From Sacculina carcini (lineage: Eukaryota > Arthropoda > Thecostraca > Sacculinidae), in contig OU696586.1 in NCBI GenBank assembly GCA_916048095.2, positions 5,913,749-5,977,748 on the forward strand: 64,000 nucleotides of DNA, in the 5' to 3' direction. Both the position numbers and the translations under genes were made by a program. Below the pieces are notes generated by a model that did not search any database, was not told where the DNA came from, and saw nothing but the letters and a program-made list of their open reading frames with translations. Below are positions 1-64,000 of this stretch, piece by piece (position 1 is the first letter of the stretch; every line of letters starts with the position of its first letter).

Positions 1-2717
1 TCTGCATATTGCACATTTTCTATACAAGATGAACGATCATGGTGCGACTTGTCCGCTGTTTTTGCATCTGACGATCTGCCTGTGTTGAGTTTGTTATCAA
101 ATTTGTGATCAAAGTATACAACAAATATATTGTGTCGTAAACTGTTTTCTTATTTCGAGAACTAAATGTTTTGAATGAATGTTGGTGCTGACTTGTGAAT
201 TGGCAAAATAAAAAGAAATAAAAATCGAGAGGACATATTTATACTGAACTCAATGTGATATATACTGAACTCAATGAGTACAGTAATACAGTGTACCCCA
301 GATATAAGAGCGTTGCCGGGAGTAAAGGAAAAGTCTATTATATCCGGGGCTGGCCTATTTTTATAATAGGCATGAAATGACTTCAATTAAAGACTTCTAC
401 TTAGATACGTCACATGTTTATTAATTGTTGATGAATAAAACACAAACAGCAAAATTTTCTCAATACAGACACACAATTTGCACAATTCGCATATCCATTA
501 TTTGCTTTTGAAAAACTGGACATTTTTTATTATACAGTGATTCCTTTGTTAGCTTCACGTGCACTCAGGTACAGCTCATAAACGGTTTTCATTGCACTTT
601 CAATATTGCAGTTTGTTGCTTCAAAGAACGCTATCAGAGTTTCAAGCGAACTCAACGCAACCTGACAATCACTTGTGTTACAGTGACGCGAAACACTCTG
701 GCATCTACCTGACAATCGTAACAGCAGACCACGCAAATATCAACTCGCTACACACTGCCTACTAATATACCACAGATGCATACACTACAACCACTACGAT
801 TTCTGATACAACATATATCCCAGTAGTTCATAACCTAATTGTAGCTACTGAACCCCACAAGTACCATACATACACTCATCGAACCCTTCGTGTCTGAAGT
901 AATACAATTAGTAATACAAGTAGGCTACTACTGAGTGGACCGAGTTGCTTGCAGCACAGATATCAAGACCAAGCGATGTGGCGTGATTAGAACTGCAAGC
1001 CAATGACGACCACGCAGATCTTGACTTCACGAATCATACGAGTGGATGAATCAAACCGCCGAACTCTTGAAACTGTCCCACCGAAATCCTGAGTTTCAAA
1101 AAAATACCACTGACCTCTCCTTCTCAAGACACCATTTACTTGATGTAATTCATATTGCGTTGTCACTCAGCGGCCAGTGGCACTATATTTTTGTCAGGAA
1201 AATATATTACTATATTACTATACTTTATTTTTCACTATATATTTTTCACTTTATATATCACTATATTTTTGTCTGTCACTCAAAATGAGCTTACATTTAA
1301 AAAGGGGCCGTGAAAATACTTCCTATAACGACGGATATATGAGACTCATAAATCCCTCTTATATCCTCTAGATCCGAGTCTAATTACGAAAATCCGAGTC
1401 TATCGTGATTAATTCGTATAATTTAACCCAGGCTCTAATCTGGATCTAAAATATATCCGACATCTGTGGCTCTCTTATTGTCGCGTCTCTTATATACGGG
1501 CTAAAATGTATTTACTCTCACAATCGACAATATCTGCAAAATTGGAATATGTTAATATTTTGGCTAGTTGGTGAATGATCAGAGAAAAAGCCTAAAACTG
1601 GGAGAAGCCTCGGTTCGGATCATTTCCCATTATGCTATTACTTTACCTTACTGTTACCATTGTATTTATTTATGCATACCAAATCAGTGCCAATTGCGGT
1701 GAGTTTGAGACGGTGGCATTCAGAATCTTCCGCTGAGCTGGTTCACATTTATCTTTCTTGCTGCTTCTGACATGCTACCACTGGCTACATTGTGGAATAT
1801 GATCTCGCTGTTCTCGCTGGAAGATGAGCGGTGTTTCCTGCTCGACCTTGATGTAAGTGCTGTTCTCAGCTTGTTGTGATCTTGCATCTGTTCCGTAAGC
1901 GTCCAACTTCTCCCCAGCTGCTGTACTCCAGTGTCAACAGATGCTGGTCACGATCACGGAAACAACGGCACATTATCTCGTTGATCTGCCGAGCAGGAAA
2001 TATCTGCCAGTCTAGCAGTATGCTCATTTTCAGACAAAGATAACTGTGTCATAAATAAATAACATTTCAGACAAATAAACTGCCTGAACAATGCGACACC
2101 GGTTGATTTGCGCAATTTCTCATAGCAGCCGAAGAAATATCTAACAACCCTTCCTGACAGCATTACACTTATTTCGCTAGTGTCAATTGCTAAGTGGATT
2201 GAGGATTGGTGGGGAATGTCAAGCACAATGAAGGAAACGTCGTGATTATACCTGAACAACCAAATACTAAAAACAAACACGACTAAATTAAATTTTTCGA
2301 AAAAAATACTTACTTATGTCAATTTAATTTAATGTCAATTACGTATGGCTGCTGTACTTGGAAATACAGCGTTTCACTTGAAATGTCTGTAGAAACAACA
2401 ACAATATCTAATAACGGGTCCAAACCAAGCACTCTGCATAGCACTAAGTCATATCACCTATTTCTGTTTTTTTTTTCACCATTCCTTCCGACATTTTCAT
2501 ACTTGAAGGCATATAATTAGCACAAGACACCATCCTGCTTGACTCATCCACTGAACCAGAGCATCAAATATACAATGCCAGCAATTGTTTTGTGCCGAAG
2601 ATCTTTCACATCCATGTTTGCCCTTGCACAAGCAATATCACCGAGCACAGGGCTGCAATGCCTGCTCATCTTGAACTCATCTTGCGGTCCTCTTGTGTTG
2701 CAACATTATTTCTAGAT
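1..2717. other. AT-rich intergenic sequence, no gene recognised
   Basis: Short open frames here have neither domain character nor splice context, apart from one weak candidate 3' exon on the minus strand (listed separately). There is an AT-rich stretch around 1190-1270. I see no tandem array, RNA gene or transposon end in this interval. Confidence 0.5.
530..661 (-). CDS. Possible 3'-terminal exon of an unidentified gene
   Basis: Read on the minus strand, a good 3' splice site (ATTGTCAG, ending at 662) is followed by a 44-codon frame ending in TAA at 530-532. The frame encodes a charged, helix-prone peptide (for example FFEATNCNIESAMKTVYEL) that is not low-complexity. AATAAA (527-532) overlaps the stop and a second one lies at about 416-421, so this could be the last exon of a gene entering from the right. 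I do not recognise the family. No upstream partner exon was found, so chance is a serious alternative. Confidence 0.22.
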   Translation of the reverse strand, partial: VALSSLETLIAFFEATNCNIESAMKTVYELYLSAREANKGITV

Positions 2718-2976
2718 CAGTGGTTCTCAACCTATTTTCTCTGATTCTCCACTTCTTAATGAGGCATCACTTCATTTTCCACAACAACACTGATAAACTC
2801 AATAAATTCAGTTGTTACATCAGAGTAAATGTCAAAAGGTCATTAGATACAAAAATAATAGAATTTGAATCGATGAAAACACATAGTTGTCCTGTTCTGT
2901 CCGACGTTTAGCTTCCCACTTGGCAACTCTTCCATTCCCCATCAGTGGGAAATTCCCCACAGTTTAATAACCACAG
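2718..2976 (-). mobile_element. hAT-type MITE, copy 1
   Basis: The left end reads CAGTGGTTCTCAACCT and the right end is a degraded inverted copy (AATAACCACAG). It is flanked by an 8-bp near-duplication, TTCTAGAT (2710-2717) and CTCTAGAT (2977-2984). The interior matches, in inverse orientation, the copies at 37479-37728 and 61274-61505; shared pieces include the stretch around the Ser/Thr-rich GTCCTGTTCTGTCCGAC. With no coding capacity it must have been moved by an hAT transposase supplied in trans. Confidence 0.8.
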
Positions 2977-2997
2977 CTCTAGATCCACTTACAAGCT

Positions 2998-3650
<653 letters not shown>

Positions 3651-4535
3651 CTGTACTAGCACTGGCTGGCAGCTGCGTGACGCATAACGCGGCTGTTGCA
3701 AGTATGCCAGTGTGTTGTTGAGCAAGGCGCATGTCGTTTATAACGCCCGCCGTGTGTTACTGTGTATGTTTGTATGTGTGCATGTATGTATGAGTGTGCG
3801 CATATTTGAACCTGATATGGACAATTTTTCATACATTCTGGGTGGATTTCTTCGGTATTTGCATGTGAACAAGACAGTGTAATACAGTTTGTCAGTCAGC
3901 TGTTCAGCATTTGTTTGTTGTCTCATTCATATGACGACCAGCCTTGTTTCAACGTCAAACTTGTGCTGCGCTATTCGACCATGTTCCAGCACTGATATTA
4001 CCTTCTCTTCCAGTTCAAAGTGTCCATTTCTCCATTTGCTTTCTTACTCAAGCCAAAATATTACTAATTTATACATTGACATTTCTAGAATTATTAAAAT
4101 ATTTTTATTTTGAGCCAAATAACACTGTATTTTTTCCTTTTAAATAAATAGCTATTAAAACACCGGGTTTAATTATTTTGCATTTTTGCGTACTTTTTGC
4201 ATATATGACACTGTCGCTGTACGTATAAATTGTTGTATATATGTGTACATATGCGTGTTTATATGCGTTTATATTTTAACGTTAGTATGTATGTTTATAT
4301 GCATACAATGCGTGTATGTGTATGCTTGTATGTGATGCGTTCATCTGACACATGATTATTCGCACACAAAATACACACACACACACGCACATATATATAC
4401 TCACATACATGCCCACACAGGTGCGCGCTACATTGGATATCAGTGACCCAGAGGTCAAACGAGGTCACCGCTGAAGAATGTCAGACTGTTGACCCGATTT
4501 TATCTCTCCTGATCGCTTATATAATACCACTTTCA

Positions 4536-4558
4536 CACGCACACACACACACACACAG

Positions 4559-4652
<94 letters not shown>
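4536..4652. repeat. (CA)n microsatellite
   Basis: Nearly uninterrupted CA dinucleotides, with CAGACA and CTCGCA interruptions in the left half. The flanking 3740-4530 and 4655-5070 stretches are AT-rich with short TGTATG or ATACATG repeats (four ATACATG-like units near 4880-4905) and hold no recognisable gene. Confidence 0.9.
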
Positions 4653-4654
<2 letters not shown>

Positions 4655-5343
4655 ACTACACTTTGTAGGTAAAGCTGAACAATTGTGGATATCGAGACGG
4701 GACAGTGCGAGCCTCAAAGCTCATCTCCCGTATCAACAAATCGGTGAATATTAATCGGTCGATACAACTACGCAATCAAACCTATGTTATGCGATAAAGA
4801 GTACATGCAAGTACATAGATACTTTCATACATGATTCGTGTGTTATACTAATTTGTATATTTCATACATGATTCGTATACATGATACATGATACATGATA
4901 CATGTACGTATATAATGTTCTGAATGCCAATGTGCTGATAAATTTGGAATTAAGTTGATATTTCAGTGTGTGATCTTAGCGCAAATAATACTGGAAGAAT
5001 TAGTGAAAAAGACAACAATGCTCCGATGTATTTATCAATGCCATATTTGTCTTGATTATGATAGCATCGAACCCAGTGGCGGCGCCAGCATTTTCCGGTG
5101 GGGAGGACTGAACGAGGAATGAACGAGGACTGAACGAGGGCTGAACGAGGACTGAACGAGGACTGAACGAGGACTGAACGAGGACTGAGGGGAAGGATGC
5201 GGACGCTTGGCGAAACATAGGAGTGACTATATTCCCAATCTCTCAAATCAGGACACTTGTGTGCGCAAAAAATCAGGCTTTATAATAAAAAAAGACATCT
5301 TAGTGAATTTTGTAGATTTTATAGGGCAATGGCAAATGTTTAG

Positions 5344-5459
<116 letters not shown>

Positions 5460-5499
5460 TTACGCATTTGAACACAGCAATGGAAAGGCTAATGTTCGC

Positions 5500-5755
5500 G
5501 TGAATTTATGCATGGGCAAAGCCTCACGGCCCCGGCTGGCACACCGCAGGTCCGGCCGCTACACGGGTTTTCGCAGTCACCGCCAGCACAGAAACTGCAC
5601 GGCTGCGCGCGCACAAAACCCGCAGTGTGACAATTGGGCTACCCTTTCAGAAACGAACCCAAACGTTTCACCTCGCCAGGGAATCGAACCCTGGAACTCT
5701 CGTGCACAGAGCGTGCGTCTTAGCCACTCGGCTACGAGGCGGACTATTTCGTTTC
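5500..5755 (-). mobile_element. tRNA-derived SINE
   Basis: Read on the minus strand, a tRNA-like head (about 5680-5755) has a 7-bp acceptor stem with G-U wobbles, an A box near TAGCCGAGTGG and a B box GGGTTCGATTCCC in a 5-bp T arm. The anticodon stem pairs poorly, and a roughly 180-bp GC-rich body follows, so this is a SINE rather than a functional tRNA gene. The 3' end lies near the (TA)n tract. It sits inside the hAT-like element 5074-6066. Confidence 0.65.
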
Positions 5756-6066
5756 GACGACGTTTCGATTTACCTTTTTAGGCACGGAACAAACCGCAGA
5801 TGGAGCATATTGAATTCCATTACACTAACTATATAAGCTCCGGATATTGAATTTGTTTGCAAAAAGAACCCGGACAGTCCGGACAGCCCTCAAAAAGAGG
5901 ACACGTCCGGGAAAAAGAGGACTTACGGTCACTCCACCAAACATGAGTAACCACACTCGAAATGATCATGGTCAGCATTATTGGGGCCTCAGGGGGAGCT
6001 TGACACGTTGTTTTCGGGGACTCCAGCCCCCCTCGTCCGCCTAAGCCCCCCTTGCCACCGCCACTG

Positions 6067-6432
6067 ATCGAAACAAAACCAAAACAATAAATCTAGAAGC
6101 GAAGATAGAAACAATTTCTTATGTCAAAACGACATTCGTTTTTTGCCCAAACAACATTTGCACTGAGCCTAGTGTGTGCAAATGTAACCAGACATAGATT
6201 TTCACAAAACAACAGCTTATGGCTGACATTAGTCTAACAGCAGGCGACACAAGCTGGATGATGAAAAACTAACCGCATTGAGGGTCACGTTCAAATGCCA
6301 CTGAGTCAGAGGTCACACAATCTGTGGGCAGAGAGCCAAGCGCTTATACTCTACAGTGCGTGTACCGTACGACCCACTTCTGAACAAATCACAATCGCAA
6401 ACTCGCAATATACTACGCACTCTACGCACTAC
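6067..6432. other. No feature recognised
   Basis: Unique-looking sequence between the hAT-like element and the heptamer satellite. I see no supported exon, repeat or RNA gene. Confidence 0.5.
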
Positions 6433-7498
6433 AAAATATACAATATACAATATACAATATACAATATACAATATACAATATACAATATACAATATACAAT
6501 ATACAATATACAATATACAATATACAATATACAATATACAATATACAATATACAATATACAATATACAATATACAATATACAATATACAATATACAATAT
6601 ACAATATACAATATACAATATACAATATACAATATACAATATACAATATACAATATACAATATACAATATACAATATACAATATACAATATACAATATAC
6701 AATATACAATATACAATATACAATATACAATATACAATATACAATATACAATATACAATATACAATATACAATATACAATATACAATATACAATATACAA
6801 TATACAATATACAATATACAATATACAATATACAATATACAATATACAATATACAATATACAATATACAATATACAATATACAATATACAATATACAATA
6901 TACAATATACAATATACAATATACAATATACAATATACAATATACAATATACAATATACAATATACAATATACAATATACAATATACAATATACAATATA
7001 CAATATACAATATACAATATACAATATACAATATACAATATACAATATACAATATACAATATACAATATACAATATACAATATACAATATACAATATACA
7101 ATATACAATATACAATATACAATATACAATATACAATATACAATATACAATATACAATATACAATATACAATATACAATATACAATATACAATATACAAT
7201 ATACAATATACAATATACAATATACAATATACAATATACAATATACAATATACAATATACAATATACAATATACAATATACAATATACAATATACAATAT
7301 ACAATATACAATATACAATATACAATATACAATATACAATATACAATATACAATATACAATATACAATATACAATATACAATATACAATATACAATATAC
7401 AATATACAATATACAATATACAATATACAATATACAATATACAATATACAATATACAATATACAATATACAATATACAATATACAATATACAATATAC
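6433..7498. repeat. Perfect heptanucleotide satellite (ATACAAT)n, about 152 copies
   Basis: The 7-bp unit ATACAAT repeats over about 1,065 bp with no base change that I can find. Because 7 and 3 share no factor, every frame repeats with 21-bp periodicity and four long frames stay open; these 350-430-residue frames are artefacts. The flanks are unique sequence. The perfection implies recent expansion or strong homogenisation. Confidence 0.97.
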
Positions 7499-8072
7499 TT
7501 TTTCAAAACATATGCGCCAATTTTGCTCATAATCATACACAGATATAAAAATAAGCGTTGTGATTGAGGAGCGCAATCATGTAAGGATAACAGCATGATG
7601 TGTTCGCTGTTCTAGCAGGTGTGAGGTCAACATGTGACCGGTCAGTCGTGAGCGGTTGTGTGGCCGACATGACCTTCTATGTAATATTATTGTTTTTGCC
7701 TGGGGAATCATTTGACCGCATTTTGGTTGTGTGATGATTTTTGAAGTTTTTCCCTCGCAAGCTGTTTGGCAGTTTATCAGCGTGACTGATGACCCGTGAC
7801 CGTGTCAGCGAGGTCACGACAGGTCATTGCGCAAACTCTGCATGAACGCTCGCTGCTTGTATGATTGCTGTTTTTGCACAGTGCATGGCTTCCTGCTGAC
7901 ACTGCCACATCAACACTGTCACTGTCACATCGCACGCGCGTTGATTGAATGAGGGATGTGTGATGAGCGGAGAAAATGGACGTGATGATGTGACGAGAAC
8001 GACCCTGGCTGTCACGATCACTGCCTGCTTATGCACGCTGCAAATTCGTGCGCGAGCTTATCTGAGTGGCTG

Positions 8073-8119
<47 letters not shown>

Positions 8120-8263
8120 ATGTGTGAACATGGAGGTGGTGCCACTCGCTGACCGCCAGGCCTATCAGTTGGCATATCAGCGAGGTCAGCGTGGCCGGCT
8201 ATGAATATGCAGTAGACTTTACCATCTTGCAGGCACTAATATGTGTGTGTGTGTGTGTGTGTG

Positions 8264-8310
<47 letters not shown>

Positions 8311-9200
8311 GTGTGTGTATGAGGCTGTTTGGGCATCTTCAGCTCGGCAAAAACTATTATTCCCTAAGTGGATTTGGCATTCATTGGTGTATGTAGATTA
8401 GTCAGACTATTATATAAACGCTGAGACACGCACATTTAACCATTGAATCTTAACAAACTATCTTTACTACAAATATTAAGTACGTCGTATAATATATATT
8501 ATGCTATTTGATGGCATTTTATAGGCATCAAATGTGTGCATATTTTCGAATAAATAAAACAAAAATGTTTCACATTGTATTTGTTTGCGTTTTTTTTATC
8601 TCGATGGCTATCTGGCTGAAATTATCCAGTATTTTCTGCTGGACATTCACATTATTCTGGTCCATTACAGACGGATGTATTCCACACAGAACCCGGAACA
8701 ATTACACTAATTTACTGGCCTCGTGGGAAAACGTCGCAGCTAATTTTTCGCCAAAAACCATGCACACAAACACACACATACATACAAAGACACACACACA
8801 TACATACATACAAAGACACACACACACACACACACATACATACAAAGATACACATACACATGCACACACACATGCATACAAAGACACATACACACACACA
8901 ATAATGATAGCCTCATTGTATTTGACGCGCTTGTCTACACCCGGGTCTGAGAGCACCCACCAGTCACGCACCTGACAGCCACGTCGTGTCAAATACCCAC
9001 CGTGTGCTGTCTTCACACGTTTATCCTCGATTTTTTCGTGTATTATCTGTGGAAAAACAGTTTTCCGACTCTCATACACGCGGTGATTCACACGATGAAC
9101 ACACACACACACACACACAAAACACAAATGGGTGTGTTTGCGTGTGTGTGTGTCATTGATGACGTCAGTGCGAACGGTTCATGATAATGAGGACTAGTGT
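7499..9200. other. Intergenic region with (GT)n and (CA)n tracts upstream of the cuticle gene
   Basis: (GT)n runs at about 8077-8118 and 8242-8320, and a CA-rich block at about 8760-8900. An open frame around 8508-8975 is hydrophobic at first and then reads into CA repeat; I do not consider it a gene. The sequence just upstream of the TATA box includes TGACGTCA (about 9158-9165), a CRE-like palindrome that could be a promoter element. Confidence 0.5.
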
Positions 9201-9206
9201 TTGGCC

Positions 9207-9212
9207 TATAAA
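9207..9212 (+). promoter_or_regulatory. TATA box of the cuticle protein gene
   Basis: TATAAA lies 109 bp upstream of the predicted start codon at 9321. A start site about 30 bp downstream would give a 5' UTR of about 80 nt. TATA promoters are usual for highly expressed arthropod cuticle genes. Confidence 0.65.
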
Positions 9213-9320
9213 GCAGTGGTCGGCGGGCGTGCGATGTTATATTGTGGTGAGACGGCATCTTGGCCCGACTACGTCCTGAGTCTCTCTCTTGCTGCTGCTT
9301 CACTATTTCCTGAGGACATA

Positions 9321-12300
9321 ATGCAAAACATGGTGAGTCTTTTTACAGTCTTTTTTATTATTCCTGACAGAATAGTTATATGTTAATACTGAATTTGAGT
9401 TTCAATAAACTCCCCGAGCTTATCAACAAGAGGAACTTCACGTTATTCAGCTGGCGTAGAAATTTTCTTTTTCCGATAATTCGACGTTATGGATCCTTGA
9501 AAGGCAAGCAGATGCTAAAAGCTTCACCCGTTCAGCTTGATAGGTAAACGGCGGGAGTAACTGCGATAATTATATCAACCATCAACTGCTGATCGCCTCC
9601 AACTTCAATGGCAAATTGACCAGAATAGGGCGGCAGCAATGCATGTGCGCGTGCACGTCTGCGGTAATGCCTATGGCGGCTGCATTTGCATACACGCACA
9701 CAATGCATGTCAGCTTGTGTGTTTGTGTGCGTGTGAAAGCGGCCACTCGGATATTTCCAACTGAGCTCCGTGTCGAGTGCTGCGAGCAAGGCCGCGCCTG
9801 TGATGCAACGACGGCTTCTAAGTTCACCCGTCCGTCCGCCTGGCACATACCACGTGGACACGTGCGTGTCTGTACGTGTACGTGTACGTGCACGTGTGTG
9901 TGTGTGTGTGCGTGTCCACGTCAATGCCCACCTAGGAGAGTGCCATTAGACTGACATGGACAGAAAATCCGGCGCTAATCAGAGGATTTAGCCACGCCTC
10001 CCAGCTGGCGACATTAGTGGGCGAACTTTTCTCTCGCCTCATATTTAGCACTCTACTAGCTGATACTGCTAACACACACTCTAGTCGTATATTCATATGT
10101 TGCAGTGTAGAATGATGCAGACAGAAAGCACGGTGGGAGCGGCATGAACATTTAAATCGTGGTCATACTACATTGGAATATTTCTCCTACCTTTTGCCAC
10201 TAGCGGCTATTGAATGATTTGAAAAAAAACAATTATACGCGCATGTCTTAGCCACACAATTAGATGACCAGGTCGCTAGTTGAAACTAGCTTGAATGAGC
10301 TCAATGGCTGAAAAGTCAGTGAGAGGTGCGAGTGAGTGAGAGGTGCGAGTGAGTGAGAGGTGCGAGTGAGTGAGAGGTGCGAGTGAGTGAGAGGTGCGAG
10401 TCAGTGAGAGGTGCGAGTCAGTGAGAGGTGCGAGTCAGTGAGAGGTGCGAGTCAGTGAGAGGTGCTAGTCAGTGAGAGGTGCGAGTCAGTGAGAGGTGCT
10501 AGTCAGTGAGAGGTGCTAGTCAGTGAGAGGTGCTAGTCAGTGAGAGGTGCTAGTCAGTGAGAGGTGCGAGTGAGTGAGAGATGCGAGTGAGTGAGAGGTG
10601 CGAGTCAGTGAGAGGTGCTAGTCAATGAGAGGTACGAGTCAGTGAGAGGTGCTAGTCAATGAGAGGTACGAGTGAGTGAGAGGTGCTAGTCAGTGAGAGG
10701 TGCGAGTCAGTGAGAGGTGCGAGTGAGTGAGAGGTGCGAGGAAACACTGTGTTCTTCCAGTTCTGCCGCGTGACTCGGAGTGCTCATCAAACTATATTAT
10801 TCTTGCGTCATTCATGGCACTCGGCTTTTAAGACTTGAAATGCACTCTTACATATTCGTTCACATGGGTCCGCCCATAACCCCTGTTTTATTGCGTTTCA
10901 ATAATTAACCATGACACACGTTCCACTTTTACGATGATTGGACGAAGGCTGGTAATATTAATTTTGCTGTGAGTAATATTTAGGAGCTATATAAATTTAA
11001 AAGCAATCATGTTATCAAAATGATTGCGGTATATCAACAGTGAAGTTGAAGTGTTTGGATTTATTGTATCATTATTTAAGTTGATCATTAGTGTTGATAG
11101 TGAATACGTTGTTTATATTCTATAATAAAATAAACCATCTTACGATGTATGTTGTATCAATTCAATACTGTGCTATTTTAGTCATTGTGTTTTCCATCTT
11201 GGTAGCCGCTGTGCATGCACTCAAAGTGGACCTCGCCGCCTGCTTTGGTGATGTTTACAGATTTCCACAATAATCGGATTTGTTCTGCTCGGAGGTGCAG
11301 TTGTGTTGGCTGGTTACCCGTCGGCTCACAGATTTCACCCTCAAGCACCACGTTCTCACTATCACAAGGTAGGCAAACAGTGTGCGTGTGACGACAACTT
11401 GAACTCTTCTGTGTCAACTCTTCTCAGAATTTTTCTTTAGCTGCACCAATCCCAGGCGTTTAAGACAATGACGCGGCATTCATTGTGCACGTTTATCGTG
11501 ACATTCATCAGAGGGACGACGTCGGGGGCGGACGTGTCAGCTGCACAGTCACTCGCTGCGATTGCATTACATGTGCGTCTGAACTGAGTGCATGTTGCAA
11601 CGACACGGGCGTCGTAATTGACGCGGCTACCAACTTGCCAAACGCAAAGATGCCAGGTCGTTGCCGCTAGATAGGCATTGGAGTGATGCCAGATGAGTGC
11701 ATGAGTCAGGCAGTGACAGTGAAAGTTTCAGTGCAGGGCGTCTGATTTGTGTTCGATGAATAAACACCAAGCTGGAAAACAAAAGCACAATGTTGAGCGT
11801 GTGCAACAACTAGAACTGGATACGACATCCAAGCAAGTTCACTTGGTTTGCATACAAAATAAAAAATGACTAGGCAACTGGAACGTCACAATATTGAAAG
11901 TGAAATCTGCCCTGAGCACAATCAAACTGGTTCAAGGCGGCTTTATGTGCGGAATCGTGGCTAGTGTCCAAACATACCAGCTCAACGCCTAATTCCGAAA
12001 CTAGTTACGTTCCCAACAAACGGCAACCTTTTTGCTGTTTGCTGTTGACTGGAACCTGTTAGCTGGTGACTCTCGGATAAATACCAATTGACCTTGTATT
12101 TTTGATGTAAGTTTAACTGATATATGGGTTCCTTGCACATATTATTGCATACAATTTTAATAAGTAAACCAGTAAAAATATTGCATAAGCTGTGTGTGCA
12201 CTTGCTCATATGTATGCCTGTGTGTCGTGCTATTTGTCATTGTGTTTGTGTGTGTGTATGTGTGTGTGTGTGCATGTGTGTGTGTGTAAGTAAGTAAATA

Positions 12301-14099
12301 ATTATATTATGTGTGCAAGTGTGTGTGTGCGTGTGTACATGTGTGTGTGTGCTTGTGCATGTGTGTGTCTGTGTATGTGTGCGTGTGTGTGTGTATGTGT
12401 GTGTGTGCGTGTGTGTATGTGCGTGTGTTCGCATGTGTGTACGTGTGTATGTGTGTGTGCATGTGCGTGTGTGCATGTTTGCGTCTGTGCATGTGTGTAC
12501 GTTTGCATGTGTGTGCGTGCGTGTGTATGTGGGTGTGCAAGTGTGTGTGTAAGTAAGTAAGTAAGTAAGTATATTTTGCCACAATAACATGCATCATAAG
12601 AAAAAACAATATCAAAATAGAAGTAGCACAAGTGCGTCGAGCCGCAGCTCTTTGATGCACATATAATTTCAATAATTTTCCACTATTGTTTGATGGAGAA
12701 CAATTTCATTTAGGAGTACATAATGTCAAATCAAATACACAAACACATCAATACATGTACAATTAGTTATCAGTGTGTTTGATACAGCGAATGCAGTAGC
12801 GCTTATAAGACACAAAGCAATACGACGACATATATGCACACGATACACTCACGCATACACACATACATACATAACGACATAGCCCAAGATATTGAGAAGT
12901 AATACATAATATAAATTATATACTGAGGAGGGTTGATATGTACATATATATGCACACATCTATACATATGCACACGTACACACACACACACACATATATA
13001 TATACATACATATACATACATAAAAATATATACTCACATACATATATGCACACATATATACATACGCATACATATATGTACACATATATACATACATATC
13101 GCACAGAATTAATGTTATATATATGAAAATGTTGTGAGCTGCTCACTAATCAAAAAACCTTTAATTCGTTTTTTAAATACAAATATTGAACACTCTTCCA
13201 GATCAGATTTTAGGTGCACAGGTAAACTATTGAAAAGCTCCGGACCAAAACTGAATATACTATATTAAAATTTTGTGTTCTGTATGTTGGCAATTTTAGG
13301 CTAGTATTTCTATGTCGAGTATTGCACGCATGAATCACCGGTTGGAAAATTGAGTTATCCTTGATTTTTCTAAAAATCATTATTAGCTTGAAGTATTTAT
13401 GGATAGATGTGACATTTAGAATATTCATGGTACTATATATATATCGTGTGTGTGTGTATGTGTGTGTATGTGTGCATGTGTGTGTATGTGAAGAAGGTGC
13501 AGCCGTATGCGTTCGACTACAAGGTGCGCGACCATTACCGCCACCTGCAGCATGATCGCAGCGAGAAGCAGGACGACTTGGGACAGGTGAAGGGATCATA
13601 CCGCGTGCTTCTGCCAGATGGAAGAATGCAGGTGGTCACATACACGGCCGATCATCACGGAGGATATCGGGCCGACGTGGTCTATGAAGGACAGACTCGG
13701 CCACATCACCACCCTGCCCCGCATTACAAGCACACACCGGCGCATCACCCCAGCCCGTCCCAGGGCATGGCACACAATGATATCCAGGCCCGCCATTCGT
13801 TGAGGAAGACATCTCCTGTCCATCACCCCGCCCTGCAGCATCACCGTCAAACACAGTACCAGCACCGACCACATGTCCAGCATCAACATCCTTCACTCAC
13901 GCGTCCCCAGGGTCCCGGGCCATATCGCCGACATTACGTGCCTGCTTCTCAAGTGTCCTCAGCGTCGGGCCACGATATGAAACCTGGACATCATGAAGAA
14001 ATGCACGAGTATGTAGAAGAAGAGTTGGTGATGCCGCAAGTGGCCGTTGACCCTGTTGTCGAAATGGACGAAGGTTCAGGAGATATGGACGACATGTAG
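9321..14099 (+). CDS. RR-type (chitin-binding) cuticle protein, three exons
   Basis: Exons 9321-9332, 11261-11368 and 13497-14099 (or 13494 with the alternative AG), all phase 0; about 240 residues. Exon 1 encodes only MQNM before GTGAGT. Exon 2 supplies a hydrophobic signal peptide (core [12 protein letters not shown]) and a short mature start. Exon 3 carries the Rebers-Riddiford domain, residues about 43-105, with YAFDYKV, a [11 protein letters not shown] turn, VTYTAD and [11 protein letters not shown], the aromatic and glycine pattern of Pfam chitin_bind_4. The tail is rich in His, Pro and Gln and ends with an acidic stretch. The product is expected to be secreted and to bind chitin in the exoskeleton. 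A tiny first exon interrupting the signal peptide is classical for this family. The RR-2-like subclass is my inference; the family assignment is secure. Confidence 0.88.
10315..10742 (+). repeat. 17-bp minisatellite in cuticle gene intron 1
   Basis: About 25 tandem units of GTGAGAGGTGCGAGTSA, with variants GCGAG/GCTAG and GTGAG/GTCAG alternating in blocks. It lies wholly within intron 1 (9333-11260). Each unit contains GTGAG and GGTGCGAG strings that resemble 5' splice sites. Confidence 0.93.
11369..13496 (+). other. Cuticle gene intron 2, with TG-rich tracts
   Basis: Contains a TG/CATG block (about 12243-12562) bounded on both sides by (GTAA)n, and a TA/CA mosaic (about 12940-13130). It ends in a (TG)n tract (13446-13490) directly abutting the 3' splice site, in place of a pyrimidine tract. 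No nested gene was found. Confidence 0.75.
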
Positions 14100-14188
14100 A
14101 ACGATTTCAATCATCATTAAATGCAAATTACCCAGATAATTGTCAGTAATACTGTGTATTACCATTGAATTGAATCTGGATGAAGCTT

Positions 14189-14194
14189 AATAAA
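14189..14194 (+). terminator. Poly(A) signal of the cuticle gene
   Basis: AATAAA 90 bp downstream of the stop codon at 14097-14099, at a normal distance for a short 3' UTR. Confidence 0.75.
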
Positions 14195-14335
14195 CAATGG
14201 CATTACAACCGACAGCAGATAATCATGTTTCAAGCTTATAACAAAACTTGGCGTAAAGTTAGGATTACGCGTCTGCTAGGAACTCTTGTGCTATTTGATA
14301 AAACAAGACTTACAACACACTCACGGTTAAAACAG

Positions 14336-14341
14336 GTTTAT
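14336..14341 (-). terminator. Candidate poly(A) signal of the spastin gene
   Basis: AATAAA on the minus strand, 666 bp beyond the spastin stop codon. It lies only about 140 bp from the poly(A) signal of the convergent cuticle gene. A nearer, non-canonical signal cannot be excluded. Confidence 0.5.
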
Positions 14342-15006
14342 TGCACACAAACACGCATACAACATACCTCAGCAGCCATTGAAGTAGGTTAAAACAGAGG
14401 CAAGACGTAGATAAAATGCACACAACAGGTGGGAACCTAGCAACAATATCAGGGAAGAAATGATGGCGAGGCAGCAAGTTGAAAAATATTAGCACAAAAT
14501 TAGACAAATCTCACACAGCTGGAAGAGAATCGCGTATGAAACTAATCCAGAAGACAATGACGCTACAAAAACTCAGTTCAGAGTAGAATTCGTCATCGAA
14601 AGAATTATGTTCCGGTCATATAAGCAGACGAACAATACGAGTATATTGGCCGCGCTACCAGCTGCTTGTATTGAATATCTAGCTCTAACGTCGACTTAAA
14701 TTGTTTGCATTCAGCGTGAATATCAGGGAATCGAGCTCAGTTCACAACATTTTTATACATCTTCGGTATTACGCTAACATTACGCCTCAAGTACACATAC
14801 ACATATCCACACATTATCAATGTTCAAACACGCTAACACACGACAACATTAACAACAACATGCACACGAGAAGCATGCGCTGACCGAACAGCGAACGATG
14901 GATGAACATACACAAAAACACACATACACAAACACACAAATACACATACACAAACACACAAATACATAAATACACGTACACACACATAAATACACACATT
15001 ACGCTT

Positions 15007-26178
<11,172 letters not shown>

Positions 26179-27245
26179 CTGTTAAAAGCAGCTAACTGCA
26201 AACAACCACGTGAATCGTTGAAAATCAAAACAAATACATTACTACACTTGCTATCATTCCAATAAGACACTTGAATATTTCTACAAATATAAATATATAG
26301 ATATTAGAGGAAACAATAGCATTAAAGCATCTCACATTTGATAGATAAGTAGTTTAGGTCAAAACATATTTCGTGACAGGAATTAATTGCGAAATTGAGC
26401 CTTCCACAAAAGACTTCGGGCAAAGTATATAGAACAAAGCAAATACATTCGAATCACCTGATAAAAAAGCACAAATTTTCGTTTAAACAAGAATTGAAAA
26501 CGAAAACAAAACACACAATGTACAAGGCGCTATCACAGCGTAGTGTTCATAAAAGTAAACATTTGCGCTTTGAGATAATGCTGCGTTTATATTGTCGCAA
26601 ATATCTGGGTAAGTCAGTAAGGTATTGCCGATTTTGAAGAAATTTAATGCTATTATAATATAATACAATTTAGTAATGAGATGAGATAAAAATGAATTGA
26701 TAAAAAATTGAATTATAAACGGAGAATTGCGCTGAATTTCCGCATTAAAAAAATAATAATCATACCAATATACATTTATTCATTCACTTATGATTGAGCG
26801 CAATATGAAGTGCCTGCGTTTTTTTCCAACAATTAATGAGGTGAAATGTTATTGACATTAACTGATCTTAAAATTACATGATCTTCCATGCTATTGACGA
26901 CGAACAATAATTATTTACTCAGCATAAATTTCATACATACTTCTAAACACTCTAACTTGGCCAAACCTGGCTATACCTATGCAACATACTGACAGATATG
27001 TTTGAACGTATTGATTACGCAAGGATTGCACATGCAAAACAAAAAAATGCACTGCTGAATTAATTTCTCTACTGGGAACCTGAACGCGGTAAATTGAGCA
27101 CTGAACTAGTCAATGGTATATGCACGCAAACCAGTTGAACACACAGTTGAACTTATTGTATATTTTCAGCCGGGTTTAACTTGACAATTGTCAGCGAATC
27201 AGATTAATGTAGCAAAATTTGAAATTCACCCAAAAGCACACACAA

Positions 27246-27308
<63 letters not shown>

Positions 27309-27429
27309 CATACATACACGCGCTGAGGACGTATTAGACCGCAGGTGCGTCACATTATGTCGCATTCATTGGCGCGCCATTCAATTACGAAGCTAAATTG
27401 CGCCAAATTGAGTTATACCGACGCCACTT

Positions 27430-27495
<66 letters not shown>

Positions 27496-27521
27496 ACACA
27501 CATACGCACACACACAAACAC

Positions 27522-27556
<35 letters not shown>

Positions 27557-27956
27557 CACACGCATATATATACACGACACACGACGCATACATCACGCGG
27601 CACGTCATAAGAAGTCAGGCCGGAGGTCAAAAACAGTACGTCACATATGTATAGATAAAGACTCAAGCAAATGCATACATACACACACACATACACACAC
27701 GCACGTACATACACATACACGCACATACACGCATGCAACGCATACATATGAATTTTCGTTACGAAATATGGGCGGAAATATTGAAGGGTGTACGGATTAT
27801 GACAGTGTTCACAAACCTGTCTCCCAACAAATATTCTATTTATCAGAGAAGTTTGATTGTATTCTCAAAAAAGTAGTCATGCCTGAGCTAACAGTTCTCA
27901 CAGACTTACATAGACTACCTGATAGTGTTTTTCATCTGATATTGATACCGGATCTA
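26179..27956. other. Upstream of the first visible spastin exon; CA tracts, no gene recognised
   Basis: AT-rich to about 27240, then (CA)n at 27250-27306, 27431-27562 and a CA-rich block at 27670-27740. Any missing spastin 5' exon and the promoter would be expected here or further upstream. A short + strand frame at about 27752-27956 is not low-complexity but matches no family I know. Confidence 0.45.
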
Positions 27957-28720
27957 CTACCGTTGCGGCCAAATAAACCCTTTTGGCCAACGCTCGGCGA
28001 CCGCAATACGATGCGACGTTGACCAAAATGATAAATGTCGTGAGTGCATCTGACAGTGGCGTATCTAGTGACTGAAATTTGAGCGAGTGACCATCTTGGC
28101 CAATCTTTCCTCAATTGTATGTAGTTCAGTGGCTTTCAAACTTTTGAACGATTAAACGTAACATTCGAAGACGTATTGGCCTTATCGTGTATTTGCATTT
28201 ATATATTTCGCACGTTCTTTATGGTTTTCTAACCTAACCAAATCTAACGACTTGTTTAAGTTGTAGTGTTGTCCAATAGGCACACAACAAGCGTACACAC
28301 ACAGTTATCGTTCATCGCCATATTTGGAAGTGTTCATCGTGTTACCCAGTGTTCAGTGTATGTATTGTGTATGCATTGTGTATGTGTGTATGTCACAACT
28401 GTGAGCCTTGTTACAGTCAGTCTGATGCTAGCTTCGCTTGGGTGTGCTTCAATAAAACCACTCGGGTGTTCTGTGTGTTTATCGCCAATCAGAGGCGACA
28501 CAAGAATATTACATAAGTGTTCAAAAGTTTGAAAGCCACTGAACTACATACAGCTGGGGAAATATTGGCCAAGATGGTCACTCGCTTAACTTTCAGTCAC
28601 TAGATACGCCACTGTCAGATTCACTCACGACATGTACCATTTTGGCCAACGTGGATATTCATCGCATCGTATTGCGATTGCCGAGCGTTGGCCAAAATGG
28701 TTCGTTGGCCGAAACGGTAG
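27957..28720. mobile_element. Foldback element with long terminal inverted repeats
   Basis: Arms of about 190 bp (about 27957-28150 and 28520-28720) are inverted copies of each other, starting CTACCGTTKCGGCC. They share GGCCAACGCTCGGC, GACAGTGGCGTATCTAGTGACTGAAA and CAGTGGCTTTCAAACTTTTG. TA dinucleotides flank both ends, compatible with Tc1/mariner-type insertion, but no longer duplication is visible. The unique middle (about 370 bp) has no transposase. A degraded relative of the arm lies at about 55095-55170. Confidence 0.75.
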
Positions 28721-28912
28721 TAACCTCATTGCCACCAGCCTCTTCGCGCTTCTTCTCGTGTGCACGTGTTTCTTTTTCTTCACTCGCTATTGTTTTCTCA
28801 TTGTGTCGGATGTTGCTAGTGTTGGTGTCATATGCACATTGAGTGTGACCACAGCAGCGCGTGCCATCAGGAAATATGGATCGTCACTGACATCCGCGCC
28901 TGCTTGGACATT
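28721..28912 (-). other. Likely 3' UTR of the GABA receptor gene
   Basis: Sequence between the stop codon at 28913-28915 (minus strand) and the foldback element. No AATAAA is evident on the minus strand here, so the true poly(A) site may lie within or beyond the element. Confidence 0.4.
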
Positions 28913-30375
28913 TCAGTCTGTGAGTGTCAGGTTGTCCACGTCGCTCTCCAGATCATCGCTGACCCAGTAGAGGTAGAGCACCCAGTAGATGGCGTTCAGT
29001 ATAGCGAACAGCAGTGGGAAGGCGAGGCGCGAGTACAAGTCGACCACGGAGTACTGGTCGTGAGGCTCTCGCTCGCTGATGCGTGCCAGCTTGGCCAGAA
29101 CAAAATCGTAGCTGTACTTGTCGCTGTTGCGGCCGAAAAACATTCCCGACCACGGAGCCGATGTGTTCGCAGCGCCACCTGCGCGGGGAAGCGGCGCATT
29201 AACGGTGGCGAACTCGGAGAATCCTGTTTCTATCACGCACTGGTGCGACTCGGTCTCTGCGGCCACAGTTCGCACGGCCGCTCCGCAAGAAGTCGAGGAA
29301 GGCGTGTGTCTTCGACGCCGGCTGGTCTCTCTGGACGATGACTGTCGGCGTGACATAGGACATCCGCTCGCTGCAGAAGCGTCCGCTCCCTCCTCGGAGA
29401 TGGATCTCTCTCCCAGAACCTCCCTCAATCTCTGTCAACACACAAGAACGAGCCCACAAGTCAGTATGAACGATAAAGACGCAATGATTTCCCTTTCAAA
29501 TCAAAACCAACCGTATTTGTATATCATTAGCTATATCGAAAATGTATACTTATTATATTTAATTGTATATCATCAAACTTCACCGGTCAAGTTATTATAA
29601 AATGTAATTTCCAACATGAAATTCCACATTTATACGTTTTAAATTACTGTAAAAATTGTATTCCAATCATATGAGAGGAAACAATATATGCCTGTCCATT
29701 ATCCTGGATATCTGGATTTATGTTTTGTTTGCATCTCCTCTTCACAATCGCCCAGTCTTCTTTCGTCGATTTGCACAACAGTTGATGCGCTGATATCCCG
29801 GTGCTCTTATGTGTTTAGCTGAGCAAAATAAGGGCTTATATATGAACCAGCGGTTTTATACCTTTGTCTTTGACGAAATGTAGAAACATCGTTCTGATAC
29901 AAGCCACTATCTACCATAAAACTATTACCCCATGCTTCCTATTTATTAACTTGCTTCGCGTAGCTCAATTCATCATATCGGCCGATAGATATCGTATTAG
30001 CCGATGTACAAATGGACGAAAGAGGATTACAAGATCAGATTTGATTAAAAAACTCTGGCTCAGACCAATTCGCTTGTACGAGCAAAATTTACTATCAGAA
30101 ACCAAATGTAAATTTGAAATACGCCGATATTTTGAGGATTGTGTTTGAAGCCAAATAAATATCAAGGTAAATAAATACACTGATAATATCTAATTTGTGT
30201 TGTAGATGCTTAGTATTAGCATTTATATAAATATTAACAACAATTTAAAGTCATATTCAATTAATCTATAGTATGTATAATAACGCACATTTTTCGGCTA
30301 AGCTTGCGTAGTGTAACTTTATCATTAACTGATGATAACAATTGAGTGAAACTGATTATATACTTTATATATATA

Positions 30376-30414
<39 letters not shown>

Positions 30415-33400
30415 TATACTATATATAGTATAACTAACTGAAACATTGCGTAATTGATGACACTATTACTAAATAACAATTTCATTCATATCACCACTGA
30501 AGTATATGCTTTGAAATATGGTTAGTGAGTGAACAGTAATTAGTTCCATTTTCACGAAATAGAAGAGACAAATATTTATATACTGACGCTCAGCACGATT
30601 GATTTAGCTAGAATAAATCATAGATCACTGTGATTTCACAGAATTGCACGCGACCTCACAGGCTAGATTTCTGCAAACATCATTAATCATTCCCTTGCAA
30701 CGCTGATACACACTGACATTATTGGTGCACAAACCAGCGGTATATGACAAATATTAGCCATGTAATTCATCATGTTCCACTGATAATCTCAAAATAAGGC
30801 CACTGTGAACTACAATATTTTAACCAGCTTGTACTTCCAATAATCTCAGGAACTCCTTCTATGTAATTGGCATATTTCTCGCTAAACAACTAAATAAGTC
30901 TGAGTCATATGAAAGTCAACTTTTATTGCAGCAAGAATGGATGAGCGGGCAGGAGTGGATATAAGTCATAATTAGGGTGACCTTTTGGTGCGCTAAAATC
31001 AAGAAAAGTTGCGCTTAAAAGTTGCATTAAAATTTTGCAGAAATTTCACTAAAACCCATAAAAGGGTAGTGAAAATCACTTAATTATGAGAAACATAGTT
31101 TTTGTGAGGAAAATTTGTACTTTTTACATTCGATAGCTATTACCGCAATACGTTTTGAGCACTCGCGGCAGTGCTAGGATTGCATGCTTCATGTGCTTCA
31201 ACTGTCATCTCACTGGCGATTTGGAAGCGCTAAAAATCGCAAATAGATGCGCTAATAAGTTGAGCTCAATGGTTCGCTAAAAATCGTAAATTTTAAATAA
31301 TAGGATAATAAAATTTAAACACTTAAATCACTCCTTAGCATTACACTTTGGGAGTTTCACCTTTTTGTTTCTACTTAATTATACATTTTGAATTTTCGCG
31401 ATTGCGTTAAGATTGTGTTTCACATGCTTGTCTAGTCTGTCGAGTCTGTCGCACTGATGCCTGGTAGTGACATTTAAATACACAATATAATTTGAAATTC
31501 TCACTTGATTTTAATTTTCTTTAATGTTTCAAGGTCTGAATGGATTTTGCAGATAAAACATCATCTGATTATACGGTAATTATATTCAAGTACTATTGAT
31601 CTAACTAGTTGCTCTAAGGTTGCTCGAAAAGAATAAAAATTAAAGTTTTATTTTATTGAACAAATACACCTGCCTATATCAGAGTGCTATGCCTATATTG
31701 TATTGTCTATGTTTATATTATGTTTATATATATGTCCGCATGTGGTGCTATGCACTCTCAGGATGTCTAGCACCACACACGAACACAATGTTCACACGCC
31801 TTCCAGATACATGATTATCGAGTTTATGTTGACAATACATGAACATATACTGCATTGTACACCTTTACAACTGAATATTTTTCTTGATAGTGTGAAACAA
31901 TTGTTCTAAAAGTTCAAAATTGTCCTAAATCTATACATTTGCTCTTAAAAATGAAAAAGTTGCAAAAGTTGCGCTAAAAACAAAAAGTAGCAAAAAGTTG
32001 CATTTATATCTTATTTAATACTTACCTCAGATCAATAAAATATTGATTTTTGGGCTCCTTATGATGAACAGATTCTATGATGAAAAGGTTGCACTTGCAA
32101 CAAAAGGCCACGCTAGTCATAACACAATAGCGCCTGTGTATCGCCTTCTAACTAAAATATCCTCTTGAAATTTTGGTTAATTATTTTTTATCTTAATTAG
32201 GAAAACGCATGGTACAAAGTCAATCGGATATTGTATTTTTACAAAATATTATTAACAGAGGTCGGAAAAATATGTGATCACATAAAACATATTTTTCACC
32301 TAAAAATCTGTTTTTACGGAAAAAACCTAAAGCGAAATTTCTAGAAATTTGTCACCTAAAATGGGAGATTTATTATCCCATACGAAAATTCAAGGCAAAT
32401 ATTGCCTCTGTCGGATTAATTGATTCTATTTTATGATTAGCACACTGATCTAAGTGTTGTGGCGATATGCGCGTGTGTCGGGAGAATACACGTTCGGTAT
32501 CAAAATATTCACTGTATCAAACAATTGGTGTGTCTGTGTGTGTGTGCGTGTGTTTCCGGCGGTTCAATAGTGCATTTGATGTACGCGCGTTTGATACCCG
32601 TTTGGTGTTGAAAGATTTGCAGGTGCAGTGTCACTTGCACGAGGTAGTGAAGGTTTGCAATTCGGTCACGAAAACGATATGCGCATGTGCCGGGAAGACC
32701 ATACGGGAGATTTTGTGAGATCACACGGGAGATATTACCAGAGATATATGACCTAATCTCTCCCGTAAAGAAAGTTCTCATCAGGGCTCCCTGGGGAGAC
32801 ATGTATCCAGAAATACATCTGCCATCAGAACCTTTCATCACAAGTTGGGGGACGAGGATAGACAATGCGATATTTTACGCGCCGTATCTGAATTGTTTGA
32901 AATAAGTTTTGAATGATCAAGATGAAGCTGTATCAATACAGAAAACACAGCATATCATTCAGGATGCACAGCTTCAAGTATATCTGGCCTTCATAGTTGG
33001 GAACTTGTCGTATATTCTTCTTCACTTGAAGACGCTAGAGACCGCAGGGTTGTCTCTGGTTGAGGTACTAATTCAATTTGATTAATTCTGAATCAAAATC
33101 GGGCAAGTTCCTGGTGATAAAGGAGATCGACTGCGGCAAAGATTCCGGGAAATTCTTAAAATAAACACGGATTTTGAGCTACGTATTAATAAATTTGCAA
33201 GGATAAATTATTGATGAAACTGAAATTCCCAAAGGTATGTCACCAGAAGACCTAGCGAATCTCAAATTCCCCCCAGTTACCAACGTTGATGTTGAAAGAA
33301 GCTTCTTAGTGTGCAAAAACATACTGACAGATAAACGGCAAATAGTAACGGAAGAAAATCTGAAAAAAATTATGTTTACTGTTTCTACAATAGTTTATTT

Positions 33401-33926
33401 TTGCTTCATTAATTAATAAATATTGATTACATTGCACTCACTCTCATATTTTTATATGCTTTTTATTGTATAAAATATATTTATTATCTATATATTTACG
33501 TATGTATATTATATGTCGTATTGTCTTTTTAGTTTGTTTCAATTCCATGTTCTGAAATTGAATAAAAAAAGTTAAATCACATATTTGAACTTTTTCATCA
33601 CATATTTTGTAAAAATCAATCACATACAAATGACATAAACAGTGAAAAATAACCACACATTTTTCCGACCTCTAATTATTAATATATTTTTACTTATAAG
33701 TATTATTATAAACATTCGTGTTTTAACTCACCCGTCTTCTCGACGTATAGTAGCGTTTCATTTCCTCCAGGCGAGCCTTCTTGTCGTACAGTCGTTTGTC
33801 TATGAAGTTGATAGCGGCAAACTCAACCATCGAGGCAAATACGAAGGCAAAACACATGATCACCCACCTGCAACACAACCACACACCCATCGACCTGACG
33901 TGACAACCACCCAGTGACGATCACCC

Positions 33927-34015
<89 letters not shown>

Positions 34016-34449
34016 ATACATGTATTGAACATGTTACGACCAGACATGTTCTGAACTGATTATTCCCTAAATTTCTATACCTTAGAATTATTTAATCAAT
34101 TTTATTATTTTAGAATGTGAAGGAATTTTGTGCGCCCGACATTCGTTGATGTATTACTGCTTGGTGTCGTCCTGGCCATTCATAAAAGTCTGCCACTGCA
34201 GAACAGTGAGGAAGGCAGTTCACAAATTGATACAAATGAACCACGTGCTGACTGGTGGCACGACATGCAAATTGGCACAAATTTACAGCGTTTGAACTGT
34301 TTGATAAGTTTTTCTGCCAGTTCAGCGCCTTGCACTCAAACATTCAACACTAGCACTCATCATGAATACCATTCAATGTCAACCTGTGATGTTTTCAAAT
34401 ACGTCCAAATTGCCCTCTACATAGATTGGCTGTATTCAAATGGACTCAA

Positions 34450-34482
<33 letters not shown>

Positions 34483-37400
34483 TACACACACATACACACA
34501 CACACACACACACCCACACACACACATACACACGCACATACTCACACACATACACACACACACATACACACACACACATACATACTCGCACACGCACACT
34601 CGCACACACACTGGCATACACACATAAACGCACACATACTATCTTATACTCGTGTATAAACACACATACAACCCGGAGTATTCAGCACAGCGCACACACA
34701 TCCCCCGTGTATACAGTGTACACGAGGAATAGCGTGCGGATGGGGGACAGCGTATATGTATGTGCAATTCAACACTGGTTTCTGCCATAACTCTTTTCTT
34801 AACTTGCGATAACGATAAAACGATAATTTTTCCCCAACCTGCTATAAACGATAAACAATTTCTAAATCCAGTAAGCGATAAATGAGGTAAGCGATAAATG
34901 ATAAAACGATAGCGATAAAAAATGTTGACTTGCGATAACAAAAGCGATAAATGATATTTACCTTTATTCAGTTGAAATATTAAAAAAAACATACAAACTA
35001 TTTTCCCCGGTGAAAATTAATTGAACTAGACAAAAACTGTCACTGGAACCAGTCTACAGCATACAAGTTCTATTCCACATCAGTCAATCAGACTCAGACT
35101 CTCCCTCCCTCTTCTCCCTCTTCAAGACAGCATCCAGGAGCTGCATGTTTCCCTTGGTGAAGACCAGCTTCTCAAGCCTGTCAATGGTCATGCATGCACG
35201 CTTGGGCCTGAGGACGTAACCAGCAGTACTGAATATGCGCTTCACGGCAGCAGAGCTTGACAAGGCCGTGTTGTACTTGATGAACAGCGAGATCCACTTC
35301 TCCCTGTACATACTAGGGAATTGCCCAGGCTCCATTTCTGCCACCTTGCTCCTGCCCCAGGTGTCCACCTTGATGAGCTCTTCAATGTTGGGCCTATTCT
35401 CCTCCATGACAGTGGGGCTCTCCAGAGAAGCAAATGGGTCGTCGCTTGCTTCTTTAGGCCATTCTGTCACCATGTCCTGGCTCTGGCTGGAGAGGAGAGG
35501 GTCAGGTGTGGATGTGATGGAAGTGACGATCTCCCTGATGAACCCTCCTTGATGCCTTCCTCAAGGACAGGGGCCACATGCTTTAACACGAAGAGGCCAT
35601 GTATGGGTTGGGTCTAGTGATGCAAAAAAACGTGTTTTTGTTTGTTTTTTTTTGCAAAAAAAAACACACAAAAAAAAACACAAAAAAACAAAAAAAAAAC
35701 AAAACAAAAAGCGTTTTTTTTTGCAAAAAAAAAACACATTGTTTTTTTTGTTTTTTTTTATAGAATTAGCCCCAATTGTCATCGGATGTTAGATTTTAGT
35801 ACATAGAAATGAGTTCAATTGATGTTTTGTACATCTTTACGTGTCTTATTTCAAAGATAATTTGATAATAGTATAAAAACAAGAATATTTATCAATAAAT
35901 ACCACAGGAGAATGTTTGAAAGTGCATCCGGGTCGGGTGGTTTAGATTTTTTTCATTGAGAAAACCCATGTTTTTAAAGATGGTTTTAATTATGTGGATA
36001 TTTGAAATAATTTGTCAGCATAACAAAACAAATTCTTTGAATAATCATGTTTTTTTTAAAGAAACCGTGTTTTTTATGAGAAAACGCAATGATGTCTTTC
36101 AAACTGGTTTCAAATTCGTATTATTAATGTACAGGTCCAGAAAATGTTGGCAGCAGAACAAGACAAGCTAATTGGTTGGTCAAGTGTTTTTTTGACAAAC
36201 GTATATTTAGACTAACGCAATTTTAATGAAACAATGTTTTCTAAAACAGTATCTACGAGCAAGATAGTCTGATCTGACTCTCTCGTATGTAAGATAGATT
36301 TGATTGATGTACGTTCAAATACCTTTTGTATAGCAAGTAGCCTGCTGGTACGTATAAGCGGCTGGTTAAACCACTCAATTTATACTGTTCTTTTAAGCCA
36401 TGGGTTTTTCAAAATATATTGTTTTGAAAAATTGTTTTCGTAAATGTAGAGATTGCGAAAAAAATTGGCGGCAGATCAAGGATAGTTGAACCAAATTCAC
36501 TGTTTTTTCATTAGTAACCTGTTTTTAGAACTGGTTTTATGGATGATAGATTCTTTGATGTAGTTATTTGTATTCAAATATCTTTTTGTACATCAAATAT
36601 ATTTCCTCAGTTGTTTTTTTCCTACACGAAAAAATTGTCTGTTTTTTGGTCCGTTTTTCTGGTCCGTTTTTCTGGTCCGTTGCCACTGCGACCCGCTTTT
36701 ATTTGTAGTCTCATTAGGGACACTAAGTTTTTGTGCGTATTCGAAGTATTTGTGTAAATATTCGCAGTGTTTGTACTCTTATATTTTCAAATAATTGATC
36801 TGCTGAATGAAATGATGAAACTTATTATAATCAACGTAGTTAATTTCTGGCAGGAAAAAGTTAATGTTGAAAAAAATAATAAAAAATTATGCCACCTCAA
36901 GGTTTTTTTTCAAACAGTTTCAGATTTTAGCATAAAAACGGTTCTCAAAGCCTGCTTTCTTACACAATGATTAACTCAATAATTGAATGCAAAACTGTAC
37001 TGTACATAGAAGTGCCGCACAGTACCGCGTAAACAATGATATTAAGGCTTTCAGACACATTATAACAATTATATTGTGCATATTTAATGATAATTCAATT
37101 TGATAGGGTCACTAATAGCATGAATAACCCATGCGTTGAAAAAAAATTCATTTAACATCCCAAATATATAATTTCCATAATTTTAATTCTCTGCATGACT
37201 CTTCAAAAAAGCCAAAAAGAACGTGTTTTTTTTGGTCGCGTTTTTTTTGGTAAAAAAACGTGTTTTTTTATAAAAAAAAACCGTTGGTTTTTTTGAGGTC
37301 GCATCTCTAGTTGGGTCAAGGCGACACACACCATCCTAACTCGCGAACTCCAGCGGGACTGGCGCACTGCAACTGTGAATAATAATGTGATTGGCCAGCT

Positions 37401-40400
37401 ACACACGCACACACTTGTTAGCTCTCATATGAGGTTTTTGCAGGATTCACTTGCCAGCCAGTGTTGATCCCTCTAGTCCAGTGGTTCTTAACCTGTGGTA
37501 AATCCCCCACTGGGATGGAATGGAAGAGGGTGGAAAGCTAAAGGTCGGACAGAAGGACAAATGTGTGTTTTTATCAATTCAAATTCTATTATTTTTGTTT
37601 TAAATGACTTTTTGACATTTACTTTGACGTAACAACTGAATTTTTGAATTTATCAGCGATGTTGTGGAAAATGAAGAGATGGCTCATTAAAAAGTGGGGA
37701 ATCGGAGGAAGAAGGTTAAGAACCACTGCTTCAGTCTCTACCCTATATATACTATCAGCTTGAACTTGTGTGGATATGTCAGAGAGGCTGTTGTGACTAT
37801 TGCCGCCGTGTGCATTTTATAATTTTCTTATTCATTTTTTAATTCATTTTTTTAACTTATCGTTTATCGCTCTTCATTTTTTGGGACTAGTGGTAAGCGA
37901 ATGAGCGATAATTTAGGAAAACTTTGCGTTAAATTATAAACGAAAAAAAAACCTCAGCGATAATTATCGTTTATTGCTCATTTTTATCGCACGCGGCAAC
38001 CATTGCTCTTGAAGACTTTTTCAAATTTTCCAATGCATTTGCTGAACAATTGGTTAAGGATACTGTGCTGTTATCAAACACTACGAGAACACGAGCCAAA
38101 AACAAAAAGATCCCTCATCAGATGTGGAAAACGGCCTGCACATGCTGTGTTGTCATACTAGCAGAACGTATATGTATACGTATACGTATATGTATAGGTA
38201 GACATACAACTCGCGTAATATACTTGGTCGTAATTATACCACTATTCACATTCAACCTAATTGATGTATTGTCTCTGCATGTACGTGTGTGTGTGTGTAT
38301 GTGTGTGTGTGTGTGTGGTTGGTAATGAGGTGAGTTTGAGTGGTTATCATAATTAACATGGGTGATTTACTAGCTGTGTTAGCATCACACGGGCAAACTA
38401 TATCAGCTGACATACGAGCTGAACAAGCAATACAGCCAATATGCTTGTTCTGGCCTTGTGTGTTAGAACCGGCACTGATATTGACATGTTTGGCGTAGAG
38501 TTCTGTGTGGCCGATGTTTGAGATGGTTGCATGGGTGGTGTTTGATCATTGTTTCAACATCTTTGTTGCAGATTGACCGTTGTTGTGCATTGTGGTGCAT
38601 ATGATGTTGCATGATGCATGTGTTGTTGTGCATATGGTGTGAGTGTATGTGAGTCATGTTGATTGTCGTATATTATATTCCATTTGTAATGTTTTTTCAT
38701 TTTATTCCATTTGCAATGAGTTTTTCATTTTATTCCATTTGCAATATGTGTTTCATTTTTGAGGTTTTTCCTCTTCTCTTTGTATATGTTGCGGATCGAG
38801 GCACATAGAGATTGAAATCATGTATTTGTGGTGCACCACTTCAGGGAACCTGCCAGGAGCAAACACACAACGTACTCTGCCCTGGCGACATTGTGTGTGG
38901 TATTGGAGGAGGCACTCGTCCTCTACATCTGCAAGCGCTGCGTAACTGTGGGTATGTGCAACTGTGCGTATGTGTGTGTGCAACTGTGTGTATGTGCAAC
39001 TGTGTGTATGTGCAACTGTGTGTATGTGTGTATGTGTGTGCAACTGTGTGTATGTGTGTGCAACTGTGTGTATGTGCAACTGTGTGTATGTGCGTGCAAC
39101 TGTGTGTATGTGTGTGCAACTGTGTGTATGTGTGTGCAACTGTGTGTATGTGTGTGTGTGCAACTGTGCGTATGTGTGTGTGCAACTGTGTGTATGTGTG
39201 TATGTGTGTGTGCAACTGTGTGTATGTGCAACTGTGTGTATGTGCAACTGTGTGTATGTGTGTATGTGTGTGCAACTGTGTGTATGTGTGTGCAACTGTG
39301 TGTATGTGCAACTGTGTGTATGTGCGTGCAACTGTGTGTATGTGTGTGCAACTGTGTGTATGTGTGTGCAACTGTGTGTATGTGTGTGTGTGCAACTGTG
39401 TGTGTGTGTGTGCAACTGTGTGTATGTGTGTGCAACTGTGTGTATGTGTGTGCAATTGTGTGTACGTGCAAGTGTCATGTTGCAATACACAGTCGGTCCA
39501 GAGAACTCGCACTGTGTTATTGTGTAGCTCCGTGACGAGCCAATTGCCACATTGGTACACCGAGTGAGGATGGTGTGATGCTGAGTGAGATTATCTACGG
39601 CGCCTTATCATGTCAACTACATACGCATCTTATGCATACGCGCCAAATACATCTACTTGCTCATCTACTTGATCCACGCCTCACTCTGTCAGCAGCCGTC
39701 TGTGCCTCGCTATGAGGGTGGCGCACCATAGGCTGCTGGCAAGAGTAACCGGCATCACACCATCGAGGACCGACTCCGTCCGGTGCCGTACCCATCGCTC
39801 TACTGATACCGCTGGACATAAAACATCAGAAGCAACCGTCTGCGCAACAAGAAGTCAACACAATCAAGATTGGCTCGACTCCTTGCTGGCTGCAGTCCCT
39901 GCTACCACTTCTCGTTTCGCCAACGGACTGCGCAGCACGAGGACGACATATGTGAAATCTACTTCGTGCTGCCGTGCAGTATGGTGCCCCGGTGTATCAT
40001 ACCGGCGATATTTCACCGACTCACCGACTCATCAATACCGCTCCGCTTCTGGTGGGGAGCTCGTGCGTGGTGCGCCACGTGCAACCACGTCACACATCAC
40101 TTCGTAGAACCCGCCAGAAGCCATGGCTGATAAAACCAAGCGGTCATGCTACATCCAGGCGACCATTGAGAAGCACACACGCACATTACAGTAAGATGTG
40201 TGCGTCATTGCAGCCTGATACTCTGTATGTGCAGTCGTGTATGTATGTCGCAATAAACAGTCGGTCCAGAACACTCGCCCTGTGTGCCTGTGTCGATCCG
40301 TGGCGACCCAAATGCCACATTTTAGTGTTCACGATGTTGCATTCCGATGTGTTAGTTAATCTTGATTTTCACTAAGAATTTCACCTTTCATATCAAATTT

Positions 40401-43064
40401 TCATCAAATTATAATTATTAGATTTTAGAGTCCTGCTTTTCATAACTTTGTCGTTATTTAATGTGAAATGTTATTGGATGTATACATATATATGTATATA
40501 TATATATTAACAAAAGTTGAATGCCAGAATAAATACATCGAATTTTTTGTTCAAATATGTGTGTAATTTTTGCCGTTTTCGTGTTTGTGTTCGTTTGATA
40601 TATTTTATTCGTCTATTATTGTTTATGTTTTAGTTCCAGTTGAATAACGCCTTTGTTCTTGTGGATATTTCCAAATGTTCGCTTGTTGTTTGCCTGTCAG
40701 CACGCAAGTGGACCAGTTGAGACGGAACAATTGCGCACACTCCTATGTGACCGACACATTTCCAAAATATTAACGACCAGGCAAAATTTGATGACGTGTT
40801 ATTTGCGCTGGTCCAGCTCACAGCAAATACGTTGAATGTCGGCTGTTTTGTAGATGCATGCGCATTTGCTGCAGCCGTATCTTGCTATGAAGAGTTAGTC
40901 GGGCAAGACATTTGGATATTACCGCAGTATAATTGTAGAATAATTAATATGCGTCACTCCTTCCCCACATTTGTGAATGATTCATCGCAAGTTGCAAGGT
41001 GGTCACAATAATGAAGAATGTTGGTGCGACCAGGGACTTGCTGACGTCACTCCAACACAAATCTCGTCAGTGATAAAATTTGTATAGACATAATATTAAC
41101 GTAAGCAATGTTAACAATATAGCAACGTTCCTGATAGCTTCCCAAGTTCGTAGATCAAGAGCGTCGCACGGTGTTATTATTTTATTAATTAATAAATAAA
41201 ATGTTATAACCCTAGTGAACTACCATATGAGCTCTGGGTGTGACTTGATAGACGTGGCAGCGTGGCAACGGTATTCAGAGGGTCTGCAATAACTCGCTAT
41301 GCCGACCAAATCGCTCCAAGCTAGGTACACGTGGCATTGCTAGGTACACATGGCATTGCTAGGTACACATGGTGACGTTGATTTTCTGGGAAGATAGGAT
41401 TATACATATATGTACGATTATACATATATGTACTCGTACTTAATATGTACATTTTGGGAACTTGTTCATCACAAATTGCACAAATGGCGTCTCATTTGTC
41501 ACGATCGGAGGATGAAGGAATGAGGATGAAGGATGAAGGAATTCAACGTGAAGTCTAATTTTCCCAGACAAACATGTCTGATGGGAAGAGCATGTTTAAC
41601 GTCGTATGTGAGAAAAACGTGTCTGCTGATCACAAGTCGCAGCTCGATCAACACAACAAATCGGTTGCTCAATCAAAAAACATTAAATGCATCATAAATG
41701 CAGAATGGAATTATTGAATTATTGCGCCTCGAAGCAAAAGTTCCTGATTGCAGCATTGCATTATCGGAAGAGTCAAATCAAGACAGAACTTTTCCACATA
41801 TTTTGAAGATTTCGCCTCTCTAATGGTGGCTCCTTAATGGAACTCTGAATATATTGCAAATATTTTACGAAAAAGTCAAAAGTTCACATAATATATAAGA
41901 TTTGACTGGCATAATTTGACATTTTTGTCATATGAACAAGCATAAAACGGCAAAAATGTACACAACTCATCGACACCGTAGCACTTCAAACAATCACTCG
42001 TGACATTTTCAACGTATTCTTTCCTTCTACTTTCATATCAGTCCCCTTCAATTGGTGCATCTACGTGATTAATATGCTGATATTGTCATTATTTATATTA
42101 TCGCTATCACTATTATTTTTTATAATTGTATTATTAATAACAATAATAATTAATATTATTATTGCATGCTATTTAAAATCAAACTAATATAATAATTATA
42201 CAGTATAATTAATAGATGATTATTGTTAATATTATTGGTATTATTATCATTATTGCTATCATCATTAGTTAATTACGAGGCGAAGTTTCTATTTTACCCC
42301 AATAATGATAATTAACCCCCATTGCTCCACTACTACCACGGAGAGATGTTAATGATGCTGTTCTCGCCAGCTCCTCATTCGCTCAATTTCGGTCTCTCAT
42401 TTACCTCATTCTCTCTCATGCTCTTGTGCTGCTGCCGTGGTGATAAAGTAGCGAGGTGCTTCATATAAATTGATATTAATGGCAATAGTGGTGCCAGTAA
42501 TCCACACCTCGTATTACGCGCCACATCATAGCAGACAAGTCGTTACGAGCGGTAACTTTTTGATGAAAATTAACGTTTTTGTTGAAAGGAACTATGAGAA
42601 AATCCTCTAGCTTTGTCATTTGTTTCGCGGTATGAACATCATAAAGCACAAGAGAGATTGTGTATCTGTGGTGTGCTTGTGTATTGTTTACTGTGTGTAT
42701 TTCACTGTGTGTATATATGTGTGTAACTTGCATCTGTGCCTCGTGTAGTTCACGCTGTTTATAGATGTGTGTGTATGTGTGTGTGTGTGTGTGTGTTCGT
42801 GTATGTGTCTCTTAGGCTAACAGTGACATGTTCGTGTCCCGCGGCGGCGAGCACGTAACCAGCTCGTCGCTGATTGGTTGTTACTGTGAGTGTCAGACCT
42901 GTTGGTGTGTGTGTGTGTGTGTGTGTTCACTCTTGTTTGAGAGATTGTCCTGTGCGGATGTGCTTTCGTGTTGCTCCTGCTATTTGCGTTTTCGTGGTGT
43001 TCAGTGTTGTGATCGTGGTTAAGGATTTCGCGGCTAGGTGCTATTTTGTGCCTGGTCCGAACCT

Positions 43065-43139
<75 letters not shown>

Positions 43140-46100
43140 CAAACACCGGCCGGCGTCTCTGTGCGTGGGCCGTGTGTTTGTATGCGCGTCTGCCCGCCCG
43201 ACCCTTCCTGTGTGTGAGAGTGCGTGTGTGTGAGCGTTCGTGTGCGTGTGTGTGTGTGTGTGTGAGTGTACGTGTGTTTGTATGCGCGTCTGCCTGTGAT
43301 TCGTCTCGATCGGCGATTTTATCGCACTCGTAATGAGTGTGGTAAATATACCAACCGGACTCCAGCCCTCCCGTGCTGCCTCCCCTCCTGCCGGCACCAG
43401 CTGTGGCGTGTGCAAAACGGCCGTCTCTGTCTCTGCACTGTGCTGCTCAAAATGCAGCAAATATGTGCATGTGAAATGTTCACGTCTTCCAAGATACGTC
43501 GTGTTGAATTTCTTCACGACAAGATGCGCTTTCACTTGTGAGAGCTGCATTCTGGCTCGCGACCCGAACACAGCCGAGATGCGCGCATGGCTTGACAGTG
43601 TTTTTCACTCGTCACCCTCCGCCAAAGCCGATGAATGCCCACTTGACAAGCCCGCTGACAGTCAGTCACTGCAAGATCTGACTAAGACTGTCAATGAAAT
43701 CAAGCAGCAGCTTCAACTGGTCTGCAAGCAAAAACTCTCGTCTCCGCTTCTTCCTATGCCGCCATCTCTCATGCCAACTCCTCCATCTCTCCTGCCAACT
43801 CCCACATCTCTCCTGCCAACTCCGACATCGTGTGCGGTGCAGCAACCGCGCACATATTCGCAAGCAGTATCCCGCGAGATCATTGTGAAGTCTTCCGATG
43901 AAGTCGCGGTGGATTCCAAGCGCGTGTCAGAGGCACTTCAATCTGTACCAGTGCTGGCTATGACGACCACCAAGCGTGGTGCTGTCAAGGTGAAGTTGCC
44001 AGACAGCAAGACTGTTGGTCACGCCTTGAAGGCAATCAAACATGTGGCCCATCTGAAAACGTCGTGCCCTGGAAAAGTTCTGCCCAAGTTGACAATCACT
44101 TCTGTCAGTTCTGATATTGCCAACGACAACATAACTGAATTCGTCAGCAGGAAAAACAGCCTGGTCAAAGCTGCAGTCAACCGCGCATCTGACTTTCGTG
44201 TGCTGTTTTCCAAGAAGTCGTCGGAGCACACCAAAACAGTTGTTGTGGCTGTCTCTCCTTCAATCCGTGACATCATCATGAAGTCCGGATTCGTCTACTT
44301 GGGTGACAGCAGATGCCTTGTATACGATCGCTTCTGGGTCACGCGTTGCATCAAATGTCAGCGACATGGCCACAAGTCTGACAAGTGTAGAGCCCAGGAG
44401 GCCACTTGTGGGTGGTGTGCTGGAAAGCACACTACCAAGTCGTGCCCGGCGAAGAATGCCCGCAAGTGTATCAACTGTGCACGTGCGGGTCGTGCGAACG
44501 TCGGCCACACGTCATTCGACCCGTCGTGTCCTTGCTTCACATCATCGAGGACTCATCTGATCAGCCGCACTCAGACCGTCGAGGATTCCAACTCGGAAAA
44601 CTAGATGTGACCTCCGGCCTGACTGACTGTGCTCAGCAGTCGACTTCGGAAAGAGATGCTGGATCTTCAGTTCTGCTTCCTTCAATCAGCACTTCATCCG
44701 CTGATAAGTGTCTTTCTTCTCTCTCTGATTCATTTTCTATTATTTTGACATTATGGATTGTTATCGGATGATGGTTTATTATTTATTGTTATTTATATAT
44801 TATTTTCTTTCCAACTCTCTTTCTAGACTTTTTTCTCTTCGAACTCTCTTTCTCTCTGAATCTTTTGGGCGCTTCCGGTACATGGGGCCACCTTAGGGTG
44901 GTAATAGTGCTTGCACTCTTCCCATGCTACTGGATTTGCCTGTAATTAATAATAATAATAATAATATTTCTCGTTCTAAATCTAATAATGCAATTGGTTT
45001 ATTAAAATGTGCTTTCTTGAATTTCAGGTCTATTAGGTCTAAAATATCACTTTTTGCGTCCATCCTTCCTAAGTATGATATTTTTCTGATTATTGAGTCA
45101 TGGCTCTCTGTTGCTGAAATATCCTCCTTTGACCGCTCTCTTCCTGCTGGCTACTCAGCTTTTCATAATTGTCGCCCTTTGAATGTATCTAATCCTACTA
45201 AATGCTCTGGCGGTGGTGTTTCTTTTGTCTATAATTCTAACATCATTAATGCCTATCTATGTAGTGTAGAAATTCCTATTAAGTCATTTGAATACATCTG
45301 CTGTAAAGTAATAGGTAAAACTACTCTGCCTGTATGTATTGTCAACATTTACCGTCTTAATTCTTTCTCTTCCTCAATTTTTCTTGATGAGTTTTCTTCT
45401 CTTATAGACACACTTCTTCCAATTTTTTCTTCTAGAATAGTGATTTGTGGTGACTTCAACCTTTGGGTTGATGCGCCTCATCTCAAGTCTTGTTCTTCTA
45501 TGTTTTTACAATTAATCGATTCATTAGGTCTTTGTAATCATATCTGCTGCCCTACTCATGTTCACGGCCACACACTTGATCTCCTCCTTTCTTTCTCCGA
45601 TTCTACTATTCTTATTAGAGATCTCACTGTTTTTCCTATTGATTCCTTCATTTCTGATCACTCATTAGTTGAATTTTCTGCCCGCCTCCCTATCACTTAC
45701 AAATCTCCCAAACTTATTAGTTTCTCGGATTATCGTAACGCTGATTTGGACTCTCTTTATGTCAATATGCATTTGTCTTTTGCTACTGAATGTTTCGTTC
45801 ATATACCACCTAATTCTCTCTTAGGATACTTTAACTCATCCCTCGATTCTCTCAAATCAACCTTTATTCCTATTAAAGTCTTTCGTTCCACTAATACTCG
45901 CTGTCCTTGGTTTAACTCTGATATTAAAAATTCAAAAACCTCCCTTCGTCGGCTTGAGCGCCAATGGCGTCGTCTCAAGACTGACTCTTCCTGGCAATCT
46001 TTCTGTTCTGCCCGCCGTCATCATCATCTTCTTTGCGACTCCGCCAAGAAATCTTACTATAATTCTAAAATTTCTTCATGTCTTAACTCTAAGAAACTTT

Positions 46101-49100
46101 GGAAGCTTTTTGACAGTCTTTTAGGTAATTCTCGTAGTCTTGTTTTCCCAGATTCTGCCTCTAATCGGTTGCCTTCTTTATTTATGAATTTCTTCCAGTC
46201 TAAAATCGATAAGATTCGCTGCTTGTTCCCTGCTGCTCTACCATTATCCTCTCCGCCCTTACCCTCCTCTGTTTTTCACTCTTTTACTTCAGTTGCCCTC
46301 TCTGATTGTAGGACTATTTTGAGACGTGTTCATATTCATTCTTCATCTCTCGATCCCATTGATCTTTCCAGGATTCCTCACTCCATTGAATTACTTCTCC
46401 CTTTCTTAGCTAATTTCATGAATGCTTCTTTCACTCTTGGGGAATTTCTTGCATCTAAAACTGCCAGTATTATCCCTATACTTAAGAAATCTGATTTAGA
46501 TACTAACACGCTCTCTAACTATCGACCAATCTCTAGAATTCCTTGGCTGTCTAAGGTTCTTGAAATGGCTGCCTACATACAGATATCTGAATATCTTGAA
46601 TCTAACAATTTGTTTCTCCCTGAGCAGTCTGGCTTCCGTCACTTTCACTCTACAGAAACTTCTCTAATTTTTCTCTATGATTCTATTGTCAAATCTACTC
46701 TCTCTGGTAATGATGTTCTACTTATACAACTAGACTTCTCTGCTGCATTTGACACTGTAAATCATCTGCTTCTTATTGATACTCTGTTAGATTTAGGCAT
46801 TAGCGGCACAGCTCTCTCTTTCTTTCGCTCTTATCTTTCTGATAGACTTCAGTTTGTTTCTACCTCTGCTTATTCTTGTAGTGACGCTTGCCCACTAACT
46901 TGTGGTGTACCTCAAGGCTCTGTCTTAGGTCCTCTCCTCTTCAATATGTATCTTACCTCTGTAGGGAAAGTTCTTCGTCGTCATGATGTGTCCTTCCAAA
47001 TATTCGCTGACGACATTCAAATCCTTCTCTCGTCTGAGTCTATTTCTCACTCTTCAGTCAGTACCATCCTATCTGATATAGAAAGATGGGCGTTCACTCG
47101 TCATCTCAAGCTTAATCCTGATAAGACTAAGTATATTCTTTTTCCATCTTCTAATAGTACTACTTCTCTTAGTATACCTCTATCCTGCTCTGTACGTAGT
47201 CTTGGTATCATACTCGATAACTCTCTTTCTTTCGATCCACACATATCTGACATTATCAGGTGCTGTAACTATCAACTTAGGCGTATCTATTCCATTCGTA
47301 GATATATAACCATCTCTGCTGCCTTTAAGTTAGCTAATTCATTCATCTTTAGTAAAACTCAGTACTGCTGTTCTCTTCTACTATCTCTCAACCACAGCCA
47401 TCTTAGGTAACTTCAATCTATTATTAATAAGGCATGTCGTATGATATTTAATCTTCCTTAGGGCTCTCATGTTTCTTCTTCTTTACAAAAACTTAGGTTA
47501 CTTCCCATTAAGGCTCTTGTTTGGTATCGTATTTGTTTAATTATTCATTCAGCTCTTCATCTTCGTAAGCCTGCGTATCTGTTTGACCTCCTCTCATATA
47601 AAACCTCATCTCTTTCTCTTAGGTCTTCTAACGATCCTTTTCTACTAGTTGAACCTTTCTTTCCTTCTAGGCATTCTCACTACAATCGTTGTTTCTCTAT
47701 CTTAGGACCTCGTATCTACAATAGGCTTTCTCCCTCAATACGCTCAATCAAATCTCTATCTCTTTTCAAAAAACATACTAAAAATTTCTTTCTCACTAAG
47801 TCTTATTACTGTCTTAATAATATTGTATATATTAGTACTGAATATAAGGTCTGATTGTTTCCTAATTCTGTCTTCTATGTGTATGTGCTTCATGCGTGTG
47901 TCTTCTGTTCTTGTGTCTTTATGTTTCTCCATTGTATGCTGTATGTGTGTTGTTGTGTTGAGCTCTGTTATCTGTGTTTGTGTGTCTGTTGTGTTGTGTT
48001 CTCTGTCTATTTGTTTGAGTGTATGTCTTTGTGTGTCTGATATGTTGTGTTTTCTGGTTTGTATTTGTGTGTCTATTGTGTTGTGATTTGTCAATCTGAA
48101 TGTATGTCGTTGTATCCCTGTTGTGTTGTCTTAATGTGTTGTATGTTGGGTTGTCTTCTGTGCTGTATGTCGGCTTTGCTATCTTATTCAATTTGTATGT
48201 GTGTGTGTGCGTGTGCATTTTTGTGTTTTTGAGTATGTAAACGTGAGTGTATGTTCGTGATTGTGCGTATATGTACTTGTCTATATGTCGGTTATATGTC
48301 TGTTTTTTGTGTGTGTATGGGTGTGTGTATGTAGGTGAGTGTGTGTGTTCGTGATTGTGTATGTGTATGACTCGTGTGCTTGTGTGTGTGTGTGTTGTGT
48401 GTGTGTGTGAGTGTGTGTGTGTGTGTGTGAGGGCTTTTGAGACCCTCGGGTGAAAAGCGCGATAAAATGTCTTAATGTAATGTAATGTAATGTGTGTGTG
48501 TGTGTGTGTTTTTTGTTTGTTTTATATATTATACATACACTATCATACACTCATACAAAACACGATATAAAACTGACAAACATGCACACACAAAAACATC
48601 AGTTCAGCAGCCCGGTGATAGCTGCCGCGTTGCCGCGCACGACCGCCAGACTGACCCGCTGTCTGAGCCAGGCCGTCTCGCGCGGCTCTCCAGAACGCTC
48701 TGTTATTCGACGACCGATGATCTTGATGAGGTCGTCGAATGTGGACCCCAACACGCCGGTCGTTTCGACGGCCAGCGGCGCGAAGTCATACCGCTGGCTC
48801 AGGTCCAAGTAGCGCCGTCTTTTAGTCTCCTCGGCCGCCCGAGCCGCTGCCCCGGGAGCGACTGCACCCTCCGACAGGTGTGCTCTGCTGAAAGTGTTGG
48901 TGCACGTTGCATCCCAAACCAGTGATTTGCCACGCCGGAAGGGAAAGATGGTGATCCCGTCCGGCCGGCGGCCGTCACCTCGGTTCAGACCGCGAGGTTC
49001 CAGCACTGCCGCGACTCCTGCCGACGCCAAACTGCGATGAACGATGTCGTTCAGGGCAGTGTGACGCGGCAGTCGGCCGACGTTGTGGCAGCACGACAGA

Positions 49101-51979
49101 CTGTGGTGGCCCCATCGGTCGGTCATTGAGCCGCAGCGGCACCTGTGCGGCTGCTGGATGGCGGCTCCCAGGCGCAGCGCCACGCCGACGCGAACGGCTT
49201 CGTCGGGCTGCAGCAGGCTGAGACTGGAGATCGGAAGGGCGGACAACCAGGCGCCGCTGTGAGGTGCGGCCGCAGCCAGAAGGCGAGCTCGGTCGACCTG
49301 GTTAGCTCTCTGGAGCAGATTATTCCAGCGGAGCTCTGACGCACTCGTGTCAAGGTGACGCTGAGTGAGGGGCTGATCCTGGCTGAAGGCCGGGCACATT
49401 TTACTCACAAACTCCTCTACGGGGGGCGCCGGGAGACCAGGTCTGTCACCGCGTTGGCGGTCAATTATATGACTGACCAGGTCCCCAGCGGCCTCCATTG
49501 AGGCGATATGAGCGGGCAGCGCCACGTCAATCAGCCGCCTAGCCCCGATGCCACCCAGACGGACGGGCAGCGCCGCTTGCTCCCATTGGTCGTCGTCCAG
49601 GTCGACGTTGCAGCAGCTGCCGATGGCCGATCGGAGGCTATCGTCGATGGTGACAAGCTGAGAGGTCGCCCTGTATACTGGGGCTGCTCTCATCAGGTAC
49701 ATGGCCCGCGGAACCGACGCGTATCTGCTCAGGAAGAACAGCGCCGGGTGCGAGCCGATGTTGGTGGTGCGCCTGATGAGCAGCTCCAGTTGGTGATGGA
49801 TGTTGTCCAGGGCTGCCGGTATGCCTCCAGACTCGAGGGGTGCGCCCAGAAGTGTCGCCATTGCCGCTGGTGTTGAAGTGGATCCCGGCAGGTGCCTCTG
49901 GATTAGCGTGTCGGCCGTGTCGTCATCGGAGGGTCCGAGCCCGATAGCCTCGCACTTGGTGGTGTTCAGTGTGAGGCCGATGTCGTGCAGGGCTGGGACG
50001 AGACGCCTGATATCTGATTGCACAACGTCTGAAGGCCCTCCTATTGTAGCGTCGTCGAGGTACCAGACGTTCAGCGGTGACTCGAGCCGCTGAGCCACCG
50101 GATCGACCGCGAGGGCGAACAGTGCGGGACCGAGAGGGTCTCCCTGCTGCACGCCGCGGCACGACCAGATACGCCTGGTACCGTGAAACAGAGGTGTTGG
50201 CTGGCCGTATGCCTGTGCGACGAGCGGCAATGCGACGGGGAAGCGGCGACTCACCTCATACAGCAGGGTGCGGCGGTTGACGCAATTGAACGCGTTGGCC
50301 ACGTCTAGTTTCACCAGAACGTGACCGCGCCGCCCCTTGTTCGCCGAAAGGAAGTGGCGCGTTGCGTGCACAGCCGCCTCACATCCCAACCTTGTACATA
50401 CGCCCAGCTGCACTGGGCGTAGCTCGTGCGCCAGCGCCGACGTCAGTTTACCGGCTACCAGCTTGCTGGCGATACGCCGGAAGATGCTGCCCACTGCTAT
50501 TGGGCGCAGACCCCCCGATTTTTTCCTAAGGGCGACGAGGCGTGCACTGAAAAATGCGCCCTTAGCGAAGTCGGGAATCAGGCCCTGTGCGCAGCAGTTG
50601 ATGAGGGCAGTGAGCGCTTTTAGCAGCTGGTTTCCGGCCTCCGCTGTCTGTGGGGCGAGCAGCTGGCGCAGGTGCATGGGCCGGAGACCGTCCAGTCCGC
50701 CCGACGAGCTCTTCGGCAACGCGTGCACGGCGGCTTTGACGTCATTCGCATCGAACGATGGCCCTTGTGGCAACTGGTCCTGTGGCCACTGTGGTTCGTC
50801 CTCGGTTGACGGCGGTTGTTTGGCCTCCAGCGCCTGTGTGACCTCATCGCTGAGGCCGGCGACAGCGTCGTCCGATGTGAGGATGCGCAGAGCCCCGCGA
50901 ATATCGCCGTCAGCCCACTTGGCCCTCACGCTGCGAGACACAACGGCGTCCTCGTTCTGCGGACGCGGGCGCGTGTGATGACGTGCACCGGCCTGTGGTG
51001 TTGTGATCCCGGTGCTCAGAGGGCCTGTCGCAGCGTAGGACAGCAGTCGCCACCAAGCAGTGGGTGTGCGCTGCTGCAGAGCCGTCGTGATACGCTCGGT
51101 GAGGTCGGCTGCAACACGGTGACGCAGGGCGCGGGGCACATGCTGCCGCACGTGGCGCTGCTGCCGCAGAGAAGCCAGAGCCGTGGCGATATCGTCCGGT
51201 GTGTTGTCGTTGGTGTCGATTCCCTCCGGTGAGTGAATGTCGCCGCACTCCGCCTGCAGCCGTAGACAGCCGCGACAGTGCCACGCCGGCAATACATCGG
51301 CTTGCGAGCGAGTCACTCCCACGCACGTGAGGTGGTAGGTTTGCTCGCAAGCCGCGCACGATATCGTGCGTTTGTTGGCACTGGGCGTGTTGCAGTGGGC
51401 GCACAGCTGCTGTGGAGACGTGGAGTCGGGTGTTTGCTGGTCCACTCCGACGGCGAGGCAGCGGGCCAGGCGGCATCCAGCGCAGCTTCTGTCCGTCGGT
51501 GTTAGTGAACAATTACCGCCGCGATTGCAAGACATGTTTCGGTCCTTATTTCTCGATAAAAAGATTTTGCACGCCGGGCAGATTGGCGTGCTGGTGCCAG
51601 CTCTCGCGGCAGCATCACATACGGCACAGGTCTCATTCAGCGTTGCCATATCTACATTTGAAGTTCGTTCACTTGTAGTTTTACTATTTAATTATCGCAG
51701 GCGCTACTCGTTGCATTTCGCGTGAATTACACTATAATTTTTCTCGGTGATTTTTCCTCAAAATTGATCGCTAACGTAGTGCTAAAAATGAAACCAATAC
51801 CAACATTATATAACGGAACAAAATATCTACCCTACGCACACCATACAAACTACACACACTCTACCACTCCTCACACCTATCTACACTCCTATGCAACTTC
51901 CTGACACCATAACACCATAAAAACCCAGTAAATTCCACGACACTACCAAAACACATCCGCACGTCACGACAGTCTAAAC

Positions 51980-52058
<79 letters not shown>

Positions 52059-55000
52059 CGTACTGTATGTATGTGTAATCGTGGAGGAGTTGTGTTTTAG
52101 CTCCGATGATGTAGCAATGTAATTCAGACTCCCGTGGGGTAGTGATGTCCCGCGCGCCTGTATGTAAATATACATCAGTATTTGCTTTGCTACACTATCA
52201 TTTGCTGGGAAACCCTGTTTTCGATTGCTCGTGCAATAAGTATGAAACATCACACACGGGGCTAGTCTCAGATAACTGGAGGCCATAGACAATATAAATG
52301 AATTGGCGGCCCCAGATTTAATGAAAAATTAAGAAATGAATACAACAGGTTAAGTTTGGAATATATGAACCAGATTATGCAGAATCCTGGCTTGAAAACC
52401 ACGTTTCATGAGAACCGAGCGATGCTGCAACACTGAACGTTTATCACAAGCACGGAACTTCGAGCCAAATTCAAGCTGTAGCAACACAAAATGTTATGCA
52501 CGAACATTTTGGTGAAGTGAAGTTGGAGCATGGTTTTATTTCGAGATTGCACCAGATTCTGCCATTTAAATGTTGTTGGAAGCAAGCCGAATATTGACTT
52601 GTAACAAGTGATCTTCCAACAAGTGCTCTTCTAACAAGTGGAATAGAAGATCACTCGTTAGAATCTTCTAACGAGTGATCTTCTAATAAGTGATCTTCTC
52701 ACAAGTGATATTCTAACAAGTGATCTAATAACAAGTGATCTTCTAACAAGTGATCTTCTAACAAGTTATCGTCTAACAAGTGATATTCTAACAAGTGATC
52801 TTCTAACAAGTGATCTTCTAACAAGTGATCTTCTAACAAGTGATCTTCTAACAAGTGATCTTCTAACAAGTGATCTTCTAACAAGTGAACTTCCAACAAG
52901 TGATCTTCTTACAAGTGATCTTATAACAAGTGATCTTCTAACAAGTGATCGTCTAACAATTGATCTTATAAAAAGTGATCTTATAACAAATGATCTTCTA
53001 ACAAGTGATCTTCTAACAAGTTATCTTCTAACAAGTGATCTTCTAACAAGTGATCTTCTAACAAGTGATCTTCTAACAAGTGATATTCTAACAAGTGATC
53101 TTCTAACAAGTGATCTTCTAACAAGTGATCTTCTAACAAGTGATCTTCTAACAAGTGATCTTCTAACAAGTGATCTTCTAACAAGTGATCTTCTAACAAG
53201 TGATCTTCTAACAAGTGATCTTCTAACAAGTGATCTTCTAACAATTGATCTTCTAACAATTGATCTTATAAAAAGTGATCTTATAACAAGTGATCTTCTA
53301 ACAATTGATCTTATATAAAGTGATCTTATAACAAGTGATCTTCTAACAAGTGATCTTCTAACAAGTGATCTTCTAACAAGTGATCTTCTAACAAGTGATC
53401 TTCTAATAAGTGATCTTCTAACAAGTGATATTCTAACAAGTGATTTTCTAACAAGTGATCTTCTAAAAAGTGATCTTCTAACAAGTGATCTTCTAACAAG
53501 TGATCTTCTAACAAGTGATTTTCTAACAAGTGATCTTCTAACAAGTGAACTTCTAACAAGTGATCGGGTGAAGGGGGGGGGGGGGCTAAGGAAAAAGTTG
53601 AGGGGGCTTGGCGAACAACGAAGAACTATACACTCTAACGTTGACTACATATTATTATAATAAGGGACTGGGGCACACTGGTTGAGTCCTCGAACTTGAA
53701 CCAAAATTACAAGACTTCATTTACAGTGGTAATACATTCTAATGTCCGTGATTATCATTGGGGGGGGGGGGCTCAGGGGGGACTTGCCATATTTTTAGGG
53801 GAGCTGGAGCCCCCAAGCGCCCCCTTGGCGCTGCCACTGATAAAGCTGAACTATCACAAATAACTGAGCCTGAAACACACTGACTTCTAACAAATATTAG
53901 CCACATTTGCAATACTATATAAACGCGTTCAAAATTGTATTCCCATTCAAGCAGAAATGCAGAATTATTTCAAGTTTTATTATTTAATAGCGAAAATGTT
54001 GGTTTAAATTCGCTAAATCAGTCCACTCAATAGCCAATGACAGTTGAACACTCAGCTTTCAAATATGCCCTGATCGATTTTCATTTTTGGCCAAATTGGG
54101 TATCACTTTTGTCAAATGGACTTGTAAATGGTATAGACAGCACGTGCTGTGACAAGCAGCACTGCGTCCAGTGGCAGAGCTGTGGTCAAACATGAAGGAA
54201 AGCGACAGCCCTTTGATCTTGTTTATACGGGAAAAGTTCTAGCGAAACTCTCAAAGACTGCAGCAGACTACTTGGCGCATCCAGCGGGTAATTACCGGAG
54301 TGCATGGGCGCCCCGCTTTCATTTGGATAACAAGCTGCACGTCACGAGCAAACATTGACAGAATCTGTATACGTACACACTCACACACATGCACACTCAC
54401 ATGTACACACACACACACATGTACACACACACACACACAGGCCCACTAGTGCTCAACTTTGGTAAATACAGCCGAGAAAATTGGTCATGGACGAACTTGT
54501 TAGCGTGTGGGTGCTAACAGATGGGAAGAGTTGACGCATTGGTCTTCTCGTGTATTTGCAGTGGTTGCAGTGGCGAATTGGGCACATTCAATGTGTTTTC
54601 ATTGATCGTCACAATATACTAAAATATAACTAATTTCTTAAATGAAACTTTCTGAAATTTTCCCTCAATATAAACTAGGTTAGGTTACGTTAGGCTTGGT
54701 TAGGTTAAGTTGGAATAGGTTAGGTTGGGTTGGGTTAGGTTAAGTTGGTCAGGTTAAGTTAGATTCGGTTAGGTTAGGTTAAGTTAGGTCAGGTGAAGTT
54801 AGTTTAGGTTAGGTTGGGTTAGATTGGGCTAGGTTAGGTTAGGTAAGACTAGGTTAGGTTAGGCCAAGTTAGGCTATGATAGGTTAGCTTAGGCTCCCTA
54901 CTTTTACACAATCATGATTTCGTTAACCGGATAATACAAATTTGCTTCGCCGAACAAATTTTATACTTCAAAATGATATACGAAAGTGATATACTCGTAC

Positions 55001-58000
55001 ATACACTATCAAACTAGCATATCTTCAATAAGGCTCTGATATAGAACATATATATCATGCAATTAGTAGATGTAGATGCGCGACTGTCATATATATTTAC
55101 GGTATGTACCATCTTGGCAAATGTCAGCATGCATCGCATCATATCGCCATCGCTGAACGTTGGCTGATATGTTCGTGGCTGATATGTTCGTGGCTGATAT
55201 GTTCGTGGCTGATATGTTCGTGGCTGACATGCTCGTGGCTGATATGGTACTAGAGCCAGTAGGATTTACCCCTTATCAACAGCTATTTATCTCATGGTGT
55301 ATTCTATCCTGAGAAGCTGCAGTCATCTTTCCGATACTCAAAAAGCCTTTACTCGATCCCTCACTATGTGGTAGTTACCGTCCTCTTTCTCTAGTCAACT
55401 TTCGCTCTAAACTCATGGAGTCTATTTATTCTCAACTTGAACCATTCATCAACAAATCTCTTGACCCCTTCCAATCGGATTTCAAGTCTGCTCACTCTAC
55501 TGAATCTGTCCTAGCCTCTGTTACTACTACTGTTTTTTCTTATTTCTCATTCGGACAATCTGCTTTGCTTTTCCTCCTAGATCTGTCGACAGCCTTTGAC
55601 TAAGTGGACCATTCAATTTTAATCAAAGATCGCTTCTTTCTTGGTGTGTCCTCTTCAACGCTCTCTTTTCTACATTTATATCTTATTGATCGTTTCTACT
55701 CGGTCATTTCAACTCCACTAGTTCTAAGCAAATTTCTCTACTTTCTGGTGTTCCACAAGGCTCTATTATATCCCCGCTTCTGTTCAATCTGTACATGTCT
55801 TCTCTATGTCCTATTCTCCGTCGCTATTCTCTCCAGTACCACGTCTACGCAGACGATATACAAATAATTATTCCTCATAATAATTGTTTCTACTGTTGCT
55901 CGCACTTGTCATCATATTCTACGTTCGCTATATCCTATCCGCCCTTTTCTCGACCGTCCCTCAGCTATTAAACTGATTCATTGTTTCATCTTTTCATGAA
56001 TCAACTACTGCAATTCTTTATATTTTCATGCACCTCGCTCCTTTCTGAAAATTTCACATGTTATTAATAAATCTTGTCGTTCTGAACTTTCTCCTTCCCA
56101 ATGTCGTCATACCTCACCCTATCTCTACAAGCTTCGATGGCTCCCAATCATCCCTCGCATCCACTTGAAAAATTTCTGTCTTGTTTATAAGCTTTTACAT
56201 TACACCCGGCAGCCTACTTACCTCTCGCAGCTTCTTACACAATCTAATAACTTTGTTTTCCGTCATCCACTTCCTTTATCCTGTCCACGTGCCCTCAAGG
56301 AATCAACCTGGTCTAGTAAATCCTTCCCTTTCTATGCTCCACATTTGTACAACTCTCTTCCCTCCCATGTTATCGCCTCCACATCCTCCTCTTCGTTTTC
56401 CTCTTCTCTGCGCAATCATCTCTGATCCATTTTTTGATCATGACATTCCATCTCCTTACGCTTCGCTCTGAGCCGCATACTGTACCCGTCTAGCTTCATG
56501 GGCGTAGATCCTGGGGTAATGTGGGTATATATACCTCCGACAAATCAGCTGGGGGTATGAATATGCAATTATATCCCTCGATAATTCTTCTGATTTCAGC
56601 TCATTGGGTATATTATCATCAAAATGAGCATAGCAAAAACTATCAATACGCGACAAATGTGTATGTAATTATATGCAATATATTTTTCATTGAAGTGTGT
56701 GGGTTGTAATTGACTAGGCATATAATGGTTGAGGGTCTCATGCAATTAACCAACTGAGTCACCTTAAACACCAATGCATGATTGCTACCATCCCCCCGAG
56801 CCTCGACACACATCTACGCCCATGTCTAGCTTGATATATTTAATGGCGGTGTTTTTTTCAGATTTTTCAGTTTTCTTAATATTGTCATGTTTAAATTATG
56901 CATTGTGTGTTTGTATGTGTGTGTGCATGAGTGTGCTTTGTGTTGTCCGAATCTTTGTTCTCCCTTAGCGGCGTGTTTCACCTATTCGTTTTTATTATTT
57001 GCTCCAAGATTTTTCGCGCATGTGTTATAATGTGCGCTATACAAAAAAATTTCAATGGATGTATGTATGTTGTGATATTCGCTTCCATTCCAAACCACTC
57101 ACCAGTCAAGCGCAGTGGCGTAACTAACACGCGGCCAGCCAGATCTACTGCCAAAACCGAGCGTTGTCATGGTGAGAACAGTAGTGACACCTGTCGGCAC
57201 AAATACATACAACGTTTTTAAATCTTACCGATAAATGTCAGTAAAGGTCTCTGAATTCAAGCGATGCAGGCAATACAATACATAAACAAACAAACAAACA
57301 AACATGTATTTGATATAGCGCCAAGTAGAGCAGAGGCGCGTAAAAGAGATAAACTGGTGCGAACAATATAAAGGAGTATTAGCTCATAGATGGAAAATAA
57401 ATGAGCCAGCAAAAATAACACACGTGATAAAAAAGAGAAAAACGAGTATAAAACAGCTAAAGAAATATCTTACACAGTAACAAACACCACATCACACATC
57501 ACATCATAGATTAACACTGGTAACCAAGAAAAACGAATGTAGAGAGAACAAGATTTAGTGCTGTCGGAATGGAGGAGTTAGAGGTGTGGGCAAAGATAGC
57601 AAAATTTTTTGCAGAGCAGAAGAGAATGAGGAGTATGATTTTTGCTTCAGGACATGAGGAGGAAGTTGATTGTAAAGACGGGGAGCAGAAAAATAGAAAG
57701 ACTTGGCTGACCAGTTTGACTCATGAAGAGCAGGAGGAGAAACAAGAGGTACAGGACGACGACTGGAAGGTCGCTCGCTACACTGTAGGAGGGTAAGTAA
57801 GTAGGAAGGGGGAGAAGGCGAGTGAAGAAGTTTATATACAAGACAGCAGAGCTTATGATGGATCCTCGAAGGGACTGGCAGCCAGCCTAGTTGCCGAATA
57901 TGTACAGAGGTTGGTGTCCTAGGTGGAAGACGCAAAACGAATCGACAGGAAAGGTTAATGATTGACTGAAGGGATCGAAGAGATTTTTGAGGTAGGTGAA

Positions 58001-61000
58001 AAAATAGAGAATTGCAATAGTCGAGACGGGAGAAGATATAGGAATTAACAAGAAGCAGTGCAGAGGATTCGTCGATGTGTCGGCGTATTGGGTAGAGTTG
58101 GCGCAAGATGAATCGACAGGATCGGGTAAGGTTTGAAAGATGTTTGGAGAAATCAAGTGAAGGATCAAAGACAATGCCCAAACTACGAATATGAGAGGAG
58201 AGGGACAAATGAAGACAGTTCGGAGATATCCTAGGAGGGTGAAATAAAATATACTCTGTCTTATCGGGATTCAAGAGGAGATCTCTGGAGGTCGCCCAGG
58301 CAGCAATGTTGGATAGAAGTTGGTCAATGAGATAACTGTTAGAGGACGAAAAAGGGAAATAAATTTGGATATCATCCGCATAAATGTGGAAAGATATAGG
58401 ATAGGTGCGGAGGATCGGACAAAGAGAAGAAACATAAAGATTAAACAAAAGAGGACCGAGAAGAGAGCCTTGGGGAACACCCGAAATAATAGGAGAAGAA
58501 GATGAATATTCAGAGTTACAGCGTACCGAAAATGACCGATCAGCAAGATAGGATGACAATAGAGACAGCGCGGAGGAAGAAAGACCGGCATGCCGTAGAT
58601 CCTGGCGGAGGATGGAGTGGTTCACAAGGTCAAAAGCGGAAGAAAAGTCAAGCGAAATGAAAAGTACAGAATTACCCACGGAAAAAGAAGCAAGTATATC
58701 ATTGAGCAGAGAGAGGAGCAGAGTTTCAGTTGAGTGCCCGGAAACGAAACCAGATTGACATGGATCTAGGGCCGAATATATGCAAGGACGGAGCTGAGGA
58801 AGAATGGCAGCCTCAAGAAGCTTGGAAGGAAGAGGAAGCAAAGAAATAGGTCTGAAATTGCTGGGGATGGAGGATTCAAGGTCCCAAATTGCTGGGGATG
58901 GAGGATGTGTTGGAGTGTGCGCAAGACATCAAAGGTGGTCGCTACAATTAAAACACTATCTATTCAATAACAATACAATTGTCGGAATCCATGTAGTTGT
59001 GACGTCACGGGCCGGTAATTATTGTCCCCTGAGCACTGCACATCTACAAAACTGCACTGCACAGCTACAAACCTTGACGTTACAAACCAAACCTAAACTA
59101 ACCTAAACCTACAAACCAAACCTACAAAGCAACCTTATTGGCGATATATAGTCCTAGTATTAGTATACGAGCCGTAGTATTCGTCCCTGCGGCCAGGGGA
59201 TAATAATACTGTCGCCGTACCCGCTGCGTGTCGTAAGAGGCGACTACAAGCGGACCCTCTGCTTCTTCCCTTCGATATACTACTGTCAGGACCGGGGGGG
59301 GGGGGGCGATAATTCAACAGAGTTGGTGCCCCCCCCCCCCCTGTAACGGCAGCTTTCTTCTGTCCTATCCTTCTCCCCGAACTAAAAAAAAGAAGACGAT
59401 ATATAGCACTGGCTCCCTACCTGTGAGCTTTGCAGGCTAACACTTTCGGGGTCATCAAATGTTTCTGGTTTTCTCCTCAACGTTGGAGTGTGAGCAAGGG
59501 TATTCAGCATTCCTGACTTCATTGAGATTGTTTTTCAGGTGATTTGTGTTCTACTTGTAGAATTGTGTAAACAAAATAATATCTGATAAAACTGAGTGGA
59601 ACCAGGCAGTACGCGGTTACTGTATGGGACCTCCAAGTGGCACGGGATCTCATGAAGGTTGGGAACCAGTGATGTAGAGGCAAACTGTTTGACCTAGACT
59701 GTCCAGAGCAGATATAACGCGCCATCACCGGCTCATTGAACAGTCTTCAATTCACCCGTCAATTCGCTACTGACAGCCAATAACGAGCCTAGAGAGCCAA
59801 ACGGGTAAATTCAAGCGGAGCTGGGAGTAGAGCAACAATTCGATACTCGGCGATGCACTGGCCTGATGTACTGGCCTGATGACAGCGGCTTCCAATGCTC
59901 CATTCACACACCCCCGACACTCACATATCATCGGAAACAGTCACATGTGAGCACCCGCATATATACAGGAGCACTTAACAGAGGGAGAGAGAGAGCAAGA
60001 GAAAGGACGACGATATCAATAACTGCTGTAGCTGTCAGACAAATGAACAATATGGCACTTGTCCGAGTGTTGGGCTTATTTGTGCTCAGAGAAATGTTGG
60101 CCAAGGTCGCAGCTCAGTTGATGACAGATTGGATACGTGAATAACGCTCATGCATCCAGTGAGATGTGAGTCAATTACCACTCGGCCTTTCTTTCATCAC
60201 TATATTGAAATCGATGAACATGATGAATAGGAAGTGGTGCAAACACTATAAATTACACGACTGTATACCATATTAGTAGGATTATTGTGCCGATATGATT
60301 AAACGTGATTCATATCTACGTATAAAGTGGGTATATATAGAAATATGTCACGATCATGGAATTAATTCATACTCAAATCAAAAATAAAACATTTAGCAAA
60401 TTGCTGGAGCAGAATGAATTACTGTCAGCTGAAGTAATGTGCTTATCAAAGCCGACACGTAATACGTTAAATTATGCTGTTCTACGCTAATATTGTCTGA
60501 TGTGTTTATTTCTGCGATAAGCATGCATCGATGAACTCAGATATAAAGCGAACTATATACACGCGCATCTCGGCTAGCTGCAAGTATTGATGGCTGAAAT
60601 TAGCGGAAACCAATTGTACACGGCAATGCAGCCATGTGAAGCGATTGATCGATGAATTTGAAAGCGAACTGTCTGTCTGTCTGTCGTGACTTGCTGTCGT
60701 CAAGTGGATTTTCTAAGGTGCGCCACATTCAGCTGTTAGCAGCCAGTGTTGTGTTGCCATACATAACAACATACATAACAACGCACCACGACAAAAACAC
60801 CATTGAACTGTCGATATTGTAATAGGCATTGATCATTCACTACCAGTGGCGACCAATCGAAACCAATTTCGGTTTCGTGCACTTAAATTGCCTCCGTTTC
60901 ACAGCAATGCCGTGTAATACAAGACAGCGTACTGAAATTAAAACACTATTATGGGAGACGCGCGTTTGTATGCTCAATGAATCACACCAACATCGTCTGC

Positions 61001-62312
61001 TATCTGTTGTATTCCCCTGTCAATTTGGAAAACTCATAATTGGTAAAATTTAATCATAATTCCAATTGATTAGAAAACACATTGGGCATACATATGTAGA
61101 ATTACATGAAAAAATTTATTAATCGCTTATTTTAAAAATTATAGATAAATTTTTGTTATTTTTATCTAATAATATATAGCATACATAGTTTAACGTTTGT
61201 ATAATGTTAACGAACACATTGTATAAAGTGTTTAGTATGAATCGTGCTGTTGCTATAATGTCTTGTTTTAGTCCAGTGGTTATTTACCTGTGAGGAATTT
61301 CCCACTGGTGGGGAATGGAAGAGTTGTCAAGTGGGAAGCTAAAGATCGGACAGAACAGGACAAATGTAAGATTTATCAATTAAAATTCGTTTATTTTTGC
61401 TTCTAACGACCTCTTGACATCTACTTTGATGTAACGACCGTAACGATGTAATGAGATGGCTCATTAAGAAGTGGGAAATCAGAGAAAAAAGGTTAAGAAC
61501 CAGTGATTTAGCATGTAGTAATTTTGTATATCACTCACATTTACGATACATTTGTGAATAGATCGTGTAACATACCGTGGGTATAGCAACCGTGGATACC
61601 GCACAGGCATATGCGGTGATATATACACTCATGTCACGTGTATGTGCGTGTGTGTGTGTACACACCTAGACTGACGCGGCCCGGAACGTCACGCTTGGTA
61701 ATCCAGAAGCTCACCCACGAACAACACACAATTAACACACATGGTATGTAGACTTGTAACAAGAAGTAGCCTGTCAGACGCTTCAGATGGAAGTGCACCA
61801 ATAACAGCGACACGTGGTCTAACAAACACACACACACACAAACACACACTCACACAATGACCATTGTAAGGTATTTAGGCAGGCGCTTGATTGGTGAATG
61901 TACTTCATTTTCCTCGAAGACATCCCCAATATAAGTTACAATACAAATACTATGGTTGAGCTGAAAACATATAAAAACTTTGAAAAACTTAAACTTCTGA
62001 AACTCTGAAACCTCTGAAAACCTCTGAAACTTAGACACCTGTAGAAATAACTCGTTTTACGTCTATATAATAACCGAGTGAATATAGTCTAATAAATTCT
62101 CATCAATGAAAAAATCATCACCGCAAAAAAGTCGGGCGGTGCATTTAGAACTTGCAAGATGTTTGTGTATTCACCTTTCCGAATGGTGATTTTGGTGCCC
62201 TGGAATGTGGAGATGTTGTTGATGTCGTACTGAGCGAGACTCACTCCGCTGTTAAGAGACACCGGCTTCGTCTGGTCCCAGACGTACATCATATCTCGCA
62301 CTGTGTACCCAT
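28913..62312 (-). CDS. GABA-A-type Cys-loop anion channel subunit, 3' part (five exons)
   Basis: Exons in transcript order: 62312-62175 (end of the ligand-binding domain, [11 protein letters not shown]), 61818-61666 ([20 protein letters not shown]1 and start of M2), 57190-57103 ([11 protein letters not shown], rest of M2, M2-M3 loop), 33867-33732 (M3, [13 protein letters not shown]) and 29431-28913 (intracellular loop, M4, stop). All donors and acceptors are GT-AG and the phases agree; about 343 residues are visible. [19 protein letters not shown] and YATALDW place it with GABA-A alpha/gamma-like subunits (insect GRD type); an exact orthologue is not assigned. The product would be a plasma-membrane chloride-channel subunit. 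Pore position -1' is Gly, 2' is Ser, and the M2-M3 loop has a Trp before the conserved Pro. The M2-M3 intron is about 23 kb and full of transposons. Signal peptide and most of the binding domain lie beyond the window. Confidence 0.93.
29432..30972. other. GABA receptor intron, AT-rich
   Basis: Start of the intron between the M3 and M4 exons. It contains an imperfect TA palindrome at about 30365-30430 and no recognised coding or mobile sequence. Confidence 0.5.
30973..32115 (+). mobile_element. Non-autonomous hAT element, copy B
   Basis: Terminal inverted repeats are TAGGGTGACCTTTTGGTGC (left) and the inverse of TAGCGTGGCCTTTTGTTGC (right). The flanks GTCATAAT (30965-30972) and GTCATAAC (32116-32123) agree at 7 of 8 positions. 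It is homologous over its full length to 21982-23084 in inverse orientation. No transposase frame is present. Confidence 0.88.
32256..33674 (+). mobile_element. hAT element with relict transposase
   Basis: Exact 8-bp target duplication ATTATTAA (32248-32255 and 33675-33682). The terminal inverted repeats are (C/T)AGAGGTCGGAAAAAT. The + strand near 33238-33415 encodes the C-terminal hAT dimerisation region, readable as [18 protein letters not shown] and [16 protein letters not shown]. The upstream catalytic region is too broken to follow. The right end lies about 50 bp from the splice donor of the GABA receptor M3 exon. Confidence 0.9.
33927..34013. repeat. (CA)n microsatellite upstream of the M3 exon
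   Basis: Long CA run, (TG)n on the sense strand of the GABA receptor gene. It ends about 60 bp upstream of the 3' splice site of the M3 exon. Confidence 0.92.
34440..34660. repeat. CA/TACA-rich microsatellite
   Basis: Degenerate CA-rich array within the large M2-M3 intron. The preceding 34014-34439 has a short open frame with no recognised domain. Confidence 0.85.
35084..35473 (-). pseudogene. hAT transposase C-terminal fragment
   Basis: A 129-codon frame ends in the hAT dimerisation signature: [20 protein letters not shown] followed by [13 protein letters not shown]. Upstream coding sequence is frame-shifted and then cut by the insertion at 35615. This is the Ac-like family of cut-and-paste transposases. 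The fragment lacks the catalytic DDE region and cannot be functional by itself. Confidence 0.82.
35615..37309. mobile_element. Non-autonomous hAT-like element nested in an hAT element
   Basis: Exact 8-bp target duplication GTTGGGTC (35607-35614 and 37310-37317). The termini are TAGTGATGC and the inverse of TAGAGATGC. The subterminal regions are runs of T and A around TTTTGCAAAA and CGTGTTTTTTT, able to fold as hairpins. The AT-rich interior has no transposase. Confidence 0.88.
37479..37728 (+). mobile_element. hAT-type MITE, copy 2
   Basis: Inverted ends CAGTGGTTCTTAACCT and AAGGTTAAGAACCACTG enclose a 250-bp element. The flanks CTCTAGTC and CTTCAGTC match at 6 of 8 positions. It is the best preserved of three copies (others at 2718-2976 and 61274-61505). 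Confidence 0.85.
38007..38819. other. Intronic sequence, (TACG) and (GT)n patches
   Basis: A TATACG repeat near 38165-38195, a short (GT)n run near 38284-38318 and ATTTTATTCCATTTGCAAT triplets near 38690-38755. No coding sequence recognised. Confidence 0.5.
38820..39552 (+). repeat. LTR-like repeat copy 1, expanded by a TG minisatellite
   Basis: Shares a start (ACCACTTCAGGGAACCTGCCAG) and an end (AGTCGGTCCAGA...ACTCGC...TGTG...CCACA) with 40085-40318. Between them lies a higher-order array of TGTGTATGTGTGTGCAAC-type units (about 38950-39475), which keeps all six frames open. The two copies in direct orientation, with AATAAA-like and CCACA ends, resemble long terminal repeats, but no PBS or pol was confirmed. 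Confidence 0.5.
40085..40318 (+). repeat. LTR-like repeat copy 2
   Basis: Direct-orientation partner of 38820-39552, without the minisatellite expansion: ATCACTTCGTAGAACCCGCC at the start and CAATAAACAGTCGGTCCAGA near the end. The roughly 530 bp between the copies may be the remains of a non-autonomous LTR element, but it has no protein motif I can name. Confidence 0.45.
40319..43070. other. Intronic AT-rich sequence, no feature recognised
   Basis: Contains short AAT/ATT-rich stretches near 42100-42260 and TATATGTAC repeats near 41400-41445. It ends in TG-rich sequence (42770-42800, 42905-42925) that leads into the LINE 5' region. No exon or element ends identified. Confidence 0.5.
43073..43138. 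repeat. (GT)n microsatellite
   Basis: Uninterrupted GT run followed by TG-rich sequence to about 43295, just upstream of the retrotransposon ORF1. Confidence 0.93.
43333..44604 (+). CDS. Retrotransposon ORF1 (PHD-like finger and zinc knuckles)
   Basis: Intact 423-codon frame. Residues about 24-73 form a PHD-like Cys/His cluster ([22 protein letters not shown]). A predicted coiled-coil stretch (about 115-135) and a Pro/Leu/Thr tandem ([18 protein letters not shown]) follow. The C-terminus has zinc-knuckle clusters ([35 protein letters not shown]). This is the architecture of nucleic-acid-binding ORF1 proteins of CR1/Jockey-group non-LTR elements, which coat the template RNA. Its 3' flank has a conserved end with (AAT)n at about 44945-44965. 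Confidence 0.85.
   Translation: MSVVNIPTGLQPSRAASPPAGTSCGVCKTAVSVSALCCSKCSKYVHVKCSRLPRYVVLNFFTTRCAFTCESCILARDPNTAEMRAWLDSVFHSSPSAKADECPLDKPADSQSLQDLTKTVNEIKQQLQLVCKQKLSSPLLPMPPSLMPTPPSLLPTPTSLLPTPTSCAVQQPRTYSQAVSREIIVKSSDEVAVDSKRVSEALQSVPVLAMTTTKRGAVKVKLPDSKTVGHALKAIKHVAHLKTSCPGKVLPKLTITSVSSDIANDNITEFVSRKNSLVKAAVNRASDFRVLFSKKSSEHTKTVVVAVSPSIRDIIMKSGFVYLGDSRCLVYDRFWVTRCIKCQRHGHKSDKCRAQEATCGWCAGKHTTKSCPAKNARKCINCARAGRANVGHTSFDPSCPCFTSSRTHLISRTQTVEDSNSEN
44868..44965 (+). repeat. Conserved LINE 3'-end-like segment with (AAT)n
   Basis: From GGGCGCTTCCGG to (AAT)n, closely matches 17215-17345. It lies between ORF1 and the EN-RT frame and may be the true 3' end of the ORF1-bearing element. Confidence 0.7.
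44924..47410 (+). CDS. L2/CR1-group retrotransposon ORF2 (endonuclease and reverse transcriptase), near-intact
   Basis: 828-codon frame. The N-terminal AP endonuclease is visible from [12 protein letters not shown] through the GDFN motif ([11 protein letters not shown]) and the HTLDLLLS and SDHSLVEF motifs. The RT follows, with [12 protein letters not shown], the L2-like [14 protein letters not shown] and the catalytic FADDIQILL. In-frame stops TAA (47408-47410) and TAG (47459-47461) interrupt the C-terminus, after which the same frame continues to TGA near 47850. Only two nonsense changes in about 970 codons indicate recent activity. The N-terminal start is uncertain because the first codons read through the AAT repeat. 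Confidence 0.9.
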   Translation: MLLDLPVINNNNNNISRSKSNNAIGLLKCAFLNFRSIRSKISLFASILPKYDIFLIIESWLSVAEISSFDRSLPAGYSAFHNCRPLNVSNPTKCSGGGVSFVYNSNIINAYLCSVEIPIKSFEYICCKVIGKTTLPVCIVNIYRLNSFSSSIFLDEFSSLIDTLLPIFSSRIVICGDFNLWVDAPHLKSCSSMFLQLIDSLGLCNHICCPTHVHGHTLDLLLSFSDSTILIRDLTVFPIDSFISDHSLVEFSARLPITYKSPKLISFSDYRNADLDSLYVNMHLSFATECFVHIPPNSLLGYFNSSLDSLKSTFIPIKVFRSTNTRCPWFNSDIKNSKTSLRRLERQWRRLKTDSSWQSFCSARRHHHLLCDSAKKSYYNSKISSCLNSKKLWKLFDSLLGNSRSLVFPDSASNRLPSLFMNFFQSKIDKIRCLFPAALPLSSPPLPSSVFHSFTSVALSDCRTILRRVHIHSSSLDPIDLSRIPHSIELLLPFLANFMNASFTLGEFLASKTASIIPILKKSDLDTNTLSNYRPISRIPWLSKVLEMAAYIQISEYLESNNLFLPEQSGFRHFHSTETSLIFLYDSIVKSTLSGNDVLLIQLDFSAAFDTVNHLLLIDTLLDLGISGTALSFFRSYLSDRLQFVSTSAYSCSDACPLTCGVPQGSVLGPLLFNMYLTSVGKVLRRHDVSFQIFADDIQILLSSESISHSSVSTILSDIERWAFTRHLKLNPDKTKYILFPSSNSTTSLSIPLSCSVRSLGIILDNSLSFDPHISDIIRCCNYQLRRIYSIRRYITISAAFKLANSFIFSKTQYCCSLLLSLNHSHLR
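47853..48492 (+). mobile_element. 3' UTR and terminus of the L2-group element
   Basis: TG-rich 3' UTR ending in GTGAAAAGCGCGATAAAATG and an (AATGT)n tail at about 48472-48492. The GTGAAAAGCGC end and short-repeat tail are characteristic of L2-type LINEs. Confidence 0.75.
48493..51990 (-). mobile_element. Full-length REL-endonuclease non-LTR retrotransposon within a (CA/TG)n tract
   Basis: A single intact ORF (48599-51649) is flanked by a short 3' UTR (to about 48510) and about 340 bp of 5' UTR. On both outer sides there is a TG run on the + strand, (CA)n on the element's sense strand (48493-48511 and 51986-52056). This suggests insertion into, or 3' ends compatible with, a CA microsatellite. 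The body is GC-rich compared with its surroundings, fitting a young insertion. It lies in the GABA receptor M2-M3 intron, in the same orientation as the gene. Confidence 0.8.
48599..51649 (-). CDS. Retrotransposon polyprotein: nuclear-receptor-like zinc module, PHD finger, RT, restriction-like endonuclease
   Basis: 1,016 residues, intact. Residues 8-69 match the two-finger nuclear-receptor DNA-binding domain: cysteines 8, 11, 24, 27, then 41, 47, 56, 59, with [10 protein letters not shown] in the P-box position and [11 protein letters not shown] at the end. Residues 83-128 form a C4HC3 PHD-like finger. The RT has KLDVANAF (447-454), [10 protein letters not shown] (499-508) and catalytic YLDD (530-533). 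A CRCG...H...C knuckle (about 837-853) precedes a PD-(D/E)XK-type endonuclease with RPDG (895-898) and an Asp at 913 (VWDATC). This RT-knuckle-endonuclease order is known from the R2/NeSL/Hero-type group. The N-terminal pair of fingers would be expected to bind target DNA. The nuclear-receptor resemblance is read directly from the sequence; its origin by capture is inference. Confidence 0.92.
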   Translation of the reverse strand: MATLNETCAVCDAAARAGTSTPICPACKIFLSRNKDRNMSCNRGGNCSLTPTDRSCAGCRLARCLAVGVDQQTPDSTSPQQLCAHCNTPSANKRTISCAACEQTYHLTCVGVTRSQADVLPAWHCRGCLRLQAECGDIHSPEGIDTNDNTPDDIATALASLRQQRHVRQHVPRALRHRVAADLTERITTALQQRTPTAWWRLLSYAATGPLSTGITTPQAGARHHTRPRPQNEDAVVSRSVRAKWADGDIRGALRILTSDDAVAGLSDEVTQALEAKQPPSTEDEPQWPQDQLPQGPSFDANDVKAAVHALPKSSSGGLDGLRPMHLRQLLAPQTAEAGNQLLKALTALINCCAQGLIPDFAKGAFFSARLVALRKKSGGLRPIAVGSIFRRIASKLVAGKLTSALAHELRPVQLGVCTRLGCEAAVHATRHFLSANKGRRGHVLVKLDVANAFNCVNRRTLLYEVSRRFPVALPLVAQAYGQPTPLFHGTRRIWSCRGVQQGDPLGPALFALAVDPVAQRLESPLNVWYLDDATIGGPSDVVQSDIRRLVPALHDIGLTLNTTKCEAIGLGPSDDDTADTLIQRHLPGSTSTPAAMATLLGAPLESGGIPAALDNIHHQLELLIRRTTNIGSHPALFFLSRYASVPRAMYLMRAAPVYRATSQLVTIDDSLRSAIGSCCNVDLDDDQWEQAALPVRLGGIGARRLIDVALPAHIASMEAAGDLVSHIIDRQRGDRPGLPAPPVEEFVSKMCPAFSQDQPLTQRHLDTSASELRWNNLLQRANQVDRARLLAAAAPHSGAWLSALPISSLSLLQPDEAVRVGVALRLGAAIQQPHRCRCGSMTDRWGHHSLSCCHNVGRLPRHTALNDIVHRSLASAGVAAVLEPRGLNRGDGRRPDGITIFPFRRGKSLVWDATCTNTFSRAHLSEGAVAPGAAARAAEETKRRRYLDLSQRYDFAPLAVETTGVLGSTFDDLIKIIGRRITERSGEPRETAWLRQRVSLAVVRGNAAAITGLLN
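51986..52056. repeat. (TG)n microsatellite at the 5' end of the REL element
   Basis: TG run with one TATG interruption, directly adjoining the 5' UTR side of the minus-strand retrotransposon. Confidence 0.9.
52057..52617. other. Intronic sequence, no feature recognised
   Basis: Short degraded frames only, around 52290-52600, with no recognised family. It may be an old transposon remnant leading into the 15-bp minisatellite. Confidence 0.4.
52618..53566. repeat. 15-bp minisatellite, about 63 units
   Basis: Unit TTCTAACAAGTGATC, with scattered variants such as TTATAACAAGTGATC and TTCTAACAATTGATC. A 15-bp period keeps frames open, giving LLEDH repeats on the minus strand. Variant units occur in clusters, as expected for unequal exchange. 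It ends abruptly at a G-rich sequence. Confidence 0.95.
53567..53846. mobile_element. G-rich transposon end related to 5074-6066
   Basis: Two poly-G runs (about 53573-53585 and 53761-53771) and the end CCCCCTTGGCGCTGCCACTG resemble the right part of the element at 5074-6066. The left end was not found, so this is a truncated or diverged copy. Confidence 0.5.
53847..54675. other. Intronic sequence, short CA tract, no gene supported
   Basis: A 69-codon + strand frame at 54149-54358 shows no domain and no splice context. A CA/TACA run lies at about 54372-54440. Confidence 0.45.
54676..54895 (+). repeat. Degenerate (TTAGG)n telomere-like tract
   Basis: Dozens of TTAGG or TTAGGTTAGG-like units with many substitutions (GTTAAG, GTTGGG, GTCAGG). 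TTAGG is the usual arthropod telomere unit, so this is an old interstitial telomere-like array. Confidence 0.85.
55095..55258 (+). repeat. Relict foldback-element arm and 15-bp tandem repeat
   Basis: 55095-55170 resembles the arm of the foldback element at 27957-28720 (ACCATCTTGGCAAATG, CATCGCATCATATCGC, GCTGAACGTTGGC). It is followed by five or six GCTGATATGTTCGTG units. Confidence 0.65.
55285..57060 (+). pseudogene. L2-group retrotransposon fragment, broken ORF2
   Basis: Pieces of reverse transcriptase occur in several frames: a DLSTAFD motif interrupted by TAA (55601-55603), HKALLYPRF where GVPQGS is expected, YADDIQI near 55850 and a conserved C-terminal segment to 56425. The 3' end near 57040 (TGCGCTATACAAAAA) is L2-like. 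A 328-bp MITE (56497-56824) is inserted in the 3' UTR. The endonuclease is missing. Confidence 0.8.
56497..56824. mobile_element. hAT-like MITE with perfect target duplication
   Basis: Inverted ends CATGGGCGTAGAT and ATCTACGCCCATG, with an exact 8-bp duplication TCTAGCTT (56489-56496 and 56825-56832). 328 bp, non-coding. It is inserted in the L2-type pseudogene and therefore younger than it. Confidence 0.88.
57240..58900 (-). mobile_element. 5'-truncated L2-group retrotransposon
   Basis: Contains the RT-bearing frame 57555-58841 on the minus strand and a 3' UTR ending in CTTGGCGCTATATCAAATACATG plus (GTTT)n at about 57280-57304, the usual L2-type end. The endonuclease half is absent. It is inserted only about 50 bp upstream of the GABA receptor M2 exon in gene orientation. 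Confidence 0.85.
57555..58841 (-). CDS. L2-group reverse transcriptase, intact C-terminal two-thirds
   Basis: 428 codons without a stop: [31 protein letters not shown], catalytic [21 protein letters not shown], then the thumb and a Ser/Pro-rich C-terminus ending in PFRQH. It lacks the AP endonuclease by 5' truncation and has no start of its own. The open frame suggests recent insertion. It is related to, but distinct from, the element at 44924-47410. Confidence 0.88.
   Translation of the reverse strand: MLPLPSKLLEAAILPQLRPCIYSALDPCQSGFVSGHSTETLLLSLLNDILASFSVGNSVLFISLDFSSAFDLVNHSILRQDLRHAGLSSSALSLLSSYLADRSFSVRCNSEYSSSSPIISGVPQGSLLGPLLFNLYVSSLCPILRTYPISFHIYADDIQIYFPFSSSNSYLIDQLLSNIAAWATSRDLLLNPDKTEYILFHPPRISPNCLHLSLSSHIRSLGIVFDPSLDFSKHLSNLTRSCRFILRQLYPIRRHIDESSALLLVNSYIFSRLDYCNSLFFHLPQKSLRSLQSIINLSCRFVLRLPPRTPTSVHIRQLGWLPVPSRIHHKLCCLVYKLLHSPSPPSYLLTLLQCSERPSSRRPVPLVSPPALHESNWSAKSFYFSAPRLYNQLPPHVLKQKSYSSFSSALQKILLSLPTPLTPPFRQH
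59152..59396. mobile_element. SINE-like insertion with 10-bp target duplication
   Basis: Flanked by an exact direct repeat CGATATATAG (59142-59151 and 59397-59406). It contains GTGTCGTAAGAGGCGACTA, a motif I associate with arthropod LINE/SINE families, and poly-G and poly-C runs at 59283-59297 and 59326-59341. It ends in an A-rich tail, so the orientation is probably +. Confidence 0.72.
59407..61273. other. Intronic sequence, no feature recognised
   Basis: Part of the intron between the M1 and M2 exons. It contains a short (GTCT)n near 60669-60685 and no supported coding or mobile feature. Confidence 0.5.
61274..61505 (+). mobile_element. hAT-type MITE, copy 3
   Basis: Starts CAGTGGTTATTTACCT and ends AAGGTTAAGAACCAGTG. 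The interior is collinear with 37479-37728 (GGGGAATGGAAGAG, GGAAGCTAAAG, GAGATGGCTCATTAA). The flanks TTTTAGTC and ATTTAGCA agree only partly. It lies about 160 bp beyond the M1 exon in gene orientation. Confidence 0.8.
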
Positions 62313-62539
62313 CTGCAGCCGAAATCGATCCAAGCCGTCATATTATTCATTCTTGTCGCTTGAATAAGTTATGTGCTTTATTAATTTTAGTCTCAAAATT
62401 TGATATTTGGCTTGATCCAATGTTTAACAGTATTGAATACAGAAATTCTCAAACACTCAACACTAATAAGCTCCTATGTAAACCAGTGTATATCCTATAT
62501 TGGATTTTGATTGGATTGGATTTGGATTGATGACTGTTC

Positions 62540-64000
62540 ATCTAAATTTTTCCAGATTGATGACTATGAGTTAGTGACCGCTTCGCCGGACAAAGAAAGA
62601 ATGATGGGTAAAGGATCTGCCATTTATGTGAGCAAAAAATAGAATTACATGATCAGTGACAAGTATTCAAGTGGCACAGAGATTGCCTTTCAGGCAGTTA
62701 CTATCGAGCTGTTTAACCCAAATCAAAGAAATGTAGTTTTATCTCTGTCTACAGGTCTCCCTCTTATCAGTCTTCCTTTTTTATGAATTTTTTAGACACA
62801 TCCCATTTTGGCACATTGTTTAATGATAACCTAGTGGTTATTGGCGGTGATTTTAACATTGGTATTTTGGATAATTCGCAAACAGATTTTGTTGATCTCA
62901 TGGCTTCTCAAGGAGTCTACCCAACAACCAATAAGCCGAATCGTATAACACAAACATTCTCCACTCTGATCGACAACATATTCATCAACAACGCGTCTCT
63001 AGTCTCTTCCAGTGGCATAATAACACATGATACCAGTGATCACCTGCCAACTTATTGCATTGTGGCGTACAATACTGTTTCACCCACAACATTGCATCAA
63101 AATAGGAAATTATTCAATTTTAAATATGCTCAAAAATTAACACAGCAAGTCACAGTTGAGATGGACAAGTTCTATGAGATATCAGAAGCCAAAGAATGTA
63201 CGAACTTCTTCCTACAAACAAGTGTAACTCAAATCGACAAATTATCAAATACTAAAAAGAACCTGAGGAAACAGCCTCAACAGCCGTGGATTAACAAAAA
63301 ACCTTTAGCAGACATCAATCTAATTAGCAAATTACATCTCCAATACGTCAAGAAACGTAAAAAGGAGGACTTTAAAATATTTAAAAAATTTCGAATACAT
63401 TAATAAGCCAAATCCAATTGGCAAAACAGAATACTCTCGAAACCTTTGACCTGAAGACCTTAAGCAACTAAAACGTCATCAATGCAATAAACGAATGATG
63501 TAGAACACATTCTAACCATAACCAACGTGAAAAAACGAAAATGGATTTTACCGTCCTGTTTTATTCACAATGATGTTTTACATGAAAACCCAACAGACAT
63601 TGTTGAAGAATTCAACATGTATTTTACTAACGTTAATCTTAATATAGCAAGAAATATGCCGCTTACCAACGTACACTATAAGATGTTTCTCGATCATTTA
63701 AAGTCGTGTGAAAGTAACAAATTCGTGTTCAAACTGTTCCAAATCTTGTCGTACACTCCATAATAACTCAAATGAAGAGTGGCAAGAGCGCACATGACGG
63801 TCTCACAGGTGAAATTCTAAAACTTATCGCCTCGTCATTCCTCGTCATTGCCGTTGTCATTTTTAAATGTAGCACTTCATCGCAATTTTTAATGTTTGCT
63901 GACGACACTGCTGTCTTTATCTCAGCGTCTACACAGAATGAATTGACGAGTAAAACCAACAATATTTTAAGTAACATATCAGAGTGGTTCAAAGCAAATA
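62540..64000 (+). pseudogene. Non-LTR retrotransposon, endonuclease and deleted RT, runs off the window
   Basis: An endonuclease is readable in the frame 62783-63403 (VIGGDFNIGILD, LIDNIFINN, HDTSDHLPTY). Further pieces follow in other frames (63527-63763; then HDGLTGEILKLIASS). Soon after comes the catalytic region (FLMFADDTAVFI) near 63890-63920, so most of the RT palm has been lost between these points. Stops and frameshifts show it is dead. It is a Jockey/CR1-group element inserted in an intron of the GABA receptor gene, antisense. Confidence 0.8.

Follow-up and report, generated by a model that had tools for sequence, protein, structure and literature searches.

Sacculina carcini probably harbours a multicopy family of R2-like non-LTR retrotransposons that has captured the DNA-binding domain of a nuclear receptor ahead of a PHD finger, with copies sitting in (CA)n/(TG)n microsatellites. 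Nuclear receptors are transcription factors of animals, and we know of no retrotransposon equipped with their DNA-binding domain. No earlier report of such an element was found in the literature searched; a paper on spiny-lobster nuclear receptors makes no mention of P-box, transposon or reverse transcriptase, and the available part of a Penaeus repeat paper names no such element.

The copy described here lies in the window, that is, the whole stretch of 64,000 nucleotides that was analysed. A preliminary description of this DNA had reported an intact open reading frame of 1,016 residues without giving its strand; the frame is present, on the minus strand, with its ATG at position 51649. The element and its flanks, in element sense, are composed as follows.

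51985..52056, minus strand: 5' flanking (CA)36 microsatellite, presumed to be target sequence
51650..51984, minus strand: 5' leader of the element, common to this and other subfamily A copies up to the (CA)n edge
48599..51649, minus strand: whole ORF, with receptor-type zinc module, PHD finger, reverse transcriptase, zinc knuckle and restriction-like endonuclease
51440..51631, minus strand: zf-C4 (nuclear-receptor-type DNA-binding domain), residues 7-70, with a P-box-like stretch of ten residues (Pfam and shared zinc cysteines)
51266..51403, minus strand: PHD finger, residues 83-128 (Pfam PHD and AlphaFold model)
49943..50527, minus strand: reverse transcriptase domain, residues 375-569, with D449 and YLDD 530-533 (Pfam RVT_1)
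49091..49141, minus strand: C-terminal zinc knuckle C837-x-C839-x9-H849-x3-C853 (residues invariant in 47 aligned relatives)
48755..49012, minus strand: restriction-like endonuclease region, residues 880-965, boundaries placed by eye, with RPDG 895-898 and WD 912-913 (conservation; model closest to R2)
48509..48598, minus strand: 3' untranslated region with an A-rich tail at its end
48491..48508, minus strand: 3' flanking (CA)9, likewise presumed to be target sequence
48308..48429, minus strand: second CA-rich tract on the 3' side, beyond a short interruption

The 5' leader is 98% identical over 334 bases to that of another copy (L027). Downstream of the zinc module, the finger, reverse transcriptase and PD-type endonuclease announced by the preliminary description were all recovered. 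The PHD finger scores 29.0 bits against a Pfam cut-off of 24 and is mostly of high confidence in the AlphaFold model, while RVT_1 scores 65.1 bits against 29.6. In an alignment of 47 relatives, D449, D532 and D533 of the reverse transcriptase, C837, C839, H849 and C853 of the knuckle, and RPDG 895-898 and WD 912-913 of the endonuclease (including P896, D897 and D913) are invariant. R2 retrotransposon proteins were matched by the ORF at E 3.5e-12 (phmmer against PDB), and a structure search against PDB placed R2 complexes at the top (E 1.4e-23), the model aligning over the R2 length. Judged by these similarities, the element is a non-LTR retrotransposon of the restriction-like-endonuclease (R2-like) group, with predicted endonuclease catalysis.

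With R2 it shares the single ORF, the central reverse transcriptase, and the C-terminal zinc knuckle followed by a restriction-like endonuclease. R2, however, sits in 28S genes and has N-terminal CCHH zinc fingers plus a Myb domain, which do the DNA binding, whereas in the present element the N-terminus holds a PHD finger preceded by a receptor-type module, and the site is (CA)n microsatellites. A PHD finger is known in a LINE protein, in the CR1/L2-like LINEs, whose endonuclease is of the apurinic type; our element has this finger in common with them but has just one ORF, whose endonuclease is restriction-like. SLACS targets spliced-leader genes; among the records compared, P0031 and P0050, from crab and barnacle, carry the source label "Retrotransposable element SLACS protein", which looks automatic. 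Relatives from crab and barnacle, together with a cuticle protein, point to an arthropod host.

The N-terminal module carries its zinc cysteines at C8, C11, C24, C27, C41, C47, C56 and C59, with gaps of 2, 12, 2, 13, 5, 8 and 2, exactly the nuclear-receptor-like spacing that had first been noticed. The preliminary description had proposed a search against Pfam zf-C4 and had made its reading depend on a significant match; such a match is present, as residues 7-70 score 29.0 bits against a curated cut-off of 21.1 (E 1.4e-6), and all nine further family members scanned also exceed this cut-off (28.7-56.3 bits). With the window ORF as query, retinoic acid receptor DNA-binding domains in PDB were matched from E 2e-5 (phmmer). 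The most canonical versions belong to P0010 (zf-C4 at 56 bits, PDB receptor domains at E 1.2e-14) and to subfamily G (68 bits and E 3.1e-15). All eight zinc cysteines are kept in the 22 chosen aligned domains, the window domain among them, from which two decayed copies lacking one zinc cysteine each (L052 and L053) were left out; identity between element subfamilies in this alignment is 32-60%. Like nuclear receptors, the module has two zinc sites, a P-box-like region and the CRLxxC hallmark. It differs from them in being fused to PHD finger, reverse transcriptase and endonuclease, in having no Pfam ligand-binding domain (none was found in the 10 proteins scanned), and in its unusual P-boxes, which vary among subfamilies: they start as xAC or xSC, and the residues after that are diverse. 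These comparisons support homology of the module with nuclear-receptor DNA-binding domains, modestly for the window copy and clearly for subfamily G and P0010, and to this extent bear out the original suggestion of a receptor-type module on a retrotransposon.

AlphaFold placed helices in the two expected positions of the window protein (P0001, residues 25-33 and 57-65), and at 33-43 and 67-83 of P0010, with low pLDDT over the domain in both; because of this low confidence, the fold assignment relies on sequence homology. Within subfamilies, dN/dS of zf-C4 was 0.14-0.39 across the six pairs, some sequences being used in more than one pair, that showed four or more synonymous changes. Between subfamilies the ratio, computable in three of five pairs, was 0.19-0.64, and the domain changes faster there than reverse transcriptase and endonuclease. 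The within-subfamily values indicate that zf-C4 is under purifying selection; its faster change between subfamilies weighs against the main reading.

The window ORF belongs to a family with many copies in a genome of 264 Mb. A genome search returned 147 zf-C4 matches, 39 of them in open frames of at least 930 codons, and the reverse transcriptase-endonuclease part was matched by all 81 candidates scored. Near-identical copies are numerous across many contigs, and many copies have open frames. The search for related ORFs, as originally proposed, thus revealed a family in this genome comprising eight diverged zf-C4-bearing subfamilies, plus two zf-C4-bearing proteins from other sources. When the N-terminal region alone was used as query, none of 73 candidates reached E<=1e-3, nor did any of the 9 candidates of a second search, so that evidence for the fusion in other sources comes from the full-length search. 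No relative was found in the viral contigs searched. The genome-contig collection yielded seven distant loci with best segments 29-34% identical; three of them (L001-L003) have flanks without CA-rich DNA, but at this distance they cannot act as a control. A PHD-only relative (P0015) was used as query to look for a zf-C4-free family in this genome, and no such family was found (68 matches; 45 of 1,707 candidates scored; six loci returned): five of the six loci hold zf-C4 and the sixth, L102, is a 5'-shortened copy. Therefore, among the loci read, this genome offered no control for the target.

Concerning the origin of the domain, the bearers of zf-C4 form one clade, with SH-aLRT support of 100 in one tree and 100/100 in another, and this makes a single capture likely, even though the zf-C4 label requires three changes on the tree if missing N-termini are scored as absence. 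Relatives of the bearers have PHD fingers according to Pfam and no detected zf-C4, a distribution in agreement with the domain capture first suggested for this ORF. The donor receptor subfamily could not be settled: PDB matches include steroid, retinoid and orphan receptors, with the androgen receptor first, and identity to seven receptor domains of the host is 28-46%, highest for subfamily G. A USP label was also seen among the relatives, in 10 tree rows, with UCH listed for P0052, P0055 and P0059 as well; as the label omitted these three, its statistics on the tree were not used.

Copies of the family are lodged in (CA)n/(TG)n microsatellites and are almost always oriented so that the CA strand runs in element sense. 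CA-rich DNA adjoins 15 of the 21 5' ends that were recognised and 24 of the 35 A-tails, the latter as placed by an automated finder whose tail ends are wrong for some copies (L016 and L022), compared with 1.8% of background windows. The TG orientation (2.0% of background windows) occurs at none of the 21 5' ends and at one of the 35 A-tails. Six of the 5' ends fall under the CA threshold, two of them (L027 and L096) being clearly without CA. At several 3' ends, TG- and CA-rich stretches immediately precede the tail. A different mode of target recognition had been anticipated from the receptor-like module; the target does look like (CA)n microsatellites, and we infer only that zf-C4 may help in choosing it.

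We tentatively consider it possible that zf-C4, captured once and bearing unusual P-boxes, was retuned to bring the element to (CA)n, so that a receptor-type zinc domain would program target choice. In the main reading, the element protein would bind its own RNA, and the resulting complex would be held at target DNA, or at the chromatin there, by the two-zinc module together with the PHD finger. The endonuclease would nick the TG strand, whose 3' end may then prime reverse transcription on the A-rich RNA tail. Less likely than this main reading, in our judgement, is that the same element and the same capture are correct and that the selection of (CA)n is made by the endonuclease or by annealing between RNA end and TG strand, the domain binding instead the RNA or promoter of the element, or chromatin occupied by host receptors. 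The P-boxes differ among subfamilies and the target looks alike, which agrees with this alternative and disfavours a simple P-box code; the repeats ahead of several A-tails also fit it. A further point in its favour comes from fish, where Togen, a NeSL/HERO-related non-LTR element discussed within the restriction-like-endonuclease group, is (TG)n microsatellite-specific according to the available part of its description (PMC4640811). Togen resembles our element in having a microsatellite repeat as target. Against a domain without a role in selection stand the retained zinc sites, the purifying selection and the N-terminal position of zf-C4, where R2 has its DNA-binding modules.

Two other readings question the domain or the mobility of the element. 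The modest score of the window copy and the uncertain predicted fold could suggest that the cysteine pattern resembles a receptor by chance or comes from an unrelated kind of zinc motif, but this is very improbable given 56 bits in P0010, 68 bits in subfamily G and receptor matches down to E 3e-15. We give still less credence to a single host gene fusing a receptor to a retrotransposon: the long intact frame would suit it, but the many near-identical copies on many contigs, with A-tails, shared ends and insertion in (CA)n, contradict it.

A family of apparently autonomous elements with zf-C4, as preferred here, would add a new case to those of domain capture. It makes the build-up of target choice in LINEs testable, since eight subfamilies combine different P-boxes with what looks like a single simple target, and near relatives that have PHD and no detected zf-C4 offer a comparison. 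Because R2 proteins are under study as tools for gene insertion, according to the accessible part of one report (PMC11331408), a naturally exchanged DNA-reading module may also be of practical interest.

The preliminary description reported an intact ORF of 1,016 residues at 48599-51649, beginning with eight cysteines spaced almost exactly as in a nuclear-receptor DNA-binding domain. Both points were confirmed: the frame lies on the minus strand and has 1,016 codons, and the spacing is as written. The suspected kinship of the N-terminus was also recovered with Pfam, where zf-C4, the nuclear-receptor DNA-binding domain, matches residues 7-70 with 29.0 bits (cut-off 21.1). Two further Pfam domains follow in the same ORF:

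Residues 83-128, minus strand: PHD finger (29.0 bits, cut-off 24)
Residues 375-569, minus strand: reverse transcriptase, RVT_1 (65.1 bits, cut-off 29.6)

Against the PDB, the N-terminus matched the DNA-binding domains of retinoic acid and ecdysone receptors (E 2e-5 to 1e-4), and the reverse transcriptase (RT) matched R2 proteins (E 3.5e-12). The window also holds:

6435-7498: the 7-bp unit AATATAC in 152 perfect tandem copies, several frames open on both strands
15320-16726, minus strand: fragments of an AAA ATPase gene, with AAA and AAA lid domains
15906-16544: 72-bp tandem repeat, about 9 copies, repeating a coding stretch of the AAA ATPase region in frame
18501-19733, plus strand: further RT or endonuclease ORF
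43333-47410, plus strand: LINE-like pair of ORFs, one of 423 aa with a weak C1/PHD-like match, the other of 828 aa with apurinic-type endonuclease and RT
52663-53565: 15-bp unit repeated in tandem about 60 times, a short distance upstream of the element
57555-58841, minus strand: further RT or endonuclease ORF
62783-63403, plus strand: further RT or endonuclease ORF, weak

A full-length protein search gave 243 matches among 7,997 scored candidates, and the relatives described here come from the 120 listed. The zf-C4 domain is present in P0002 and P0010, which share 56% and 51% identity, respectively, with the window protein at 99% coverage; P0010 reaches 56.3 bits and matches an androgen receptor domain (E 1.2e-14). 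Among 47 relatives scanned (E<=0.01), zf-C4 was found in 3 and PHD in 27; PHD exceeds its cut-off in 7 of 10 zf-C4 bearers scanned. Several records (P0004, P0006-P0008, P0011) start with the GM (or the equivalent residues) that closes the zf-C4 domain, or immediately upstream of it, and P0005 extends further upstream, yet that stretch does not read as zf-C4; in all of these the domain may be truncated or lie in another frame. Sister elements, 16 among the 120 relatives listed, carry a ubiquitin-specific protease domain (UCH), which lies C-terminal to the RT in the five scanned (P0014, P0019, P0026, P0036, P0041; 142-221 bits) and represents another domain capture. The barnacle records P0052 and P0055 bear the name ubiquitin carboxyl-terminal hydrolase. 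Among the open-licence PMC papers listed for these topics, none appears as a report of UCH-bearing sister elements, nor of a receptor-type domain in a retrotransposon (for the latter, one listing covered 15 of 105 papers).

The surrounding genome (264.4 Mb, 43 contigs) contains 147 zf-C4 matches (150 scored of 213 candidates), a number that includes host receptors. Open frames of at least 930 codons hold 39 of them, by our count, which omits one more long frame matching only 24 profile positions, and 17 of these 39 have exactly 1,030 codons. It should be noted that an open frame does not equal an intact element; the match to the window protein is limited to residues 1-760 in locus L030 and to 1-1006 in L026, and L032 stops early. 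With an RT-endonuclease query all 81 scored candidates, of 1,710 at first look, matched, so that copy counts are to be read as minimum values. In total, 20 loci were retrieved in full and assigned to subfamilies by identity to the window protein; G and H were recognised from shorter stretches.

Element subfamilies, with P-box and identity to the window protein
A (the window's own): CPACKIFL/F; 92.5-98%
B: CRACDVFW; 62-64%
C: CPACRQFF; 62%
D: CRACLVFF; 55%
E: CRACQAFF; 53%
F: CRACNVFY; 52%
G: CPSCREFF; seen as broken copies only
H: CRACSVFF; L047 and L055, with RT downstream in the L055 neighbourhood

The domain of subfamily G is the most receptor-like, scoring 67.6-68.5 bits in L036-L040 and 51.1 in the decayed L043, in a search mode that gives the window copy 35.5 bits against 29.0 in the Pfam scan of the ORF; it matches the androgen receptor at E 3.1e-15. 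When L022-L024 and L027 were compared with the window copy and L031, 5' leaders were found to be exchanged between subfamilies: the A copy L024 has a leader like that of L031, a B copy (80% over 218 bases), and unlike the window copy's. At its 3' end, L027 matches L022 (100% over 79 bases) and again differs from the window copy.

The window copy begins at about 51984 (minus strand) right after (CA)36, and its A-rich tail ends right before (CA)9. We examined the flanks of 41 copies (the window copy, 20 loci and 20 extra copies of subfamilies A and B). A 5' terminus motif, derived from A and B copies, was located automatically in 21, and the preceding 40 bases consist of at least 60% CA steps in 15 of these and of TG steps in none; four more stand at 0.56-0.59 CA, and L027 and L096 are clearly non-CA. 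The other 20 copies are cut short, belong to other subfamilies or have other leaders, several with CA-rich upstream DNA by eye. A-tails were found in 35 of 39 copies (L026 and L030, with no end at the usual stop, are omitted), followed by CA-rich DNA in 24 and TG-rich DNA in one (L029); two of the four copies lacking an A-run (L031, L061) pass directly into (CA)n. Background values over 59,960 windows outside the element are 1.8% CA and 2.0% TG. The target is therefore (CA)n/(TG)n, with the CA strand nearly always in the element sense; target-site duplications are not discernible inside such repeats. In L032 and L102 the upstream flank holds another copy's 3' end; elements thus accumulate in the same repeats. 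(TG)n-specific elements are known, namely Togen in fish, and HERO includes some microsatellite-specific families (PMC4640811).

Concerning the origin of the domain, a tree of 78 proteins, built without the N-terminal region, places in one clade of 19 (SH-aLRT 100) the 10 proven bearers, P0004-P0008 and P0011, and P0003, P0009 and P0012, whose N-terminus is missing; the zf-C4 label requires 3 changes if missing N-termini are read as absence. In a tree of 22 from the full-length alignment, restricted to columns that at least 80% of rows fill, the bearer clade has support 100/100, appears in 200 of 200 bootstrap trees and includes the snow-crab record P0031 (642 aa, 73% identity to P0010, N-terminus absent). 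These trees suggest that the receptor-type domain was likely captured once by the element lineage.

The eight zinc cysteines are kept in 22 of 22 hand-picked aligned domains, of which 15 come from elements and 7, including a partial one, from host receptors; L052 and L053, outside this alignment, have lost one, and some D copies (L016, L049, L050) are one residue short between the fifth and sixth. Identity is 32-60% among representative element subfamilies and 28-46% to host receptors. Within subfamilies, six pairs with at least 4 synonymous changes, which share sequences and are not independent, gave domain dN/dS of 0.39, 0.18, 0.15, 0.16, 0.22 and 0.14; of two more pairs, one showed a single synonymous and a single nonsynonymous change (0.30), the other two nonsynonymous and zero synonymous changes. 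Between subfamilies it was computable in 3 of 5 pairs (0.19, 0.27, 0.64) and lay above the RT and endonuclease values wherever both were computable. By these ratios the domain appears constrained yet fast-evolving.

The AlphaFold model of the element protein P0001, made with 47 rows, averages a pLDDT of 86 and has a pTM of 0.80, and as a whole its top Foldseek matches in the PDB are R2 complexes (E 1.4e-23, TM 0.53). The zinc module, covered by three rows only, has pLDDT 30-50, or about 48-64 with P0010 first, and at these low values helices are predicted at the receptor-domain positions.

In R2, N-terminal modules grip the target DNA; the endonuclease makes a nick in one strand, from which the RT then primes. 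By analogy, the N-terminal modules of this element would hold the target while its endonuclease nicks and its RT primes, and from the orientation of the copies the primed strand would be the TG strand. The PHD finger, which by eye seems to lack an aromatic cage, may contact histone tails. As for the receptor-like domain, the P-boxes differ while the target looks alike wherever it is visible, which counts against a role in target choice; the conserved zinc sites, the purifying selection and the N-terminal position count for it, and we consider the domain a candidate for acting in the choice of target by these elements.
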